This document shows, piece after piece, positions 1 through 64,000 of a stretch of 64,000 bases of DNA. The first letter of the stretch is position 1, and every line of letters starts with the position of its first letter. The stretch comes from Terriglobia bacterium (GTDB lineage Bacteria > Acidobacteriota > Terriglobia > Terriglobales > Acidobacteriaceae): assembly GCA_020072815.1 (NCBI GenBank), contig JAIQGE010000008.1, positions 1 through 64,000 on the forward strand, written 5' to 3'. The notes under the pieces were generated by a model. It was not told where the DNA came from. It saw only the letters and a program-made list of their open reading frames with translations, and did no database searches. The translations under genes and the position numbers were made by a program.

Positions 1-1
1 T

Positions 2-3000
2 CCCAGCAACAAGATGACCCAGGTCACGAAGAGCTATGACCCGCCGCAATCTTCTACGGGTGTAATCTTCGGCAATGTGGTTACGGAAAAGCTCTACGAC
101 TGGGGGCCGGGCGGCCCTGGCTCCGGTCCAGGTGCCTTATTGCGCGAGACTGACACGGTCTATCAGTGGCAGAAGAACAGCTCTTATCTGACGGCGCACA
201 TAGTGGACTTGCCCGCTTCCACCGTGGTGATTGACCCGGTCGCAGCCAACAACACCAAATCTGGGTGCCCGATCAACGCCGCCGGCGGGACCGCATCGTG
301 CATCGCGGAAACGGACCCCTTTTACGACGAAGCCGCGTATCTTACCGCCAGCGGCATCACCACGCAGCACGTCGCGCCTCCGGCGGCGGTGCGCGGCAAC
401 CTGACCACCCTCAGCCATTGGCTGAACACCGCGAACAGCTTCGTTTCCAGCCACACCAACTGGTATGACACCGGCGAACCGTATCAGAACATTGACCCCT
501 TGGGGCACACCACCACCCTTACTTACGACTCGGCGTACGTGGGCGCGTACGTCACCCAGACCTGCTCGCCGCAAACCGGCACGGTCACCCACTGCGTCAT
601 TGGGACTTATGATTTCAACACCGGCCTGCTGACCAGCTTCACTGACCAAAACGGCCAGACCAGCAACTACGGCTACGACCTGATGTCCCGCATGACCTCG
701 GCGCAGGCGCCGCCTGACTTGGCCAACGGCAGCGCCCGCGCTACCACCAGCCTCAGTTACGCCACCACGTCTCTGCCCTGGTCGGTCACCCGCACCCGGT
801 CCATCACCAGCACGCTCACTGATTCAGCCACCAGCGTGTTTGACGGTCTGGGTCGCTCGAACAAGGGCCAGCATCCCATGCCCGGCGGCACGGCCACGGT
901 GGACACCGTCTACGACCCTGCAGGCCACGTCGCGTCCGTCACCAACCCGTATTTCAGCACCAGCGATCCCACCTACGGCATCACATCCATGCAGTACGAC
1001 GCGTTGGACCGGGTGACACACACCACTAAACAGGACGGCAGCATCAGCACCGTCTCCTATTCGGACAATTGCATCACTGTCACAGATGAAGCGGGCAAGC
1101 AGCGCCGTACGTGCTCCGATGCTCTCGGACGGCTGGCAGAAGTGGATGAACCAAGTACGGCTACTCTTCCGGCGCAGAACAATCACGCCACTATGCAGAC
1201 TGACGGAAACTTCGTTCTCTACAGTCCCACCAATACGGTGCTCTGGTCGACCGGGACGGCTGGTACGAATGCGCCTGGCCCGATTTATATGCAAGACGAC
1301 GGAAACCTGGTGTTGTATTTGTTCAAATGGCAAATAGGCACGTATGCCGCTCCGAGTCCCGGACCCTTCGCCCCTGCATCCTGCAGTATCGGAACGTACT
1401 TGATGGCGGGCCAGAGGCTCAATGCAAATCAGTGCATCTCCTCGCCCCACGGACAGTACATCCTCTTGATGGCAGGCGACGGCACTTTTTTCATTTACGA
1501 TTACGCCCACAATGTCGGCACGTGGGGGCCAGGAACATCCGGGCATCCAGGTGCCTATGCCATTCTGCAAACTGACGGTAATTTTGTCGTCTACGCCAGT
1601 AACGGTGTCGCTCTCTGGAGCAGCGGCACGTCGGGAACCAATGCCAACCGCCTGAATATGGAAGATGACGGACGCGTCATTATTTACAGGTCGGTGTGGA
1701 ACAGCGGCACCTCGACCGGTCAATTTAACTGGACACAGCTGGCTCATCCGAGTTGCGACGTGGGTATTGGCGTGGGTTGGACGGGCGTAATTGGAACGGG
1801 ATCGTGTATAGTTTCTCCCAATGGCCACTTTGAATTGCTGATGCAGAGCGACGGCAACCTGGTTATTAATGACCTTGCTCAGACTCCCGCAGCAACTCTT
1901 TGGTCCGCGGGGACTGGCATCACTGCGATATCGCCGGGGATCGCTATGCAAACGCTCTACCAGTATGACGCGCTCGGAGACCTGCTCCGAGTGGACCAGA
2001 AGGGTTCCGCGCCCTCGGACAGCACGCAGTGGCGTACGCGTCTGTTTACTTACGATTCTCTAGGACGGCTGCGGACAGCGCAGAATCCGGAGTCGGGGAC
2101 GATCAGCTACGCCTACGATAACGACAGCGAGCTGCTGATGAAGACCTCGCCTGCTCCGAACCAAACCGGCTCGGCCACCCAAACCATCAGCTACTGTTAT
2201 GACGAACTGCATCGTGTGACCAAGCGCGACTACGCAGCGCATACCTACGCGCCTCCGGCTTGCCCCATCACCACGGCGGTCGTGAGTTACACGTACGACG
2301 CGGGCACAAACGCCAACGGCAAGCTGACTCACTTGGTGGACCAGGCGGGGACGGCTGATTACTTTTACGATCCCCTGGGTCGCATGACGAGCGAGACGCG
2401 GGTGATCTCCGGCATCTCCAAATCGCTCAGCTACGGTTACAACCTGGACGGTTCGCTGAAGACCATGACGTATCCCAGCGGGCGCATTGTGACCTACACT
2501 CCTGATTCCGTGGGAAGGCCTGTCTCTACCGTAGACTCGAACGGCGCCAATTATGTGACCTCAGCGGCCTACAACGCCGCCAGCTCCCTGACCAGTTTAG
2601 TCAACGGCAACAGCACGTCTTTTGCGGGGATTACCAAGAGCTTCCTGTTCAACCCGCGCCTGCAGCTTTGCCGGATTACCGCGTACTCGTCGGGGTCTGT
2701 TCCAGGTTCCTGCACAGACGCGGCTAACCACGGCAACCTGATGGACCGGGGCTACAATTACAACTTGGGAGCCGGAGACAACGGCAACGTGATGGGCATA
2801 ACCAATTACCGGGACACGACGCGTTCCCAGTCGTTTATCTATGATGCGCTGAACCGGCTCACGTCCGGCTGGTCGGCGGCCAATACCGGAGCCATGTCCT
2901 GGGGTGAGACGTACTCGATTGATCCGTGGGGGAATTTGATGATCGCGCCCATGGCCAACAAGGCCAACGGCGGGAACTTCCAGCACGCCGGCGATTACCA

Positions 3001-4252
3001 GAACCATGCGGCCGGCTTGGGCTATGACGCTGTGGGAAATATGACCAATTACACCGCGCCTGGGCAGTTCGTTTACGACCAGGAGAACCGGCTCTTGTCC
3101 ACCGCAGGCATGACGTACACCTATGACGCTAATGACGAACGGGTCCTCAAGTCGAACACCAGCACCGGTGCTGCTCTGAAACGCTACTGGTCTGGTGCAG
3201 GCAATATCGTCGCTGAGGCGGACGGTTCCGGCACTCTCACCGCGGAATACATCTATTTCGGCGGCAAACGCGTGGCGCGCATTGATCTGCCGGCAAATTC
3301 CGTCCACTACTATCTCTCTGACCATTTGAGTTCAACCAGCGTCGTGGCCAGCTCGGCGGGAGCGATTGAGGAAGAATCGGATTACTATCCGTTTGGGACT
3401 GAGGTGGTTGTTAGCAGCACGGGAGGAAACAAATACAAGTTCACCGGTAAAGAACGGGATTTGGAGAGTGGACTGGATTACTTCAGAGCGAGGCACTACG
3501 GAAGCACGCTGGGACGGTTCATAAGTTCCGATCCGCTCGGCGGCTTACTTTTCGATCCGCAGAGTCTTAACAAGTACACATACGTCAGAAACAATGCGCT
3601 CCGCTACACCGATCCCACGGGGATGTACATCTGTGCGGACAGTGCGAAGTGTGATTCAAAACAGGACATCGCGTTCGAGAAAGCTCGGCAGAATGATCTG
3701 AAGTCCAAAGACGAGAACGTAGTGCGAGGAGCATCAGCCTACGGTGACAAGAACACAGATAACGGTACTACTGTCAAATTCGGCGATCCTGGAAAAGGAA
3801 ACGATGGTATTACGAAAAACGACCTTGGTGCTGATCCAAAAGACCCGAACAAGATCCGGGCAGTTGAAACAGTGACATTCAGGGACGGACTCAGCGGTGC
3901 GGCACTGGATGCGGCTGTAGGTCACGAAGGCAGTCATGTTGCGGATGCGCAAGACTTTGCAGCTTCGATTACTGCTGCTGGAGGATTCGACGCCTCCAAG
4001 AATCTGAGCAAGTATCAGACAGAGCTTAAGGCGTATGTGGTCACTCAGTCGATCATGTCTTCTGAAAACGAAAAACGGGGATACGGTAACTGCGGAATGC
4101 GAGACCCTTGCGCACTCGGAGTTGGCGTTAGTCCCACGCAGGCAAGAGACACCATCAATCGGTTGCTTGCTAATCCGGCGAATGGCTATGGCGGCATAAC
4201 GCCACAGAATCCCGGCCCGACGTTGTACCCGAGCCTCACACCTCCGAAGTAG
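2..4252 (+). CDS. RHS/YD-repeat protein with bulb-lectin insert (5' end outside window)
   Basis: The reading frame is open to the left edge, so the N terminus is missing. At least 1,412 residues are visible. Many YD repeats (for example YDSLGRLRTAQNPESGT) build the RHS shell. They are followed by the RHS core (FTGKERDLESGLDYF near 3440-3480, then NKYTYVRNNALRYTDPTG) that normally marks the boundary to a variable C-terminal toxin. Between about 1165 and 1950 the YD pattern is interrupted by repeated QxDGNxVxY motifs (QTDGNFVLY, QDDGNLVLY, QTDGNFVVY, QSDGNLVIN), the signature of GNA-type bulb lectins. The last ~215 residues follow DPTG and include GHEGSHVADA, an HExxH-like motif, so a metal-dependent C-terminal effector is possible but unproven. 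Known RHS proteins are secreted or surface-exposed and act in contact-dependent antagonism. The role here is inferred. Confidence 0.9.
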   Translation, partial: PSNKMTQVTKSYDPPQSSTGVIFGNVVTEKLYDWGPGGPGSGPGALLRETDTVYQWQKNSSYLTAHIVDLPASTVVIDPVAANNTKSGCPINAAGGTASCIAETDPFYDEAAYLTASGITTQHVAPPAAVRGNLTTLSHWLNTANSFVSSHTNWYDTGEPYQNIDPLGHTTTLTYDSAYVGAYVTQTCSPQTGTVTHCVIGTYDFNTGLLTSFTDQNGQTSNYGYDLMSRMTSAQAPPDLANGSARATTSLSYATTSLPWSVTRTRSITSTLTDSATSVFDGLGRSNKGQHPMPGGTATVDTVYDPAGHVASVTNPYFSTSDPTYGITSMQYDALDRVTHTTKQDGSISTVSYSDNCITVTDEAGKQRRTCSDALGRLAEVDEPSTATLPAQNNHATMQTDGNFVLYSPTNTVLWSTGTAGTNAPGPIYMQDDGNLVLYLFKWQIGTYAAPSPGPFAPASCSIGTYLMAGQRLNANQCISSPHGQYILLMAGDGTFFIYDYAHNVGTWGPGTSGHPGAYAILQTDGNFVVYASNGVALWSSGTSGTNANRLNMEDDGRVIIYRSVWNSGTSTGQFNWTQLAHPSCDVGIGVGWTGVIGTGSCIVSPNGHFELLMQSDGNLVINDLAQTPAATLWSAGTGITAISPGIAMQTLYQYDALGDLLRVDQKGSAPSDSTQWRTRLFTYDSLGRLRTAQNPESGTISYAYDNDSELLMKTSPAPNQTGSATQTISYCYDELHRVTKRDYAAHTYAPPACPITTAVVSYTYDAGTNANGKLTHLVDQAGTADYFYDPLGRMTSETRVISGISKSLSYGYNLDGSLKTMTYPSGRIVTYTPDSVGRPVSTVDSNGANYVTSAAYNAASSLTSLVNGNSTSFAGITKSFLFNPRLQLCRITAYSSGSVPGSCTDAANHGNLMDRGYNYNLGAGDNGNVMGITNYRDTTRSQSFIYDALNRLTSGWSAANTGAMSWGETYSIDPWGNLMIAPMANKANGGNFQHAGDYQNHAAGLGYDAVGNMTNYTAPGQFVYDQENRLLSTAGMTYTYDANDERVLKSNTSTGAALKRYWSGAGNIVAEADGSGTLTAEYIYFGGKRVARIDLPANSVHYYLSDHLSSTSVVASSAGAIEEESDYYPFGTEVVVSSTGGNKYKFTGKERDLESGLDYFRARHYGSTLGRFISSDPLGGLLFDPQSLNKYTYVRNNALRYTDPTGMYICADSAKCDSKQDIAFEKARQNDLKSKDENVVRGASAYGDKNTDNGTTVKFGDPGKGNDGITKNDLGADPKDPNKIRAVETVTFRDGLSGAALDAAVGHEGSHVADAQDFAASITAAGGFDASKNLSKYQTELKAYVVTQSIMSSENEKRGYGNCGMRDPCALGVGVSPTQARDTINRLLANPANGYGGITPQNPGPTLYPSLTPPK

Positions 4253-4258
4253 GAACGA

Positions 4259-4726
4259 GTGGACATGCAGATTCGAATGTTAGTAACGCTCTTCGTTTTG
4301 GTGGCATCAGCGTTTGCTCAGAGCAAGACGAGAACGACGAATGCCAGGCAATATCCCATTCTAACCCGCGCAGAGATGCCCACATATCCGCGCGTGGCGC
4401 TTGCTGCTCACATCAAGGGCTCAGTGACAATCCAAGTTACTGTCGAACGTGGTTCAGTCACCAATGTTCAGGTACAGTCATCGGGCAGTCCGTTTCTATC
4501 CAACCCGGCAGTAGAGAACGTGAAAACTTGGCAGTTTGAGCCGACCACTGATACTACGTTTCTTGTGACGTATGTGTATCAGATCAAGGGAAAAGAAACG
4601 CCAGTTTTGGAAAACCCCAAGATCGAACTGGTACTTCCGCGTCTAGTCAAAGTGACCGCCAGGCCAACCAAGCCCACATGCAGCGATTGCCGTGCTCAGC
4701 GTCAAGGTCCTGCACAACCAGACTGA
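4259..4726 (+). CDS. Exported TonB C-terminal-domain protein with a chimeric tail
   Basis: GTG start at 4259, five bases after an AGGA sequence; ATG at 4265 is an alternative. A signal peptide (MLVTLFVLVASAFAQ) is followed by a TonB C-terminal fold: a YPRVALAAHIKGSVTIQVTV segment and the typical VKTWQFEP motif. Such stand-alone TonB-box proteins are common in acidobacteria, and their substrate is usually unknown. The natural C terminus is probably near PTKPTCSDC. The last dozen residues are read from the start of the RHS remnant that follows, so the end looks fused by rearrangement. It lies six bases after the RHS gene and could be co-transcribed with it. An immunity role is possible but nothing in the sequence shows it. 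Confidence 0.7.
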   Translation: MDMQIRMLVTLFVLVASAFAQSKTRTTNARQYPILTRAEMPTYPRVALAAHIKGSVTIQVTVERGSVTNVQVQSSGSPFLSNPAVENVKTWQFEPTTDTTFLVTYVYQIKGKETPVLENPKIELVLPRLVKVTARPTKPTCSDCRAQRQGPAQPD

Positions 4727-5228
4727 GTACTGGGGCAACTCGTACGCTTATGACGCCCGGGGTAACCTGCTGCAGAAGACTGTGACCAAGTGCGGCGCGG
4801 AGAACATGTTGTTGACCGCGGACGCGCATAACTGGATCCGCGCCACCAGCCTGCCGGACTATCTGTATGACGCGGCTGAGAACATGACGCACGACGCCAC
4901 GGCCAATCTGGATTACACCTTCGACCAGGCAAACCGCATCACTGGCGCCGGCGGCTACACCTACACTTACGACGCCGACGGCAACCGGGTGAAGAAGTCG
5001 AACGGCGCTGGGGCGTCGGCGGGGACGTTGTACTAGTACATGACGCCAGGGATCGTGGCGGAGTCAGACTAGGCGGGGACGCTCAAGAGCGAGTACGTGA
5101 TCTTTGGCGGCGAGCGCGTAGCCCGCCGCGATCTGGTCGCGCCCACGGGAGTGTTCTACTACTTCTCTGACCACCTGAAGATCGCGTCGGTGGTTTGTCC
5201 CGGCAATGGCCAACAGGAGCCGGGCTAA
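4692..5228 (+). pseudogene. Decayed RHS/YD-repeat fragment
   Basis: One frame reads YD repeats (YAYDARGNLLQKTV, YTYTYDADGNRVKKS) and then YVIFGGERVARRDL and FYYFSDHL. These match segments of the full RHS protein upstream (YIYFGGKRVARIDL, HYYLSDHL). TAG stops at 5034-5036 and 5070-5072 interrupt it, and a TAA ends it at 5226-5228 before the RHS core is reached. There is no N-terminal region and no toxin domain. It is therefore a displaced or degenerate RHS segment, not a working gene. Confidence 0.8.
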
Positions 5229-5325
5229 ACCTAGGAAAAGTAAGCGAGAGAACGAGCTTGACTGTCTGCCCAGGCAGAGCGTCACTGTGTAGTGCCCCCA
5301 TATGCATTAAGGATGTGACCTAAAA

Positions 5326-5784
5326 GTGGAAGTCTCTGAACAGCTCAAAATTCTGCCCGGAATGGCCAAAACTGCCCTGCGTAAGCAGTGGCAGGAACTC
5401 TTCAATAAAGACGCACCAAAGCGTCTCCGCAAGGAAATAATGCTCCGCATCCTCGCGTACAGAATTCAGGAGGAAGCCTACGGCGGCCTCAATCCCAAGA
5501 TCCGCAAACGGCTTCACCAGATCGCGAGTTCCATGAGCAGCAACCCGAAGGCCGCCATCGCAGACACTGCCCGAGCCAAACCGGGAACCCGCCTGATCCG
5601 CTCATGGCAGGGCAAGACTCACACCGTGACCATCGAGGAATCGGGCTATCAATACCAGGGTCGCCGATACCGGAGCCTATCGGAAATCGCCCGGCTGATC
5701 ACCGGCACTCGCTGGTCGGGGCCGCTCTTCTTCGGCTTGAAGGCCGGAGCTTCCAAGGGCACAGGTGCAGCAAATGGCCGCTGA
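5326..5784 (+). CDS. DUF2924 family protein, partner of serine recombinase
   Basis: 152 residues from a GTG start. The protein has the features of DUF2924: a helical N half (RKQWQELFNKDAPKRLRKEI, then LAYRIQEEAYGGL), a middle with PGTRLIRSWQGKTHTVTI, and a C-terminal YQGRRYRSLSEIARLITGTRWSGPLFFGL. The family is routinely encoded directly upstream of large serine recombinases in phages and genomic islands; its biochemical role is not established. The C-terminal half resembles a small DNA-binding module, which is an inference. It overlaps the start of the recombinase gene, so the two are very likely translated as one unit. There is no clear Shine-Dalgarno sequence. Confidence 0.85.
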   Translation: MEVSEQLKILPGMAKTALRKQWQELFNKDAPKRLRKEIMLRILAYRIQEEAYGGLNPKIRKRLHQIASSMSSNPKAAIADTARAKPGTRLIRSWQGKTHTVTIEESGYQYQGRRYRSLSEIARLITGTRWSGPLFFGLKAGASKGTGAANGR

Positions 5785-7528
5785 GAACAAATCTGTGATC
5801 CGCTGCGCCATTTACACTCGGAAATCTTCCGAAGAAGGTCTGGAACAATCCTTCAATTCCCTGGAAGCCCAGCGCGAGGCATGTGAGGCATACATTGCCA
5901 GTCAACGTCACGAGCGCTGGCGTTGCCTGGGGAACCACTATGATGACGGTGGTTACTCTGGCGGATCCATGGAGCGCCCTGCCCTTCGTCAGTTGCTGGC
6001 TGATATCGATGCCGGGAGGGTCGATACCGTAGTCGTTTACAAAGTGGACCGCCTGACCCGATCTCTGGCCGACTTTGCCAAGATCATCGAACGCTTCGAT
6101 GCCAGGCAGGTCAGTTTCGTCTCCGTTACCCAGCAATTCAATACCACCAGCTCCATGGGACGCCTGACACTCAACGTCCTGCTCTCCTTCGCGCAGTTCG
6201 AGCGTGAGGTCACCGGTGAGCGCATTCGCGACAAGATTGCTGCCTCAAAACGAAAAGGCATGTGGATGGGCGGCCGGGTCCCTGTCGGTTATGACGTCAA
6301 GGAACACAAGCTCATCGTCAATGTGTCTGAGGCCGATCAGGTCAGGAAGATCTTCCGGTTGTATCTGAAACTTGGCTGCGTCGCCAAGCTGAAGGCCCGA
6401 CTCGACCGAGATGGAATTAAGAGCAAAACGCGGCTAAGCGCGTCGGGGGTGAAGTCGGGTGGCATGTCTTATTCCCGTGGCGCCCTTTACACCCTTTTGC
6501 AAAACCGCATTTACCTCGGCAAGATCCCTCATCGTGACGCAACATACCCGGGCGATCACGCCGCGATCATCCCCCAGGAACTATGGGACAAAGTGCAAGA
6601 TCGGCTCAGAATCAATAACAAGGTCCGTCGCAATGGTGGCAATGCAAAGTCTCCGAGTCTATTGGTAGGGCTGCTCTACGACGATCAGGGCAACCGGTCT
6701 ACTCCCTCGCATGCGGTGAAGAGCGGTAAACGGTATCGCTACTATGTTTCGCAGGTCGTAATTCATCATCGAATGGCTGCCAAGGGCGGTCCGACCAGGA
6801 TCCCGGCAGAGGAAATAGAGGGTCTTGTCTGCCGCAGGATCCAGTCCCTTCTAAGTTCACCCGAACAACTGCTCCAGTCAATTGGCATTGAGTCGGACGG
6901 TGCTGCGATCAGCAAATCGTTGATCACCGCCGGGAAGCACCTAGCAAAGAGCTGGCAGGCCAAATCGCCAGCTGAACATCGGGAGTTCTTGAGAGGCGTG
7001 ATCGAGCGAATCGTTGTACATGAGACCAGCTTGGAGGTAGCGATAATCCAGGCCGCGCTACGCGAAGCGTTGCTGGGTGCTCCTTCAACTCGTCTCACGG
7101 AGCGGGAACACCCCGTTCAACGGCGAATGCGGGATGTCTTTAAACTCAAGATCGACGCGATATTGAAGCGCTGCGGCGGTGAAGTCCGGCTACTTGTCCC
7201 GCCAGACTTCGCAACTGAAGCACCCTCGCGACCCGTTCCATCGCTGATCAAAGCCGTCGCCCGCGCCCATCAATGGCCTGAAAAGATCATCCGCGAAGGG
7301 CTGGCGAGCCTGCGATCGATCGCCCAACTGACGGGTCTCGATGAGCACTATGCCGGTCGAATTCTAAACTGCGCATTCCTCGCCCCTGACATTGTAGAAG
7401 CCATTCTCGACGGACGTCAGCCCGCAGATCTGACCGTCCAGAAATTACTGCGCGGTTTACCGCTGGCCTGGTCCGAGCAACGTAAGCAGCTGGGCTTCCC
7501 GCAAACAGCGTCACCGCGGGATAGATAA
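5774..7528 (+). CDS. Large serine recombinase / site-specific integrase
   Basis: About 584 residues; ATG at 5774 is preferred over GTG at 5765. The N-terminal resolvase domain carries the nucleophile motif YTRKSS, then DGGYSGGSMERP, VYKVDRLTRS and FAQFEREVTGERIRDKI, all typical of catalytic serine recombinases. A recombinase domain follows (YTLLQNRIYLGKIPHRDATY). The usual Cys4 zinc ribbon is not visible: LLVGLLYDDQGN occupies the position without cysteine pairs. The C-terminal third is helical and ends with SEQRKQLGF. Such enzymes integrate and excise phages or islands by double-strand exchange at att sites. It forms a unit with DUF2924 and marks the left part of the accessory region. No att repeat could be assigned by eye. 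Confidence 0.93.
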   Translation: MAAENKSVIRCAIYTRKSSEEGLEQSFNSLEAQREACEAYIASQRHERWRCLGNHYDDGGYSGGSMERPALRQLLADIDAGRVDTVVVYKVDRLTRSLADFAKIIERFDARQVSFVSVTQQFNTTSSMGRLTLNVLLSFAQFEREVTGERIRDKIAASKRKGMWMGGRVPVGYDVKEHKLIVNVSEADQVRKIFRLYLKLGCVAKLKARLDRDGIKSKTRLSASGVKSGGMSYSRGALYTLLQNRIYLGKIPHRDATYPGDHAAIIPQELWDKVQDRLRINNKVRRNGGNAKSPSLLVGLLYDDQGNRSTPSHAVKSGKRYRYYVSQVVIHHRMAAKGGPTRIPAEEIEGLVCRRIQSLLSSPEQLLQSIGIESDGAAISKSLITAGKHLAKSWQAKSPAEHREFLRGVIERIVVHETSLEVAIIQAALREALLGAPSTRLTEREHPVQRRMRDVFKLKIDAILKRCGGEVRLLVPPDFATEAPSRPVPSLIKAVARAHQWPEKIIREGLASLRSIAQLTGLDEHYAGRILNCAFLAPDIVEAILDGRQPADLTVQKLLRGLPLAWSEQRKQLGFPQTASPRDR

Positions 7529-8363
7529 GGCCATACATCAACTGTTGTAGAGGAGACGGTGCTTCAGTCCCAGAGAACTGCTTCAGAGCAGGCGGCGCTT
7601 CAGACACTGTAGAACCTCAGCAGAAAAAGATGCGCAAGGATATCAAAACCCCGCGGTGAAATAAAATACCCAACTCAGACCCGGCAAGCTCTTGCAGTAC
7701 ACCGTGCAGTGGGCTGCCTTGGCCCAAATCCTCGTTCAGCTGAGATAGCGTCCAGTTCTCGTAATCGACTTGTGCCCTGGTCTTGGTGAAAGCTGTTGGT
7801 GGCCTGATTGATATCCAGGATTTCATATGCCGCCAGGCCATGAGTTGTCTTGTCGGTTTGCTGCGGACCCTCCTGATGTAGGAGGGCAATGTTGCGGAAA
7901 TGGCAGATTGTAAGAGGCTTGAAGCATTGCCCTGAAGTGCCGGGGCTTTTGTAGCCGTTGTGATTCGCCTGGCACGCTTGTGGGAAAGTAGCCAGCGAGC
8001 AAAGCTTAAACAAGCTCGACGGCGAGGTCGGGCCTAGATCCTGCAGCTTGCCCTGCCGAGAAACCGACAATGCAAGAACTTGCAATTGGCAGAATCTTGC
8101 AAATTGAAATAATGAATCAGTCAATGCAATTCTACTTGAAGAATCTTTGGCGCGAGAGTATCGTTGTCAACTACATCCCCTTGGAACTGGCCGGGCTCCA
8201 CACAAGAGTTTTTCCGGATTACCCTGCTTGGTGATTTCCCAATTGGTCCAATATCGGACTCGTAGCGTCTTAGGCCATAAGAAGTGAAGTAGGTCCCCCT
8301 AACCAGGTTTCAGGATTTAGCAAAACTGAGATGCTCATTCCCTTGTACGGAGGAGGAGAAGCT
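7529..8363. other. Stretch without a supportable gene, upstream of the TerY-P operon
   Basis: About 835 bases. Reading frames of 90 and 149 codons exist on the minus strand (7617-7889, 7675-8124), but they overlap each other, lack clear ribosome binding sites and match no family I know. They may be a degraded gene. The right half holds TTGCAA-type repeats (see the inverted repeat at 8071). A purine-rich GGAGGAGGAGA at 8349-8359 is the ribosome binding site of the VWA gene. Confidence 0.5.
8071..8084. promoter_or_regulatory. Inverted repeat TGCAAG-AA-CTTGCA, possible operator
   Basis: Six-base arms around a two-base centre, followed by a third TTGCAA copy at about 8097-8102. It lies about 280 bases upstream of the VWA-PP2C-kinase operon in a region without genes. 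A role as repressor site for that operon is only inferred. Confidence 0.25.
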
Positions 8364-9056
8364 ATGTCCAGCCTTGCAGATCGAATCGAGATCGGTAATC
8401 CGACCCAGCCGCATTGTGCAACGGTTCTTTTGCTCGACGTTTCAGGATCTATGGATGGCGAGAAGATTTCTCAGCTTAACCATGGGCTGCAGGTTTTCAA
8501 GGAAGAGATATCCAAGGACGACCTAGCCAGCAAGCGCGTCGATCTAGCCGTGATTTCCTTTGGGCAAACGGTCCAGGTGGTGCACGGCTTCAGCAACATA
8601 GACGATTTTGAGCCGACGGTCCTGACCGCGAACGGGGCTACGCCCATGGGGGCGGCGATTCTTACGGCGGCCGACATGATCGAGCAGCGAAAACAGCAAT
8701 ACAAATCGCAGGGCATCGATTATTACCGGCCCTGGATTTTCATGATCACTGACGGCGCTCCCACGGATATGCAGGTTGGCGATTCAACCTGGAACAAGGT
8801 ACTGCAGTGTGTTCATGAGGGTGAATCCGGCAAGAAGTTCATGTTCTTCGCGGTAGCGGTGGACTCCGCTGAAACCCATCTCTTGGCCCAGATTGCGCCT
8901 CCCAACCGTCCTCCGGTGCGTCTGGTGGGGACGAAGTTCAAAGAGATGTTTCAGTGGCTGTCAAAGAGCCAGGCCAAAGTTTCGTCGTCCAAGATCAATG
9001 ACACGGTGGCTCTGGAGAACCCGGTTGCTGCCGGCTGGGGCGCGGCGTCGACTTAG
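8364..9056 (+). CDS. TerY-like von Willebrand A domain protein (TerY-P triad)
   Basis: 230 residues from ATG 8364, chosen because GGAGGAGGAGA lies directly upstream; an in-frame ATG at 8331 has no such site. A single VWA domain fills the protein, with a complete MIDAS: LLLDVSGSMDG (DxSxS), the threonine in NGATPMGAAI, and MITDGAPTDM. In TerY-P triads, described from comparative genomics of tellurium-resistance and stress systems, this protein is encoded with a PP2C phosphatase and a Ser/Thr kinase. The VWA domain is thought to be a metal-dependent scaffold. Both partners follow immediately here. Cytoplasmic: no signal peptide or membrane segment. Confidence 0.92.
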   Translation: MSSLADRIEIGNPTQPHCATVLLLDVSGSMDGEKISQLNHGLQVFKEEISKDDLASKRVDLAVISFGQTVQVVHGFSNIDDFEPTVLTANGATPMGAAILTAADMIEQRKQQYKSQGIDYYRPWIFMITDGAPTDMQVGDSTWNKVLQCVHEGESGKKFMFFAVAVDSAETHLLAQIAPPNRPPVRLVGTKFKEMFQWLSKSQAKVSSSKINDTVALENPVAAGWGAAST

Positions 9057-9073
9057 TCGCGGCGGTGTGTGCA

Positions 9074-9883
9074 ATGGCTTCAGAAGGCAACGCAACTGTC
9101 GGCCCTGATTCGACCGCCGAATTCAATCGCGTATTCGGCGCATCGGTGATCGGACCACTGCACGTGCAGATGGACCTGCCTTGCCAGGATGCGTGTGCGT
9201 ATCGGGTTTTGCCCTCGGGAGCCATTCTGGTAGCGGTCGCTGATGGACTTGGCAGCGCCTCCCTGAGTGAAACCGGAGCCGCGCTGGCGGTGACCGCAGC
9301 CATCCGCGAATTGGAAACCATGTTGGAGCAAGGACCCGAGGCTGATCGCGAAGCAATGGTGCGAGGCGCCGCCCGCGCCGCACGTAACCTTTTGGAGGAA
9401 CACCAAAAAGCGTCCGGGTGCCAATTGAAAGACCTCGCTTGCACCCTGATCCTGGCATTACTCCAGGACCATCGCTTGACTGTGGGACACATCGGTGACG
9501 GCGCAGTGGTGGCGGAGTTGGAAGAGGGATTCAAAACGGTTTCTGAGCCCGGGGAATCTGAATTCGCGAACGAGGTGGTTCCGCTCACCAGCGCCACTTG
9601 GGAACGGGAATTGCGGACTGCGGCGGCTGACGGGGGAGTACAGGGCATTGCGGTCTTCACTGACGGGTGCCAGCGGGCTGCGTTCAAAAAGTCTGAAACG
9701 GGGCTGATCCCGTTCGAAGGCTTTTTCCGGCCAGTCTTCAGCTTTGCCCGCGATGTAGCCGATGCCGAAACCGCGAGGGAGGAAATCAAGGCATTGTTGG
9801 CCAGCGAAAAAATATGCAGTAACTCTGACGATGACAAAACGCTCGTCATCGCCGTAGTCCACAATCACGCGCGTCATGCCTGA
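9074..9883 (+). CDS. PP2C family protein phosphatase (TerY-P triad)
   Basis: 269 residues from ATG 9074 (GTG 9065 also possible), 17 bases after the VWA gene. PP2C metal-binding motifs are visible: VADGLGSASLSE near the N terminus, VGHIGDGAVV in the middle and VFTDGCQRAAF toward the end. The final NSDDDKTLVIAV supplies the C-terminal aspartate region. It is expected to be a Mg/Mn-dependent Ser/Thr phosphatase that reverses phosphorylation by the adjacent kinase. The 3' end overlaps the kinase start by eight bases, which argues for translational coupling. Confidence 0.92.
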   Translation: MASEGNATVGPDSTAEFNRVFGASVIGPLHVQMDLPCQDACAYRVLPSGAILVAVADGLGSASLSETGAALAVTAAIRELETMLEQGPEADREAMVRGAARAARNLLEEHQKASGCQLKDLACTLILALLQDHRLTVGHIGDGAVVAELEEGFKTVSEPGESEFANEVVPLTSATWERELRTAAADGGVQGIAVFTDGCQRAAFKKSETGLIPFEGFFRPVFSFARDVADAETAREEIKALLASEKICSNSDDDKTLVIAVVHNHARHA

Positions 9884-12656
9884 AAAACTCTACAACACTC
9901 AGGGCCAGCCCATCTCGCTGTCGCTTGAAATCGGAAGCGGCGGTGAAGGTGTCATTTTTGCCAATCCGGGAAATGACCGCGATTGCGTTAAGTTCTATCC
10001 CAGGGCGGTTTCGGACGACACGCACAGGAAGCTCGGGATCATGGTGGAGCACCCTCCCATCGACCCCGCTCCCCAGACTTCCAGCCACCGGTCTATTGCA
10101 TGGCCGAGCGCGTTGCTGTATCGCGATTCCGCGCGCCAGAACCTGGGTGGATTTTTGATGCCCAGGATCGACATGAAAAGATTTCACAAGGCCCTGGTGT
10201 ACGTAGACTGGCAAGAGCGCTCCAAGAGATTTGGCGGGGTGTTCACCTGGAAGCACCTGTTCACGGCTGCCAGCAACACTGCCAGCGCGATCGCGGCCAT
10301 CAATGACCTGGGTTATTGCGTGGGGGACATCAATGAAAGTAATCTCCTAATCGCTCTGGAAGCTCTGGTTACGGTGATTGACTGCGATTCATTTCAGGTG
10401 CCGGACCCGAAGTCAGCCAAGGTGTACAGGTGCGGCGTCGGCAAAGGCGAATACTCGGCGCCTGAGCTGCTCGGCAGGGACTACAAAGACGTGGACCGCA
10501 CGATTGCCTCGGATTCCTTCGCTCTTGGCGTATTGCTTTTCCAACTCCTGATGGAAGGCACGCATCCATACCAGGCCAAGGGCAAGCTGGTGGAAGGGGC
10601 GGACAATACTGAGGCCAAAATCAAGCGCGGGCATTTTGCCTACGCGATGCGCACCCGGGACATTGCTCCGCCAGACCACGCGCCGCCCTACGAATTACTG
10701 CACCCGGAAATTCGCAGTCTCTTCGAACAGTGCTTTGTCGCCGGCCATCGTGATCCCGCGGCCCGTCCCAACGCGCGCGACTGGCACCAGTTGTTCATCA
10801 AACTCAAGGGCCGCTTCGTTGTGTGCCCGAACAACCAGAATCATTGTTATTTGGATCACCTGCGGGCCTGCCCATGGTGTGCGCTAAAGAAGTCCACCGG
10901 CCATGATCATTTTCTGAGTCCGGTAGGCCACCAGATCGCGCTCGACACGCACTCCGGCCAGGCCGATAGCCTGGACAAGCGGATCGAGCACCTCACGCCG
11001 TTCATCCAGGTGGCTTTCGCCGATGGCATTCTGACCCCAGAGGAAGAGCTGTTCCTGCTGGCGCGGGGCGCGGAGCTGCAGATTCCGCCAAAAGAGATCA
11101 AGAAGGCCATCGAAGCCGAGCAACGGCGCCTGGGTGGCGCTAAAGCGGTGTCCGCAGGCACTCCCAAACTTGAGGTTTCAAGGGTGAACTTCACCTTTGA
11201 AAAAATTCGCCGGGGCAGTCCGGCGTCCGGAAGTTATTTCATCAGCAACGTCGGTGGGGGCAGCCTGCAAGGCAAGATCTTGCCCAGGCAGGCGTGGCTC
11301 AAGGCGTCGCAAAGCGTCATCGACCCAACGCGGCATCGCCAGGAACACACCTTCCACGCGGACACATCCAAGCTGCCGCTGGGCTCAAGCAATCTGGGTT
11401 GCATTGATATTGAGTCGAATGGCGGTCGCGCGCAAGTCCAGGTGTCGGTTTCGATTGAGATCGAAAAAGAAGCGCTCTCGCGCTTTCGCGCTGGTGTCTT
11501 TACCCTGGGTGCAATCCTGGGCGGACTATTCGGCTACGTTTTGTACTACTACCTGCTTGTCGATGTTCCTTCTCGCGTCGTGGTCTCGGCGATCGCGGGA
11601 CTTGTGGGTTTGGTCGGCGCCACCATCGCGGCGTCGCGGAGTGGCGGCTTTTTTGGCGGATGCGGGACCTTTGTGATCGGCAGTACGGTCATCGGTGTCC
11701 TGCAGGCGCGTGCCCCTTTGGTTTTCTCCATCATTGCATGGGGCCTTATCGTCAGCGCTTTGTTAGACCTCTTTGCTCGCCCATTGTTTGTTGGCCGGCA
11801 CGCCGGGAAGGTCGGCGCTGCCGTGGCCGCCTTGTTGACCAGCGTGGTGCTCGCTGCCGCGGTAATCTTTACTGGCATTTCCCTGAAAGATCGGGTGAAT
11901 ATCCCCCCGCAGACCATGCCGCCCGTTCAACTGGGAACAATTGCGACTTGCAGCAAGGCCACAGGCTGGAAACGATTTACGCCAAAGTCGGAATTCCGGC
12001 CGAACGACCCAATCTGTGTCTACGCGGAAGCGCTCAATGTGGCTCGCAACGGCAAGATAGATCTCAACTTTACGGTCAACCTCAAGAACAGCGCTGGCGG
12101 TGTTTTGACCTCCACCGGACGAAGGGTTTCCGCGCACAAAAATGATCCGTCAGCCTGGTCCTCATGGCCGGCCCTTAAGCTGCCGGCAAATTCTTCCGCC
12201 GGATCCTACCTGGCGGAAGTGCTTGTTCACAACAATCTTTCAAATCAAAACGGAGTCTCATCGGCTGCATTCACTGTCATCGCACCGGCGGCGACTTCTA
12301 CCCTGGCAGAGAGTCAGACTGGGGCGATGAGCCTGAGTAGTAGTTGGTCTGGAATCTGGTACCCGACCGTGAAGTCGTGCGCCCAGCCGCCCTATCCCCC
12401 GCAGCAGATCAGGCTGGACTTGCAGCAAAGCGGGAGCCAGGTGACTGGGACATTGTCGGGGCCAGGTATTACAACCGGCCGGCTTGCAGGGACTGTGGAT
12501 GGAACACACTTCGCTGTGATCATCGACTATGGCCATCGGCCACCTGATGGCTCATTGCAGGGCACCCTTACGGGAAACCAGATCCGCGGGACAATAGCCG
12601 AGGAACCTCGGTCGAACCAATGCACCTGGTCTGGCAATTTTGAAGTAAACAGATGA
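9876..12656 (+). CDS. TerY-P triad Ser/Thr kinase with Zn knuckle, TerB-like region, membrane segments and extracytoplasmic domain
   Basis: 926 residues. The N-terminal kinase (about 1-320) has a glycine loop IGSGGEGVIF, the lysine in DCVKFY, a catalytic loop GDINESNLLI and a DCDSFQV segment in place of DFG, the variant typical of TerY-P kinases. A cysteine knuckle follows (VVCPNNQNHCYLDHLRACPWC), then a helical stretch FIQVAFADGILTPEEELFLL that resembles TerB-type acidic helices. After that comes an Ig-like segment (TPKLEVSRVNFTFEKIRRG), about four hydrophobic helices (roughly 530-680), and a C-terminal part with beta-rich sequence ending QCTWSGNFEVNR that probably lies outside the membrane. 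It probably phosphorylates proteins in a stress or defence pathway. The large membrane and outer extension would let it sense the envelope (inference). Confidence 0.9.
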   Translation: MPEKLYNTQGQPISLSLEIGSGGEGVIFANPGNDRDCVKFYPRAVSDDTHRKLGIMVEHPPIDPAPQTSSHRSIAWPSALLYRDSARQNLGGFLMPRIDMKRFHKALVYVDWQERSKRFGGVFTWKHLFTAASNTASAIAAINDLGYCVGDINESNLLIALEALVTVIDCDSFQVPDPKSAKVYRCGVGKGEYSAPELLGRDYKDVDRTIASDSFALGVLLFQLLMEGTHPYQAKGKLVEGADNTEAKIKRGHFAYAMRTRDIAPPDHAPPYELLHPEIRSLFEQCFVAGHRDPAARPNARDWHQLFIKLKGRFVVCPNNQNHCYLDHLRACPWCALKKSTGHDHFLSPVGHQIALDTHSGQADSLDKRIEHLTPFIQVAFADGILTPEEELFLLARGAELQIPPKEIKKAIEAEQRRLGGAKAVSAGTPKLEVSRVNFTFEKIRRGSPASGSYFISNVGGGSLQGKILPRQAWLKASQSVIDPTRHRQEHTFHADTSKLPLGSSNLGCIDIESNGGRAQVQVSVSIEIEKEALSRFRAGVFTLGAILGGLFGYVLYYYLLVDVPSRVVVSAIAGLVGLVGATIAASRSGGFFGGCGTFVIGSTVIGVLQARAPLVFSIIAWGLIVSALLDLFARPLFVGRHAGKVGAAVAALLTSVVLAAAVIFTGISLKDRVNIPPQTMPPVQLGTIATCSKATGWKRFTPKSEFRPNDPICVYAEALNVARNGKIDLNFTVNLKNSAGGVLTSTGRRVSAHKNDPSAWSSWPALKLPANSSAGSYLAEVLVHNNLSNQNGVSSAAFTVIAPAATSTLAESQTGAMSLSSSWSGIWYPTVKSCAQPPYPPQQIRLDLQQSGSQVTGTLSGPGITTGRLAGTVDGTHFAVIIDYGHRPPDGSLQGTLTGNQIRGTIAEEPRSNQCTWSGNFEVNR

Positions 12657-12710
12657 ACCCGAGCCCAATACGACTAGACGGATCTACGATCCAAGACAAG
12701 AGGAGAGACG

Positions 12711-12872
12711 ATGTCCAGAAGAATTTGAGACGCTTGTGGAAAAGAGCACGATGTCAGTGGCGGCAAGACCTGTGAAAAAGGTCACTTCATCTGTAAGAGC
12801 TGCGTGTACAGCGGCGTGATCTTCATTTCTGAAAAGGCCCATTGCCCGGTCTGCAGGAAGCCTTTGCGCTAA
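12711..12872 (+). pseudogene. RING-like C3HC4 mini-gene with in-frame TGA at the first ligand
   Basis: ATG 12711 is preceded by AGGAGAGA at a good distance (12701-12708). The frame reads five codons (MSRRI), a TGA at 12726-12728, then 47 sense codons to TAA at 12870-12872. After the TGA the frame gives DACGKEHDV, then KTCEKGHFICKSC, then HCPVCRKPLR. If TGA stands for cysteine, the ligands follow C-x2-C-x11-C-x3-H-x2-C-x2-C-x13-C-x2-C, the C3HC4 RING/treble-clef spacing. It sits 54 bases after the TerY-P kinase in the same direction. Either one base change (TGT or TGC to TGA) inactivated a small zinc protein of the triad operon, or the codon is recoded. No convincing SECIS hairpin is visible. 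Only a weak five-pair stem lies just downstream. Confidence 0.7.
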
Positions 12873-12915
12873 CAGCCAACAGGGGAAACTTATCGCTGCC
12901 AAGCGGGAGGTCACA

Positions 12916-12990
12916 ATGCACATTGGATATGCCAAAGGGCGAAAGAGCTCCTACGAGGTAAGTTGGGATGAGTATATCCGCAGCAGATGA
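12916..12990 (+). CDS. Possible 24-residue peptide after the TerY-P operon
   Basis: ATG 12916 follows GGGAGGT (12905-12911) with about five bases spacing, an excellent ribosome binding site. The peptide starts MHIGYAKGRKSS and ends DEYIRSR. It is basic and soluble, with no family recognised. It lies 43 bases after the RING-like gene, on the same strand, and its 3' end overlaps the end of the convergent TIGR02391 gene. Support is the ribosome binding site and context only. Confidence 0.4.
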   Translation: MHIGYAKGRKSSYEVSWDEYIRSR

Positions 12991-13676
12991 CTGGACAGTA
13001 TAAACATTTCGATTGCTTCTTCCGCATCGATGGTCACTTTTCTGTGACTGTGCGGGTTCTTGTACGAACCAATCGCCCCGGCAAAAAGGTTGGACAACGC
13101 CTCTCTCTCAGCGGGAAGCTGCGAAGCGTCGGTAAGCGGCCCCGCACTTACATCAAACGCCTTGCGCATCAGGGCCACTCCTATGTCCGATGCGCTGAGT
13201 TTCGCTGCGGTCCGTACCGCCACTTCGACTTCTTTGAATGCCTGAAAGACTGCCGTGTCGTACTCCCCGCGAAGGAAGAGTGCGTACACCTTGTCGGCGA
13301 TCTGTGGGTGCAGTAGAGTGCGAGGCAACAAAGTGGCTTTGCGATAATTCGCGAATCCGGTGCGATCCCTCAATTGCTGGCCGCGCCTTGTAACAAAAAC
13401 GGTATCTATGTCCGTGTCGGGAGAAGGTGCAATCAACACTTCCCGCGTAAGCCAATTCCACTCCTCCATCAACGCAAATCGGACTTGTTCGTGGAACTTC
13501 GGATCGTAACCTTTAAGTACGTCACGAGTCCGGCCCGTTAGGCCGAGCCGCTGAACCCGGCCAAGCTGAATTATGCCGGACGAATTCATGTATTCAAGCA
13601 ACACTCCAGCAAGCTCCTCAGTTTCCAGAGCCAATAGGTCTTGGGGATTCGGGATCATTTCCGCAAAAGACTTCAT
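12951..13676 (-). CDS. TIGR02391 (Ymh) family protein
   Basis: 241 residues. The C-terminal half carries the family pattern: a helix LSASDIGVALMRKAF, then EREALSNLFAGAIGSYKNPHSH and a final AIEMFILSSHLLRIY. The motif around KNPHSHR is the most conserved part of the family. The N-terminal half is an unrelated helical domain. Family members occur in plasmids, phages and defence loci, and their biochemistry is unknown. The start overlaps the stop of the upstream exonuclease gene by four bases (ATGA), so they form one operon. The gene converges on the TerY-P operon. Confidence 0.8.
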   Translation of the reverse strand: MKSFAEMIPNPQDLLALETEELAGVLLEYMNSSGIIQLGRVQRLGLTGRTRDVLKGYDPKFHEQVRFALMEEWNWLTREVLIAPSPDTDIDTVFVTRRGQQLRDRTGFANYRKATLLPRTLLHPQIADKVYALFLRGEYDTAVFQAFKEVEVAVRTAAKLSASDIGVALMRKAFDVSAGPLTDASQLPAEREALSNLFAGAIGSYKNPHSHRKVTIDAEEAIEMFILSSHLLRIYSSQLTS

Positions 13677-14533
13677 GTTGTTCCGCTCACGTTCTGGCCG
13701 ACAATACTCTTGAAGTCACTTTCTCCCACAATCCTGATACGCTGGCCCTTGTTGATAAGCTCTTCGGCTTTGCGGTGCTTGGAACTCTTTTCGTGCCCGG
13801 CCAGTTTGCGAATATCCTGATCGCCGACTACTAGTAAAGTCGTGTGCTTGGTCACGCCGTCATCGACTTGGCACCCAGCATTCGCGGCAGCGACAGCCGC
13901 ATCATGACGAAGCATGGACAAAGACCCCGTGAAAACCAATACCTCTCCGAACAGTGGACCCTCGCGATTAGCCTCAGGAAGATCCTCGTGCCCGTGAATG
14001 GGCTGGCAAACCCGCACCAGCCACTGTTCAATGCTTAGACCCGTCTGCGCTACGGCACGCAACAGTATTTCCCCTGCGCACCGGGCATCCTCTAACGCAT
14101 CGTGGGCCTTGTACTTGATGCCGAAGGTCGCAGCGACATTTGAGAGTCCGTAGCCTGATCTTGAAAACTGTGGCCATGTACGCCTGACCACGCGAGCTGT
14201 ATCAATCCAACGGCAATCACACGTTAAGAGACTCCATCTTCCGCAGGCTTGAGTCAGGGCCGCACGGTCGAACGGCGTGTGACTGGCGACAATATTGCCG
14301 GTCAGAAACGGGGCAATAGCTGAGTACACTTCAGGCCAGGTCGGCTCACCATGGACTTTATCCTCGTCGATGCCGTGGATGGACACATTGAGTGAGTCAA
14401 AGTAGTCCTGGGGGTTCACCAGCCATTGCCGGGGATTCTCAAGGACTCCGTCGCGAAAAGGCGCGATCCCTATTTGGCAAATGCTCGCGAGATTTGGATT
14501 TGCGGTCTCAACGTCTATAACGACGAAGTCCAT
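13673..14533 (-). CDS. DnaQ-like 3'-5' exonuclease fused to a BRCT domain
   Basis: 286 residues. The N-terminal exonuclease is of the DEDDh type: FVVIDVETANP (first D and E), SHTPFDRAAL (second D region) and HDALEDARCAGEIL (H and final D). Residues from about 195 on form a BRCT domain: LFGEVLVFTGSLSMLRHDAA, then TTLLVVGDQD and the KHRKAEEL region, as in NAD-dependent DNA ligases. Exonuclease-BRCT fusions are known stand-alone DNA-processing proteins. It heads a two-gene operon with the TIGR02391 protein, in an island context that suggests DNA defence or repair. Confidence 0.9.
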   Translation of the reverse strand: MDFVVIDVETANPNLASICQIGIAPFRDGVLENPRQWLVNPQDYFDSLNVSIHGIDEDKVHGEPTWPEVYSAIAPFLTGNIVASHTPFDRAALTQACGRWSLLTCDCRWIDTARVVRRTWPQFSRSGYGLSNVAATFGIKYKAHDALEDARCAGEILLRAVAQTGLSIEQWLVRVCQPIHGHEDLPEANREGPLFGEVLVFTGSLSMLRHDAAVAAANAGCQVDDGVTKHTTLLVVGDQDIRKLAGHEKSSKHRKAEELINKGQRIRIVGESDFKSIVGQNVSGTT

Positions 14534-14572
14534 GGGCTATCAATACCTGTATCGAAGAGCTTTTAGGGAATG

Positions 14573-14794
14573 CTACTTGAGTTTCCCGTCAACATAATCT
14601 TGTCGCAACTGTGTCAGTGACGGATGAGACGGTGCCGTGTTCAATAAGTCAGACAGCTTTTCTGAATCGGGATGACCGGTTGCAAAACCTCGCCCGTAGG
14701 TCTGGCGCAGGGTTCCTACTAATGTGTTTCCGTGTTTGCGGCTGATCTCTCCGTCCTTATCACGGTGACGATTATCCAGTCCTGGTTCTTTCAT
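14573..14794 (-). CDS. Small conserved hydrophilic protein, unknown function
   Basis: 73 residues starting MKEPGLDNRHRDKDGEISRK. The start at 14794 is set by GGAGGA upstream on the minus strand; a longer frame to 14944 reaches into the neighbouring gene and is not credible. The sequence ends TQLRQDYVDGKLK. It is soluble and charged with no visible motif. The opening sequence is one I recall from many unrelated bacteria as a hypothetical protein. It lies 26 bases after the YdjM-like gene and is probably co-transcribed. Confidence 0.65.
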   Translation of the reverse strand: MKEPGLDNRHRDKDGEISRKHGNTLVGTLRQTYGRGFATGHPDSEKLSDLLNTAPSHPSLTQLRQDYVDGKLK

Positions 14795-14820
14795 GACTTC
14801 CTCCTCTCTGTTGTGTTTGT

Positions 14821-15315
14821 TTACCGCAACGTGCCAAGAAACAGCGGGATACTCCGCGACCCAACGACGGCATCTAGGGCGACATGCGACACATACCCTG
14901 CTGCTAGGCCGTTTAGGAAGCCTGCCAAGAGTCTCCAAAACCACTCAACGATCTGGGCGACGAGTTCCTCAAAGGGACTTCTGGGCAACGCAACACGCTC
15001 ACCCGTCTGCGTGTTTTCCAACTGCGGTGCTTTTTGAGCATTAGCCTTCGCTCGGCAGATTGTTGACCACTGTTCTAATTTCGCGCTCAGCCCGGCAGCA
15101 ACTCCGGCAGCGACCGCACTGTGAAACGGTCCTCGATGCCAAGAACTTACCGCTGGCTCAAACTTGTCGGGGAGCATTGAAGTTGTGTAACCGCCTATCG
15201 AGCCGCCAATGACTTCAAGCCAATACGCTGCACCCGTCTGGTCCTTAGCTTGAAAGCCTGCATATACCGCACCAGCTCCTGCACCAACGCATTTGTGAAC
15301 AATTCTTCCAGGCAT
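14821..15315 (-). CDS. YdjM/DUF457-type membrane protein, putative metal-dependent hydrolase
   Basis: 164 residues, shorter than typical DUF457 proteins. Conserved histidine segments are visible: SSWHRGPFHSAVAAGVAAGL near the middle and GYVSHVALDAVVGS near the end. Hydrophobic stretches around YWLEVIGGSIGGYT and WFWRLLAGFLNGLAAGY would span the membrane. The E. coli relative YdjM is an SOS-regulated inner-membrane protein, and the catalytic activity of the family has not been shown. It belongs to a minus-strand run of small accessory genes. Confidence 0.7.
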   Translation of the reverse strand: MPGRIVHKCVGAGAGAVYAGFQAKDQTGAAYWLEVIGGSIGGYTTSMLPDKFEPAVSSWHRGPFHSAVAAGVAAGLSAKLEQWSTICRAKANAQKAPQLENTQTGERVALPRSPFEELVAQIVEWFWRLLAGFLNGLAAGYVSHVALDAVVGSRSIPLFLGTLR

Positions 15316-15364
15316 TTAGTAACTCCAATCCCTCTTCTTTCACTTTCTTAAACTCCACACCATA

Positions 15365-15652
15365 CTAAACGACTTTGCAACTCGTGCACTCCGGCAATGA
15401 AAGCAGGTTATTTGGAGCATATCCATCAGAGTCTGTCTTAAGGTATTTTCGGCCATTGTGGGATGCAACTACGATTTCAGCCGAGCGGTTGTTGACCATC
15501 GTAAAAAACGAGTCCGTGCCTGATTCAATTCTTCGAATCGCGGAATCTTCAGACATTTTTCAACTCGATTGTTGGCCAATGTACTCAATGCGTTCGTGCG
15601 GGTCGTGGTGCGATCCGCGTTTGTTGATGCAAGTTACCTGATAGCGTCCCAT
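15365..15652 (-). pseudogene. DUF3892 family gene with in-frame TGA at a tryptophan position
   Basis: The frame starts at ATG 15652 with AGGAGA upstream and reads MGRYQVTCINKRG...RIEYIGQQSS. It meets a TGA at 15560-15562 (codon 31) and continues in the same frame as KMSEDSAIRRIESG...NNLLSLPECTSCKVV to the stop at 15365. Both halves are normal DUF3892. In family members I know, the residue before K/R-M/L-S/T is tryptophan, so a TGG to TGA change is the simplest explanation. Function unknown; members are small proteins of mobile or accessory loci. The second half could be translated from the ATG at 15556 but has no good binding site. Confidence 0.75.
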
Positions 15653-15706
15653 TTCCCTTCTCCTTTTTCCCTAAATCTAACTTTGCCTCTCAGCCGGAAT
15701 AAGCGC

Positions 15707-16045
15707 TTATGCGGTGACCCTGTCACCAAGGGCCACGGCGGCGGTTGCGCGAGCATCATCAAAGCTGCCATCGAAGTGAACCAAGAGCATCTCAATGAAT
15801 CGACCATGAAAGACGCCGTAAATCTCTTTGGTGATGGTTACCCCTTGAGGGTTGATGATATTGAAAACGAGTGCGCCAGATTGGATGGTTGGGCGCAACC
15901 AAGCCTTTTTTGCCCACTGCGGCGGAGTGTGGGTGAAATCTCCATCGGCATCGTATGACCAGGTATCAACGTGCCTTTCGTTGATCGCTTTCTTGATCGC
16001 TGCAAGCAGGGCGTTCGGTTGAGAGGTTATGACGCGAATTGCCAT
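15707..16045 (-). CDS. Conserved hypothetical protein
   Basis: 112 residues from ATG 16045, with a CAGGAGAG-type site just upstream on the minus strand. The sequence MAIRVITSQPNALLAAIKKA...VDTWSYDADGDFTHTPPQW...RFIEMLLVHFDGSF looks like a complete soluble alpha/beta domain. No family name can be assigned. It is 54 bases upstream of the DUF3892 gene on the same strand and belongs to the run of small accessory genes. Confidence 0.65.
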   Translation of the reverse strand: MAIRVITSQPNALLAAIKKAINERHVDTWSYDADGDFTHTPPQWAKKAWLRPTIQSGALVFNIINPQGVTITKEIYGVFHGRFIEMLLVHFDGSFDDARATAAVALGDRVTA

Positions 16046-16298
16046 AGAACGGATTCTCTCCTGGAAAATTTGAAATTGCTTCGGCGAACCCTGTGGGGTC
16101 CGTGTATTTAGCTAATGCCGAGTTTTGAGAGCTTTCGGAGAACACATGAGCAATATCTTAGGTTTGGGTCTAAGTTGTTTAAATGGAATAGATTAGCCTG
16201 CCTGGGCAGGTCGGGATAAGCATGAGCGACTCAAAATAAGTTCGTGCGTTTTCTCGAATAACCCTGTAAGTTCGGCATTCATAGATAGCGAACGACCT
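16046..16298. other. Divergent intergenic region before the sigma-like operon
   Basis: About 250 bases between a minus-strand and a plus-strand gene. It must hold promoters in both directions. A small hairpin CTTAG...CTAAG lies near 16158-16175. No strong -35/-10 pair was recognised. Confidence 0.3.
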
Positions 16299-16898
16299 GT
16301 GGCAAGAGAGAAGAAAGATAGTAAGCCGGAGTATGGCACCCGCGATGACGTTGAGCGGGCGGTTGAGTCTCTTTCTTCGGAGGATGAGTTGCGCTTAGCC
16401 AGGTTCGCTCGCTACAAAATCCGGGGCTTGGGCCGCAAGGCCAAGGGCAGAGACCATGAGGATCTGCGCAGCGAAGCAATCAAAGCTACGTGGATTGGCG
16501 CTGGAGGCGGCGATGAAGGAAGGCGCTGGAAGAAATCGACCGTGCCCTTCGTGCAGCAACTCCTCGGCGCAATGCGCAGTATTGCTTCGCACTGGAAGGC
16601 GGCCCACGATGAAGATGAAACTTACCTTGATTCTGAAGTGGCCGTTGAGACCGGGGACGGAGACATTCTGAGTCCGGTTGACAACGCGCCCTCCGGTGCG
16701 CCCAGCCAGGAGAGGGATCTACTTGCCAAGGAAGCCTTGAATTCTGTCTACCAGATGTTCCACGACGATGACGATGCCGCCCTGGTTATCGAAGGCATTA
16801 AGGAAGGTTGGAGCGGACCTGAAATCACCGAGCAGCTAGGGTTGTCACGAAAGCAGTATGAGGCAGCCATCAAACGAATACGGTATCGCGTGAGGTAA
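16299..16898 (+). CDS. Sigma-70-like regulatory protein
   Basis: 199 residues from GTG 16299. The N-terminal half (VESLSSEDELRLARFARYKIRGLGRKA) resembles sigma region 2 of phage or plasmid-type sigma-like proteins that begin with a count of rows or steps. The C-terminal end GPEITEQLGLSRKQYEAAIKRIRYRVR is a region-4-like helix-turn-helix. The middle (about 100-140) is acidic. It likely binds DNA or RNA polymerase. It is followed within seven bases by an unknown gene and then an ImmA/IrrE peptidase, so it is the likely transcriptional output of a proteolysis-controlled switch (inference). Confidence 0.7.
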   Translation: MAREKKDSKPEYGTRDDVERAVESLSSEDELRLARFARYKIRGLGRKAKGRDHEDLRSEAIKATWIGAGGGDEGRRWKKSTVPFVQQLLGAMRSIASHWKAAHDEDETYLDSEVAVETGDGDILSPVDNAPSGAPSQERDLLAKEALNSVYQMFHDDDDAALVIEGIKEGWSGPEITEQLGLSRKQYEAAIKRIRYRVR

Positions 16899-16905
16899 CA
16901 AGAAA

Positions 16906-17316
16906 GTGCCGAAGAAAAAGAAACATGACAGCGAAGAGCTTTATGAACTGATGTCATTTCTCGCCGAAACTGTGGCTGAGATGAGTGACGATCAGATCAG
17001 AGAAGAATTCGCGGGCGACCCTGAACCGAAGACTAAGGAAATCTTTAGGGCTGCCATCAAGGACTGCAAGATGGAGGGCTTGCGGACTGCACGTGCTCAG
17101 TACGAATCTGCATCCATGGCGCTGTCTTCGCGCTCTTACAATATCCCGCAGAAAAAGCCAAAGCAAAGAGCATTATTGGCATCCATTTTCAGCCGCAAGC
17201 CCGATTTGCGTTCAATGACTGCTCAGCACCGAGATCTGAAGGACCTGACCGACTCCGATGTCGAGAGTTTCTTAAAGCAGCTTGCAGAACTCGGACTGCT
17301 GGACTCGCTGGAGTAG
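16906..17316 (+). CDS. Unknown protein between sigma-like factor and ImmA/IrrE peptidase
   Basis: 136 residues from GTG 16906; an adenine-rich start region gives MPKKKKHDSEELYELMSFLA. Mostly helical and charged, with QIREEFAGDPEPKTKEIFRA and a C-terminal TDSDVESFLKQLAELGLLDSLE. No domain recognised and no obvious helix-turn-helix. Tight spacing (seven bases upstream, three downstream) places it in one operon. By analogy with ImmR-ImmA or DdrO-IrrE pairs it could be the substrate or a regulator of the peptidase, but this is inference. Confidence 0.7.
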   Translation: MPKKKKHDSEELYELMSFLAETVAEMSDDQIREEFAGDPEPKTKEIFRAAIKDCKMEGLRTARAQYESASMALSSRSYNIPQKKPKQRALLASIFSRKPDLRSMTAQHRDLKDLTDSDVESFLKQLAELGLLDSLE

Positions 17317-17319
17317 ATT

Positions 17320-18099
17320 GTGCCCGTCGTCTACAAATCACCTTCCCGTGTACTCAAAGAGCTTGGGATTACTGAGCCGCACGAAATCGACGTAGAGGCC
17401 ATCGCTCAGTATTGTGGTGCGACCATTGTCTATGACCACCTTTCGGGATGCGAAGCACGCATACTGGGCAATGAAGAGCGTGCAATCATCACCATAAATT
17501 CGGCATCGTCGCTCGGCAGAAAGCGATTCTCAGCGGGACACGAGTTAGGCCATTGGATGCGTGACCGTGGCAAAGTTGGATTCTCTTGCACAGAGCAAAT
17601 GATGATTGGGGAATGGAGTGCCATCAACGCCGAACGCGGAGCCAATGACTATGCTGCGGATCTGCTCATGCCGCCCGATATGTTTGAAAGGGCCGCGCAT
17701 GACATGCCAATCACCTTTGACACTGTTAGAGAGCTGGCCGAGATGTTTCAGACCAGCTTAACAGCCACGGCGATCCGTCTGGTACGCCACGGGTCGTTTC
17801 CTGCAATGCTTGTCTACTTGGAGGACGGGAAAAGAAAGTGGTTTATCCCAGGCGATGATGTTCCCAAAGCACTCTGGCCACTGGAAGCACCAAGGCTTGC
17901 GACCACTGCCGCCGATCTCTTGCATGGTCGGCCTGAGGAAAAGCCCACAGCGATTCAAGCTGATGGATGGATCGATCACCCGCGTTCCAAATGGTACGAA
18001 GTCGTTGAGCATTCGATCAGGATTTTCCCAGGAGTGATATTGACGCTCTTATGGTGGAAGAACGAAAAGCAGTTACTCGATTTGGGAATAGAGGACTAG
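17320..18099 (+). CDS. ImmA/IrrE family metallo-endopeptidase
   Basis: 259 residues from GTG 17320. The zinc site AGHELGHWMRD (HExxH) is near residue 74, with the downstream glutamate region ERGANDYAADLLMP that supplies the third ligand. The helical segment FQTSLTATAIRLVRHG after it is the usual ImmA/IrrE C-terminal part. Family members cleave repressors in response to DNA damage or cell-cell signals to induce mobile elements or stress genes. Here the likely target is one of the two products encoded just upstream. Cytoplasmic. Confidence 0.9.
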   Translation: MPVVYKSPSRVLKELGITEPHEIDVEAIAQYCGATIVYDHLSGCEARILGNEERAIITINSASSLGRKRFSAGHELGHWMRDRGKVGFSCTEQMMIGEWSAINAERGANDYAADLLMPPDMFERAAHDMPITFDTVRELAEMFQTSLTATAIRLVRHGSFPAMLVYLEDGKRKWFIPGDDVPKALWPLEAPRLATTAADLLHGRPEEKPTAIQADGWIDHPRSKWYEVVEHSIRIFPGVILTLLWWKNEKQLLDLGIED

Positions 18100-18105
18100 G
18101 TGATC

Positions 18106-18398
18106 TTAGTGCGTGATCCACTTCGCTACACGACCATGGTGTGAACAGGTTCCCTTCCTGTGTTGGCTGAACGAATAGCTCCCATCCCGGCACTGTGCCG
18201 TCGCTCCTGCCGGAACCGCGCCCTTCGTCTTCACAGGCCGATGAATGCAGACCCCGCTGCTGTTACGGTAGTAGTCGGCTCCGCAAGATCCGGTCCTGCC
18301 AGGTGCCGCTTGCGGAGTGGGCGACGGCTTCGGTTGTGCCTGGGGCCACGCGGGTAATGCAGTCAAATTAGCGCAGCTCTTCGGGATCGGTGGCTCAT
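18106..18398 (-). pseudogene. DUF3761 family exported protein, frameshifted in the signal peptide
   Basis: The mature domain is intact: CGADYYRNSSGVCIHRPV, then ATAQCRDGSYSFSQHRKGTC ending SHHGRVAKWITH, the DUF3761 signature. Its frame has only a TTG (18366) without a binding site. In the next frame ATG 18398 reads MSHRSRRAALI and stops. Adding one T in the run near 18367-18370 would join MSHRSRRAALI to LTALPAWPQAQPKPS, a perfect signal peptide with cleavage near PQA. A single-base deletion is therefore likely, real or from sequencing. Function of the family is unknown; it is a small secreted, cysteine-containing protein. Confidence 0.6.
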
Positions 18399-18424
18399 AG
18401 TCACTTGATATTTGGGGGTTTTAG

Positions 18425-18754
18425 TCATTGAACAACGCTGTCTGGACGCGGGAACAACTGGATCAATTCCCAGACCAGGTCAGCCGTCTTGGTAGTCGGC
18501 TGCAGCATGACACAGATCCTGCGTGAATCGTTTCCGATACGCTTGCCCATCGGTACGTCATGAGCAATGACGAGCGCGTCAATATCCTCTGTCTCGCACA
18601 GGTGCTGGACTTCAGATTCGGACAGAGCTTCCCAGACGCGAAATCCGGCCAACATCAGTTCGTCGCCAAGCTCGGACGGTGCTTGCGTTGAAAGATAGAT
18701 GATCCCTGTTTGCCTCATGTCCGAATACTGCCACCAATCGGAAAAATCGGTCAA
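18425..18754 (-). CDS. Hypothetical protein, receiver-like fold possible
   Basis: 109 residues from TTG 18754, chosen because GGGAGG lies four bases upstream on the minus strand; ATG at residue 13 (MRQTGIIYLS) is an alternative. The sequence alternates strands and helices (IDALVIAHDVPMG, RRICVMLQPTTKTADLVWEL), which suggests a single-domain receiver-like fold without a clear phosphoacceptor. Divergent from the zinc-ribbon gene with about 100 bases between them. Confidence 0.6.
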   Translation of the reverse strand: MTDFSDWWQYSDMRQTGIIYLSTQAPSELGDELMLAGFRVWEALSESEVQHLCETEDIDALVIAHDVPMGKRIGNDSRRICVMLQPTTKTADLVWELIQLFPRPDSVVQ

Positions 18755-18812
18755 GGTCCTCCCTTCATCAATGGTCTGTGAAATATCATTCCTTGTCTTT
18801 CTGTGGCTGGAC

Positions 18813-18818
18813 TATAAT
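18813..18818 (+). promoter_or_regulatory. Candidate -10 element (TATAAT) for the zinc-ribbon gene
   Basis: A perfect TATAAT lies 37 bases before the ATG at 18855. The nearest -35-like sequence, TTGTCT at 18793, has a short 14-base spacing, so only the -10 hexamer is convincing. Confidence 0.35.
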
Positions 18819-18854
18819 CCCGCAACCCCCTTACATCTCTCTTAAGGATCGACA

Positions 18855-19340
18855 ATGGCCTACTGCGTTCACTGCGGAGAACAGGTTACCGATGAAGGAA
18901 CCTTTTGCCCGAAGTGCGGCAAGCCCAAAGCCGCATCGGGTACTGGTGTCGTTACTGTTGCTGTTCAGAAAACCGAAGTAGAGAAAACATTCCTGTCCAG
19001 TGCAGGCGCGACCGTAACGAACACACGGATAATCGTGCCGGGCAAGACGTACGCAATGGCTGGGATTACCAGCGTTCGCTCTGAGATCGTCGGAGCGAAG
19101 AGGGGCTTAGCCTTAATCACGGCCTTTGTCGGGCTGTGCATGTTAATGTCACCGGATGCGAGAGTATGGGGAGTCTTCGTGCTGATCGGCGGCATAGCGT
19201 GGGCGTTTGCTCTCAAGGACAGCCATGCGGTTGCTATCAATAGCGCGTCTGGAGAAATCCAGGCAGTCGTTAGCAAGGACGCGGCATACATCGCCAGCAT
19301 CGTCCAGGCTGTGAACGAGGCCATTGTCTACCGCAACTAG
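18855..19340 (+). CDS. Zinc-ribbon membrane protein with DUF6232-like domain
   Basis: 161 residues; AAGGATCG precedes the ATG. The N-terminal zinc ribbon is CVHCGEQ...FCPKCGK. A segment ATVTNTRIIVPGKTYAMAGITSV matches the DUF6232 pattern. Two membrane helices follow (GLALITAFVGLCMLMS and VWGVFVLIGGIAWAFAL), and the end is a short cytoplasmic domain with VVSKDAAYIASIVQAVNEAI. Such proteins are small membrane proteins of unknown role. Single-gene transcription unit. Confidence 0.75.
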   Translation: MAYCVHCGEQVTDEGTFCPKCGKPKAASGTGVVTVAVQKTEVEKTFLSSAGATVTNTRIIVPGKTYAMAGITSVRSEIVGAKRGLALITAFVGLCMLMSPDARVWGVFVLIGGIAWAFALKDSHAVAINSASGEIQAVVSKDAAYIASIVQAVNEAIVYRN

Positions 19341-19550
19341 GTCAATCCGATCCTGCCAGCTCTCTTGAGCGGCAATAGTCAAGGCCCAGTTCGGTTTACT
19401 TCTTTGGTGCGTAGCACACTCGGCACTCAGAGTAACTCTCTAATTGCCGGTGGAGATTATATACAGGAAACTCATATCCTCTTCCCCGAGAGAAAGACGC
19501 CACGCAAGCCGCCCACGTAAGTCCACGTACGCAGCCCGTGCAAGTCAGTA

Positions 19551-21302
19551 ATGAAAAACACGCTGTTCTACGGCGATAATCTGGAAATTCTACGCAACAA
19601 AGTGCGGGACGAATCCGTTCACCTTTGCTACATAGACCCGCCCTTCAACTCCAAGCGCAACTACAACCAAATTTACAATAAGATCGGCGAAGAGGATCTG
19701 GCCCAGGAGCAGGCGTTCGTTGACACTTGGACTTGGAACGACCACGCAAGAAGCGGCTATGAGCAGATAACGTCAAATCACCTGGGCCGATTCACGCGCC
19801 AGACAATCGAGCTGATTGCAGGGTTTCACAACGTTCTCGGCGAAGACAGCCTTCTCGCGTATCTCATTAGCATCACCCTCCGCCTTGCCGAGATCAACCG
19901 CGTTCTTGCTCCAACCGGAACGTTCTTCCTGCATTGCGACCCAAACGCCAGCCACTACCTAAAGCTGCTCATTGATTCTGTGTTCCTGCCTGCCGGGGGA
20001 AATTATCTCAACGAGATTATTTGGAAAAGGAGCAGTGCTCACAGCGACGGAAAGCAAGGATCATGCCACTTCGGGCGGATCAGCGACACGATCCTTTTCT
20101 ATTCAAAATCGCTGGATCTTACTTGGAATCGGCAGTACGTTCCCTACGATCAAAGTTACATCGACCGGGATTACAGAAGGGTTGACCCTGACGGCAGACG
20201 CTACCGGATAGACAATCTTCAAGGACCGGGCGGTGCCGCCAAAGGAAATCCGCTATATGAATTCCTCGGCGTGACCAGGTACTGGCGCTACAAGCGGGAA
20301 AAGATGGAGGCGCTTTACCGTGAGGGCAGAGTAATTCAGACCCGGCCTGGTGCTGTTCCTCAATACAAGCGTTACCTCGACGAGATGCCGGGTGTGCCGG
20401 TTCAGAACATTTGGACGGACATTCCAGTCATCAACAACCGCTCACGAGAGAAGCTCGGCTATCCGACTCAAAAGCCAGAAGCGCTTCTGGAAAGAATCAT
20501 CAAAGCGACTTCAAACGAGGGCGATATCGTACTTGATGCGTATTGCGGTTGCGGGACCACGATTGCTGTCGCTCAGAAACTGAACCGCCGCTGGATCGGA
20601 ATGGACATCACTTACCAGGCAATTGCTACAATCTTGGCCCGGCTGGAAGATCAATTCGGGAAAGAGGTTGCCGACTCCGTTGTCCTGGACGGAATGCCGA
20701 AAGACATGAAGTCTGCTAATGCTCTGGCGCGGAAGAAGGACGACCGCGTGCGTAAGGAATTCGAGAAGTGGGCAATCTTGACCTACACAAATAACCGCGC
20801 CGTCATAAGGAAGAAAAAAGGTGCTGACGGCGGCGTTGACGGCCTGTTCTATTTCTGGAATGGCGGCACGGGAGACGTTGGCAAGATGGTCCTGCAGGTG
20901 AAGTCAGGCGGCGTACAACGTAAGGACATCTCGGCCTTGCGCGGGGACATGGATAAAGAAGGGGCGGCACTGGCCTGCCTCATAACGCTGGAGGAAGCCA
21001 CGAGGCCGATGAAGCAGGACGCAAAGTCGGCTGGGATTTACGAAAACAAGCTACGCGGTATCAAGTGCGACCGGATACGAATTGTCCAGGTCGAAGAAAT
21101 ACTGCACGGAGCCGCCTGCCTCGATCTGCCACTGAACCTTGATGCGACGGTGAAAGCACGCCGCGATGCGGAAGGCGATCAGCTCAAATTGGATTTGCGG
21201 CCTCCCAAACCGGAGCCGGTTCAACCTGCAAAGAAAACCGTAGCGTCAGCTCATCAAGGGCAACCTACAAGAGCTAAAGGCAGAGCCAAGCCGAGCGCCT
21301 AA
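19551..21302 (+). CDS. Site-specific DNA methyltransferase fused to a restriction-endonuclease-like domain
   Basis: 583 residues. The catalytic motif YIDPPFNSKRNYN is near residue 29 and the AdoMet motif LDAYCGCGTTIAVA follows near residue 330, so the order is that of beta-class N6-adenine (or N4-cytosine) methyltransferases. The C-terminal ~180 residues begin FEKWAILTYTNNRAVI and contain GADGGVDGLF and KMVLQVKSGG, matching the D...(E/Q)xK pattern of Mrr-like PD-(D/E)xK nucleases. The tail is low-complexity and basic. It may be a single-chain restriction-modification enzyme or a methyltransferase with a DNA-binding remnant. No separate restriction or specificity gene lies beside it. Confidence 0.88.
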   Translation: MKNTLFYGDNLEILRNKVRDESVHLCYIDPPFNSKRNYNQIYNKIGEEDLAQEQAFVDTWTWNDHARSGYEQITSNHLGRFTRQTIELIAGFHNVLGEDSLLAYLISITLRLAEINRVLAPTGTFFLHCDPNASHYLKLLIDSVFLPAGGNYLNEIIWKRSSAHSDGKQGSCHFGRISDTILFYSKSLDLTWNRQYVPYDQSYIDRDYRRVDPDGRRYRIDNLQGPGGAAKGNPLYEFLGVTRYWRYKREKMEALYREGRVIQTRPGAVPQYKRYLDEMPGVPVQNIWTDIPVINNRSREKLGYPTQKPEALLERIIKATSNEGDIVLDAYCGCGTTIAVAQKLNRRWIGMDITYQAIATILARLEDQFGKEVADSVVLDGMPKDMKSANALARKKDDRVRKEFEKWAILTYTNNRAVIRKKKGADGGVDGLFYFWNGGTGDVGKMVLQVKSGGVQRKDISALRGDMDKEGAALACLITLEEATRPMKQDAKSAGIYENKLRGIKCDRIRIVQVEEILHGAACLDLPLNLDATVKARRDAEGDQLKLDLRPPKPEPVQPAKKTVASAHQGQPTRAKGRAKPSA

Positions 21303-21305
21303 GCG

Positions 21306-21553
21306 TTAGCTCACATCCTCCTGAGCCGTGCGGAAACAGACTTTCTCATCGGCTCCGGCATAATCCTTGCCTGCGATCTCCTCCACTTTGGACAGGAAGT
21401 CTGTCTTGCGGAATCTTGTGCCAGGACCGTGAACCGGCGCGAGGGCAGCGCCGCGTAGAAGGCGCGTACTGCCAACCTCATGATGTCGGGCCGGATTGGA
21501 CGATAGAAGGCTTCGTTGGTCAGCGTCTCGACCGGTGCTTCCTCACGGGTCAT
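21306..21553 (-). pseudogene. Small gene, probably frameshifted
   Basis: The frame from 21553 reads MTREEAPVETLTNEAFYRPI...AFYAALPSRRFTVLA and then becomes basic and unconvincing. From about 21418 a second frame gives RFRKTDFLSKVEEIAGKDY then EKVCFRTAQEDVS and a TAA at 21306. Joined, the two pieces form one plausible 82-residue protein, so one base seems lost near 21418. No family recognised. It converges on the methyltransferase gene with a three-base gap. Confidence 0.4.
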
Positions 21554-21869
21554 GCTGCAAATGGTATCAGCTCTGCCTCAATTTGCGGCGATGCGGTTAC
21601 GCGGTGAGGAAATAGGACCGAAGTCCGAAGCTGGCCGCGACGGTCAATGACTCGGTCAGGCTGGCCCGGCTAGTGATGGCGGAAATGGAGCGGGGATAAA
21701 GGAAGGATGCATTTTAGGAGTTCAAAAACAAGTCTGCGTGAGGTTGCTAGTTCTCCCGCCCGAATTCGCCACGCTCAAAGATTAACTTGACAAGTGCTAA
21801 GTTCGAGAACTAACGTTTTGCTTAAACTTGATCTTGCTGACTCGCCCCCAACAGCGCAGGAGAAGGTTC
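21554..21869. other. Intergenic stretch with a consensus -35 element
   Basis: No gene is supported here. It contains TTGACA at 21787-21792 and, 17 bases on, CTAACG, a poor -10; this may drive the small exported peptide gene at 21870. A GTTC-GA-GAAC inverted repeat overlaps the spacer. Confidence 0.35.
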
Positions 21870-22040
21870 ATGAAAGTCCGGTATCTATTGCTAAGCAGTT
21901 TCCTGCTACTAGCTTTGGTGTTTCACTCCGCCCTCGCTTTCTCGGCTTTCAAATCTATAGCCGTCGCTGTTTCGCCTAGAGATCGATTTTGGAAAGTGGA
22001 CTGCCGATTTGCCCTGCAGAGAATAGCGCCCGAAAACTAG
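21870..22040 (+). CDS. Possible small exported peptide
   Basis: 56 residues from ATG 21870, with AGGAGAAGG just upstream. The first 25 residues (MKVRYLLLSSFLLLALVFHS ending ALAFS) are a convincing signal peptide. The remaining 30 residues show no motif. It may be a real small secreted protein or the signal-peptide end of a gene whose body is lost. A TTGACA at 21787 could be its -35 element. Confidence 0.4.
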   Translation: MKVRYLLLSSFLLLALVFHSALAFSAFKSIAVAVSPRDRFWKVDCRFALQRIAPEN

Positions 22041-22083
22041 AGTTCCACGGCTGCCCTGGTGGCCATTTCGGTTTCATAGAACC

Positions 22084-22107
22084 GAGAAAAGGCCCGGAAT
22101 GCGGGCT
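22084..22107 (-). terminator. Intrinsic terminator after tRNA-Ser
   Basis: On the minus strand GCCCG-CATTC-CGGGC is followed by CTTTTCTC. It lies about 45 bases past the tRNA 3' end and in the right orientation to stop its transcript. A second hairpin (CAGAGAA...TTCTCTG) sits between them. Confidence 0.6.
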
Positions 22108-22151
22108 ATTCGCGACGAATCAGAGAACAATTCTCTGAGTTGCAGACTGAA

Positions 22152-22241
22152 TGGCGGAGGGAGAGGGATTCGAACCCCCGGTACCCTTTCAGGTACAGCG
22201 GTTTTCAAGACCGCCTGTTTCAACCACTCACACATCCCTCC
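22152..22241 (-). tRNA. tRNA-Ser (anticodon TGA), CCA encoded
   Basis: The minus strand folds as a class II tRNA. Acceptor GGAGGGA pairs with TCCCTCC, and the anticodon stem GCGGT/ACCGC encloses loop CTTGAAA, giving anticodon TGA. A long variable arm GTACCTGAAAGGGTAC is present, as in tRNA-Ser, and the T arm reads GGGTTCGAATCCC region. Discriminator G and CCA are encoded at 22155-22152. It reads UCA codons. Its 3' end points left, toward the accessory island, a common arrangement for integration sites. Confidence 0.97.
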
Positions 22242-22267
22242 GCGTGAGCAAGTGCTTGGCTGTGTTC

Positions 22268-22273
22268 ATTGTA
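22268..22273 (-). promoter_or_regulatory. Candidate -10 element of tRNA-Ser
   Basis: TACAAT on the minus strand, 27 bases before the tRNA 5' end. No clear -35 hexamer is visible. The rest of 22242-22552 shows no gene. Confidence 0.35.
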
Positions 22274-22552
22274 CGATGGTTTTTTGTCCGGCGCGAAGGC
22301 TGCTGGTTCCGGAAATGGACTTACCGCGGATTGCCGAGGATGATCGCGGATCAGAGGAAACGCCAATATCACCTGAATTCTCCCAGGCGTCGCCACCACT
22401 CGCGCTGTTAACAGACGATGAAAATGTCGTGAATAAATCATGCAGGCATTACCAAAGTTATTGCATTGCCGGCGGCAACTCACGTACCGTGTGAGGTGCA
22501 GCACGAATTGTGCAGCGGGCGGCAAGACAAAAACCGGACCAGGGGAGTGTCG

Positions 22553-23098
22553 ATGGCCAGAACCAACTCAGGTTTGACCCGGCTCGCGGAAGACGCGGGG
22601 CTGCCGGTGCAAGTGGCGGCGGTTTGTTACCGGGTCCGCGAACTGTCCGTGGAGTTTCTGCTGGTCAACACCAGTTCAGGCAAATGGACGTTTCCCAAAG
22701 GCCGCATCGAGCCCAGCCTGAGCGGCAGCGAAAGCGCCGCGCTGGAAGCCTGGGAAGAAGCCGGGGCCAAAGGCCGGATTGAAGAAGAATTTTTTGGCGC
22801 TTACCTGGATTCCAAGCGCACGCTGGGTCACGATTCGCGCACGCGTGAAGTGATGATTGCCGCTTACATGTTTGAAGTCCACACCACGGTGCAGCCACGG
22901 GAGACGGGCCGCAATCCTAATTGGTTTACTCCGCAGCAGGCCAAGCGTCAGTTGGCCGCGGGCCGTCCGGCAAGGTACTCGGTGCAGATCGCCAAGATCG
23001 TGGACGCGGCGGTGGAAACGCTCACGACGAAACGCGCCCGCACGCGGTCGCCGCTGGTCTTACCCGACGCACGCCGGCGCGCGGCAACCGTCCGATAA
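22553..23098 (+). CDS. Nudix hydrolase
   Basis: 181 residues from ATG 22553 with AGGGGAG upstream. The Nudix region reads WTFPKGRIEPSLSGSESAAL then EAWEEAGAKGRI. It has the REUxEExG-like core (EAWEEAG) with a longer spacer after GRIEP, as in diphosphoinositol or diadenosine polyphosphate hydrolases. Upstream VAAVCYRVRELSVEFLLVNT is the usual first strand pair. The basic C-terminal tail (TKRARTRSPL) is unusual. It hydrolyses a nucleoside diphosphate linked to another moiety; the substrate is not evident. The CHAD-HD gene follows on the same strand and may act in the same phosphate metabolism. Confidence 0.88.
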   Translation: MARTNSGLTRLAEDAGLPVQVAAVCYRVRELSVEFLLVNTSSGKWTFPKGRIEPSLSGSESAALEAWEEAGAKGRIEEEFFGAYLDSKRTLGHDSRTREVMIAAYMFEVHTTVQPRETGRNPNWFTPQQAKRQLAAGRPARYSVQIAKIVDAAVETLTTKRARTRSPLVLPDARRRAATVR

Positions 23099-23232
23099 AG
23101 GGCCGCGCAGCTCGACTCGGCATCGTCCAATCCGCGCCTTCGCGGGAAATGCCCCGCTCCGATGGAACACCCATCCGCCCAACCTGTGCCTTCTGGCGTT
23201 AAGATTGATTCTGGCTGCCGAGACAGCCATCA

Positions 23233-24723
23233 GTGAAACCAACTCCCGCCATCGCCAACAATTCCGGACTGGGCCACTGGATGCTGCAAGTCCAGAAGGA
23301 AATCGTACGGGCCGCGCAAGGCTTCAAGAGCGGTCCCGTGCACGACCTGCGGGTCGCGTTGCGCCGCTGCCGCTCCATGGTGGACGGGTTGCGGGCCATG
23401 GACCCTGACAAAGTCTGGAAGAAGATGCGCCGCCAGGCCACCGATCTGTTCGACAGCCTGGGCAATTTGCGCGACTGCCAGGTGATGATGGAATGGGTGG
23501 AGAAGCTGGGGCAGCCCGATGATCCGGTCACGCAGCGGCTGCTGGCTTACGAGCGCGAGCAGGAACACGCGTTCAAAGTGCACGCGCAACAAGCGCTGGA
23601 CAAATTCGACCAAAAACAGTGGCAGCGATGGACCAACACTTTGCCTCGTCGCGCCGGACGCCTGCGGCCCGGCTCTGACCCTTTCAAAGCGCTGGCCTTG
23701 GAGAAATGGACGGACGCCCGCAAGCGCGAAAGCGCAGCCCTGAAGACCGAAAGCCCGCTTGCGTTTCATCGCCTGCGCATTGCGGTGAAGAAGCTGCGCT
23801 ACGTGGCAGAGAATTTTCTTCCTGAGCTTTATGAAGCGTGGGGCCAGGGGTTCAAGAAGGTCCAGGATTTGCTGGGCGAAATCCACGACCTTGACGTTCT
23901 GCGCGCCACAGCCACCAGCATCGGCGCATGTCCCACGCCGGAAGAAGAGCAGCGCTGGGACAAGTTGCTGCGCGCCGAGCGCGACTCCCGGATCGAGCAG
24001 TACAAACAGAAGATGCTGGGGCCTAAGTCTCTGTGGCGAGCATGGCGCAGCGGTCTGCCGAGCGGCGCGGAAGCCAGGGAAGCGTCGCTGGGCAGGCTGC
24101 AGGCCTGGTCGGGATTCTTGGACTCTGACGTTCGCCACAGCCGGCGGGTAGCGCGGCTGGCGTTGCAACTGCACGATGGCCTGCTGCAGGCGGGCGTGAT
24201 GGAAGACGGCATTCAAAGAAACCAGGAGCGCTCGCGTCAAATGCTGGGCGCAGCGGCGATTGTCCATGAAGTAGGCCGGCACGATGGCGCGAAAGGCCAT
24301 CACAAGACAACCCAGCGGATGGTCGGCAACCTGGAGCGGGTAGCCGGGTGGACGCGGCCGGAGATGGCGCGAATCGGGTTGATCGCGCGCTATCATCGCG
24401 GAGCTTTGCCCAGCGCCGCCAAGCTGCGCGCTCTTCCGCTGGAGCAGCGCAAGCAGACCAGAATGCTGGCGGGCATCCTGCGGCTGGCCAACGCTTTCGA
24501 CGCCGATCATGACGGCGCCATTCGCCGTATCAAAGTATCCAAACCCGGAGATTACCTGGTGATCCAAGCGGACGGTCTAAACCTCGAGAGCGGCCTGGCG
24601 GAAAAGATTGCCGGCGCGCGCCACCTGCTGGAGATGAGTTGCGGAATCCCGGTGATGGTGCGCAGTATGCCGGCAGCGAAAAGCAGTTTGCGCAAGAAGC
24701 GTGTGAGCAGAAAACAGGGTTAG
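23233..24723 (+). CDS. CHAD domain protein with C-terminal Ppx/HD-like domain
   Basis: 496 residues from GTG 23233. The N-terminal CHAD domain is clear: VHDLRVALRRCRSMVDGL and, later, FHRLRIAVKKLRYVAENF, with regularly spaced basic residues that bind polyphosphate in characterised CHAD proteins. The C-terminal part (about 295-480) has SRRVARLALQLHDGL, AAAIVHEVGR (HD-type), YHRGALP and a final NLESGLAEKIAGARHLLE, matching the HD-like domain of exopolyphosphatase Ppx. The fusion suggests binding and turnover or sensing of polyphosphate. It converges on pfkA, with stop codons overlapping. Confidence 0.85.
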   Translation: MKPTPAIANNSGLGHWMLQVQKEIVRAAQGFKSGPVHDLRVALRRCRSMVDGLRAMDPDKVWKKMRRQATDLFDSLGNLRDCQVMMEWVEKLGQPDDPVTQRLLAYEREQEHAFKVHAQQALDKFDQKQWQRWTNTLPRRAGRLRPGSDPFKALALEKWTDARKRESAALKTESPLAFHRLRIAVKKLRYVAENFLPELYEAWGQGFKKVQDLLGEIHDLDVLRATATSIGACPTPEEEQRWDKLLRAERDSRIEQYKQKMLGPKSLWRAWRSGLPSGAEAREASLGRLQAWSGFLDSDVRHSRRVARLALQLHDGLLQAGVMEDGIQRNQERSRQMLGAAAIVHEVGRHDGAKGHHKTTQRMVGNLERVAGWTRPEMARIGLIARYHRGALPSAAKLRALPLEQRKQTRMLAGILRLANAFDADHDGAIRRIKVSKPGDYLVIQADGLNLESGLAEKIAGARHLLEMSCGIPVMVRSMPAAKSSLRKKRVSRKQG

Positions 24724-25799
24724 TCGCCAAAGCAGACGCCCACGGCGCGGGCGGCCCGGACCAGTTCTCCCTGGGGATCAACGCGGCGGATTTTTCCGGT
24801 GACGGCGCTCAGCTCCACGCTGCCGATTAGACCCTGGTTGACGCAAACCATTTTCCCAAACTCATTGCGGGCAAGCAGGTCCACGGCGGCCACGCCGAAG
24901 CGCGTGCCCAGAACGCGGTCAAACGGCGAGGGCGGACCGCCGCGCTGGATGTGTCCCAGAACGGTCAGGCGAGTTTCTTTTCCTGTGCGGCGGGCAATGG
25001 CTTCGCGGAGAACGCTGGTGGCGGGCTTGGCCTGCGAAGAATCCGGACTTGCGGCCGCGGCTTCCGCCTGAAGCTCCGCCGGCAGGCTGATGCCTTCCGC
25101 CACGGCGACGATGGTAAACCGCTTTCCTGCCTGGTCGCGCTGCCGGACGGTCTCACACACCTTGGCGATGTTGAAAGGAATCTCGGGAATGAGGATGACG
25201 TCAGCGCCGGAGGTCATGCCGGCTTCCAGAGCAATCCAGCCGGCCTCCCGGCCCATCACTTCCACCAGCATCACGCGATGGTGGGACTCCGCCGAAGAGT
25301 GGATCTTGTCTATGGCTTCCATGGCGGTGTGCAGCGCGGTGTCAAAACCCACCGTGATCTCGGTTCCGGCAAGATCATTGTCAATGGTCTTGGGCACGCC
25401 CACCAGCTTCAAGCCCTTGCGGTAGAGCGCAAGAGCGATGGCCATGGTTCCGTCACCGCCCAGCACCACCAGACCGTCCAGGCCCAGGGCTTGCGCGTTG
25501 CTCACCACCTGGTCAGAGAAATCACGTTCCTGTTTTTTGCCGTCCTCCTCTACCTGATAATGAAATGGATTGCCGCGGTTGGTGGTCCCCAGGATGGTTC
25601 CGCCGCGCTCCAACAGGCCGCTGGCATCTTCCAGTTTCAGCTCGCGCACTTTGTGCGGCCAGATCAAGCCGTCAAAGCTGTCCTCAATGCCCAGGACGCG
25701 CCAGCCCTGGGCGAGAATGGCGGCCTTGACTACGGCGCGAATCACCGCATTCAAGCCGGGACAATCGCCGCCTCCGGTCGAGATGCCAATGGTCCTCAT
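24720..25799 (-). CDS. pfkA: 6-phosphofructokinase
   Basis: 359 residues. The start MRTIGISTGGGDCPGLNAVI is the phosphate-binding N terminus. VVLGGDGTMAIAL has glycine at the position where PPi-dependent enzymes have aspartate, which favours ATP as donor. VPKTIDNDLAGTEITVGFDTA carries the catalytic TIDND, with lysine where E. coli PfkA has glycine. VEVMGREAGWIAL and LGHIQRGGPPSPFDRV bind fructose-6-phosphate. It phosphorylates fructose-6-phosphate to fructose-1,6-bisphosphate in glycolysis. The G-plus-K combination belongs to the long or clade-X-like group, so the donor should be tested. Cytoplasmic. Confidence 0.95.
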   Translation of the reverse strand: MRTIGISTGGGDCPGLNAVIRAVVKAAILAQGWRVLGIEDSFDGLIWPHKVRELKLEDASGLLERGGTILGTTNRGNPFHYQVEEDGKKQERDFSDQVVSNAQALGLDGLVVLGGDGTMAIALALYRKGLKLVGVPKTIDNDLAGTEITVGFDTALHTAMEAIDKIHSSAESHHRVMLVEVMGREAGWIALEAGMTSGADVILIPEIPFNIAKVCETVRQRDQAGKRFTIVAVAEGISLPAELQAEAAAASPDSSQAKPATSVLREAIARRTGKETRLTVLGHIQRGGPPSPFDRVLGTRFGVAAVDLLARNEFGKMVCVNQGLIGSVELSAVTGKIRRVDPQGELVRAARAVGVCFGD

Positions 25800-25996
25800 A
25801 GTGTCTGCTGCCAGAGTATATCGTCAGCGGTCCGCTAGCCCAGAGAAACCACAATGTACAAAGTTGCATGATGCGATGCCTGGCGCGCCTGCGATGTGTC
25901 TGAACCGTGATTCTGGTCACACACACCAGTAACTGCGATCACATCCCTTTTTAATGATTCCTGGAAGAATGTAACTGGAATATTAGGGAGGTATCT

Positions 25997-26524
25997 GTGA
26001 AGCCGCAATCTTTGCTGCATGAGTTACCCAGAGACGTGGCGATCAAACCGAAATCGCCGGTCAATTTCTGGGACGATGTAAACGATATTTTCAAAGCAAT
26101 CGAAAAGCGCGCGTACGAATTTTTTGAACAGCGCGGGCGCGAAAACGGGCGCGATCTTGAAGACTGGTTCAAGGCTGAAAATGAGCTGTTCAAGCCGACG
26201 GCGGTGGAGATCAGCGATAAGGACAACTCGGTTGTGGTGCGGGCGCAGGTCCCGGGGTTCACCGCCGAAGAGTTGGAGATTGACCTGGAGCCTAGCCAGT
26301 TGATCATCCGGGGCAAGCAGGAAAAGGAAACCGAAGACACCGTGGACACGACAGTCTACAGCGAGTCGCGATCCAAGGAGATTTTTCGCGAGGTCCCGCT
26401 GCCATTCAACGTGGTTGCCGAAGAAGGCGTGGCCACATTGACGGAAGGCGTGCTTGAAATCACGGCGCCCAAAGTTCCGGAAGCCAAGACCATCGAGCCG
26501 GCGGTGGCCGACAAGGTGGCCTGA
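25997..26524 (+). CDS. Hsp20 / alpha-crystallin family small heat-shock protein
   Basis: 175 residues from GTG 25997 with GGGAGGT upstream. The alpha-crystallin domain spans about 70-155: VEISDKDNSVVVRAQVPGFT, LEIDLEPSQLIIRGKQEKE, the REVPLPFNV strand and GVATLTEGVLEITAPK at the end. The N terminus is helical and charged (DVNDIFKAIEKRAYEFFEQR), suiting oligomer assembly. It acts as an ATP-independent holdase for unfolding proteins. No CIRCE-type inverted repeat was seen upstream. Confidence 0.93.
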   Translation: MKPQSLLHELPRDVAIKPKSPVNFWDDVNDIFKAIEKRAYEFFEQRGRENGRDLEDWFKAENELFKPTAVEISDKDNSVVVRAQVPGFTAEELEIDLEPSQLIIRGKQEKETEDTVDTTVYSESRSKEIFREVPLPFNVVAEEGVATLTEGVLEITAPKVPEAKTIEPAVADKVA

Positions 26525-26767
26525 GTCACCGCCACAGCAGAGCCGGGCTGGTCCCGGCAGCGCTGCGGAGACAGCCGTGACCGCCATCACAGCGGCGCGC
26601 GGGCCAGAAGGTGACACTGGAGGATTCGCTACGGGTAGTGTGACAGCATTTTTTGCTGTTAACGCACATGGTGCGACAGAAAAGTTGCGCCTGAGAGCGA
26701 TCTTTCATCACTTTCAGTGGTGACCGCCGACACATCGGTCTAAACGCGGGTGGCTTATTCTTCATTT

Positions 26768-27220
26768 ATGGTCGCGGAGGAACGTACCGACAAAAAGAAG
26801 GAAGTTGGGGGCCCAATGGTTACAGATCAACAACAAGTTTATTATCCGTCCGGCACGGTCTTGTTTCGCGAAGGCGAGAAAGCTGACGGCGCTTTCCTGA
26901 TCGTGACCGGCGAGGTCACCACCTCCATGGAAGCCCCTGCCAAAGGGAAGCTCTCTCTGGACACGGTGCAGCCTCCGGCCTACGTGGCCCTGGCAGATTC
27001 CATTGCCGGCGATAGTTATTCGTGCACCACGCGCGCGTTGCGCGACACCAAGGGTTTCTTCATTCCGCGGGAGCGTCTGCTCAAGACCATGTGTGCTCAA
27101 GGGCCGAACCTGGCTTTGCTGCAGGCACTGGCCCGAGAGGTCAGCATAAGCTACCAGAAGCTGCGGGCCGTGCGCGATAAGTTCGGCGGACGTTCGGTGA
27201 CCCGCAAGCGCATCTCGTAG
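26768..27220 (+). CDS. Cyclic-nucleotide-binding domain protein without DNA-binding domain
   Basis: 150 residues from ATG 26768; GTG 26750 and ATG 26816 are alternatives, none with a strong binding site. YYPSGTVLFREGEKADGAFL, then IVTGEVTTS and a phosphate-binding-cassette-like VALADSIAGDSYSCTTRAL identify a cNMP-binding beta barrel of the Crp type. It ends with a helix (GPNLALLQALAREVSISYQK) and has no helix-turn-helix. Such stand-alone modules are sensors or regulators by protein contact. Ligand unknown, because the arginine typical of cAMP binding is not clearly in place. Confidence 0.8.
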   Translation: MVAEERTDKKKEVGGPMVTDQQQVYYPSGTVLFREGEKADGAFLIVTGEVTTSMEAPAKGKLSLDTVQPPAYVALADSIAGDSYSCTTRALRDTKGFFIPRERLLKTMCAQGPNLALLQALAREVSISYQKLRAVRDKFGGRSVTRKRIS

Positions 27221-27292
27221 GCGTGGCTAAGCACAACTAAGCTATTTCCCTGGGGCCATGCGCGGACAAGTCCGTGCTAACATCGCTGTGTT

Positions 27293-27829
27293 GTGCTTCA
27301 AACCATCTTTTCCCTGCTTCTCATCCTTTTGCCTGTTTCTGCGGGCTACGCGACTAACTTGGACGTTCCCGCGGCCACGGGGTACGAACACCGGCTGCGG
27401 CTCTACCACACCCACACCAATGAGCACCTGGACATCGTTTATCGCCAGGGCGACCGCTACGTCCCCGAAGCGATTGACCAGCTGGAGCACTTCCTGCGCG
27501 ACCACCGCACCGGCACGGTCCACCATTTTGATCCGCGCCTGTTCGATCTGCTGAACGACCTCACTGCTACGGTAGGCCGTCCGCAGGCGGAGATTGACGT
27601 GGTGTGCGGATACCGCACTCCGTGGAGCAACAGCTTTCTGCGCAGCCGGTCTTCGGCCGTGGCCAAGCACAGCCTGCACATGCAGGCGATGGCCATTGAC
27701 ATCAGGATGCCGGGCATACAGACCGCTGAACTGCGCGACGCCGCGCTCAGCCTGCATCGCGGTGGCGTGGGTTATTACGCGCGCCAGCAATTTGTGCACG
27801 TCGATGTGGGCCGCATCCGCCGCTGGTAG
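27293..27829 (+). CDS. Periplasmic M15/DUF882 peptidase (YcbK/MepK-like)
   Basis: 178 residues from GTG 27293. A signal peptide (LQTIFSLLLILLPVSAGYA) precedes the DUF882 domain. VVCGYRTPWSNSFLR is followed by AKHSLHMQAMAIDIRMPG and FVHVDVG, giving the H...D...H zinc ligands of LAS metallopeptidases. Relatives such as E. coli MepK cut 3-3 cross-links of peptidoglycan. The L,D-transpeptidase that would make such cross-links is encoded next to it in convergent orientation, as the ycbB-ycbK neighbours in E. coli. This supports a joint cell-wall role. Confidence 0.9.
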   Translation: MLQTIFSLLLILLPVSAGYATNLDVPAATGYEHRLRLYHTHTNEHLDIVYRQGDRYVPEAIDQLEHFLRDHRTGTVHHFDPRLFDLLNDLTATVGRPQAEIDVVCGYRTPWSNSFLRSRSSAVAKHSLHMQAMAIDIRMPGIQTAELRDAALSLHRGGVGYYARQQFVHVDVGRIRRW

Positions 27830-27853
27830 GCGCGCCGCTTCCGAAAACAATTT

Positions 27854-29560
27854 CTAAGGATGGACGCCATCGAGCGCACGCTGTAGCTGCGCGTCGAGTG
27901 AATAGATGTCCTCAAGGAAGCTGACTTCACCGTTCTCCTGCACGAACGCGGTGCCGTAAAGCACCAGCACGGGAATGGTGTGCTTCAAATTGACCTGCAA
28001 GGTCTGCTCGCCGTTCATGGCCGCTTGAATTCGCTCCGGCGTCCATCCCGGATTGTCGCGCAACACCCAGGCCGCCAGCGCGGGCGGATCTTCCACGCGA
28101 ATGCAGCCATGGCTGAAGTCACGCCGCGCCCGCTGAAACAGGTGGCGCTCCGGCGTCCCGTGAAGATAAACGCTGTACTGGTTGGGCAGAACGAATTTCA
28201 GCAGCCCCACCGAGTTCCACGGCCCGGGAACCTGCCGCACCTCCAACTGGCCGGCTTGCAGCCGGCGTATTAAGTCGGGGCTGGCGATTGCGGCGGGGAC
28301 AATTTCTCCGTGACGGTCCACCAGCTCCATGTGATGCGTGCTCAGGTAGTTCGGGCGCCGGCGCAAGGCGGGCACAATTTCAGCCTTCACAATGCTGGTG
28401 GGAACATTCCAGTAAGGACGGAAAATCACGTACTCCATATCGTCAGCAAACACCGGCGTGTGGTGATCGAACGATTTGCCCACAATCACCCGCATGGAGA
28501 GAACTTCTTTGTGGTCCTCATACGCGCGCAGGCGAAACTCCGGAATGTTGATGGCCACCAGTGAATGCTGCAGGTTGTCCGGCAGCCAGCGCCAGCGCTC
28601 CAGCGTGAGCTGGAGCTGGGCCACACGACGGCTGAGAGGAACGGTGAGCTGCTGAAAAGTTTCAGGCCCTATGCGTCCGTTGTCGAGGAGCCCGTGACGC
28701 TGTTGGAAATGGCGCACGGCCTGGACCAGCGCGCCGTCATAGATGCCAGGTTGTGCTGGAAGTGCGGCGTCCGGAGCAAGATCACCGAGCCGCTGCAAAC
28801 GCTGCGTGAGTTGCGGCACACCGGCGTATGCGCCACCGGGGGAGACAGGCTTCACCAGCGGAGGCAAGGGATCGCCATCACCTTTGCCGGCCAGCTCAAC
28901 ATAGAGCTGAAGCGCTTGCAGCGTGCGGCGATATCCGGCCAGCGACGGCTCGGCCTGCTCCACGGCGGATTTGACGTCCGCCGCACCGAGCACGCGAGTA
29001 CGCAGAAACTCCCCTGCGGCAAAAGTCTTGGGCGCCAGAGCAAACTCTACTGCGTTGGGATTGATCCGGCCGCGGTTGATGTCGGACAAGTAGCGCAATG
29101 CCGAAACGGTGAACGCGAGATCAAAGCGCGCCACCTCCGCGGGCGTAACGCGCGGGCTGCTGGAAAAACGTTGCAGGCGCTCCGCCCAGCGCGGCGCGTC
29201 ATAGTCCTCCGGGCGCAGCCCCTTGAGCGCTGCGCCTTGCATGATCCCGGCAAGAGCGCGGGCTTGCGCTGTGGGCTGGTCCTGAACGGTCCACACTGGC
29301 TGGTAGTTGGAGGCTGCATAGAACTGCCGCGCCTGGGTGCGGAATTGCACGAAATTGGGCCAGCGCAGCTCTGGTAATACACCGCTCTCGACGAGAAGAC
29401 AAATTTCGTGCTGGACCACCGCCGTTGCCTGGGACGGCACCGAGTCCGAGAGCTGATCACACGGGACGCCTTGTTGCGCAGCGGCCGTCAGCGACCATGA
29501 CGGCAGCATGAACAGGAACATGCTGACGGCCAGCCAACAGCGCTGCAAGCATGTCCTCAT
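27854..29560 (-). CDS. L,D-transpeptidase of the YcbB/LdtD type
   Basis: 568 residues, close to E. coli LdtD. Signal peptide (LAVSMFLFMLPSWSLTAAAQ) at the N terminus, then a scaffold domain with YQPVWTVQDQPTAQA. A peptidoglycan-binding segment ALVQAVRHFQQRHGLLDNGR follows near the middle. The YkuD catalytic domain begins near LVAINIPEFRL and has the active-site motif RDFSHGCIRVEDP (His-Gly-Cys). It makes 3-3 cross-links in peptidoglycan in the periplasm. It faces the DUF882 peptidase gene, a functional partner. Confidence 0.95.
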   Translation of the reverse strand: MRTCLQRCWLAVSMFLFMLPSWSLTAAAQQGVPCDQLSDSVPSQATAVVQHEICLLVESGVLPELRWPNFVQFRTQARQFYAASNYQPVWTVQDQPTAQARALAGIMQGAALKGLRPEDYDAPRWAERLQRFSSSPRVTPAEVARFDLAFTVSALRYLSDINRGRINPNAVEFALAPKTFAAGEFLRTRVLGAADVKSAVEQAEPSLAGYRRTLQALQLYVELAGKGDGDPLPPLVKPVSPGGAYAGVPQLTQRLQRLGDLAPDAALPAQPGIYDGALVQAVRHFQQRHGLLDNGRIGPETFQQLTVPLSRRVAQLQLTLERWRWLPDNLQHSLVAINIPEFRLRAYEDHKEVLSMRVIVGKSFDHHTPVFADDMEYVIFRPYWNVPTSIVKAEIVPALRRRPNYLSTHHMELVDRHGEIVPAAIASPDLIRRLQAGQLEVRQVPGPWNSVGLLKFVLPNQYSVYLHGTPERHLFQRARRDFSHGCIRVEDPPALAAWVLRDNPGWTPERIQAAMNGEQTLQVNLKHTIPVLVLYGTAFVQENGEVSFLEDIYSLDAQLQRALDGVHP

Positions 29561-29688
29561 GTCACTATCTTAATCTGCAGTAGAGCAAGCCTACGGTGAC
29601 GCGGGTCACGGCTGGCTGAGCTTATGAGTAAGGACGGAGCCGCGTAAGGCAGGCCACACCCTGTTGGCGCGCGAACTCTGCGGGTGGC

Positions 29689-30708
29689 CTAGGCTGGGAT
29701 GGCGGCCGCGGTCACTGGTGGCGACAAGGCCTCACGAAGCTGCTGGGCGCCCTCTTCCGGCAAAGTAGGGTTGATGTACATGTGCGAGCCCAGCTCAAAC
29801 CCCGCGGGTTGCGTCAGCCGGGGAATGATCTGCAAATGCCACAGGTAGTACTCTTCATTGAGTTCGCGCGTGGCGCAGGAATGAATGACAAAGTTGTAAT
29901 CCACCGGTCCGCAGCAGTTTCTCAGTCGCAGCAATGAGCGGCGCAAGACCGCGCTAAGCCCGCGCAACTCCTCATCCGACGCCAACGCAAAAGAGGGCTT
30001 GGCGGCGTGCGGCATGATCCACATCTCATACGGCACAAACGAGGCAAACGGGGCAAACACGGTGAAATCGCTCCCATCTTCCACCACGCGCTGCGCGGCC
30101 GTCCGCTCATTTTCCAGAATGTCGCCGTAGAGATTGCGATGGGTGTCGTCAAAGTAGCGTTCCGCAAGCTCATGTTTCCAGCGCACGTAGGCCGGCATCA
30201 CCGGCGTGGCCAGCAGCTGCGAATGCGGATGCAGCAATGAGGTCCCGGCGCGCTCTCCGTAGTTGCGGAAGATCACGACAAACTGGACCTTGGGATCGCG
30301 GCTCAACTCCACCTGGCGCTGCCGGTAGGCTTGCAGGACGTTGGCGATGTGCTCTTCGGACATGTCGGCAAATTCGAGTTCGTGGCGCGGATCTTCGATG
30401 ATCACCTCATGGTGCCCGGCGCCGGTCACTGTGCGGAAAAAACCGTCATGCCGTTCCGGAGCCGCTTCCGGCGACATGGCCCCAAACTTGTTGGGAACTA
30501 CCCGGACCTGCCAGTCCGGACCGGCAGGAATACGCAGCAACTCAGGCGGCGTCATAAACTCATGCCCGGGACAAAAAGGACACTGCGCCGCAGGCGGCGC
30601 GACCGATTGGTTTCGCAGCGCGGCGGCGTTGGGCCGCTTCGCGCGGTCCGGAGCAATGACCACCCATTCTTTGGTGGCAGGATCCTGGCGCAGTTCAGAG
30701 CCCTTCAT
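29689..30708 (-). CDS. galT: Galactose-1-phosphate uridylyltransferase
   Basis: 339 residues, the family length. AQCPFCPGHE is the CxxC zinc site near the N terminus. LLHPHSQLLATP contains the catalytic HPH with the nucleophilic histidine. The C-terminal half has SCATRELNEEYYLWHLQIIP, the histidine pair region that completes metal binding. It exchanges UMP between UDP-glucose and galactose-1-phosphate in the Leloir pathway. No other gal gene lies nearby. Downstream of it lies ldtD on the same strand with a 128-base gap. Confidence 0.93.
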   Translation of the reverse strand: MKGSELRQDPATKEWVVIAPDRAKRPNAAALRNQSVAPPAAQCPFCPGHEFMTPPELLRIPAGPDWQVRVVPNKFGAMSPEAAPERHDGFFRTVTGAGHHEVIIEDPRHELEFADMSEEHIANVLQAYRQRQVELSRDPKVQFVVIFRNYGERAGTSLLHPHSQLLATPVMPAYVRWKHELAERYFDDTHRNLYGDILENERTAAQRVVEDGSDFTVFAPFASFVPYEMWIMPHAAKPSFALASDEELRGLSAVLRRSLLRLRNCCGPVDYNFVIHSCATRELNEEYYLWHLQIIPRLTQPAGFELGSHMYINPTLPEEGAQQLREALSPPVTAAAIPA

Positions 30709-30777
30709 CGCGGGATCTCCTTTAACTAGCCTACTCTGATCGCGCCGCCGCTCCCGTGACGCAGATCACCTCGTGGC

Positions 30778-31485
30778 TTAGACGGCGAAGAAGTCCCGAA
30801 ACGCCTGGCGAATGCGCGTAGGAAGATCTTGGGCAGAATCCCCGGAGGAAGACGCGGCGCGGGCTGAGCTTGCGCGCAGAAGATCGTGACCGGCGCGTTC
30901 AACCACCAGCAACTTGCTGCGCGCAGGAATAAGCTGCAGCGCGGCTTGCATCTCCGCGACTGAACCAAAGGGATCGCGTTCACCGTGGACGAACAGCGCC
31001 GGCGTTTTGAGCTGGGGCAAGTGCTCGGTGCGGAGTTGCTGGGGCTTGCGCGGAGGATGCAGCGGGTAGGAAAGCAGCAGGAGCCCTGCGACCAATCCTG
31101 GATTTTCCGCCGACAGCATGCTGGCCTGGCGGCCGCCGTAGGAATGTCCGCCGAGAAAGACCTGGCCCGCAGCTTTCTCCCGCAACACGCTCACCGCACG
31201 CTGCAAGCCGGCGCGGTCCTGGGCCGCAGTGGCAGGAAAAGGAGGCCCATGCGGACGCTTCTGGCGAAATGGCAAGTCGCAGCGCAAGACCACGAACCCG
31301 TCGCCGGCGAACGCGTCCGCGAGCCGGCGCAGCAGCGGAGATTGGCAGTTGGCGCCGGCGCCGTGCGTCAGGACCAAAGCATGGCTGTTAGGCGCCGCGG
31401 GAGTATGCAGGAAGCCGCGCACAGCCGGCTCGGCGGCAGTATCAGCAAACTCACGGATTACGACCTCAACAGCATCCATCGCCAC
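30778..31485 (-). CDS. Alpha/beta hydrolase (KANL3/Tex30-like)
   Basis: 235 residues. LVLTHGAGANCQSPLL provides the oxyanion segment, VFLGGHSYGGRQASML the nucleophile elbow (serine in GHSYGG), TPALFVHGERDPFGS the acid and ERAGHDLL the histidine. This arrangement matches the bacterial alpha/beta-hydrolase group related to dienelactone hydrolase and human KANL3/TEX30. Substrate unknown. Cytoplasmic, no signal peptide. The start at 31485 or the ATG two codons later are both possible. Confidence 0.85.
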   Translation of the reverse strand: MAMDAVEVVIREFADTAAEPAVRGFLHTPAAPNSHALVLTHGAGANCQSPLLRRLADAFAGDGFVVLRCDLPFRQKRPHGPPFPATAAQDRAGLQRAVSVLREKAAGQVFLGGHSYGGRQASMLSAENPGLVAGLLLLSYPLHPPRKPQQLRTEHLPQLKTPALFVHGERDPFGSVAEMQAALQLIPARSKLLVVERAGHDLLRASSARAASSSGDSAQDLPTRIRQAFRDFFAV

Positions 31486-31516
31486 CGAAGCATTGTACGA
31501 GGAGAGCGCGCCACTT

Positions 31517-32290
31517 TCAGGCAGGAAGTTGCGCTGGAGTTTCGCGAAGATGCTCCACCTGTTCCTGCATGAAGCGGGCAGCTTCTTTGCGGTTGGTGAA
31601 GAGTCAGGCTTGCGAAGAAAATGTCAGGTTGGCCTGAATCGACTCCTTCGCCAGCAGCTTCAGCAAATGCGGAAGCAGAGTCATCTCGCCCCAATAGCAG
31701 ACTTGGGTGGCGGCATCGCCGTCCGGGAGCGAGTAGCGAATGAAGGCTGCGGTCACCGGCGTCTGCAAAGCTACGGCCGGCTCAAAGAGCGAAGAGTGAA
31801 ACGGAAGCACTTTCGATCCGTCATAGCTGGTGCCTTCCGGGAACAGGACCAGCCGCTGTCCGGCGGCCAGGGCGGCTTCCATCTGCGGGCGAATGGCATG
31901 GGTTTCCGCGCGGCGGGAACGGTCAACATAGATGGTGCCGCACAGGGTGGCGATCCATCCGACGCCCGGCCAGGCGCGCACTTCACGTTTGGCGACGAAG
32001 GCACAGCCCGAAACCGCGCTGAAAAGCAGAATATCCAGATAGCTGAGATGGTTGGAGACGATGAGTCCGCTCGCGGGCGGCTGTCCGGTGACGCTCCATT
32101 GCACGCCGATGCGCCGCAGCACTCTGGCCGACCACTTTCCCAAAATCCCGCCGCGGCTGTGGGGAGTGAGCCGCCCCAGCGACGCCATGACCAGATATTC
32201 GGCCAGGCACGCTGCCACGCCGCCTCCCAGGACGGCGCCGCGGAACGCCGTCCGCAACAGCTTATGCGTTTTGCCAGTTTTGTTGGTCAC
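31517..32290 (-). pseudogene. PlsC-type 1-acylglycerol-3-phosphate acyltransferase, C terminus cut by TGA
   Basis: The first 228 residues (32290-31607) form a complete acyltransferase core: VSNHLSYLDILLFS (HX4D motif), YVDRSRRAETHAIR, and LVLFPEGTSYDGSKVLPF (acceptor-binding FPEGT). A TGA at 31604-31606 ends it after ANLTFSSQA. The same frame then continues 28 codons as LFTNRKEAARFMQEQVEHLR to a second TGA at 31517. That tail looks like the natural amphipathic C-terminal helix of such enzymes. An arginine CGA to TGA change would explain it. The core may still work, making phosphatidic acid at the inner membrane. Confidence 0.8.
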
Positions 32291-32435
32291 AATTTGGGGC
32301 CTGCTACGGGCCGTGTATGGAAAGTTATTTAAGTTGATTGGCGCAGGGTTGTCGAGAAATTTACTTTCGGCGGAAAGGCGAAGGGCACCAAACGCTGGTA
32401 AGCCAAAGAAGCAAAGACATCAGCCCGCGGAAAGC

Positions 32436-33842
32436 TTACGTCCCGTACTTCTTTTTCAAATGTTCGGCGATCTGTTTTTCCAGCTCAGCATATCCGGCAT
32501 GGATGGTGCTGCGTAACGCGGACTCAATGGACTGTCCTTCCCCCACGCGCTGTATGATGCGGGCCAGGTCGGCCATGCCGAAGGTATCGCGGATGTACTC
32601 CACCGCAGCCAAACCTTCCGCGTAAGCCACGGCGGCCTCCGCCGAACTGTAACTGGCAAAGTTTCCTTCAAGCTGGCTGAGCGGAATCTGGCGTCCGGTG
32701 TTGAACAGCGCCGCCAGACGGTCGCCGTACGCCGCGGTGGTGACCCCTTCCTCCAGTTGCGCAACGCCCTCATTGAGCCACTGCGGCACGCGGCCGTGGG
32801 TTATGTGCTGCACAAAGGAATGCGTCAACTCATGGCGCAGCACGCGCGCCAGTTGCGGCGTGACATTGTTCACGCCGGAGACGGGCAAGCGGATCTTGCC
32901 GTCGTTCAGCGCCGCCGACCACAGCGGCGCCTGGGTCACGTCAAAAAAAGCCTGGTCGGGATATAACGAGACATAGATGTTGCGCGGCGTGGCGCCCAGA
33001 TCGTTTTGCAGGTCGCGGTAGTCAGCTTCCAGCGCTTCCAGGACCTGCTGGCGCAGCCCGCCGGCGGTGTGCGCGCCTTCATAGCGCAGAGTAAAGTGGC
33101 TGCTCTCCTGCTGGCGGAAGCTGGCCTCCGTCGCCGACTCGCGTTCCACGCGCTCCATGAGCTGGCGCACCTTGTCGTCAGGACGCAGTTGCAAGGACTT
33201 GCGCCACGCGGCGAGCGCTTCCCGGCTGCGGTCACTGCGATAGTAGGCAAGCCCCAGCAGCGCGTACGCCACGGCCGAGGGTGCGCTGGCGCGGGTGGCG
33301 CGCTCCGCGGAGATCATGGCTTCCGCGGGCCGGCCTAACTGCAAAAGCACTGACGCATAGCTTTCCAGCAGCACCGGATGGTCCGGCAGGAAGCGCAACG
33401 AGTTCTCCAGATACCGCGCGGCCGCAGCAAGGTTGTTGCGGCGCTCTTCAAAGTTGGCGGCAATGGAGTTGGCCACGGCCGATTGCTGCGCCACACCCTG
33501 GTCTTCAATGGCCTTGAGCGCCGCAGTGTCCACCTGGTTGTTGCGGATGACGCGCGCCGTCAGCTCATCGGCTCCGGTCATCTGTTGATGAACGGGAGAA
33601 ATCTCTTCGCTGACCGCGCGCTGCGGCTCCGCGGCAGGTGTGACTCCGGGACCGGCTTCAATTCTGGCGACAATCGATTTGGGGATGGTGAAGGTGTTGT
33701 CGCCGATGAAGTAGGTGACGCGACCGTTACTTTCGCGCACAGAATCGGCAACGATGCGATCGCCGTTCTTGAGAACAATGGTGTCCGCGCGGACGAGCGG
33801 GCCCAAGACCGCGAAGCAGCAAAATGTAATAATCAATCGCAC
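32436..33842 (-). CDS. Exported TPR protein with MA-type gluzincin peptidase domain
   Basis: 468 residues. Signal peptide (RLIITFCCFAVLGPLVRA) and a short beta-rich start (DTIVLKNGDRIVADSV). TPR repeats span about 125-235 (AARYLENSLRFLPDHPVLLE, AYALLGLAYYRSDRSREALA). The C-terminal domain has LRHELTHSFVQHI and then QWLNEGVAQLEEG, an HExxH plus NEG pattern of MA-like (gluzincin) metallopeptidases. Likely a periplasmic peptidase whose TPRs bind partners or substrates. It is divergent from the M1-like gene with only 26 bases between start codons. Confidence 0.88.
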   Translation of the reverse strand: MRLIITFCCFAVLGPLVRADTIVLKNGDRIVADSVRESNGRVTYFIGDNTFTIPKSIVARIEAGPGVTPAAEPQRAVSEEISPVHQQMTGADELTARVIRNNQVDTAALKAIEDQGVAQQSAVANSIAANFEERRNNLAAAARYLENSLRFLPDHPVLLESYASVLLQLGRPAEAMISAERATRASAPSAVAYALLGLAYYRSDRSREALAAWRKSLQLRPDDKVRQLMERVERESATEASFRQQESSHFTLRYEGAHTAGGLRQQVLEALEADYRDLQNDLGATPRNIYVSLYPDQAFFDVTQAPLWSAALNDGKIRLPVSGVNNVTPQLARVLRHELTHSFVQHITHGRVPQWLNEGVAQLEEGVTTAAYGDRLAALFNTGRQIPLSQLEGNFASYSSAEAAVAYAEGLAAVEYIRDTFGMADLARIIQRVGEGQSIESALRSTIHAGYAELEKQIAEHLKKKYGT

Positions 33843-33868
33843 GGCTGGTACGTCTGAACAATTATGGC

Positions 33869-36277
33869 ATGCTTATGACTCGTCTCCTGCGCTCCCCGGT
33901 AACGAAGGTGCTACTGCTGTTTGGGGTGGTTTTTGTGGCCCTGGTCGCCGTGCCGGTGGCTGCGCAAACGGACACCCTGGCTGCGCGCAGCGCGGTTGCC
34001 GTTTATCGCGACCTGCTCAATCCAACGCTGAACACGGTTGACGTTTACCAGATCCGCGGCGTTTCCGTGGACCGTGAAGACCTGCACGTCTCGTTGAGCG
34101 ACGGCATGATCGGGCTGATGCAGTCGGTTGAAGGCCACGTGACCGGCGCCATCTTTGAGGGCCAGGGCGAAGTTCTGCTCATCGCGCCGGACCGCGCGGA
34201 ACGGACTTCACTCGCGCTGTTCACCGGATCAGCGGTGCTGGAACAAAAATTCGGCTCAGCCTACTTCCGTTTCTTCGACGACAAGCTGGTGGAGGAACTG
34301 CGGGCCGGGTTTCGCAAAGCGGAGCCGGCCGACGTCCAGGAGTTTGTCGCCCGCTGGCAGCAACCGGCGCGTGATCTGGCCCAGGCCGACGGCCTGCATA
34401 TCCTGCAAGCCATGACCAACCGGGGGGAGACTACGGCGACATTTTTGCACGTCCGCTTGGGCGGAACGGCGCTGGGGATCTTTGACCTGTTTTATGACGG
34501 AAGCGCGCGCGAGCAGATCAGCGTGGCCCAGGCGTCCGTGAACCAACATGGAGCTTACGTTGACACCTGGGCGTCTTTCCCTCAGCGTTCCGCCCGCCGG
34601 GCGGGGGCCGGCAGCCCGCCGCGGCCGCAGCTGGACTTTTCCGACTACCAGATTCGCTCGCACATTGATCCGCCCACGGACTTGAGCGCGGAGGCCGAGT
34701 TCACCATTGTTCCGCACGTCGCAGGGCAGCGCATGGTCATCCTGGAGCTGTCTCGCCAACTCCGCGTGAGTGAGGCCCGCTTGAATGGCCAGGCGGTGGA
34801 GTTCATCCAGAATGAAGCGGTCACCGGCAGCAACCTGGCACGCCGTGGCGACGACCTGGTGGGCCTGGTTTTTCCCCAGCCTCTGGAGCGGGACCGACCG
34901 GCGCGCGTTCTTCTTAAATATTCCGGCCCGGTGATGTTTGATACCGGGAGCGACGTGCTCTACGTGGGCGCGCGCGGCACCTGGTATCCGAATGCAGGGC
35001 CTGTGTATGCCAATTTCGATCTCACGTTTGACTATCCCGACGAGTGGTCGCTGGTGGCCACCGGCAAGCAAGTCTCCAGCGAAGTGAACCAGGGCCGGCG
35101 GACGTCGCGCTTTGTCACCGCCAAGCAGATCGCCCGCGCGGGATTCAACCTGGGGAAGTTTGTCACCGCCGAATCGTCGGTGGGCGGCGTCACCATCCAG
35201 GCGCATGCCGGCAAGAACGTGGAGGAAACCCTGGCGGTGAAAGAGCTGCGCGCGGGCCATCGTCCCGAGCCCTCACGCGAGGTGAAGGCCATCGCCGCCC
35301 AGGCGGCAACCACGGTGCAGTTTCTCTCCAACGAACTTGACGAGTTTCCTTATACCAACCTGGAAATCACGCAGCTTCCCGGAATGCTGAGCCAGTCCTG
35401 GCCTGGACTGATTTACCTTTCCAGCCTGGCGTTTCTGGACCGCGACGAACGCCGCGCCGCGGGCATCCGCGACCCCTATGTTGACCTGCTGCTGAGCAAG
35501 TTGATGCTGGCGCATGAAACCGGCCACCAGTGGTGGGGCGACGCGGTGGACTGGGTGTCTTATCGCGATGAGTGGATCATTGAGGCGCTGGCCAATTACA
35601 GCGCGCTGCTCATGCTGGAGAAACAGGACCCGCAGGCGATGAAGATCGCCCTGGACTACTATCGCGCCGAATTGCTCAAGGAAACCAACAACGGGCCCAT
35701 CGCTGACGCCGGGCCGGTGACGCTGGGACCGCGGCTGACGTCGTCAAAATTCCCGGAAGCGTATGAGCGCGTGTTGTACGGCCGCGGGACCTGGCTCATC
35801 CACATGCTGCGGAGCATGCTGCGCCAGGCCGGCGGCGCCAACAGTGATGCCCTGTTCTTCGCCGCGCTCAAGGGGTTGCTGGACAAGTCACCCAACCACA
35901 AGATCTCCACCCATGATCTGCAACTGGCGTTTGAGCAGGTGCTGCCGGCGTCACTGCATTATGAAAAAAAGAAATCACTGGAATGGTTTTTTGATAGCTG
36001 GGTGAACGGCGCTGCCATTCCTCAGTTCACACTGGCGCAAGTGAGCCTTACGCCGGTAGCGGCCGGGAAAGTGCGCGTCAAAGGCGTGATCAAGGAAAGT
36101 CACTCGTCCAAAGACCTGGTAACCGCGGTTCCCATCTATGCGGTTAGCGCGCAAGGCAAGGCACATTTTCTGGCATTTGTGTTTGCCGACGATCCTGAAA
36201 CCGATTTCACGCTCACGGCACCGGCTGGGACCAAACAGGTTGTTCTGGACCCGGAGAACACGCTGCTGCGGCGGTAA
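33869..36277 (+). CDS. Exported M1-family-like metallopeptidase
   Basis: 802 residues. A signal or anchor segment (VLLLFGVVFVALVAVPVAAQ) starts the protein. The zinc site AHETGHQWWGD is near residue 549 with the third ligand glutamate 18 residues on (WIIEALANY), the exact HExxH-x18-E of family M1. The GAMEN exopeptidase motif is not present; the corresponding region reads LPGMLSQSWPGLIYLS. The N-terminal 270 residues are a beta-rich extension with no match that I know. It probably cleaves peptides in the periplasm, but loss of GAMEN makes aminopeptidase activity uncertain. Confidence 0.88.
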   Translation: MLMTRLLRSPVTKVLLLFGVVFVALVAVPVAAQTDTLAARSAVAVYRDLLNPTLNTVDVYQIRGVSVDREDLHVSLSDGMIGLMQSVEGHVTGAIFEGQGEVLLIAPDRAERTSLALFTGSAVLEQKFGSAYFRFFDDKLVEELRAGFRKAEPADVQEFVARWQQPARDLAQADGLHILQAMTNRGETTATFLHVRLGGTALGIFDLFYDGSAREQISVAQASVNQHGAYVDTWASFPQRSARRAGAGSPPRPQLDFSDYQIRSHIDPPTDLSAEAEFTIVPHVAGQRMVILELSRQLRVSEARLNGQAVEFIQNEAVTGSNLARRGDDLVGLVFPQPLERDRPARVLLKYSGPVMFDTGSDVLYVGARGTWYPNAGPVYANFDLTFDYPDEWSLVATGKQVSSEVNQGRRTSRFVTAKQIARAGFNLGKFVTAESSVGGVTIQAHAGKNVEETLAVKELRAGHRPEPSREVKAIAAQAATTVQFLSNELDEFPYTNLEITQLPGMLSQSWPGLIYLSSLAFLDRDERRAAGIRDPYVDLLLSKLMLAHETGHQWWGDAVDWVSYRDEWIIEALANYSALLMLEKQDPQAMKIALDYYRAELLKETNNGPIADAGPVTLGPRLTSSKFPEAYERVLYGRGTWLIHMLRSMLRQAGGANSDALFFAALKGLLDKSPNHKISTHDLQLAFEQVLPASLHYEKKKSLEWFFDSWVNGAAIPQFTLAQVSLTPVAAGKVRVKGVIKESHSSKDLVTAVPIYAVSAQGKAHFLAFVFADDPETDFTLTAPAGTKQVVLDPENTLLRR

Positions 36278-36339
36278 GAAATTCTCTAGCGCAGCACGCG
36301 GTTCCTGTGGGAGGATGACAGGCTCGTGTCAGGAGGCCT

Positions 36340-37380
36340 ATGCGTCGCGTTGCCCTTGTTCTTGCCGTAGTTTCGCTATTCGCAGCAAACAATCAGCTTT
36401 GCGCTCAGAGCCAGCCGCAACCCTCGCCCCAACAATTCACGCTGAAAGCCACGCCGGCTACCGTGGCCTGGGGCTATTACGACGCCGCGGCGCCGCCCGT
36501 CCTGCGGATCCATTCCGGTGACACAGTGCAGTTTGACACGCTGATCACCAACAGTCCCACGGGACTGGAGCGCGCCGGGCTGCCGCCGGAGCAAGTTCAG
36601 CAGAGCCTGCGAGATATCTACAAGGAAGTGACGAATAAAGGTCCGGGTGGGCACATCCTGACCGGCCCTGTCTATATAGAAGATGCCGAGCCGGGCGACA
36701 CGCTGGAAGTCCGCATCCAGAAGATTGATCTGGCTATCGCATACGCCTACAACGCGTTCGGACCGACGCGCGGCTTCCTGCCGGAAGATTTTCCCTATCG
36801 CAAGATGAAGATCATTCCCCTGAACCGCGAGCGCATGGTCGCCAAGTTTGCGCCGGGAATCGAAATCCCGCTGCATCCTTTCTTCGGCAGCATGGGCGTG
36901 GCGCCGCCGGAAGCGTACGGGCGGATTGACAGCGCGCCTCCGGGCAATCATGCCGGCAACATGGACAACAAAGAGTTGGTGGCGGGGACCACGTTGTTTC
37001 TTCCCGTCCACGCGCGCGGGGCGTTGTTTGAAGTGGGCGATGGCCACGTGGGACAGGGCAACGGCGAAGTGGACATCACCGCGCTGGAAACGTCCCTCGT
37101 AGGCACGCTGCAGTTCATTGTGCACAAGAAGACGGGGCAGAAGTATCCGCGGGCCGAGACGCCGACGCATTACATCAGCATGGGGTTTCACCAGGAGCTG
37201 TATGAAGCCACCAAGATGGCAGTCCGCGAGATGATTGAATTTCTGGTGGCGGAAAAACATCTGAGCCGCGATGACGCCTACATGTTGACCAGCGTGGCCG
37301 GCGACGTGGACATCACCGAACTGGTGGATGGCAACAAAGGCGTGCACGTGATGATGCCGAAAGCCATCTTTGTGAAATAG
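36340..37380 (+). CDS. Exported acetamidase/formamidase family protein
   Basis: 346 residues. Signal peptide (RRVALVLAVVSLFAANNQLC) then the FmdA/AmdA fold: IHSGDTVQFDTL, GHILTGPVYIEDAEPGDTLE, GNHAGNMDNKELVAGTTLFLP and a GDGHVGQGNGEVDITALE segment that is highly conserved and near the metal site. The C-terminal part contains VAGDVDITELVDGNKGVHVM. Family members hydrolyse short amides; secreted versions are common in acidobacteria and their substrate is unknown. Stands alone, 63 bases after the M1-like gene. Confidence 0.92.
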   Translation: MRRVALVLAVVSLFAANNQLCAQSQPQPSPQQFTLKATPATVAWGYYDAAAPPVLRIHSGDTVQFDTLITNSPTGLERAGLPPEQVQQSLRDIYKEVTNKGPGGHILTGPVYIEDAEPGDTLEVRIQKIDLAIAYAYNAFGPTRGFLPEDFPYRKMKIIPLNRERMVAKFAPGIEIPLHPFFGSMGVAPPEAYGRIDSAPPGNHAGNMDNKELVAGTTLFLPVHARGALFEVGDGHVGQGNGEVDITALETSLVGTLQFIVHKKTGQKYPRAETPTHYISMGFHQELYEATKMAVREMIEFLVAEKHLSRDDAYMLTSVAGDVDITELVDGNKGVHVMMPKAIFVK

Positions 37381-37411
37381 CACGCAACCTTGTTTTGAGA
37401 TAAATGACCGC

Positions 37412-37771
37412 ATGAAATTGCTTATTCGATGGCTGATCAGCACGGTGACCCTGATGGTGGTGGCCCACTTTGTCACCGGCTTTAAGGTGGACGGATTCGT
37501 GGCCGCGTTGATCGCCGCGCTGGTACTGGGATTAGTCAACGCTACGCTGGGTTCGCTGCTCAAGCTGCTGACGTTTCCGCTGACCGTAGTTACGCTGGGG
37601 CTTTTCCTGATCGTGGTCAACGCGGTGCTGCTCAAGGTGGCCGCTTATTTCACGCCTGGGTTCACGATTGCCTCGTGGAAGGCGGCGTTCATCGGGGCGA
37701 TTTGCGTCAGCCTGGTTTCGACGTTTCTGCACTGGATCATCGGCGATAAGCGCAGAGAAGAGCGCGCTTAG
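37412..37771 (+). CDS. Holin-like (Phage_holin_4_2) membrane protein, copy 1
   Basis: 119 residues with four predicted membrane helices. The central pattern FVAALIAALVLGLVNATLGS then LKLLTFPLTVVTLGLFLIVV then NAVLLKVAAYFTPGF is diagnostic of the family (YvlD-like). In most bacteria these are chromosomal membrane proteins, not lysis proteins. Copy 2 starts 19 bases later, so the two are a tandem duplication and a likely operon. Confidence 0.9.
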   Translation: MKLLIRWLISTVTLMVVAHFVTGFKVDGFVAALIAALVLGLVNATLGSLLKLLTFPLTVVTLGLFLIVVNAVLLKVAAYFTPGFTIASWKAAFIGAICVSLVSTFLHWIIGDKRREERA

Positions 37772-37789
37772 CAAGCGGATGCACATACG

Positions 37790-38128
37790 ATGAGAAATCT
37801 TTTATTGCGCTGGTTGATTGAGTCAGTATCTTTGCTGATTGTGGCCAACGTTGTCCCGGAATTTCGCCTGTCCGGTTTCTTTGCCGCCATGATTGCCGCC
37901 GTGGTCTTCGGCTTCATCAATGCCACGCTGGGTGTGATACTGCGGTTCCTTACCTTTCCTTTGACGATCATCACTCTGGGACTGTTTCTGATTGTGGTGA
38001 ACGCCGTGCTGCTGAAAATCGCAGCGGCCATCAGCCCGGGATTTGAAGTGAAATCCTGGAAAGCCGCGCTGATCGGCGCCCTACTGCTGAGTCTTGTTTC
38101 AACGGTGCTGAACTGGCTGCTGTTTTGA
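37790..38128 (+). CDS. Holin-like (Phage_holin_4_2) membrane protein, copy 2
   Basis: 112 residues. The same landmarks as copy 1: MIAAVVFGFINATLGVILRF, LTFPLTIITLGLFLIVVNAV and a final helix ALLLSLVSTVLNWLLF. The N-terminal helix (WLIESVSLLIVANVVPEFR) and the C-terminal end differ from copy 1, so the pair is old rather than recent. Converges on thiE with a 12-base gap. Confidence 0.9.
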   Translation: MRNLLLRWLIESVSLLIVANVVPEFRLSGFFAAMIAAVVFGFINATLGVILRFLTFPLTIITLGLFLIVVNAVLLKIAAAISPGFEVKSWKAALIGALLLSLVSTVLNWLLF

Positions 38129-38140
38129 CGTTTTAGGAGA

Positions 38141-38794
38141 CTACCTTGACAGCTTTGCGATCGTTTGCACCCGGCTCGCAATTTCTGCGGCTGGATTTTC
38201 CTGAAACAACCGTATCGCGGCGATGCCCGCTGCGCCTGCGTCCAGACAGACTCGGGCGTTTTCCAAAGTGATTCCGCCCAGCGCCAGCACGGGGACTGGT
38301 GACGCTTCAGTCCGCGGGCGATGGCAGGCTTGCCTGAGCTGCTCCAAACCATGTGGATTGGCTTGGCCGCTCTTTTCAAATACAGGACCGAAGACGATGA
38401 AACTCGCCCCTTGTTCGTCGGCGGCGGCGACTTCCTCCAGAGAGTGCGTGGAAACTCCGATGACTGCGTTCGCAGCCCCGGCGCGGACGAAGATGCCGCG
38501 CGCATCGCCGGGCGCGAGATCGCCCGCCGGAAGATGCACGCCGTGGGCGCCGCAGGCCAGCGCAACGTCGCAACGCGAGTTGACCAGCAGGCGCGTGCGC
38601 GAAACGGCGGGGATGCAGCGAGATGCTTTCGTCGCCAGAGCTTCCAGTTCGCGGGCGCCCAGGTCTTTTTCCCGCAATTGAATGTAGTCCACGCCGGCCG
38701 CGGCGCATTCGGCGATCTTGGCCAGCACGCGGCGCTCTTTTTCGGCGGCGTCGCCGGGAAATTGTTTACGGTCAGTGATGTAATAGAGCAGCAA
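38141..38794 (-). CDS. thiE: Thiamine-phosphate synthase
   Basis: 217 residues. YYITDRKQFPG starts the TIM barrel. DYIQLREKDLGARELEAL, LLVNSRCDVALACGAHGVHL, VIGVSTHSLEEVAAADEQGA and FIVFGPVFEKSG are the standard ThiE strands binding the pyrimidine diphosphate and thiazole phosphate. VPVLALGGITLENA closes the phosphate site. It joins HMP-PP and THZ-P to form thiamine phosphate. No other thi gene or TPP riboswitch is seen here. Confidence 0.95.
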   Translation of the reverse strand: MLLYYITDRKQFPGDAAEKERRVLAKIAECAAAGVDYIQLREKDLGARELEALATKASRCIPAVSRTRLLVNSRCDVALACGAHGVHLPAGDLAPGDARGIFVRAGAANAVIGVSTHSLEEVAAADEQGASFIVFGPVFEKSGQANPHGLEQLRQACHRPRTEASPVPVLALGGITLENARVCLDAGAAGIAAIRLFQENPAAEIASRVQTIAKLSR

Positions 38795-38903
38795 GGTTTC
38801 CCCTCGGGCGTAGAGCGGTCAAAATCCGACTTTCAATATAGCGCAGGTGACGGCGGCTAACGTTTTGCAGTAGAACGGGGTCAAACCACTCGGGCAAACC
38901 AAC

Positions 38904-39392
38904 ATGCGTGAGTACTCCCTTCGGGTGAACGGAAAAGTCAGAAAGGTGACGGCCACGCCGGACACGCCTTTGCTCTGGGTGCTGCGCGACGAACTGCAGT
39001 TGACCGGGACCAAGTACGGTTGCGGAGTGGGCGTGTGCGGAGCGTGCACCGTGCATGAGGACGGCGCGGCCGTGCGTTCCTGCCAGGTGAGCGTGAGTTC
39101 GGCGGCAGGCCGGGGGTTCACGACCATCGAAGGACTTTCCGCCGCCGGCGACCATCCCTGCCAAGCCGCCTGGGTCGAAGAGGACGTTGCGCAATGCGGC
39201 TTCTGCCAGCCGGGCATGATCATGGAGGCCGCGGCGCTGCTGAAGAAAATTCCCCGGCCGAGCGATGCCGACATAGACAACACCATGTCCCACCACGTGT
39301 GCCGCTGCGGCACATACCAGCGCATCCGGCAGGCCATCCATCGCGCGGCGGAGATGCAGAGCGGCAAAGCCAACGCCGAGGTCAAGCCATGA
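38904..39392 (+). CDS. iorA: Isoquinoline 1-oxidoreductase-type 2Fe-2S subunit
   Basis: 162 residues. Two 2Fe-2S sites are visible: the plant-type ferredoxin cluster [18 protein letters not shown] and the C-terminal cluster [13 protein letters not shown] plus [15 protein letters not shown]. This is the small subunit of molybdenum hydroxylases of the xanthine oxidase family (IorA/CoxS type). It passes electrons from the molybdenum subunit. It overlaps the start of iorB (ATGA), so the two are translated together. Confidence 0.95.
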
Positions 39393-41590
39393 GCGTCACC
39401 CGGCGAGAGTTCCTTCGCGATGGCAGCCGAGCGGCGGCGGGAATTGTTTTGGGCTTTCACTTTGGTGTGCGCGGAGCGCACGCAGCTCAAAGCTCGGTGG
39501 AGTTCGCGCCCAACGCCTACATTCGCATCGGCGCGGACAACGTGGTGCGGCTGTGGGCCACGCGGTCGGAAATGGGTGAAGGCGTGCGCACCATCCTGCC
39601 CATGGTCCTGGCCGATGAGCTGGGCGCTGACTGGGAAAAAGTGGTGATCGAACAAGCCGCGATGGAGCCGCGATTTAAAGGCATACGTCTGCGGACCAGC
39701 GGCAGCGGCTCGGCTGCGGGAACGTGGCGTCCGCTGCGCAAAGCGGCGGCCACTGCGCGTGAAATGCTGGTCAGTGCCGCGGCGGAGAAGTGGAATGTAA
39801 GCGCCGATAGCTGCCGCGCGGAGAAGGGCTCGGTCGTTCACACTCCTTCGGGCCGCAAGTTTACGTTTGGCGAACTCGCGGAGGCGGCTTCGCGCCTGCC
39901 GGTCCCGGCTTCGCCGAAATTGAAAGACCGCAAAGACCTGCGTTTGGTCGGCACGCGGATCAAGCGCCGCGACAGCAAGGCCATCGTCAGCGGCGCTGCG
40001 ATCTACGGGCAGGACGTTCGCCTGCCCGGAATGCTGCATGCGGTCATCGCCCGCTGCCCGTATCTCGGCGGCAAGATGGTGTCGTTTGACCCCGCGCCGG
40101 CGTTGAAGGTTGAAGGCGTGAAGCACGTGGTGCCGGTGAAATCGGGATTTGCCACCGGCGTAGCGGTGGTTGCGATGAATACCTGGGCGGCCATCAAGGG
40201 TCGCGAGGCGCTGAAGCCCGTGTGGGACAAGGGTCCGAATGCCGGCTTTGATTCCGACCAGTTCACGCGGCAGATGGAACGCGCGTTCGGTCAAGACGGT
40301 TTTCCGCTGCGGCGCGAGGGCGACGCGCCCAAAGCGCTGGCAGCGTCGCAGAACGCTTCGCAGAGAACTATGGAGGCGCTCTACGAATATCCGTTTCAGG
40401 CGCATGCTCCGCTGGAGACGATGAACTGCACCGCCGAAGTACGTGAGTCGAGCTGCGAAATCTGGGTGCCCACGCAAGCGCCGGAAGCTGCGCAAAAGGA
40501 TGCCGCCAAGCTGCTGGGAATCGCCGAAGACGCGGTCAAAGTGAATGTCACACTGCTCGGCGGCGGCTTTGGCCGCCGTCTGCAAACCGACTACGTTCCT
40601 GAAGCGGTGGAAATATCGAAGGCCGTGGGCGCGCCGGTGCAGGTGATGTGGACGCGCGACGATGACATGAAGTACGGCTTCTTTCATCCGCCTAAGCTGG
40701 AGCGCCTGCGCGCCGCGCTCGACGACCAGGGTCTTCCCGTGGCGTGGCATCACAAGTCTTCCGGACCGCATTTGTCGCTGCTGGGGCCGTCGGCGGAAGA
40801 GAAGAAGAATCCCAACTACTTCGCCGATGACGGCATGCTGTGGGGATCGTTTGATAATCCTTACAACTTTGCGCATCACTGGGCGGACTACGTACTGGTG
40901 GAATCGCCCGTGCCCACCGGGCCGTGGCGCGCGGTGATGTATCCTTCGACCGTCTTCGCCCGCGAATCGTTTCTGGATGAAATCGCGCACGCCGGCAAAC
41001 TTGACCCTATCGAACTGCGGCTGCGTTTGCTGCAGCCGGGCGACATGCTCGACCTGAAAGCAACCATGATCAACCGCGCGCGTTTGATCGCCGTGTTGCG
41101 GCTGGTCGCCGAGAAATCCGGCTGGCCTGCCGCGCCCCGCGAAGAAGCGGGACGGCTGTGGGGACGCGGCGTGGCCTGCAACGTTTACGACGGCGACTGC
41201 TACGTGGCGCAAGTGGCCGATGTTTCCCTGAGCAAAGATCTTTCTGACATCAAAGTCCATCGCATTGTCTCCGCTATTGATTGCGGCCTGGTGCTCAACC
41301 CGCTGGGACTGGAAGGCCAGACGGAAAGCGCCATCGCCTGGGGCATGACGCCGGTGCTGGGCGGCAAGATCAACTTCAAAAACGCGCAGGCGCAGGAGCA
41401 TAGCTTCGCCGACTTCAAAGTCCCGCGCATGAACCAGGCGCCGCGCGTGGAAACGTATACCATTCAAGGCGCCGACGCGCCGGGCGGGTTTGGCGAGACC
41501 GCCGTCCCCACGGTGGCGCCGGCCATCGCCAACGCCATCTTTGCGGCGACTGGGAAAAGGGTGAGGCGGCTGCCGATTCGTTTGTCATAG
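39389..41590 (+). CDS. iorB: Isoquinoline 1-oxidoreductase-type molybdopterin subunit
   Basis: 733 residues from ATG 39389; a longer frame to 39194 lies inside iorA. A twin-arginine signal ([20 protein letters not shown]) marks export of the folded complex to the periplasm. The domains for molybdopterin binding include YDVRL-like [35 protein letters not shown] and the C-terminal [14 protein letters not shown] with the catalytic glutamate region. It hydroxylates an N-heteroaromatic or aldehyde substrate; which one is not evident. No maturation factor gene (XdhC/CoxI type) is adjacent. Confidence 0.93.
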
Positions 41591-41840
41591 CGCTCCGCTT
41601 TGCTGCGCGCTGGCCTCCGGCACAGCGGAAGCATTGCGGTCGGCATAAAAACGTCCGCGACGGTTGCGGCTTTTGCACAAGTTTTCCACATCCATAAATT
41701 TCCTCTATCCTGCCGATAATCTTATTTAATTGGCCGCGCCGCAGGCGCTCGCGATACCCTATAATTTCAGGTTCTACGCGCCCAAGATTTTCCCAAAAGT
41801 CATTTACAGTTTGCGGTGTTAAAAAATTTCCAGGAGAGCC
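41591..41840. other. Intergenic region and leader of the glutamine synthetase gene
   Basis: No gene seen. TATAAT lies at 41760-41765, about 76 bases before the glnA start; upstream TTGGCC is too far for a standard -35. CAGGAGAG just before the ATG is the ribosome binding site. Confidence 0.4.
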
Positions 41841-43271
41841 ATGTCAAACGAACTGCGCAACTTCCTTACCCTCTCGTACGACGAACTGGAAGCCCTCAAC
41901 CTGAAGGCCAAAGAGCAGCGCAAGAACCGCGTGCCCATGCATCGCATCCAGGAAGAACGGCTGAAGTACCTGACGGACGAAAAGCGCATCAAGGCGGTCA
42001 CCGTCCTGTTCAGCGACCTGGAAGGCCGCCTGCACATGCTGGACTACGACAAAAAGTTCCTCATCAAGAGCTTTGACAACTTGACGTTTGACGGCTCGTC
42101 CATCCGCGGGTTTACCGCGCAACGTGAATCCGACCTTCGCCTGCACATGGACTGGAGCGCCTTCTACTGGGGACCGTCAGACATTTTTGGTCCCGGTAAA
42201 GTCCTGGTCTTTGGCGACGTGATTGACAAAGGCGGCGAGCCTTACGCGGCCGACATCCGCGGCCTGCTCAAGACCTTTGCCGCCGAGATGTTCAAGAAGG
42301 AAGGCTACACGCTCAACGCCGCCAATGAGATTGAAGGCTTCCTCTTTCAGGGTACTGACGCCGAGCGCCGCTACCACGAAACCGGCAAGTTCGAATACGT
42401 AAACACCGGCGGCTATTACCACTCGCTGCCCGGCGATCCGCTGCGCACGTTCATTGACACCACGGCGGAAGTGCAGCGGGCGATGGGATTCCAGAATGAA
42501 AAGGACCATCCGGAAGTTGCGCCAAGCCAATTTGAAATCAATTACGGTTATGGCGAAGTGGTGGCCGCGGCCGACCAGATCCAGCTTTACAAACTGATCT
42601 GCCGCCAGGTGGCCACGCGCATGGGCTTTACCGCCAGCTTCCTGCCCAAGCCGGTGGTGGGCGTGAACGGCAGCGGCATGCACACCAACGTCTCCATCAG
42701 CAAAGAAGGCAAAAACCTTTTCTGGGACCCCAAGGGCGAAGAAAAACTCAGCAAACTGGGCTGGGCCTTCACCGACCGTATCCTCACCCACGGCAATGAC
42801 ATCTGCCTACTGCTCAACCCCAGCGTGAACGCCTATCGCCGGCTGGATCCGCACTTTGAAGCGCCCAACCAGATCAAAGCATCCGCCGTGGACCGCGGGT
42901 CCATGATCCGTATCCCCATCGGCAACGAGAAGAGCATGCGCGTGGAAGTCCGCTCGGTGGCGCCGGACGCCAACGCTTACATGGTGATGTACTCCATCTT
43001 CAAGACCGGCATCCAGGGCGAGACCTCCAAGATCAAGAACCTGCGCCAGGCCGAACGCTACCTGCCGGACAACATCTACACGGCCATTGACAACTTCAAG
43101 AAATCCGGCTGGACAACCAAACTCTTTGGCGACGACGTAAAAGGCCGCTACGCCGACTTGAAACTGGCGTCAGCCGACCGCTGTCCGCGACTGCTGGGGA
43201 CGTTCGTGAAAGCTCCGGAAGTTCAGTACCACCACGACGTGTACAACCAGTTCTTGTGGAACATGTTTTAG
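41841..43271 (+). CDS. glnA: Glutamine synthetase
   Basis: 476 residues. The beta-grasp half contains FSDLEGRLHMLDYDKKFL and FDGSSIRGF (metal-side loop). The catalytic half has LNAANEIEGFLF, the ATP/glutamate site VAPSQFEINYGYGEVVAAAD, then VNGSGMHTNVSISKEGKNLF and LNPSVNAYRRLDPHFEAPNQ. It ligates ammonium to glutamate. The adenylylation loop NLYDLPPEE of enterobacterial GSI is absent, so it is probably not regulated by GlnE. A long helix of charged residues opens the protein. It is followed by a strong terminator. Confidence 0.95.
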   Translation: MSNELRNFLTLSYDELEALNLKAKEQRKNRVPMHRIQEERLKYLTDEKRIKAVTVLFSDLEGRLHMLDYDKKFLIKSFDNLTFDGSSIRGFTAQRESDLRLHMDWSAFYWGPSDIFGPGKVLVFGDVIDKGGEPYAADIRGLLKTFAAEMFKKEGYTLNAANEIEGFLFQGTDAERRYHETGKFEYVNTGGYYHSLPGDPLRTFIDTTAEVQRAMGFQNEKDHPEVAPSQFEINYGYGEVVAAADQIQLYKLICRQVATRMGFTASFLPKPVVGVNGSGMHTNVSISKEGKNLFWDPKGEEKLSKLGWAFTDRILTHGNDICLLLNPSVNAYRRLDPHFEAPNQIKASAVDRGSMIRIPIGNEKSMRVEVRSVAPDANAYMVMYSIFKTGIQGETSKIKNLRQAERYLPDNIYTAIDNFKKSGWTTKLFGDDVKGRYADLKLASADRCPRLLGTFVKAPEVQYHHDVYNQFLWNMF

Positions 43272-43293
43272 AAAGAATGTTCAACCAGGCACC

Positions 43294-43328
43294 AAGGCGG
43301 GATGCCGGCCATCCCGCCTTTGCTTTTT
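43294..43328 (+). terminator. Intrinsic terminator of glnA
   Basis: A perfect eleven-pair stem, AAGGCGGGATG and CATCCCGCCTT, with a five-base loop, followed by TGCTTTTT. It lies 23 bases after the glnA stop. Confidence 0.9.
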
Positions 43329-43349
43329 GGCAAATGCTTTCAATCGCTA

Positions 43350-44261
43350 CTACTTGGGAATCGTGTCGCCGTGCTCGTCTTTGTCCTCCTGCGCGTTGGT
43401 ATTCGCTCCCGGACCAACACCGGTTTTGCCGGGATGGTCGGGAATGTTGACCAGGGCTTCGCCAACGTTGTTGCTGAAATCCGATTCCGGCAATTGATGG
43501 CAAATCGGCTGGCCGTCTGCGGGATCAATTCTTTCCAGGAACCGGCACGGCTCGCCCGGCGCCGGCTTGAATGGCGGGTTCACGGTAATGCGAATGATGT
43601 ACTGGCCCGGAGGCACAACCGGCTGGCCATCGCCGCCATCGAGAACGAAAAACTGGCCGCTGAGAAAGAAGCGGTAGGTATCCGCCCAACCGTGGCTGAT
43701 TCCCTGGTTGCCCGGAATGCCGACCGCGCCACAGTTCCTGAATTGCGGGCTCTTCGGCGGCTCGCCGCCGGTGGACGTGGGAACAGGATCGGTGTCCAGC
43801 ATGCAGAAGCCTTTTTTCGCCGCCTTCCACACAAAGCCGCTCTGCGGATCAACCAGCTCGTACTGCGCGTAATGGCGGAAGTGGTAGTGGTGATGGCAGG
43901 TTGCGAACTCAAACAGGCCGTCGTTGGCGGCGACGTGGGCGTTGGGGTCGCCGACGATGATGTCGGCATCTCAGACGTTCGGCGTCTCCACGGTAAAGCG
44001 GATGATGGTCCGCAGTCCGGGTGTAATGCCGCCTTCTTCCACGCTGCACGCCGTGGCGTCCATCTGCTCGTCGCGGACCACCCACTGGCTTCCCAGCAAC
44101 TTGCTGTTCACCACCAGGTCGGGCAGGCCGGTGGTGTCCGGCTGGCTGTTGGGGCTTTGCGGACTCTGCGCGCTCAGCGCCAACGGCAGGGTTAGAAACA
44201 GGCTGAGGACAAACAATGTGACGCCAAGGTATTTGACGCCAAGCAATTTCAAGGTTTTCAC
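43350..44261 (-). pseudogene. Lysyl oxidase-like exported protein interrupted by TGA
   Basis: The gene starts at 44261 with a signal peptide (GVTLFVLSLFLTLPLALSAQ) and reads LPDLVVNSKLLGSQWVVRDE...FTVETPNV. A TGA follows at 43971-43973 (codon 97). The same frame then continues DADIIVGDPNAHVAANDGLF, FATCHHHYHFRHYAQYEL (copper-binding His-x-His of lysyl oxidases) and GQFFVLDGGDGQPVVPPGQY to the stop at 43350. A glycine GGA to TGA change fits relatives that read PN(I/V)GDAD. All catalytic residues lie after the TGA and no good internal start exists, so the gene is inactive unless the stop is read through. Confidence 0.8.
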
Positions 44262-44730
44262 GGGGGACTCCTTTCAGCGAAAGCTGGTCGCCGCGCGGTA
44301 TGTTAGCCATGAGTGAGGCACAACGCAAACGGAGGGCTGGAGCCGGAACCTATTAACCATCTCGCCAATCACCACCAAGTTACTCCCACCCCCACCCCTC
44401 CCCTAAGGTGCGTGTTGCAAACACAGGCTTTATTTCATTCGACCCAACGGTCACCCAACTGTTTACTAACTGATAAAATTTACCGCTAACTCGCTGATAG
44501 TTTGACACTTAAACCGCAAACTCAAAAGCGCCCGGTTCGGCTGATTGCCGAGTGCTGACTGCTGAGTGCTTCTTGTCAAAGATCGATTTCCCGCGCCGCC
44601 TGGGCGGCCGGGCTTTTGCCAACTACCAAATACTAAGTACTAACTACCGTCTTCGCAGTATATCGTAATTTGTTCGCCTTTGCAAGTTAAGAGTTATTTA
44701 GCGTGGGGCTGATTCGCTGACGCCAGGAAA
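44262..44730. other. Gene-free stretch with low-complexity tracts
   Basis: About 470 bases without a supportable gene. It contains C-rich runs near 44385-44405, an A/T-rich segment near 44460-44480 and short overlapping repeats of the type ACTAAGTACTAACTACC (44630-44650) and GAGTGCTGACTGCTGAGTGC (44550-44570). No promoter pair or RNA gene recognised. Confidence 0.4.
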
Positions 44731-45075
44731 TTACCGCCGGGGCTTTTTACCCTGCTTGGCCAGTTCCTTCCTGCGCTCTTCAGCCTGAATGAACACATCG
44801 TCCGGGTCGCGGAGTTCCTTGTCCCGCGCGTCTCGAATTTTGCCAAACCGGTTCACGTCGTCGGTTTCCCTGGCGTGGATCGTGTCCAGCGCCTCTTCGT
44901 TGATTTCAGCCTGCAACTCTTGCGCGAATGCCTGGTGCAGTTTGCTGAATTTGGGCCGGGTAACGCCGCTTTCCTGTAACTCGCGGCAGAGGGCCACGAT
45001 TCGCGCAAAAGAAAGGTTCAATCGGTACAGGATGCGATAAATCCGGGCCTTTTGTGTGACATCAAGGTCAGCCAT
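44731..45075 (-). CDS. Conserved hypothetical protein
   Basis: 114 residues from ATG 45075, chosen because AGGAGG lies just upstream; five more N-terminal codons in frame (to 45090) are less likely. The protein is all-helical and charged: MADLDVTQKARIYRILYRLN, EINEEALDTIHARETDD, then a C-terminal basic tail KQGKKPRR. No motif. It resembles proteins I know only as hypothetical from acidobacteria. Monocistronic, next to gene-poor DNA. Confidence 0.65.
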   Translation of the reverse strand: MADLDVTQKARIYRILYRLNLSFARIVALCRELQESGVTRPKFSKLHQAFAQELQAEINEEALDTIHARETDDVNRFGKIRDARDKELRDPDDVFIQAEERRKELAKQGKKPRR

Positions 45076-45203
45076 TGCGCCTCCTTGCACGTCTCGAAAG
45101 TGCCGTCCCTGGCAAGAAAGATGCGGGCTTCAGCCCCTGGAAACCGCAACTACATTTTCACGCGGTCACGGCACTAGTGTCGTCCATTTGATCTGATTAA
45201 CAA

Positions 45204-45423
45204 ATGACCGATAGATCATATTGTTGGGCGATTTGGCAGACGAGTTCGGCAAGTCCGAAAGGCCAAGGGCCTCAACCAAACCGTTTACGCTGAGAAAGTA
45301 GGGACTGACCAGGCAACCGTTTCCCGGATTGAGAATGGCAAACAAGAACCGTGCTTGCGGTTCATTGAACTGCTGGCCATGGGCCTGAAGACGCCCCTCG
45401 GAGAACTGTTTAGAGACTTATGA
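45204..45423 (+). pseudogene. Xre-type helix-turn-helix protein with a shifted start
   Basis: From 45220 the frame reads IVGRFGRRVRQVRKAKGLNQ, TVYAEKVGTDQATVSRIENG and KQEPCLRFIELLAMGLKTP, ending DL at the TGA 45421. This is a complete Cro/C1-type HTH. The frame has no start codon before it. ATG 45204 lies in the adjacent frame (MTDRSYCW), and one extra base after 45217 would join MTDR to HIVGRF. A one-base deletion is likely. A repressor of a lost neighbour is the plausible ancestral role. Confidence 0.55.
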
Positions 45424-45463
45424 CATGCTATGGAGTCGAAGGGCCTCTCAAAACACAGACACG

Positions 45464-45490
45464 TGTCCAGCGCCGGAGAGCGCAAAAGAG
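45464..45490. repeat. Intergenic repeat copy 1 (GTCCAGCGCCGGAGAGCGC)
   Basis: GTCCAGCGCCGGAGAGCGC followed by AAAAGAG. The second copy, 116 bases later, differs by a single base over 26. I recall similar GCGCCGGAG elements dispersed in acidobacterial genomes. Confidence 0.6.
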
Positions 45491-45579
45491 TCGGTAACGG
45501 TGTTGATGAGTGCCTTTGGGGAATCCGCGCATCAGCTTTCGGACTACCCATTCATAAGTCCCGCCAGGAACCGAAGTTG

Positions 45580-45640
45580 GTCCAGCGCCGGAGAGCGCGA
45601 AAGAGCCTAGCCCAGGTGCGTAAGCCCTGGGTAAGGGTAG
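45580..45640. repeat. Intergenic repeat copy 2 with CCCAGG...CCTGGG hairpin
   Basis: GTCCAGCGCCGGAGAGCGC at 45580, then GAAAGAGCCTAG and a hairpin CCCAGG-TGCGTAAG-CCCTGGG near 45613-45632. The order repeat, GAAAGA, hairpin looks like a full-length REP-like unit of which copy 1 is the short form. Confidence 0.55.
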
Positions 45641-45744
45641 CGGAACAAATGATTCTTTCCTCACGCCGTAGGCCCGCGTGCAGCGAAGCGGAGCGCGTCA
45701 AAGCAAAAAGGGCAGGCAGTGAATGGCGCTGCCGGGTCAAATTG

Positions 45745-46131
45745 TCATTTCTCGCGTTTGTAAATGCGCAGCTCTCCGCACACGCGAGCCTGTTGAGCCA
45801 AAAGCGAAGCCAGTCTTTCCGCTTCTTTCGCGTTTGTCTCTTTGTAAGGAACTCCAGTTATGTTTGCGTGTGTCGCCTCATCAGGTATCACGTCCAATGC
45901 AAGAGTGCGAACTCTGCCAACGTGCAAGCTTAGAACCCCATAGCATTTTGAGAAATCTTCACGGGACTGTTCAGGTGTGCAGTTCCAATGTACGGACAGT
46001 CCAGACTCGATCTCATCTTCACGCAAGAAAAAAGCCTCCGATAGTTCTTCTTGCTGTCCTTTGCTTCTAAGTACACGATAGACGATTACCGAACACTCAA
46101 AGGGTGGGAAATTTGCGCTTGCGGAAGACAT
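45745..46131 (-). CDS. Hypothetical protein, third gene of the TIGR04255 operon
   Basis: 128 residues from ATG 46131, four bases after the preceding gene. The sequence has an opening strand-rich part (CSVIVYRVLRSKGQQEELSE), a middle GVLSLHVGRVRTLALDVI and a C-terminal helix with KEAERLASLLAQQARVCGEL. No domain recognised. Tight coupling suggests a joint role with the two upstream proteins. Confidence 0.6.
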   Translation of the reverse strand: MSSASANFPPFECSVIVYRVLRSKGQQEELSEAFFLREDEIESGLSVHWNCTPEQSREDFSKCYGVLSLHVGRVRTLALDVIPDEATHANITGVPYKETNAKEAERLASLLAQQARVCGELRIYKREK

Positions 46132-46135
46132 TCTG

Positions 46136-46894
46136 TTAGGCGAGCCATCCTAATCTCGCTGCAAGCGTGCGCGCATCGAGCGGCTCGACTTCATAAACCT
46201 GGCCAGATTCGTAGTACAAGTAAGATCTAAGATTGGGACGGCCCGCAAAATTTGCCCGGACAACTTTGTCGGGCGTCTTCCAGATTAGGCGAATGCCTCC
46301 CGAATTTTCTACAACTGCAGTCGGCTTCATAAGCGTTGCAGAACTTGGATGCTCCGCTCTGAGTAGATTGTAAGCGCCCGCAACTGTCTTCAAGCAGTTC
46401 CAATAAGCAAACTCGGTTGCCCGAGGTTCATCATCATCTTGTTCGCCATTTCTTAACAAAAATACTTGCTCAAAAACCTCTGAGTATTTCTTGTCCAAGA
46501 CGCTTACGGTTGTTGTTGTCGGAGCGGTAAGAAATATTCCACCCGATATCGGCTGGCTTTCGACTCTCATGAAGTAGTGAACCATAGGACCCAAGCCAGA
46601 GAACAACCCTGCTGACGGGGTTTCAAACAGGGAGGGCCGAATGCTACCAAAGTGGTATTGAGCAATTTCGTCAAAACCTGGAATAATCGCGGTGGCTTCC
46701 ATGGGAGCGACTACGCAGTTCGCGATTTTGCTGACACCCCAGCACGCAAGGACGTCGGCCTCAAGGCTCACCGTTTCTGTTGCATCCGCAGGCGGCTCTC
46801 CCGACAGAAGACTGCTCAACGTAGCGCCCGTTCCTTGCAGTGGGGGTGTCGTAATCTTGAGAGTCTTGATCGATGTTAAAGCTTCATTTGTCAA
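46136..46894 (-). CDS. Hypothetical protein, second gene of the TIGR04255 operon
   Basis: About 252 residues. TTG 46894 is preferred, overlapping the TIGR04255 stop by a few bases and preceded by GGGGGAG; ATG 46909 is the other choice. The sequence (LEADVLACWGVSKIANCVVA, PMEATAIIPGFDEIAQYHFG, PDKVVRANFAGRPNLRSYLY) gives no known family. It looks soluble and mixed alpha/beta. Encoded between TIGR04255 and another unknown, always on the same strand with overlaps. Confidence 0.6.
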   Translation of the reverse strand: MTNEALTSIKTLKITTPPLQGTGATLSSLLSGEPPADATETVSLEADVLACWGVSKIANCVVAPMEATAIIPGFDEIAQYHFGSIRPSLFETPSAGLFSGLGPMVHYFMRVESQPISGGIFLTAPTTTTVSVLDKKYSEVFEQVFLLRNGEQDDDEPRATEFAYWNCLKTVAGAYNLLRAEHPSSATLMKPTAVVENSGGIRLIWKTPDKVVRANFAGRPNLRSYLYYESGQVYEVEPLDARTLAARLGWLA

Positions 46895-47730
46895 AGAGTT
46901 CTCCCCCATTTGTTGTGGGCTTCGGCCGTCGTTATTTCCGCAAACCCACGCACAATCCATTCGTGGGCAAGATCCAGCCATGTGTCCAAATCCGAAAAAT
47001 CAGATTTCGCCTTTCCCCTGGAGGTTAACTCGACTTGGAGAACTTCTTTGTTATCGCTCGCGCGAGTACCCTGCTTTATAGAAACTCTCAGGGTTCCTTG
47101 GTCATCTGGCATGTCAAACCACACATCAGCGTTCATCGATCGCGGCGCCGTCAGTAGGTTTCTCTCAGTAGCCGGCTGCAACCGCACGAGCCCAATGTCC
47201 TTGGTAAGTAACTCGAGATATTTCTTGTCTGCTTCGTGTAGATGGTTCACGTATGTAACTTCGTACCGGGTCGCAGTCATTTGGCCGAGGTCATTGTTCT
47301 TCACAAATGCGCGAAATTGCTCAAAGTTTTCCCTAAATAACGCCCGTGCTGCTTCGAAGTGCGGGTATTCGTCCTCGTCTTTGATTTTCCGCCAATTGTG
47401 AATGAAAGCATCTTGCTGCAATTGCATTATGTATCTGTCGTCACTGGTAATCATGAACGTGCGTCTCAGAGGTAAGAGGGGCAGCGCGAGCAATTCGACA
47501 ATGCTTTCGTTTAGCGGGGGATAGTCCTCGTGCTTTGGATACTGCTTTCGATTTGCGATCCAGAACTCACCAAAGTGGACTGTTCTTAGCCCCGTGAGGG
47601 GAGCGAAAAACGCGCTTATTGCAACCTCAACGACGGGAGGCTTCTTAAAATCGGGCAGAGATCTCGACGCCAAGGCCATTCCTCCCGGAGCAAGGGGGGA
47701 AGCTCCATTACATTGTTTTCTTGTAACCAT
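46891..47730 (-). CDS. TIGR04255 family protein
   Basis: 279 residues from ATG 47730; an internal ATG 47679 (MALASRSLPDFKKPPVVEVA) may be the true start. The family signature PPVVEVAISAFFAPLTGLRT near the N terminus and TRYEVTYVNHLHEADK in the middle are clear, and the C-terminal half holds DLAHEWIVRGFAEITT. Its function is unknown. Members are often in variable loci, sometimes with restriction or toxin genes. It is the first gene of a three-gene operon. Confidence 0.78.
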   Translation of the reverse strand: MVTRKQCNGASPLAPGGMALASRSLPDFKKPPVVEVAISAFFAPLTGLRTVHFGEFWIANRKQYPKHEDYPPLNESIVELLALPLLPLRRTFMITSDDRYIMQLQQDAFIHNWRKIKDEDEYPHFEAARALFRENFEQFRAFVKNNDLGQMTATRYEVTYVNHLHEADKKYLELLTKDIGLVRLQPATERNLLTAPRSMNADVWFDMPDDQGTLRVSIKQGTRASDNKEVLQVELTSRGKAKSDFSDLDTWLDLAHEWIVRGFAEITTAEAHNKWGRTL

Positions 47731-47892
47731 TCAAGTTTAACACATGAATTCTCATCCCGAACGTGCGTGAACTCAGGTTGGTAATGGCATCGCTACCTAC
47801 ACGCTAGAGGCTCAGACCATGCTCGGACACAACCTCGTTCCAAAGTATAGGGATCCCTCGCGCTCGGGATAAAGAAGAAGGCTCAGGCAGCA

Positions 47893-48198
47893 TCACCGCT
47901 TATCGTGATACTGCACCGCTTCCTGCACGCCGATCCAGATATCAATAATCCCCAGTCCGGAGATGGCGCCGCGGACAAAGCCGTGTTGCAGGGCGCTTTG
48001 CAGCGCCGGCCAGCGCTCGATCATGCCCTGGTCAAACCAGTTGGGCGCCCACGGCAGCGTGACCAAGGCCATGCCCACCACCAGGCAAAACAGGCAGTAG
48101 GTGACGGCGAACATGCGCTGCATCCACACCGGCGGCTGCATCTCCTGCTCAACCGGCGGAGGCCCGGGGGGCGAATCGAGATTCAAGGTAGGGTTCAA
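47893..48198 (-). CDS. Small two-helix membrane protein
   Basis: 101 residues from TTG 48198. Two hydrophobic helices (FAVTYCLFCLVVGMALVTLP and GAISGLGIIDIWIGVQEAV) enclose a loop. The N terminus is proline-rich. The reading frame is also open upstream through a 15-base tandem repeat coding for a pentapeptide (see repeat entry), but that part has no start codon. Function unknown. It lies about 100 bases after the large TPR gene on the same strand. Confidence 0.6.
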   Translation of the reverse strand: MNPTLNLDSPPGPPPVEQEMQPPVWMQRMFAVTYCLFCLVVGMALVTLPWAPNWFDQGMIERWPALQSALQHGFVRGAISGLGIIDIWIGVQEAVQYHDKR

Positions 48199-48223
48199 GA
48201 TGGTTTTGGGTTTGGTGGCCTTG

Positions 48224-48283
48224 GATTCAATGCTTCTTGATTCGATGCTCTTTGATTCAACGGTCTTTGATTGAACGATTCAA
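48224..48283. repeat. 15-base tandem repeat, about 3.6 copies
   Basis: Units GATTCAATGCTTCTT, GATTCGATGCTCTTT and GATTCAACGGTCTTT, then a partial fourth. On the minus strand, and in frame with the membrane protein downstream, each unit reads K/R-S/T-I/V-E-S. Repeat number probably varies between strains. Confidence 0.8.
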
Positions 48284-48299
48284 CGCCGCAAAGAAGATT

Positions 48300-51200
48300 C
48301 TACGCTTTCAAGGCCTTGATGCGGCTGGCCACGTCGCGGAAATCAATGTTGGAGCCGTAGACTTCCATGAAATTGGCCAGCGCGGACTTCTTGTCGCCGG
48401 AAGCCTCAAAGGCCGACGCCAGATCATAGTAAACCGAGCAACGGCTGCCGGAATCCATGCCCGGCAGGGTGAGGGCTTTCTGGTACCAGCGCACGGCGGC
48501 TTCGGGCGCGCCTTTGTCCACCAGGCACTGCGCCAGCCAGGTGTAGGCCTGCACCGGCTGCGAGAAGGGATGGCCGCGGTCAATGGCGTGGCAGACTTTT
48601 TGCAGTTCGCCGATGGCTTCATCGAGCAGTCCCATTTCCTTGAACGCGATGCCCAGGTTGTAGTGGGTTTCCGGATCTTCTTCCGGCTCCGGAGCGCCGG
48701 CCGTTTCTTCCTGCAGCTCATTGAGGATGTCATTGAGCACGTTGGCGGATTCGGCGTCCTGCATGTCGCCGTTTTGCGCGACTGGTATGGCGCGTTCTGA
48801 AACTGAAGCCGCGGCGTGCGCACCCGGCGACGTGCTTTGCCAGCGGGCGGGCTGCTCCGGCTGGCCTTGCGGGCGCGGAACAAAATCCGCCAGATCGGAT
48901 TGTTCCAGGTCGTGCAGGAAGTCGTTGAGAATGTCTTCGGTGGATTGCCCGGCCATCGCGGCCGAAGGCGGCGCGGCTTGAGGCGGCGGCATCTGCAACA
49001 CCGGCGCTTTGGCCGCGGGCGGAGCCGGCGGCGGAACGGCGACTGGCGGAACTATTTCAGGCGGAATATCCAGGACCGCCGAATCGTCCGGCGACAGTTT
49101 CACCGGCACTTCTTTTAATTGCAGTTCATTCGCCGGCGCTTCGGGTTCATGGACCACGGCGTCTATCGGCGCCAGCTCCGGTTCAAAGTGAGGTTCTGCA
49201 AAATGTGGTTCGGCAAAGCCCGGTTCAGCAAAGCTTGGGGCGGGCGGAGCGCCGGCTGCGGCCCGGTTGCGTCCCGCAGCAACCTGGGACATGAGCTGGG
49301 TGACTTCCGGGGCGTCCGGCGCGAGCTCGGCCAGGTTGAGGACGGCGGTTTTGGCTTCGTCCCACATCTGTTGCGAGATGTAGAACTGAATTTCCTGGAC
49401 TTTGTCTTCAATGGCGTAGAAGGTGCTGGATTTTCCGGCGGCGAACACCGGCTTCAGGTCGGGTTGCAGATCATGATCAGGCTCCGCATGCGGCGGCATG
49501 ACCTCCAGCTCCGTGTGGAAGGAAACTGTCTCCGTTTCCTCGTGTTCCACGGAGAGCATGCTCTCCCATTCGTCGGACTGATCAGCTTCTTCCACGTCCG
49601 CATGCGCGTGCACGGGCGGCGCATGTTCGGTCGGCGTCGCGAAGTCAGCCACAACCGGCAACGCGGGCGGCGGGACGGGCGCCTCATGTACGGAAACCGG
49701 AGGCAACGATTCATGATCGGCGAGGAGAGGCTCAGCAACGTCAAACGAAAATTCCTGGATGGACGCGGCTTCGGCGCCGGCTTCAGGAGAACCCACAGCG
49801 GGCGAAGCAACCTCTGGCGCAACTCCGAGCTCTACGTGCGGAGCGGTCTCCACGTGCGCGTCCGGCGCGCGGCTCAATGGTATCTCCAGCGGCGAGAACC
49901 TTTCCGGTTCAGGCCTGACCGGCATGGGCGGAGGCGGTGGAGGTGGCGGCGGCGCGCTGCGCATCGGGACCACGGCGGCGGGTCCGGACGGCGCGCGGAG
50001 CGCGTACTTGCGGTGCGCTTCCAGATATTTTGCCGATTCCTTGCTGTGGCCAAGTTCCAGGTAAACGTCACTCAGCACCTGGCAGACGCGCGCGGCATCC
50101 GCGTAGCGTTCGGCGCGGGCATAAAGAGTGGCCAGGCGCTGGTTCACCGTGATGTCACGCGGGGCCAGCGGCAACACGGATTCCAGCGGCGCAATGGCCT
50201 TCATGGGAACGTTGTAAGAGACGAACAGCTCGGCGTCCGTCAACGCGGCTTCCAGGGCGCTTTCCACCGGCGGATCGTAATGCTGCTGCACCACCGCGGA
50301 ATCCTGGTCCAGCTCTTCCACCATGAACGCCTGGGCGGCTTCCTCCGGCGTAAGGATGCGCGTGGCGGAATCTTCGCCCAGCTTGGCTTGCATCTGGCGG
50401 AAATTCTGGGTGTGCAGCGTGTTCTCCGGCTCCATCTCAGAGAGTTGCTGGTAGAGGTCGCGGGCCGCGGCGAACTCGCCCTTCTTCGCGCAGGCATTGG
50501 CTTGCAGCTCCAGGATCTCAGCGGTTTGCGACGTGTCTCCGGCCTTCTGCAACAGGCTCTGCATCAGGGCGAGGGACTGCGGATCGTCCTTGATGCGGGT
50601 CATCAGCGGATGCAAGGCGTCCTTGAGCATGCCCGGGCTGGCCTTGACCAGGCGGTCCGCGTACTTGTCATAGAGCTTGAGGGCGCTGTTCACGCGATTG
50701 TTGCTGGTGTACCACTGCGCCACGGCGGCCACGCCGCTCGCGTCGTTGTGCAAAGTGAGCAACTTTCCGGCGATGACTTCCATGCCCGCGGCGTCGCCCG
50801 ATTGCTGTTTGATGCGGAGCAAAGTTTGCAGGCCGTCCGGACGCGAATCCAGGTCCGGCACCTGCTCCAGGTAGTGGACGGCGGAACGGTTGTCGCCGGA
50901 ATTGGCGGCAATCATTCCCCGCAGCATCAGCGCGGCGGTGTTGGTGGGATCGAGGGTAAGGACTTTGCCCAGGGCTTCCTCGGCTGCGTCGTACGACCCG
51001 CGGGAATGGAGCGATTCCGCGGCGGAGAAATAGATGTTGCGCGCTTCTTCCTTTTTCCCCAGCTTCATGTACAGGTCGGCCAGCTTGGACTGGGTATGCA
51101 CGTTCTCCGGGTCCAGCTCCAGGATTCTCTGGAAGACCCGCGCGGCCTGCGGATTGTCGCCCGCCTTGAGCAGATGGTCGGCCACCTGCATGAACTGCTG

Positions 51201-51551
51201 GCGAGCGTCGTTAAAGAGGCCCTGCTGGGTGTAAAGCTCGGCGAGCTTGGTGATGTTGTCCAGGTTCCCCGGACTGATCTTGGTCAGCTTTTTGTAAATC
51301 GCAATGGCTTTGACGGTGAAGCCGTTCTGCGCGTACTGGTCGGCGACGTTGCGGAAGTAGTGCGCAGCCTGTTCGTTGTGCCCCACCCGCGCGTAGAGAT
51401 CGCCGATGGTGTTCAGCACCGTCAGGTCTTTTGGGTCTTCTTTGATGACCTTTTCGTATTCGGCAATGGCGTTCTGCAGCTTCCCCTGCTGGACAAACTT
51501 CTCCGCAGAGGCGAGCACCTTTGCCTTGTTGAAACCAAAACCGAGCGCCAT
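48300..51551 (-). CDS. Very large TPR-repeat protein
   Basis: 1,083 residues. MALGFGFNKAKVLASAEKFV starts the protein, followed by at least ten TPR units in the first 530 residues (AIAEYEKVIKEDPKDLTVLN, YFRNVADQYAQNGFTVKAIA, KLADLYMKLGKKEEARNIYF). The middle is a long proline- and alanine-rich, low-complexity linker (about 540-900). The C-terminal 150 residues carry further TPRs (ETHYNLGIAFKEMGLLDEAI). There is no signal peptide. Such acidobacterial proteins probably scaffold a complex, and type IV pilus or gliding systems are proposed partners of similar ones. Function is inferred. Codon use matches its neighbours. Confidence 0.9.
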   Translation of the reverse strand: MALGFGFNKAKVLASAEKFVQQGKLQNAIAEYEKVIKEDPKDLTVLNTIGDLYARVGHNEQAAHYFRNVADQYAQNGFTVKAIAIYKKLTKISPGNLDNITKLAELYTQQGLFNDARQQFMQVADHLLKAGDNPQAARVFQRILELDPENVHTQSKLADLYMKLGKKEEARNIYFSAAESLHSRGSYDAAEEALGKVLTLDPTNTAALMLRGMIAANSGDNRSAVHYLEQVPDLDSRPDGLQTLLRIKQQSGDAAGMEVIAGKLLTLHNDASGVAAVAQWYTSNNRVNSALKLYDKYADRLVKASPGMLKDALHPLMTRIKDDPQSLALMQSLLQKAGDTSQTAEILELQANACAKKGEFAAARDLYQQLSEMEPENTLHTQNFRQMQAKLGEDSATRILTPEEAAQAFMVEELDQDSAVVQQHYDPPVESALEAALTDAELFVSYNVPMKAIAPLESVLPLAPRDITVNQRLATLYARAERYADAARVCQVLSDVYLELGHSKESAKYLEAHRKYALRAPSGPAAVVPMRSAPPPPPPPPPMPVRPEPERFSPLEIPLSRAPDAHVETAPHVELGVAPEVASPAVGSPEAGAEAASIQEFSFDVAEPLLADHESLPPVSVHEAPVPPPALPVVADFATPTEHAPPVHAHADVEEADQSDEWESMLSVEHEETETVSFHTELEVMPPHAEPDHDLQPDLKPVFAAGKSSTFYAIEDKVQEIQFYISQQMWDEAKTAVLNLAELAPDAPEVTQLMSQVAAGRNRAAAGAPPAPSFAEPGFAEPHFAEPHFEPELAPIDAVVHEPEAPANELQLKEVPVKLSPDDSAVLDIPPEIVPPVAVPPPAPPAAKAPVLQMPPPQAAPPSAAMAGQSTEDILNDFLHDLEQSDLADFVPRPQGQPEQPARWQSTSPGAHAAASVSERAIPVAQNGDMQDAESANVLNDILNELQEETAGAPEPEEDPETHYNLGIAFKEMGLLDEAIGELQKVCHAIDRGHPFSQPVQAYTWLAQCLVDKGAPEAAVRWYQKALTLPGMDSGSRCSVYYDLASAFEASGDKKSALANFMEVYGSNIDFRDVASRIKALKA

Positions 51552-51820
51552 AGTTTAGTCGCTTTGACCAAGAGCGCCTGTCGAGTGCCGGGGGAGACCA
51601 CCAATAAGCGCGATTAGGGGCTAAAGTACCACAGAGAAACGGGTAAACCCAAGTCACATAGGTGAATCGTTAGTGCATGTCGGTTATTTACCTTAAAGGT
51701 TCGGCATTATCCCCTAAAACCCGCAAGCCAAAGGGAGCCTTACACATGATAGCGGAGATTGGGGCAGCGGTTTGCCTGCGGCGTGCTGTAGCGGCGAGAT
51801 TCGCCGGGCAATTTGGCAAT

Positions 51821-52576
51821 TTAACGATATTTGGCCCGGTTCCTGAACTCCCGCACCAGCAGCTCCAGGAATTGCTCGTCGCCCGCGGGACGCGACTCCG
51901 GCGGAATGTTCAGCCGCGCGCTGATCATTTCTGCGATCTGCCGCGCGTTTTGCCAGCGGACGTTGCCGGGAATATCCAGCCGGCGCGCCAGAAAAGTTTC
52001 AATCAGCTCGGCTTCCTGCAACGTGAGTTGCGCCGCCTGAGGAATGGCGAAGTCCATGCCGGCGGGAGTGTTGAAAAAAACCTGAGATTCGCGGTCAGAG
52101 CTCTCATGCACCACCAGCGTTCCGGCAACGTAGTCGCCCAGGCGGCGATGCTTTTCGTTCAGCAGCATGGTCACCACGCCCACTCCGTAAAATCCGGGCA
52201 TGTAGTCAACAATCCGGACCAGGTTGCGGGCAATGGCCTCAAATGCGTTGATGGGCCGGCCGGAATCTTTGATCACGCGGATTCCCGCCCAGCGTTTTCC
52301 CGGCGTCTGCCCTTTCCACACGATTTCAAAGATCGCGTAGTAACCCCAGTAAATAGTGAAGATGCAAAGGATGAAGATGGCCGTGACCCACACCGGATAC
52401 TTGGATCCAAAGATGGACGCGCCGCCGGAAAAGATCAGGAGCAGAATGAGCAAAACAACGAAGGCCACCACCTGGATCAAGGTATCCAGAAAGACCGCCA
52501 TGAAGCGGCTGCCGACCCCGGCCAGCATGAACTCCAGATGCACTTGCTCCGGAGTATCAATGGTAAGCTTGTCCAC
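51821..52576 (-). CDS. RDD family membrane protein
   Basis: 251 residues from GTG 52576, preceded by GGAGA on the minus strand. Two to four helices: FLDTLIQVVAFVVLLILLLI then AIFILCIFTIYWGYYAIF. The RDD-type motif is in GVGSRFMAVFLDTL, and GQTPGKRWAGIRVI plus RRLGDYVAGTLVV are standard family segments. RDD proteins are thought to be transporters or membrane anchors. It is divergent from SpoIIM with only two bases between start codons, part of the conserved RDD-SpoIIM-DUF58-MoxR cluster. Confidence 0.9.
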   Translation of the reverse strand: MDKLTIDTPEQVHLEFMLAGVGSRFMAVFLDTLIQVVAFVVLLILLLIFSGGASIFGSKYPVWVTAIFILCIFTIYWGYYAIFEIVWKGQTPGKRWAGIRVIKDSGRPINAFEAIARNLVRIVDYMPGFYGVGVVTMLLNEKHRRLGDYVAGTLVVHESSDRESQVFFNTPAGMDFAIPQAAQLTLQEAELIETFLARRLDIPGNVRWQNARQIAEMISARLNIPPESRPAGDEQFLELLVREFRNRAKYR

Positions 52577-52578
52577 GT

Positions 52579-53559
52579 ATGATCTCCACGTACTGGCTGG
52601 AAAAGCGGCAAAGCCACTGGACCCGCCTGGAACGCCTGCTGGACCAGGGCGCCGGCCAGGGACTGAAGTCGCTGACCCGGCTGGAACTGCAGGAGCTTGG
52701 GTTACTTTACCGCCAGGCGGCTGCCGATCTTTCCACGCTGCGCGAAGATCCCAGCGGGAAATCCTATGCCCGCTCTTTGAATCTTCTCCTGGCGCGCGCC
52801 CACAATACCATCTATGCCGGACAAAAATCGAGCCCCTGGAGCATCGTCCGGTTCTATCGTTATACCTATCCGCAAATCTTCCGCCGCAATCTATACCTCA
52901 TCAACACAGCGTTCTTGTTGTTTGTAGTTGGCGGGCTGGCGGGAATGTTGTTGTCCATTACCCAGCCGGAATTCATGCACCTGTTTCTGGGCCCGCGGAT
53001 GATGGAGAGCATTGATCACCACAAAATGTGGACGGACTCAGTCGTCGCCGTGAAACCCCTGGCGTCGAGCGCCATCATGACCAACAACCTGGGCGTGTCT
53101 TTCTTTGCGTTTGCATTCGGCATCACTGCTGGCATCGGGACCGTCTACATGATGGTATTCAACGGCGTGTTGATCGGCGTGATTGGCGTCGCATGCTGGC
53201 TGGGAGGCATGAGTCTCTCCCTGTGGAGCTTTGTCGCGCCACACGGCGTGCTGGAACTGCCCGCCATCTTCATTGCCGGCGGCGCCGGACTGCGCATCGC
53301 CCAGGGCATGCTCTTCCCCGGCTGGCTGCCGCGTCGCGACTCGCTGGCTAAAGCCGGTGGCGAAGCCGTTCGTCTCCTGCTGGGCACGGTGCCGACGCTG
53401 ATCGTCGCCGGGATGATTGAAGGCTTCTTCTCACCGTCAGCGTATCCGCCAGCGCTGAAGTTTGCTGTGGCGGGGATGGTAGGCGCGATTTTCTTTGGGT
53501 ATCTGTTCTTTTGTGCGAGAGGCGGGGAGGAAAGCCGGGAGGCTCTCAGCACACCTTAA
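52579..53559 (+). CDS. SpoIIM-like membrane protein
   Basis: 326 residues. MISTYWLEKRQSHWTRLERL is the usual N terminus of this group. Hydrophobic segments include AFLLFVVGGLAGMLLSI, NNLGVSFFAFAFGITAGIGT, MMVFNGVLIGVIGVACWLGG and LPAIFIAGGAGLRIAQGML. SpoIIM homologues are found in non-sporulating bacteria in this same gene cluster, where the role is unknown, probably linked to membrane organisation. ATG 52579 has no obvious binding site. It is followed by a Phd/VapC pair. Confidence 0.88.
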   Translation: MISTYWLEKRQSHWTRLERLLDQGAGQGLKSLTRLELQELGLLYRQAAADLSTLREDPSGKSYARSLNLLLARAHNTIYAGQKSSPWSIVRFYRYTYPQIFRRNLYLINTAFLLFVVGGLAGMLLSITQPEFMHLFLGPRMMESIDHHKMWTDSVVAVKPLASSAIMTNNLGVSFFAFAFGITAGIGTVYMMVFNGVLIGVIGVACWLGGMSLSLWSFVAPHGVLELPAIFIAGGAGLRIAQGMLFPGWLPRRDSLAKAGGEAVRLLLGTVPTLIVAGMIEGFFSPSAYPPALKFAVAGMVGAIFFGYLFFCARGGEESREALSTP

Positions 53560-53592
53560 TTCGCTCGAATAAGCGCGGGTATAATAAGAACG

Positions 53593-53871
53593 ATGGCTGA
53601 CCGCACAATTCACATTTCAGAGACGGAAGCTGCCACCAGTTTTGCGTCACTGTTGGCCCGGGTTCGCGCTGGCGCGGAAGTTGTGATTGAGCACAACGCT
53701 GAACCGGTGGCCGTGCTGCGCGCGACTGCTCCGCTACGCCGAACCATCTCCGCGTGTCTAGCTCTCCTGCCACAGGAATCCACTGGCACCATCGATGCCG
53801 ATTTCGCGAAAGATGTGGAAGCCGCCATTGAAAGTCATCGCGAACCGATCGAGCCACCCGAATGGGAGTAA
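53593..53871 (+). CDS. Phd/YefM-type antitoxin
   Basis: 92 residues. IHISETEAATSFASLLARVR and AGAEVVIEHNAEPVAVLRA are the classic Phd/YefM DNA-binding N-terminal domain. The acidic C-terminal part (DADFAKDVEAAIESHREPIE) would wrap the toxin. It binds and neutralises the VapC-like product encoded downstream and represses the operon. It overlaps vapC by ten bases. Confidence 0.9.
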   Translation: MADRTIHISETEAATSFASLLARVRAGAEVVIEHNAEPVAVLRATAPLRRTISACLALLPQESTGTIDADFAKDVEAAIESHREPIEPPEWE

Positions 53872-54275
53872 TTCTCGACTCGACGGTCCTGGTCGCGAAA
53901 GAGCGCCAGGGCAACAGTGCACGACAGGCTCTGACTGCCGTTTCTTCCCACATTGGCGATACAGAAATTGCGATATCGGCGATAACCCTGTTGGAACTAG
54001 CTCATGGGGCGGCCCGCGCCAATACGCCGGAGCGAAAAGCGACGCGTCAACAGTTTATCGAGGATCTGTTGAAGGCAATCCCGGTTTATCCCGTCTCAGT
54101 GGCAATCGCTATCCGAGCGGGACAAATGGACGGGGAGAACCAAGCTCGCGGAGTCCGACTTCCACTCTCAGACCTGTTGATTGCTGTGACGGCGCTTGAA
54201 GCAGGGTACAGTGTGGCCACCGTTAATGTCCGTCATTTTCGTCTGATCCCGAACCTTGACGTAATCCAATTCTGA
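53862..54275 (+). CDS. VapC-type PIN-domain toxin
   Basis: 137 residues. The PIN acidic residues are in MGVILDSTVLVAKERQG (first D), AISAITLLELAHGA (E), LPLSDLLIAVTALEAG (two D region) and a final VRHFRLIPNLDVIQF. VapC toxins are Mg-dependent ribonucleases that cut tRNA or rRNA. It has no export signal. The TA pair sits between SpoIIM and the DUF58 operon, a likely insertion. Confidence 0.92.
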   Translation: MGVILDSTVLVAKERQGNSARQALTAVSSHIGDTEIAISAITLLELAHGAARANTPERKATRQQFIEDLLKAIPVYPVSVAIAIRAGQMDGENQARGVRLPLSDLLIAVTALEAGYSVATVNVRHFRLIPNLDVIQF

Positions 54276-54295
54276 CCTCAGTCTGCAGCGATTAA

Positions 54296-55681
54296 CTAAA
54301 TCAAATTCCTCTCCTTCACCTTCAAATACTGGTTTACCAGCGCCGTGGTCAGTTTGTTGGGAGAAATTTCCAGCGCCAGCGCGCCTTTGTTGCGCACGCG
54401 GCTGATCAGCGTTTCCCGTCGATGGACCAGTTCCTGGGCCGCCGCCACTTCGAACATTTCTTCGGAGTCTTGTGGATAGCGATTGGCCAGCGCCAGCAGG
54501 TCAGTCTGGGCGATCACCGAAAACAGCAGCAGGTGTTTGGACAAAACCCGCGACGCGCTCTCAATCACCTCCGGCGTCATGGAGGTGTCCGCCAAATCGG
54601 TGACCCAGATAATCAGCGAGCGCTGCTTCTGCATCTGCAGTAGCGCCGCCGCAGCGCGAAGATGGTCGGCTTCCGCGGGTTCTTCGTGGGCTGACGCCAG
54701 CGCTTCCAGGACCACGCGCATGTGGGAGAGGCCGCGTCCCAGAGGCACGCGCTGCTGTATGTTGCGGCCGTAAACCAGCACGCCGACGCGGTCGCCGGAG
54801 TAGAGCGCAATCTGCGCCAGCGACAGCGCGGCGTTCACCGCCAAGTCCAGTTTGCTCAGCTCGCCCACGCGCGCGCGCAGCAAGCGGCCGGCGTCCATCA
54901 CCAGCCACACGGCCTGACTGCGTTCCACCTGGTAGAGCTTGGTCACGTGTTTGCCGCGGCGGGCGGTGGCCGTCCAGCAGATGTTGCGGAACTCGTCGCC
55001 CGGCTGGTATTCGCGCAGGCTTTCAAACTCGCGTCCCACGCCGCGCTGGCGGATCAGGCGTTTCTCCAGCTCAATCTGCCGCGCGCGCACCAGATACATG
55101 TTGTGGCGCTTGGCGTCTTCCAGGTCAGGATAGACGCGGATTTTCTGCGCCAGGTCGGCGCGCGCCCAGCGCTCGGCAAAACGCGCTCCGCTGCGATAGT
55201 TCAGGTACGCCGCGCCCAGCGCAACGTCGCCGCGCTCCAGCGGACGCACGGTGTACTTCGCCGACCCCGCTGACTGTGCGGCGACTTTGATCTCTACTTT
55301 CGGCGGGGCATTACGAAGTGACGGAGGCACGTCGTCCACGACGCGGCACTCCAGATAGGCGCGGCCAAAGTTCTGGACTTCCAGCTCTACGTCCACATCG
55401 TTGCTGAGCGAAGGCGGTCCGGCCCACGATCGCTGCACCAACAGTTGTTTCGGTTTAGGCAGACGCGCCAAGTCCACAGCCCAGGCCATCAGCGCGCACA
55501 GGTCCCACGCCGCCATCACCAGGAGGAACCGCTTGTCCCAGAACGCTGGCACGGCCCACAACACTCCCAGAATGACCACCAGGAAAAAGCGTGGTCCAAA
55601 TCCCCAGGCCATCCGCCGGGTGCGGCGGGCCTGCACGATCAACGGCGGGGGCGCCAGCGCGGTTTCTCTGGGATTCGCCAT
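54296..55681 (-). CDS. DUF58 domain protein
   Basis: 461 residues. Two N-terminal membrane helices (FFLVVILGVLWAVPAFW, LLVMAAWDLCALMAWAVD) and a beta-rich segment lead to the DUF58 core: VGREFESLREYQPGDEFRNI and CWTATARRGKHVTKLYQVER, then a VWA-like AVWLVMDAGRLLRARV. The final part binds the partner ATPase. DUF58 proteins pair with MoxR ATPases as chaperone-like complexes. It follows the moxR gene at the same strand with no gap. Confidence 0.92.
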   Translation of the reverse strand: MANPRETALAPPPLIVQARRTRRMAWGFGPRFFLVVILGVLWAVPAFWDKRFLLVMAAWDLCALMAWAVDLARLPKPKQLLVQRSWAGPPSLSNDVDVELEVQNFGRAYLECRVVDDVPPSLRNAPPKVEIKVAAQSAGSAKYTVRPLERGDVALGAAYLNYRSGARFAERWARADLAQKIRVYPDLEDAKRHNMYLVRARQIELEKRLIRQRGVGREFESLREYQPGDEFRNICWTATARRGKHVTKLYQVERSQAVWLVMDAGRLLRARVGELSKLDLAVNAALSLAQIALYSGDRVGVLVYGRNIQQRVPLGRGLSHMRVVLEALASAHEEPAEADHLRAAAALLQMQKQRSLIIWVTDLADTSMTPEVIESASRVLSKHLLLFSVIAQTDLLALANRYPQDSEEMFEVAAAQELVHRRETLISRVRNKGALALEISPNKLTTALVNQYLKVKERNLI

Positions 55682-56629
55682 TTACTTGGGCACCGCTACT
55701 GAGCCGATGATCTCCGCCAGCGCGCGGTCGCTGTCCAGGCCTTCCAGTTCGGCTTCCGGCTTCATCATCACGCGATGGCGCAACACCGGCATGGCCGCGG
55801 ACTTCACGTCGTCCGGGATGAGATAGTCGCGGGCTTCCAGCGCCGCCATGGCCTTGGCCACCATCAACAGGCTGATGGCCGCGCGCGGGCTTGCGCCCAT
55901 GGCCAGCGCGGGCCAATCGCGCGTGCGCCGCACAATCTCCACGATGTACTGAAACAGCGCCGGCTGCACGGTGGTGTTCCGGACTTCCGCGCGGGCCTGG
56001 GCCAGCACGTCGGTGGGCAGCACCGCGATGTTGACGGCGTCCAAATTATGCGAATCAAAGCCCTGATGATGGTTCTGCAGGATGGTGACTTCCTGCGCGG
56101 CATCGGGATAGCCGATTTTGATCTTCAACAGGAAGCGGTCCAATTGCGCTTCCGGCAGAGGATAGGTGCCTTCAAACTCGATTGGGTTCTGCGTGGCGAA
56201 CACGGTGAAAAACTCCGTGAGCTTGTGGGTAGCGCCGTCAATGGTGATCTGGCGTTCTTCCATGGCTTCCAGCAGCGCGGCCTGTGTGCGCGGAGGCATG
56301 CGGTTGATCTCGTCGGCCAGCAGCAGATCAGTGAACAGCGGCCCGCGGTGCAGCGAGAACACGCTGGTGGAAAGGTTCAGCACGTTGCTGCCGATAATGT
56401 CCGCCGGCATCAGGTCTGACGTGCATTGCACGCGCCGGAATTCCAACTCGAAAAGCCGGGCAAAGCATTTGATGACCAGCGTCTTGGCGATGCCGGGGAC
56501 GCCTTCCAGCAGCGCGTGGCCGCCGCACAAAATGGTAAGCAGGCAGTGGTTGATCAGTTCTTCCTGCCCAACAATGACTTTGGCCAGTTCGGTTCGTCCG
56601 TGCGTGAGCACCCGGGACACGTTCTGCAT
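55682..56629 (-). CDS. MoxR family AAA ATPase
   Basis: About 315 residues from ATG 56629, with GAGGAG upstream; TTG 56647 is also in frame. Walker A lies in ALLEGVPGIAKTLVIKCFAR and Walker B in LLLADEINRMPPRTQAALLE. Sensor 1 is in FTVFATQNPIEFEGTYPLPE, and the arginine finger region is AQLDRFLL. MoxR ATPases assist folding or metal insertion of client complexes with DUF58/VWA proteins. It is the second gene of the DUF4129-DUF4350-MoxR-DUF58 operon. Confidence 0.94.
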   Translation of the reverse strand: MQNVSRVLTHGRTELAKVIVGQEELINHCLLTILCGGHALLEGVPGIAKTLVIKCFARLFELEFRRVQCTSDLMPADIIGSNVLNLSTSVFSLHRGPLFTDLLLADEINRMPPRTQAALLEAMEERQITIDGATHKLTEFFTVFATQNPIEFEGTYPLPEAQLDRFLLKIKIGYPDAAQEVTILQNHHQGFDSHNLDAVNIAVLPTDVLAQARAEVRNTTVQPALFQYIVEIVRRTRDWPALAMGASPRAAISLLMVAKAMAALEARDYLIPDDVKSAAMPVLRHRVMMKPEAELEGLDSDRALAEIIGSVAVPK

Positions 56630-56643
56630 GGGTGGTAGTCTCC

Positions 56644-57825
56644 TCAATTGTTCTTGCGCAACAAGTCATCTTCTGCAACAAACTTGAGCGCGATCATATG
56701 CCGGCTGAGTTCCTGCACTAATTCCAGCACGTCATCTTCCTTCAAATCGTAACGCCCCACCGTGCCTTCAACGCGGTGCAGGAGGTCAGCCAGCCCGGCG
56801 TCTTTGTAGCCGAGGCGGGTTTGAATGGCGGACGCCAGCGCGTCCACGGGAACGTCACTGGGCAACCCCAGCCGCCGTGTGGCGATGCTGCGAAAACGCG
56901 CGTAGGGCACTTCCAGCGCGGCGCTGGTAGCGCGCGCGCGGCGGTAAAGCCCGCCCAGCGTTTCGACAAACTCCAGCGGCGAAAGCCGCGATGTTTCCTG
57001 TGCTGGATGAATGGGTCCATTGCGCCGTGAATACGTCAGCAGCAGGGCCAGAAAAACAAACAGGCCCTGCAGCAGCCCGTACTTGATCGGAGTGGCCGCC
57101 ACGTAGCTCCCCAGCGATCCGCGCGATCCGTGAAAGTATTCGTCCCAGAAAACATGCACGTGACCGGCTTCGCCCACAGAGTTCAAGAACAGCGCCATAT
57201 TGCCGGAATTGCGGATGCCGGCGTTGGTCAGCGGCCCGGTTGCGCCCCACCACGTCACTTGGCCCTTGCCGTATTGATAGGACACCACGATGGGCCGGTC
57301 GCCGTCAGCATAATGGACCAGATAATTGGTGGATGAGTTCTTCCAATAGGCCGCGGGTGACATCTCCACCGCGCCGCCGCGCGTCAACGACGTCAGCAAC
57401 TGGGGCTGATACTCCTTGCTTTTCAGCGATGGCAGAGGTTCATTTTCGACTTCTGCTTGCGGCAGGAACCTGCCCACCGTTGTGCCGGTGATTAGAATTT
57501 TGCCGCCGCGGCTCAAATATCCAACCAGAGCGTTCTTGTCTTCAGGGGTCGGTTCGCGAAAAGGAAAAGCCATCACCAGGACGGTCCCTGCGGCGTCTGG
57601 CCGCAAATCGCCGGGCGGATCATCCCAGCGTTCAGCGTTGTAGCCTGATTCCTGCAACAGGAGGAAAGCCGCTTTCGCGCCGCGCGACTGCGCCGAATAC
57701 GAGCTGGGTACGCCAGACTCTTCTTCATTTCGGGGCGCCAGCGCCAAAGCAACGATGATGGGGAAAATGATGAGGCCGGCCCACATGAGCAAACGACGGT
57801 CGCTCTTGGCGATGTTCAGCGGCAC
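56644..57825 (-). CDS. DUF4350 domain protein
   Basis: 393 residues. One N-terminal helix (LLMWAGLIIFPIIVALALA). The DUF4350 domain starts near SAQSRGAKAAFLLLQESGYN and continues to GTVLVMAFPFREPTPEDKNA, with a GKILITGTTVGRFLP segment. A second helix near VAATPIKYGLLQGLFVFLAL and a helical tail (DVLELVQELSRHMIALKFVA). Extracytoplasmic domain of unknown role, conserved in this gene cluster. It overlaps DUF4129 by ten bases. Confidence 0.88.
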   Translation of the reverse strand: MPLNIAKSDRRLLMWAGLIIFPIIVALALAPRNEEESGVPSSYSAQSRGAKAAFLLLQESGYNAERWDDPPGDLRPDAAGTVLVMAFPFREPTPEDKNALVGYLSRGGKILITGTTVGRFLPQAEVENEPLPSLKSKEYQPQLLTSLTRGGAVEMSPAAYWKNSSTNYLVHYADGDRPIVVSYQYGKGQVTWWGATGPLTNAGIRNSGNMALFLNSVGEAGHVHVFWDEYFHGSRGSLGSYVAATPIKYGLLQGLFVFLALLLTYSRRNGPIHPAQETSRLSPLEFVETLGGLYRRARATSAALEVPYARFRSIATRRLGLPSDVPVDALASAIQTRLGYKDAGLADLLHRVEGTVGRYDLKEDDVLELVQELSRHMIALKFVAEDDLLRKNN

Positions 57826-58778
57826 CCGAGTCTCTCCAATTCGCTGAGAGTTTCCTGAAAATCGGGCTCGCCCGCCGGGCGATGGCCGTACCAGACCACC
57901 TCAAACTTGCGGGTTAGCGCGGCCAGCGGCGGATGCTGCGGCGTCCATGCGCCCAACAGCCGCAAATACTCGCGCGGTGTGCGAGCGCGATTCGGCTTCC
58001 ACGCCCCGTTCTCTTCCAGAAAGGAAATCCCCGCCCAATACGCCAAGTGGATGGCATTGGCCCAGTCCTGTTGCTGGGCAAACGCGCGGGCCTCCGCCAG
58101 CCACGTGCGCCAGCCTTTGGCCGAAGGCGAAAATGGGATGATCTCCCGCGGCCCATCTTCTGGCGCCGGCCGCGCCAGGCGAAGGATGGTCCATATCAGC
58201 AACGTGCCCAGGGCCGCGGCGGCCAGACCATAAACGATGACCTGCAACACCGTCCACGTAGCCTGACCGGGTGTACGCATGCGGCCCAAGAGCCGCCCCA
58301 ACCAGCGCAGCACTCGGTCCACCCAAAGGTCAAACGCGCTTGGGCCGTGGACGCGGCTGAATTCCTTCCGCGCCAGGATCGTGTCCAGTTTTTTGCGCGC
58401 CGCGCTGGAGTCACCCGGCTGGTCATAGGCTTCCGCCTCCGTCCCCAGCGCATGGACGTAGCCGCGGAGGTGCAGCAACAAGGCCGGCCGGCGCGTGGCG
58501 TCTCCACTGGAGAAAGCTGCCAGATCGTTCTTCAAGGCGCGATATCTGACTTCCACCTCGCCTCGGCTGGTGGCAACTTTCACGTTGTCAGGCAGAGCAG
58601 TTTGGATTCCGGCCGCAGCTTCCGGAAGTTTTTCCAGCGACTCAATCTTGTTTTCCAGTTCGCTGAGCTGGGCGCGATATTCGTTCATGGAGATGGTCTT
58701 GGCTGAGTCCGCCCGGGCCGGGCAAAGAAGAACGCAGACAGCCAGGAGAACGGTGATCCGTGCAGCGCGGTGTTTCAT
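57816..58778 (-). CDS. DUF4129 domain protein
   Basis: 320 residues. Signal peptide (RITVLLAVCVLLCPARADS). A helical region (YRAQLSELENKIESLEKLPE) precedes a membrane helix VLQVIVYGLAAAALGTLLIW. The C-terminal DUF4129 domain is WRTWLAEARAFAQQQDWANA, HLAYWAGISFLEENGAWKPN and ARTPREYLRLL. DUF4129 is often the C-terminal tail of transglutaminase-like proteins; here it is alone. The start overlaps the stop of the upstream membrane protein by four bases. Confidence 0.9.
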   Translation of the reverse strand: MKHRAARITVLLAVCVLLCPARADSAKTISMNEYRAQLSELENKIESLEKLPEAAAGIQTALPDNVKVATSRGEVEVRYRALKNDLAAFSSGDATRRPALLLHLRGYVHALGTEAEAYDQPGDSSAARKKLDTILARKEFSRVHGPSAFDLWVDRVLRWLGRLLGRMRTPGQATWTVLQVIVYGLAAAALGTLLIWTILRLARPAPEDGPREIIPFSPSAKGWRTWLAEARAFAQQQDWANAIHLAYWAGISFLEENGAWKPNRARTPREYLRLLGAWTPQHPPLAALTRKFEVVWYGHRPAGEPDFQETLSELERLGCR

Positions 58779-59752
58779 CCGATCAGAGGCGGTGCGGGGT
58801 TGGGCGGTAGAGGAGCCTGTTGGCCTAGGGTTTCCATCATGAATTGCAGATCAAAAGCTTCTTTGCGCACACGCTGGTCAAAGTAGATCAGAGACCCTGC
58901 TACCGTTGCAATCGGGTAGGCAATGGTGCTGGCAATGAAGTCGCCTACATACTTCACGGCGAGGAGCGGAATCACCAGACCATCACCCTTCCTGGACGCG
59001 AAAACAACCATTCCAATCAGATAGGGGACAAGAGAAAGGGCCGCAGACAGCGCGATGCTGAGGACGAACGCCAGCACAAAGATCAGGATAATACGCCAGA
59101 ACGTGCCTTCGGTCAGCCGGAAGCTGCGCTGAAGAGAATCAATGACCCCCAGCTTCTCCACCACGCACGCGGCAATCGCCAGAGAGAATTTCGCGTAGAT
59201 GAAGAGCATGGCTGCCAGCGTGGCTCCTCCGAGAAGGACAGCCAGCGAAACCTCGCCGATCCGCGCGCCCACGCCTCCGCCGGTTGAACCTGAAACCCCG
59301 ATGACGATCATAACCGCGCCAAAACCAAGCCCACCCACCACTCCGCCGGCGAGGCCCGTCAGGACTTCGATGCCCAGGATCCGCCAGAACGCGCCCTTGA
59401 TGAACGCAAAAGATTGCCGAATCGTTGTCGCGTAGCCCAGGTGAAGGCACCACACGGCGAACACGGAAGCGCCCGATGTAAACGCATATCCCACCAGCCA
59501 AAGGACTGACAACACAAGGACAATGCCGACAAACGTGACCTCAAGGCCAACCACCGCAGCGGGCCCCACCCGGCCGATCGCCGAAAGGCCCAGCGTCACA
59601 AACAACAGTTGTCCAATCAGGAGACATGCTGGCGGCAGGATGGCAATGCCCGCAAATAAGATGAAGTTCTTGCGGTAGAGACTAAAGGTCCTATCCAGTA
59701 CCTGGGAAAGACTAAGCGGGCGAAGAGTGTAGTCCATCATAGGTCGGGCCAA
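58775..59752 (-). CDS. Polytopic membrane protein, paralogue 1
   Basis: 325 residues. LRPLSLSQVLDRTFSLYRKN starts a protein with about six helices (ILFAGIAILPPACLLIGQLL, LSLVPYLIGMVVFA, GDFIASTIAYPIATVAGSLI). The end YFDQRVRKEAFDLQFMMETL is conserved. It resembles membrane domains once annotated as glycerophosphodiesterase-associated, but no catalytic residues are seen. The next gene encodes a related protein. It is the first gene of the DUF4129 operon. Confidence 0.75.
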   Translation of the reverse strand: MARPMMDYTLRPLSLSQVLDRTFSLYRKNFILFAGIAILPPACLLIGQLLFVTLGLSAIGRVGPAAVVGLEVTFVGIVLVLSVLWLVGYAFTSGASVFAVWCLHLGYATTIRQSFAFIKGAFWRILGIEVLTGLAGGVVGGLGFGAVMIVIGVSGSTGGGVGARIGEVSLAVLLGGATLAAMLFIYAKFSLAIAACVVEKLGVIDSLQRSFRLTEGTFWRIILIFVLAFVLSIALSAALSLVPYLIGMVVFASRKGDGLVIPLLAVKYVGDFIASTIAYPIATVAGSLIYFDQRVRKEAFDLQFMMETLGQQAPLPPNPAPPLIG

Positions 59753-59829
59753 ACCATCTTGGGCTAAATCAGCTTTGGGCTGAATCAGGCGCGCATAGTA
59801 TCACAGAAAAGTCGCCAACTAACTAAGCT

Positions 59830-60822
59830 TCACTGCGGGATGGTAGCGGCGGGGGCTGGCGGCGGCGCCTGCGGAGGTGGCGGCTGTGGCAGGTCAGCAC
59901 TGGGGATTGATTGCATCATCCATTGCAGATCAAAGGCCTCCTTGCGCACGCGCTGGTCATAGTAGATCAAAGCCACCGCAATGGCGGCAATCGGGTTGGC
60001 CAGGGCGCCGGCAATGAAGCCTCCAATCTCCTGCAAAAGAACGCCCGCCAGGAACGACTTGCCATGCATTGCCAGAGCATAGACTTGGCCCGGTACAGCA
60101 AACACGAAGCCGAGGGCAAAACCAAGTACCCACGCCAACAGGTACACCAGCATGAGACGTCCGGCCGAGCCCTTGGTCAGAGACCAACTGCGCGACAGGG
60201 CTGATCCAACGGGCAGCCGTTCCAGCATGCAAGCGGGCACCGCCAGGGAGAACCTGACGTAAAAGAGGAAAGCGACAAAAATTGCGGCCCCAAACAGGCA
60301 GATGGCCACGATCACTCCGGCAATGGCCGCGCCCGTGGCAGCGCCGCCCGCGCCGGAGAGTATCTTGAGGGACCCGGCAAACACTGCCACCACAACAATG
60401 GCAATAATTTCACCCCCGATGATCACCACCATGAGCATCAAGAAAACGAGGATGACAATGCCCAGAATCCTCCAAAAACGGGAGAGTACTTGCTTGTAGG
60501 CCCCGCCAATGGTTACTTCCTCTCCCAGGTGCAGCTTCGCCACGCCGTACACGGTAGCTCCTCCGGTGAGCGCCTGGCCGATGAAATAGACCACAAAATA
60601 ACAACCCAAAAACCCAAACAATACGGGAAAAAGAGCGAATGGGTTCGCGGCTTCATTCCCGCGTGGAGGCCAGCCCAGAGGCACAAAGGCCAGCTGGACC
60701 GCCAACAACAGGGCCGGCAGAAGGACCCCAATTCCCACCAGCAGCGCAAAATGCCGTCGATAGAGTTGGAATGTCCGGTCCAGCACTTGTGAGGTGCTCA
60801 TAGGACGCAACGCGGTTTCCAT
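59830..60822 (-). CDS. Polytopic membrane protein, paralogue 2
   Basis: About 330 residues from ATG 60822, preceded by GGAGG at nine bases; a longer frame to 60951 has no support. LRPMSTSQVLDRTFQLYRRH and the end IYYDQRVRKEAFDLQWMMQS match paralogue 1 closely. About six helices (ILVFLMLMVVIIGGEIIAIV, VYLLAWVLGFALGFVFAVPG). The C terminus is a proline-rich tail. The pair is a tandem duplication; function unknown. Confidence 0.75.
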   Translation of the reverse strand: METALRPMSTSQVLDRTFQLYRRHFALLVGIGVLLPALLLAVQLAFVPLGWPPRGNEAANPFALFPVLFGFLGCYFVVYFIGQALTGGATVYGVAKLHLGEEVTIGGAYKQVLSRFWRILGIVILVFLMLMVVIIGGEIIAIVVVAVFAGSLKILSGAGGAATGAAIAGVIVAICLFGAAIFVAFLFYVRFSLAVPACMLERLPVGSALSRSWSLTKGSAGRLMLVYLLAWVLGFALGFVFAVPGQVYALAMHGKSFLAGVLLQEIGGFIAGALANPIAAIAVALIYYDQRVRKEAFDLQWMMQSIPSADLPQPPPPQAPPPAPAATIPQ

Positions 60823-61107
60823 CGAATCGAACCTCCAGGGGCCTGCGCGTCGCATGGTAGCACAGAAAATTTCTTCTCCGTCTGGGACCTTTTTCTCGTC
60901 CGGCGGTAGCAGAGTATCTATAGCTGCCCATAGTTGCCGGTTGCTGGCCAACCCAATAAGCGCGGCATGATAGCGCGCACCAGGTCATCAATCTATCCAG
61001 GATTCCCTTTGCTTTCTTGGTCCCGTTGCCGGTGTGCTTCAGTTTTCGCGCAGAAAATATTTCTGTTAGCATTGCCAGCTTGTTACGGATTGAAAAGAGG
61101 TGCAGTC

Positions 61108-62418
61108 ATGAAGAATGCTTTCGTCTTTGCCATGGTCTGTGCGCTGGCGTCTTTCGCCGCGGGGCAGGAAAAGAAGAACGTACAAGTCCCCGCCGTCACG
61201 CGCGTGGTCCGTTGCGGCGCGCTGATCCAGCCCGATGGCGCACAGGTGCAGCACAACGTGCTCATCACGATTCAGGGCGAGCGCATCAAGGAAGTCAAAG
61301 AAGGCGGCGTGGCGTCCGCCGGAGTTCCGGTGATTGACCTCTCTGACCACACCTGCCTGCCGGGAATGATTGACGCGCACACTCACACCTTGCTGCAAGG
61401 CGACATCACCGCCGAAGATTACGACGTGCAGTTGCTGAAGCAAACGTCAGCCTATCGCGCGATCCTGGGTACGCGTTCGGTGAAGCGCGCCTTGGAATAC
61501 GGCTTTACCACCATCCGTGATCTGGAGACCGAAGGCGCGGGCTACGCCGACGTGGACCTGAAGAAAGCCATCAACAACGGCGTGATTCCCGGCCCGCGCA
61601 TGAAAGTGGTCACGCGCGCCATGGACGTGACCGGCGCGTATCCGCTGCTGGGTTATTCCCCGGAAGTCCCGGTGCCGCACGGCGTGCAGGTAGTGGACGG
61701 GCCGGACAACGCGCGCAAGGCCGTCCGCGAGCAGATCAGCTACGGCGCTGACTGGATCAAGATTTACTCCGACCGCAGTTACTTCCTGCGTCCTGACGGC
61801 GTGCTGGACGACATACCCACCTTCACCATGGACGAGCTGCGGGCCATTGTGGATGAGACGCATCGCCAGCGGCACAAGGTGGCGTCGCACGCCATGGCGC
61901 TCAACGGCGTCCACAATTCGGTGGAAGCCGGCGTGGATTCCATTGAACACGGCAACTACATCGCTGACGCCGACCTGAAAACCATGGCGCAAAAAGGCAT
62001 CTATTACGTTCCCACCATTTATGTGGGCGAGTATGTGGCGCAGGGCCGCGCCGACGCCGGAGCCAAGGTCTGGCTGGAGATGATCAAGGTCCATGCTGAC
62101 ACCTTTACTCGCGCGCTTCATGCCGGCGTGAAGATTGCCTTCGGAACAGACGTAGGCGGTTTCGATTGGGGCATCAATCCGGCGGTGGAGTTCCCGTACA
62201 TGGTCAAGTACGGCATGACTCCGGCCCAGGCCATCCGCTCAGCGACGATGACAGCCGCGGAGCTGCTGGACATGCAGAATGACGTGGGCAGCATCGCGCC
62301 CGGCAAGTTCGCCGACCTGGTGGCCGTGAAGGGCGACCCCCTGGCGGACATTACTCTGCTGCAGAAAGTGGACTTCGTCATGAAAGGCGGCGAGGTTTAC
62401 AAGTCTTTCATGCATTAA
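61108..62418 (+). CDS. Exported amidohydrolase
   Basis: 436 residues from ATG 61108 with AAGAGGT upstream. Signal peptide (KNAFVFAMVCALASFAAGQE). The metal-binding HxH is in LPGMIDAHTHTLLQGD, with further ligands in VASHAMALNGVHNSVEAG and DSIEHGNYI, and the aspartate in AFGTDVGGFDWG. This is the composition of the imidazolonepropionase/prolidase-like amidohydrolases common in acidobacteria. Secreted; the substrate may be a dipeptide or a cyclic amide. No operon partner. Confidence 0.93.
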   Translation: MKNAFVFAMVCALASFAAGQEKKNVQVPAVTRVVRCGALIQPDGAQVQHNVLITIQGERIKEVKEGGVASAGVPVIDLSDHTCLPGMIDAHTHTLLQGDITAEDYDVQLLKQTSAYRAILGTRSVKRALEYGFTTIRDLETEGAGYADVDLKKAINNGVIPGPRMKVVTRAMDVTGAYPLLGYSPEVPVPHGVQVVDGPDNARKAVREQISYGADWIKIYSDRSYFLRPDGVLDDIPTFTMDELRAIVDETHRQRHKVASHAMALNGVHNSVEAGVDSIEHGNYIADADLKTMAQKGIYYVPTIYVGEYVAQGRADAGAKVWLEMIKVHADTFTRALHAGVKIAFGTDVGGFDWGINPAVEFPYMVKYGMTPAQAIRSATMTAAELLDMQNDVGSIAPGKFADLVAVKGDPLADITLLQKVDFVMKGGEVYKSFMH

Positions 62419-62524
62419 GGCTCGGGCATTGAGTCTTGGGCGCGTTGAGCTTGTGCGCATTGAAGCAAAAATTTAACCGGCAAAAGGCGCAACTTCTTGA
62501 CCATGGCGCGAATCTATTACGTGA

Positions 62525-62707
62525 ATGCTGCTGCTATGGACCATTGTCGCGCTGGGCTGGCTGGCGATTGCGTTATTGGCAGCCGCGCTGTTTCGCCTGG
62601 CATCTTACGCTGATAAGAAAGTGCGCCGTGACCGGGCCAAGGGCAGCGTTCAGCGCATCGTCATCACAAACAGGGGCGCGGAGTCTCGCCACAGACCGGC
62701 CGCATAA
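62525..62707 (+). CDS. Possible small membrane protein
   Basis: 60 residues from ATG 62525. One strong helix (WTIVALGWLAIALLAAALFRL) and a basic tail (KKVRRDRAKGSVQRIVITNR). No clear binding site and no family. It follows the amidohydrolase by 106 bases, before a large hairpin. Confidence 0.4.
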   Translation: MLLLWTIVALGWLAIALLAAALFRLASYADKKVRRDRAKGSVQRIVITNRGAESRHRPAA

Positions 62708-62793
62708 ATACTGAAAACCAAGCATCTTCTTTACCGCGCATTTCTTGCGCGGCGCATTTCAATTTCTCGTTCATATCCGTTCAAGGAAAACCG

Positions 62794-62843
62794 CTGGCGA
62801 CGCTGGGCGCTTTCTTGCCGCCCAGCGTCACCAGAAATTATTT
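62794..62843 (+). terminator. Long hairpin, possible terminator
   Basis: A stem of about 15 pairs (CTGG, one mismatch, GACGCTGGGCG with CGCCCAGCGTC and CCAG) around a nine-base loop, followed by AAATTATTT. The trailing sequence is only partly U-rich, so termination efficiency is uncertain. The flanking 62708-62793 and 62844-62984 contain no gene. Confidence 0.55.
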
Positions 62844-62984
62844 CCTCTCAAGCAGCGGCACGGGACAAAAGCAAATCCTGGATAAAACAAACACGATAAT
62901 CGGGATCAATGTATGTTGGCGCATTTCGTCGTCTGCTCAAGGTTGAGGGTTGTTGTTTGCGCCCGGCACTTGGCGCGCTGGCAA

Positions 62985-63584
62985 TCAGAAGCGCAACACC
63001 ACGCCTCCGCCGGCGAACAGGTTGTGGCGAACTTTGATTCCGATGGTGTTCAGGTTAGGGACGCCGGTGTAGAAGTCGCGTACTTCCACGCGAAAGGCCA
63101 CCGGCAGCAGCGGAGGATGAAAGTCCGCTCCGGCGCCGCCCTGCACGGCGCTCTTGGTGGAGCCCTTCACCGTGGTAGTCGCCCCGCCCACTGTGGTGCT
63201 GCTGGGATTGAAGTGGACCAGGCCTCCGCCCGCGGAGATCCATGGACTGAAGACGGACTTGGACGCAATCTTCAGCCGCAGCGCCGGAGTGAAGAAGATG
63301 GAACTGTAGCTCTTCACCGCGGTCAGGTTGCTGGTGGTGAGATCGGTGGACGGAGTCGCCACCAGGGGAAATTCCAGGTGCAACGCCGCTGCGGAAACGT
63401 CCGCCAGTTCCGTGGCGTAGTTGGCTTCAAAGGCGAAGGTCTTGGAGAACGTGGTTTGGTTGGTGGTGGCCCCAACGGAAGGCGTGATTTTTCCTCCCGC
63501 TGAAAACGCCAGTTCGTTTTTCTGCGCAAGACTGCTGGCGCACAGGGCCAGCAGAAAGGTAGACAAGCAAAGGATTTTCCTCAT
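62985..63584 (-). CDS. Outer-membrane beta-barrel protein
   Basis: 199 residues from ATG 63584, with GAGGGAG upstream on the minus strand. Signal peptide (RKILCLSTFLLALCASSLAQ). The rest alternates strands (ELAFSAGGKITPSV, FEANYATELADVSAAALHLE, PWISAGGGLVHFNP) and ends VRHNLFAGGGVVLRF with a terminal phenylalanine, as expected for BamA-assembled barrels. About eight strands, like small OmpW/OmpA-type porins. Function unknown. Confidence 0.85.
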   Translation of the reverse strand: MRKILCLSTFLLALCASSLAQKNELAFSAGGKITPSVGATTNQTTFSKTFAFEANYATELADVSAAALHLEFPLVATPSTDLTTSNLTAVKSYSSIFFTPALRLKIASKSVFSPWISAGGGLVHFNPSSTTVGGATTTVKGSTKSAVQGGAGADFHPPLLPVAFRVEVRDFYTGVPNLNTIGIKVRHNLFAGGGVVLRF

Positions 63585-63921
63585 TGACACACTCCCTCTT
63601 GTCCGGCTTAGACGCAGCCGGCATTTCTGAGGATGTTTCAAACTGTTGACTCGAAAGGACATGTCCGGACCAAGCGCGGCTGTTGCCCCTCCAGGACTTG
63701 CCTGTGAGGAATGGAATGGCCCATCCAAACTCGCAAGCGGTTTGGAGCGAAGGGACAGCTAAGGGAAGAGTCTCTTGGTCGTCGTCGATACAACCATGCA
63801 GCCAATCTTCGCGACGGCGAGGCCGGCTTGCGCGCCGAGCCGAGCCGCGTCAGATGCTTGAGAATGTCTGCCCCATCCAAACTCGCAAGCGGTTTGGAGC
63901 GAAGCGACAACTAAGGAAGAT
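63585..63921. other. Gene-free stretch between two minus-strand genes
   Basis: It holds the upstream region of the outer-membrane gene and two copies of a roughly 60-base direct repeat. The minus-strand 68-codon frame (63759-63965) is explained by duplication of the end of the neighbouring gene and is not a protein-coding gene. Confidence 0.5.
63720..63781. repeat. Direct repeat, copy 1
   Basis: Begins CCCATCCAAACTCGCAAGCG and contains the hairpin CCAAAC...GTTTGG. Copy 2 lies 152 bases on. Together with the following bases it looks like a partial copy of the 3' end of the beta-propeller-like gene. Confidence 0.75.
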
Positions 63922-63932
63922 TCACTTGGTCG
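63872..63932. repeat. Direct repeat, copy 2
   Basis: Matches copy 1 at about 90 percent by eye over 61 bases and includes the stop region of the gene at the right edge (TGA at 63922-63924 on the minus strand). The hairpin CCAAAC...GTTTGG lies just downstream of that stop and may act as an RNA 3' end structure. Confidence 0.75.
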
Positions 63933-64000
63933 TAAGAATCCAAGACGGAGAAACCACTTCAGCAAAAGGAGAGTTGGTGATGGCGGTCAGCGTGCCGTCC
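63922..64000 (-). CDS. 3' end of a beta-propeller (lactonase-like) protein, truncated by window edge
   Basis: The minus strand at the right edge reads DGTLTAITNSPFAEVVSPSW then ILTTK and TGA. A GxLTxIxxSPF motif is the repeat of YVTN / 6-phosphogluconolactonase-type propellers. Only 25 residues are visible, so the assignment is tentative. Confidence 0.5.
   Translation of the reverse strand, partial: DGTLTAITNSPFAEVVSPSWILTTK

Follow-up and report, generated by a model that had tools for sequence, protein, structure and literature searches.

A small RING-like gene with an in-frame TGA at its first zinc-ligand position in a Terriglobia bacterium

The window analysed here is a stretch of 64,000 nucleotides from the genome of a Terriglobia bacterium. 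On its plus strand it carries three neighbouring genes that code for a TerY-like VWA protein (8331–9056; Pfam VWA, 2.9e-08, and a weak PADLOC match to TerY, 0.002), a PP2C-type phosphatase (9065–9883; Pfam PP2C_2, 3.9e-48) and a protein kinase (9876–12656; Pfam Pkinase, 1.1e-08). The kinase has, by eye, a Cys-rich stretch beyond its kinase domain (CPNNQNHC...CPWC). The three genes share their domains with the TerY-P triads, which according to the available text of PMC11090510 consist of a VWA protein, a PP2C phosphatase and a kinase that carries a fused zinc ribbon; as described there, the triad does not include a RING-like gene. In the window, a frame of this kind (12711–12872, plus strand) begins 54 nt downstream of the stop codon of the kinase (12656), which confirms its position directly after the TerY-P kinase, as noted in the sequence-only reading of the locus. 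Upstream of the triad there is a large serine recombinase (5765–7528; Resolvase and Recombinase domains), as in a mobile island. The RING-like frame is followed by a 24-aa ORF (12916–12990; MHIGYAKGRKSSYEVSWDEYIRSR), preceded by GGGAGG and without a Pfam match. On the minus strand (12951–14533), genes for a Hypoth_Ymh protein and for an RNase_T exonuclease run convergent with the RING-like gene; the exonuclease matches the PADLOC candidate PDC-S48 at 2.5e-27.

The frame at 12711–12872 has 53 codons plus stop, and AGGAGAG lies 3 nt 5' of its ATG. Its translation reads MSRRI, a TGA stop, then DACGKEHDVSGGKTCEKGHFICKSCVYSGVIFISEKAHCPVCRKPLR and the terminal stop. The in-frame TGA, at codon 6 (12726–12728, plus strand), occupies the place of the first zinc-ligand Cys, as seen from the translation and from the relatives described below. 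The other seven ligands are all present (C9, C21, H25, C28, C31, C45 and C48). If position 6 is counted as the first ligand, the eight are spaced C-x2-C-x11-C-x3-H-x2-C-x2-C-x13-C-x2-C, in agreement with the C3HC4 RING formula. Translation thus bears out the earlier description of a 53-codon frame with seven ligands and a TGA placed exactly on the missing first Cys. The frame shows no further lesion. The only in-frame ATG, GTG or TTG codons that follow the TGA are two GTG codons, 32 and 36, and one TTG, codon 52; since all of them lie after ligand 6 (C31), a cross-braced zinc domain cannot form from a restart.

The eight-ligand order and spacing are those of C3HC4 RING fingers such as zf-C3HC4_3, zf-RING_5 and Prok-RING_4. 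Unlike in these, the domain here is the whole protein and the scores lie below the Pfam cut-offs; E3 activity is a candidate function. In the two members for which bit scores are at hand, no Pfam RING model exceeds its curated cut-off: zf-C3HC4_3 matches at 19.0 bits (cut-off 27), and zf-P11 at 19.4 bits (cut-off 25.6). The other members of the family alignment (A2) are represented by counts and best E-values. In individual scans at E up to 1, with the window's copy read with Cys at position 6, the 29 aligned sequences match Sina_RING in 29 cases, zf-RING_5 in 23 and Prok-RING_4 in 22. The solved chains closest in sequence to the relative L058 are arenavirus Z RING proteins (5i72, E 0.0038). 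The AlphaFold2 model has a mean pLDDT of 79.4 and a pTM of 0.56. Foldseek gave weak matches (best E 0.058, probability 0.95, none at 0.001), and the best 50 rows are mostly RING domains or complexes containing RING proteins. VIA-align reached a top Z of 4.9 and returned a mixture of an IFT-A chain, a ribosomal protein, ZZ domains and RING domains, with non-RING chains on top. Because the Pfam scores stay below the cut-offs and the structural matches are weak and mixed, we use the label RING-like. Prokaryotic RING domains were reportedly treated by Burroughs et al. in 2011. The part of PMC11354881 available gives C4HC3, not C3HC4, as the arrangement of prokaryotic RING domains, whereas the family described here has the C3HC4 order; if that rule holds, a bacterial C3HC4 family is less usual.

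After removal of duplicates (L005 = L058, L085 = L072, L086 = L074 and L098 = L057), there are 30 distinct relatives of the RING-like frame. A pattern scan of the genome_contigs collection supplied 27, from many phyla; one viral relative (L084) came from two scans of viral contigs, and profile searches added L087 from the phylum sample and L099 from the family sample. The closest relative is 81% identical to the window's frame. The C3HC4 ligand order recurs in the aligned relatives, nearly all of which are 45–56 residues long, and ligand 8 is Asp in four of the 30 (L074, L076, L081 and L099). Position 6 is covered by 29 relatives, of which 28 have Cys and one (L081) has Tyr; L075 begins after this position, at a contig start, and is outside the count. 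None of the 30 relatives has a stop inside the domain, and the TGA is found only in the window's copy. This count has to be read together with the search method: the pattern scan finds only sequences that fit a pattern exactly, and one of the two patterns demands Cys at position 6, so the scan is biased against TGA copies. The second pattern and the stop-reading profile searches of the phylum and family samples are free of this bias. The 30 relatives and the near-invariant Cys at position 6 identify the frame as the remnant of a real gene, beyond chance.

Two of the relatives have features of their own. L081 (1062–1199) combines Tyr at ligand 1 with Asp at ligand 8 and is possibly a degenerate copy. 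L084 (1–159), on a viral contig, is 79% identical to the window's frame, has Cys at position 6 and lies at the contig end, and its neighbours are two large ORFs that look phage-structural by eye.

The RING-like gene is rare and accessory. With the window's genome counted, it is present in five of the 396 genomes of the phylum sample and in four of the 398 genomes of the family sample, and it is absent from all eight other sampled genomes of the window's genus. At E up to 1, 65 of 150 genomes gave a match, and only those of G000 and G018 are taken to be real (next best E 0.0065). Within its own genome the sole strong match to the gene is the gene itself; a second match, L002, was rejected as due to chance (E 0.995). 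A tblastn search of plasmids gave weak matches only, the best among the matches listed having an E of 0.2. The family is best read as one of small stand-alone RING-like (binuclear treble-clef) zinc proteins that are thinly scattered across many phyla. The gene may move between genomes, and the intact relatives would bind two zinc ions and act as small protein-interaction modules.

The sequence-only reading had raised the question whether homologues of the frame neighbour TerY-P triads. Such a shared neighbourhood was not seen. At 29 related loci (L057 to L084 and L087, L099 being left out), with flanks ranging from none to 8 kb and many of them short, the three proteins of the triad gave no tblastn match at 1e-3 and no six-frame phmmer match at 0.01; the window itself, used as the positive control, was matched. 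Other neighbours are mixed. Pfam and PADLOC scans covered 114 of the 125 selected neighbour ORFs (without three whose frames are broken and eight more). They represent 103 Pfam families at 1e-6, of which 92 occur in a single ORF, and match 160 PADLOC models at 1e-10. Restriction and defence genes are among them, with a GmrSD gene directly before the RING-like gene in L060, and further Pfam matches include DruA, a DNA methylase and a reverse transcriptase. Since the triad was not found near the relatives and the other neighbours are so mixed, its proximity in the window seems to be particular to this locus. L075 and L077 have VWA genes of other types a short way downstream of the RING-like gene. 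In L075 the VWA gene is followed by one for a large protein, tubulin-like by eye; in L077 it comes after a DnaJ-domain protein.

One neighbour recurs. In L071, L072 and L073 the RING-like gene has beside it a gene for a protein of 104–114 residues that ends in FGGEE(V/I)IEY. L068 contains a related stretch, and in L070 a tail of 22 residues is found where the contig begins. The genomes concerned are labelled as different phyla. The one member scanned matches no Pfam family at 0.01, and the protein is missing from the window (best window match E 0.46). Its repeated adjacency makes it a candidate functional partner of the RING-like protein.

A ubiquitin-like role beside the kinase, phosphatase and VWA genes had also been suggested, and it is left unsupported by the same survey of 29 loci. 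The genome does encode one E2-like (UQ_con) ORF above the Pfam cut-off, on contig C1. It belongs to a run of Prok-RING_1/TM2, GYF_2, DUF2752 and UQ_con (L097, G000:C1:220000-233000, 4051–6680), and the 14 control genomes are without a UQ_con match. This run likewise includes a prokaryotic RING-type domain. It differs from the gene studied here in that its Prok-RING_1 belongs to another family, lies on another contig, is fused to TM2 and stands beside an E2-like protein. No link between the run and the window was found. Judged by these domain matches, RING and E2-like proteins are no strangers to the organism.

The frame bears the mark of past constraint. Compared with L057, L084 and L058, the window's frame has pN/pS ratios of 0.13, 0.18 and 0.20, and pairs among these three intact relatives give 0.14, 0.19 and 0.37; the ratios are rough because pS, at 0.76–0.99, is near saturation. 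Values this low indicate that the frame was under purifying selection in the past, and a stop in a frame otherwise so constrained must be young, or false, or decoded. Its placement is not remarkable. Taking codon 6 as a Cys codon, there are 22 single-base routes to a stop in this gene, and seven of them, about one in three, create a TGA on a Cys ligand.

A codon of this kind could be read as selenocysteine (Sec), as the sequence-only reading had also considered, and the search it proposed for selA, selB and selC found the machinery in place. The genome has selA (551 bits), selB (389 bits), selD (382 bits) and tRNA-Sec (73.9 bits, anticodon tca), all above their cut-offs. In the 14 control genomes, selA exceeds the cut-off in one, selB in two, selD in two and tRNA-Sec in five. 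A tRNA at 22152–22241 was rejected as a tRNA-Sec: it scores 47.8 bits against a cut-off of 47, and ARAGORN identifies it as tRNA-Ser with anticodon tga. The selD gene has an in-frame TGA of its own, as do two formate-dehydrogenase-like ORFs of the same genome (602.8 and 170.4 bits, below the TIGR01591 cut-off of 666.25). According to the accessible text of PMC12013277, the acidobacterium Occallatibacter riparius was part of a test set, with three known selenoprotein genes. By its gene content, the genome should be able to read UGA as Sec, and the test by absence of the machinery does not rule out recoding.

For the RNA signal, a 2026 review (PMC13188914) gives, in its available part, a model of the bacterial SECIS element (bSECIS): a loop of 3–9 nt with G in one of the first two places, a stem of 4–16 bp, a loop position 16–37 nt after the UGA and an energy of at most -7.5 kcal/mol. 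No hairpin that fits this model follows the TGA of codon 6, the best reaching -1.7 kcal/mol against the limit of -7.5. Under the same constraints the three positive controls, which are TGA-containing ORFs identified by homology, reach -20.7 (SelD), -21.8 (Fdh1, loop GGUCU) and -13.6 kcal/mol (Fdh2), with the loop 18–20 nt after the UGA; these fitting hairpins belong to the own-genome genes L051, L088 and L091. The two strands of the window together hold 2019 TGA triplets, of which 40% pass -7.5 and 59% at least equal the candidate. Passing is thus weak evidence, and failing is informative. The same stretch even scores better in Cys-coding relatives (L058, -9.3; L084, -7.0 kcal/mol), and unconstrained folding after the UGA is no better than that of shuffled sequences (z -0.90 and -0.02). 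These scores are hairpin energies alone; an earlier scoring (candidate -12.0, with 46% of the 2019 triplets passing -7.5) was discarded, as unrelated helices had added energy. The Rfam model SECIS_1 has no match in the genome at E up to 10 and matched four of the 14 controls, none over the cut-off. It also missed the genome's own TGA-containing selD and formate-dehydrogenase-like genes and is therefore non-discriminating, for which reason the published constraints were used instead.

Folding does give a hairpin closer to the codon (12729–12755, plus strand; -7.3 kcal/mol, 8-nt loop with G first). Its loop starts 10 nt after the UGA, outside the published spacing of 16–37 nt, and 9.2% of the 2019 TGA triplets have an equally good hairpin at a spacing of 4–15. 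In the nearest three relatives with Cys the hairpin is less stable, at -2.1, -2.9 and -1.3 kcal/mol.

How the codon is to be read was graded by judgement and not by computation. We consider it probable that the TGA is a real inactivating stop that has recently interrupted this copy of an accessory family of stand-alone RING-like proteins. The premature stop at codon 6 would end translation after five residues and leave the copy inactive; the base itself would be real and its change recent. The nonsense alternative in the sequence-only reading agrees with these data, the relatives having Cys where the window's copy alone has TGA. The triad genes upstream are unaffected by the stop. Nevertheless, the seven intact ligands and the lack of a second lesion would be explained equally well by recoding or by a read error. 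The main rival is a sequencing or assembly error, in which case the organism itself would have an unbroken gene and the TGA would stem from a wrong consensus. One wrong base would suffice in a frame that is otherwise intact and has a purifying history, and no other copy has a stop. The assembly, however, looks sound, with 5.29 Mb spread over 32 contigs, a completeness of 100 and a contamination of 0.14; the adjacent frames of the triad are long and open, and we hold such an error to be rather unlikely. Ordinary readthrough of a leaky stop, yielding a little full-length protein, seems very improbable. UGA is the leakiest stop codon, and a regulatory small protein may need few copies, but the sequence has no pointer to this, and the base after the TGA is G whereas the leakiest context has C.

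Decoding as selenocysteine, by which SelB and tRNA-Sec would insert Sec as the first zinc ligand in a U-x2-C motif, is highly improbable in our estimation. It draws on the complete machinery, on the alignment of the TGA with a near-invariant Cys and on the close hairpin with its G-first loop. The NCBIfam model MbdU, a double selenoprotein described as metal-binding, also matches L057 and L072 (E 0.024 and 0.043), though far below its cut-off. The locus resembles bacterial UxxC selenoproteins in that the TGA falls on a conserved Cys within a C-x2-C knuckle and the genome has Sec machinery. It differs from them in the failed bSECIS test, in the absence of any TGA-bearing relative among the 30 and in a Cys that is structural rather than redox-active; Cys-to-Sec changes concern mainly thiol redox proteins, in 15 of 17 families according to the available text of PMC1794560. 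Of the proposal that the codon is decoded, the machinery has thus been found, while the RNA signal and the TGA-bearing relatives have not. The available part of PMC13188914 mentions bacterial selenoprotein genes that fall outside the SECIS model and families in which Sec is thought to serve as a metal ligand, which makes recoding unlikely rather than impossible. The specific form in which Sec would be inserted through a non-standard, close-set SECIS, with its loop 10 nt after the UGA, and would create a selenium-dependent zinc module beside the kinase/phosphatase/VWA triad, is a distant prospect. Only the slightest weight is left for something else.

With an inactivating stop as the preferred reading, 12711–12872 is best annotated as a pseudogene, or as a frame with one doubtful codon. 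If the stop is a plain one, it is a warning that a TGA on a conserved Cys, even in a genome with full Sec machinery, is insufficient to call a selenoprotein, since about one in three single-base nonsense routes in so Cys-rich a gene would look identical. If the codon is decoded, selenocysteine would be placed in a structural zinc site. The stand-alone RING-like family, with a recurrent unnamed neighbour in some of its members, merits attention for zinc binding and for binding to E2 proteins.
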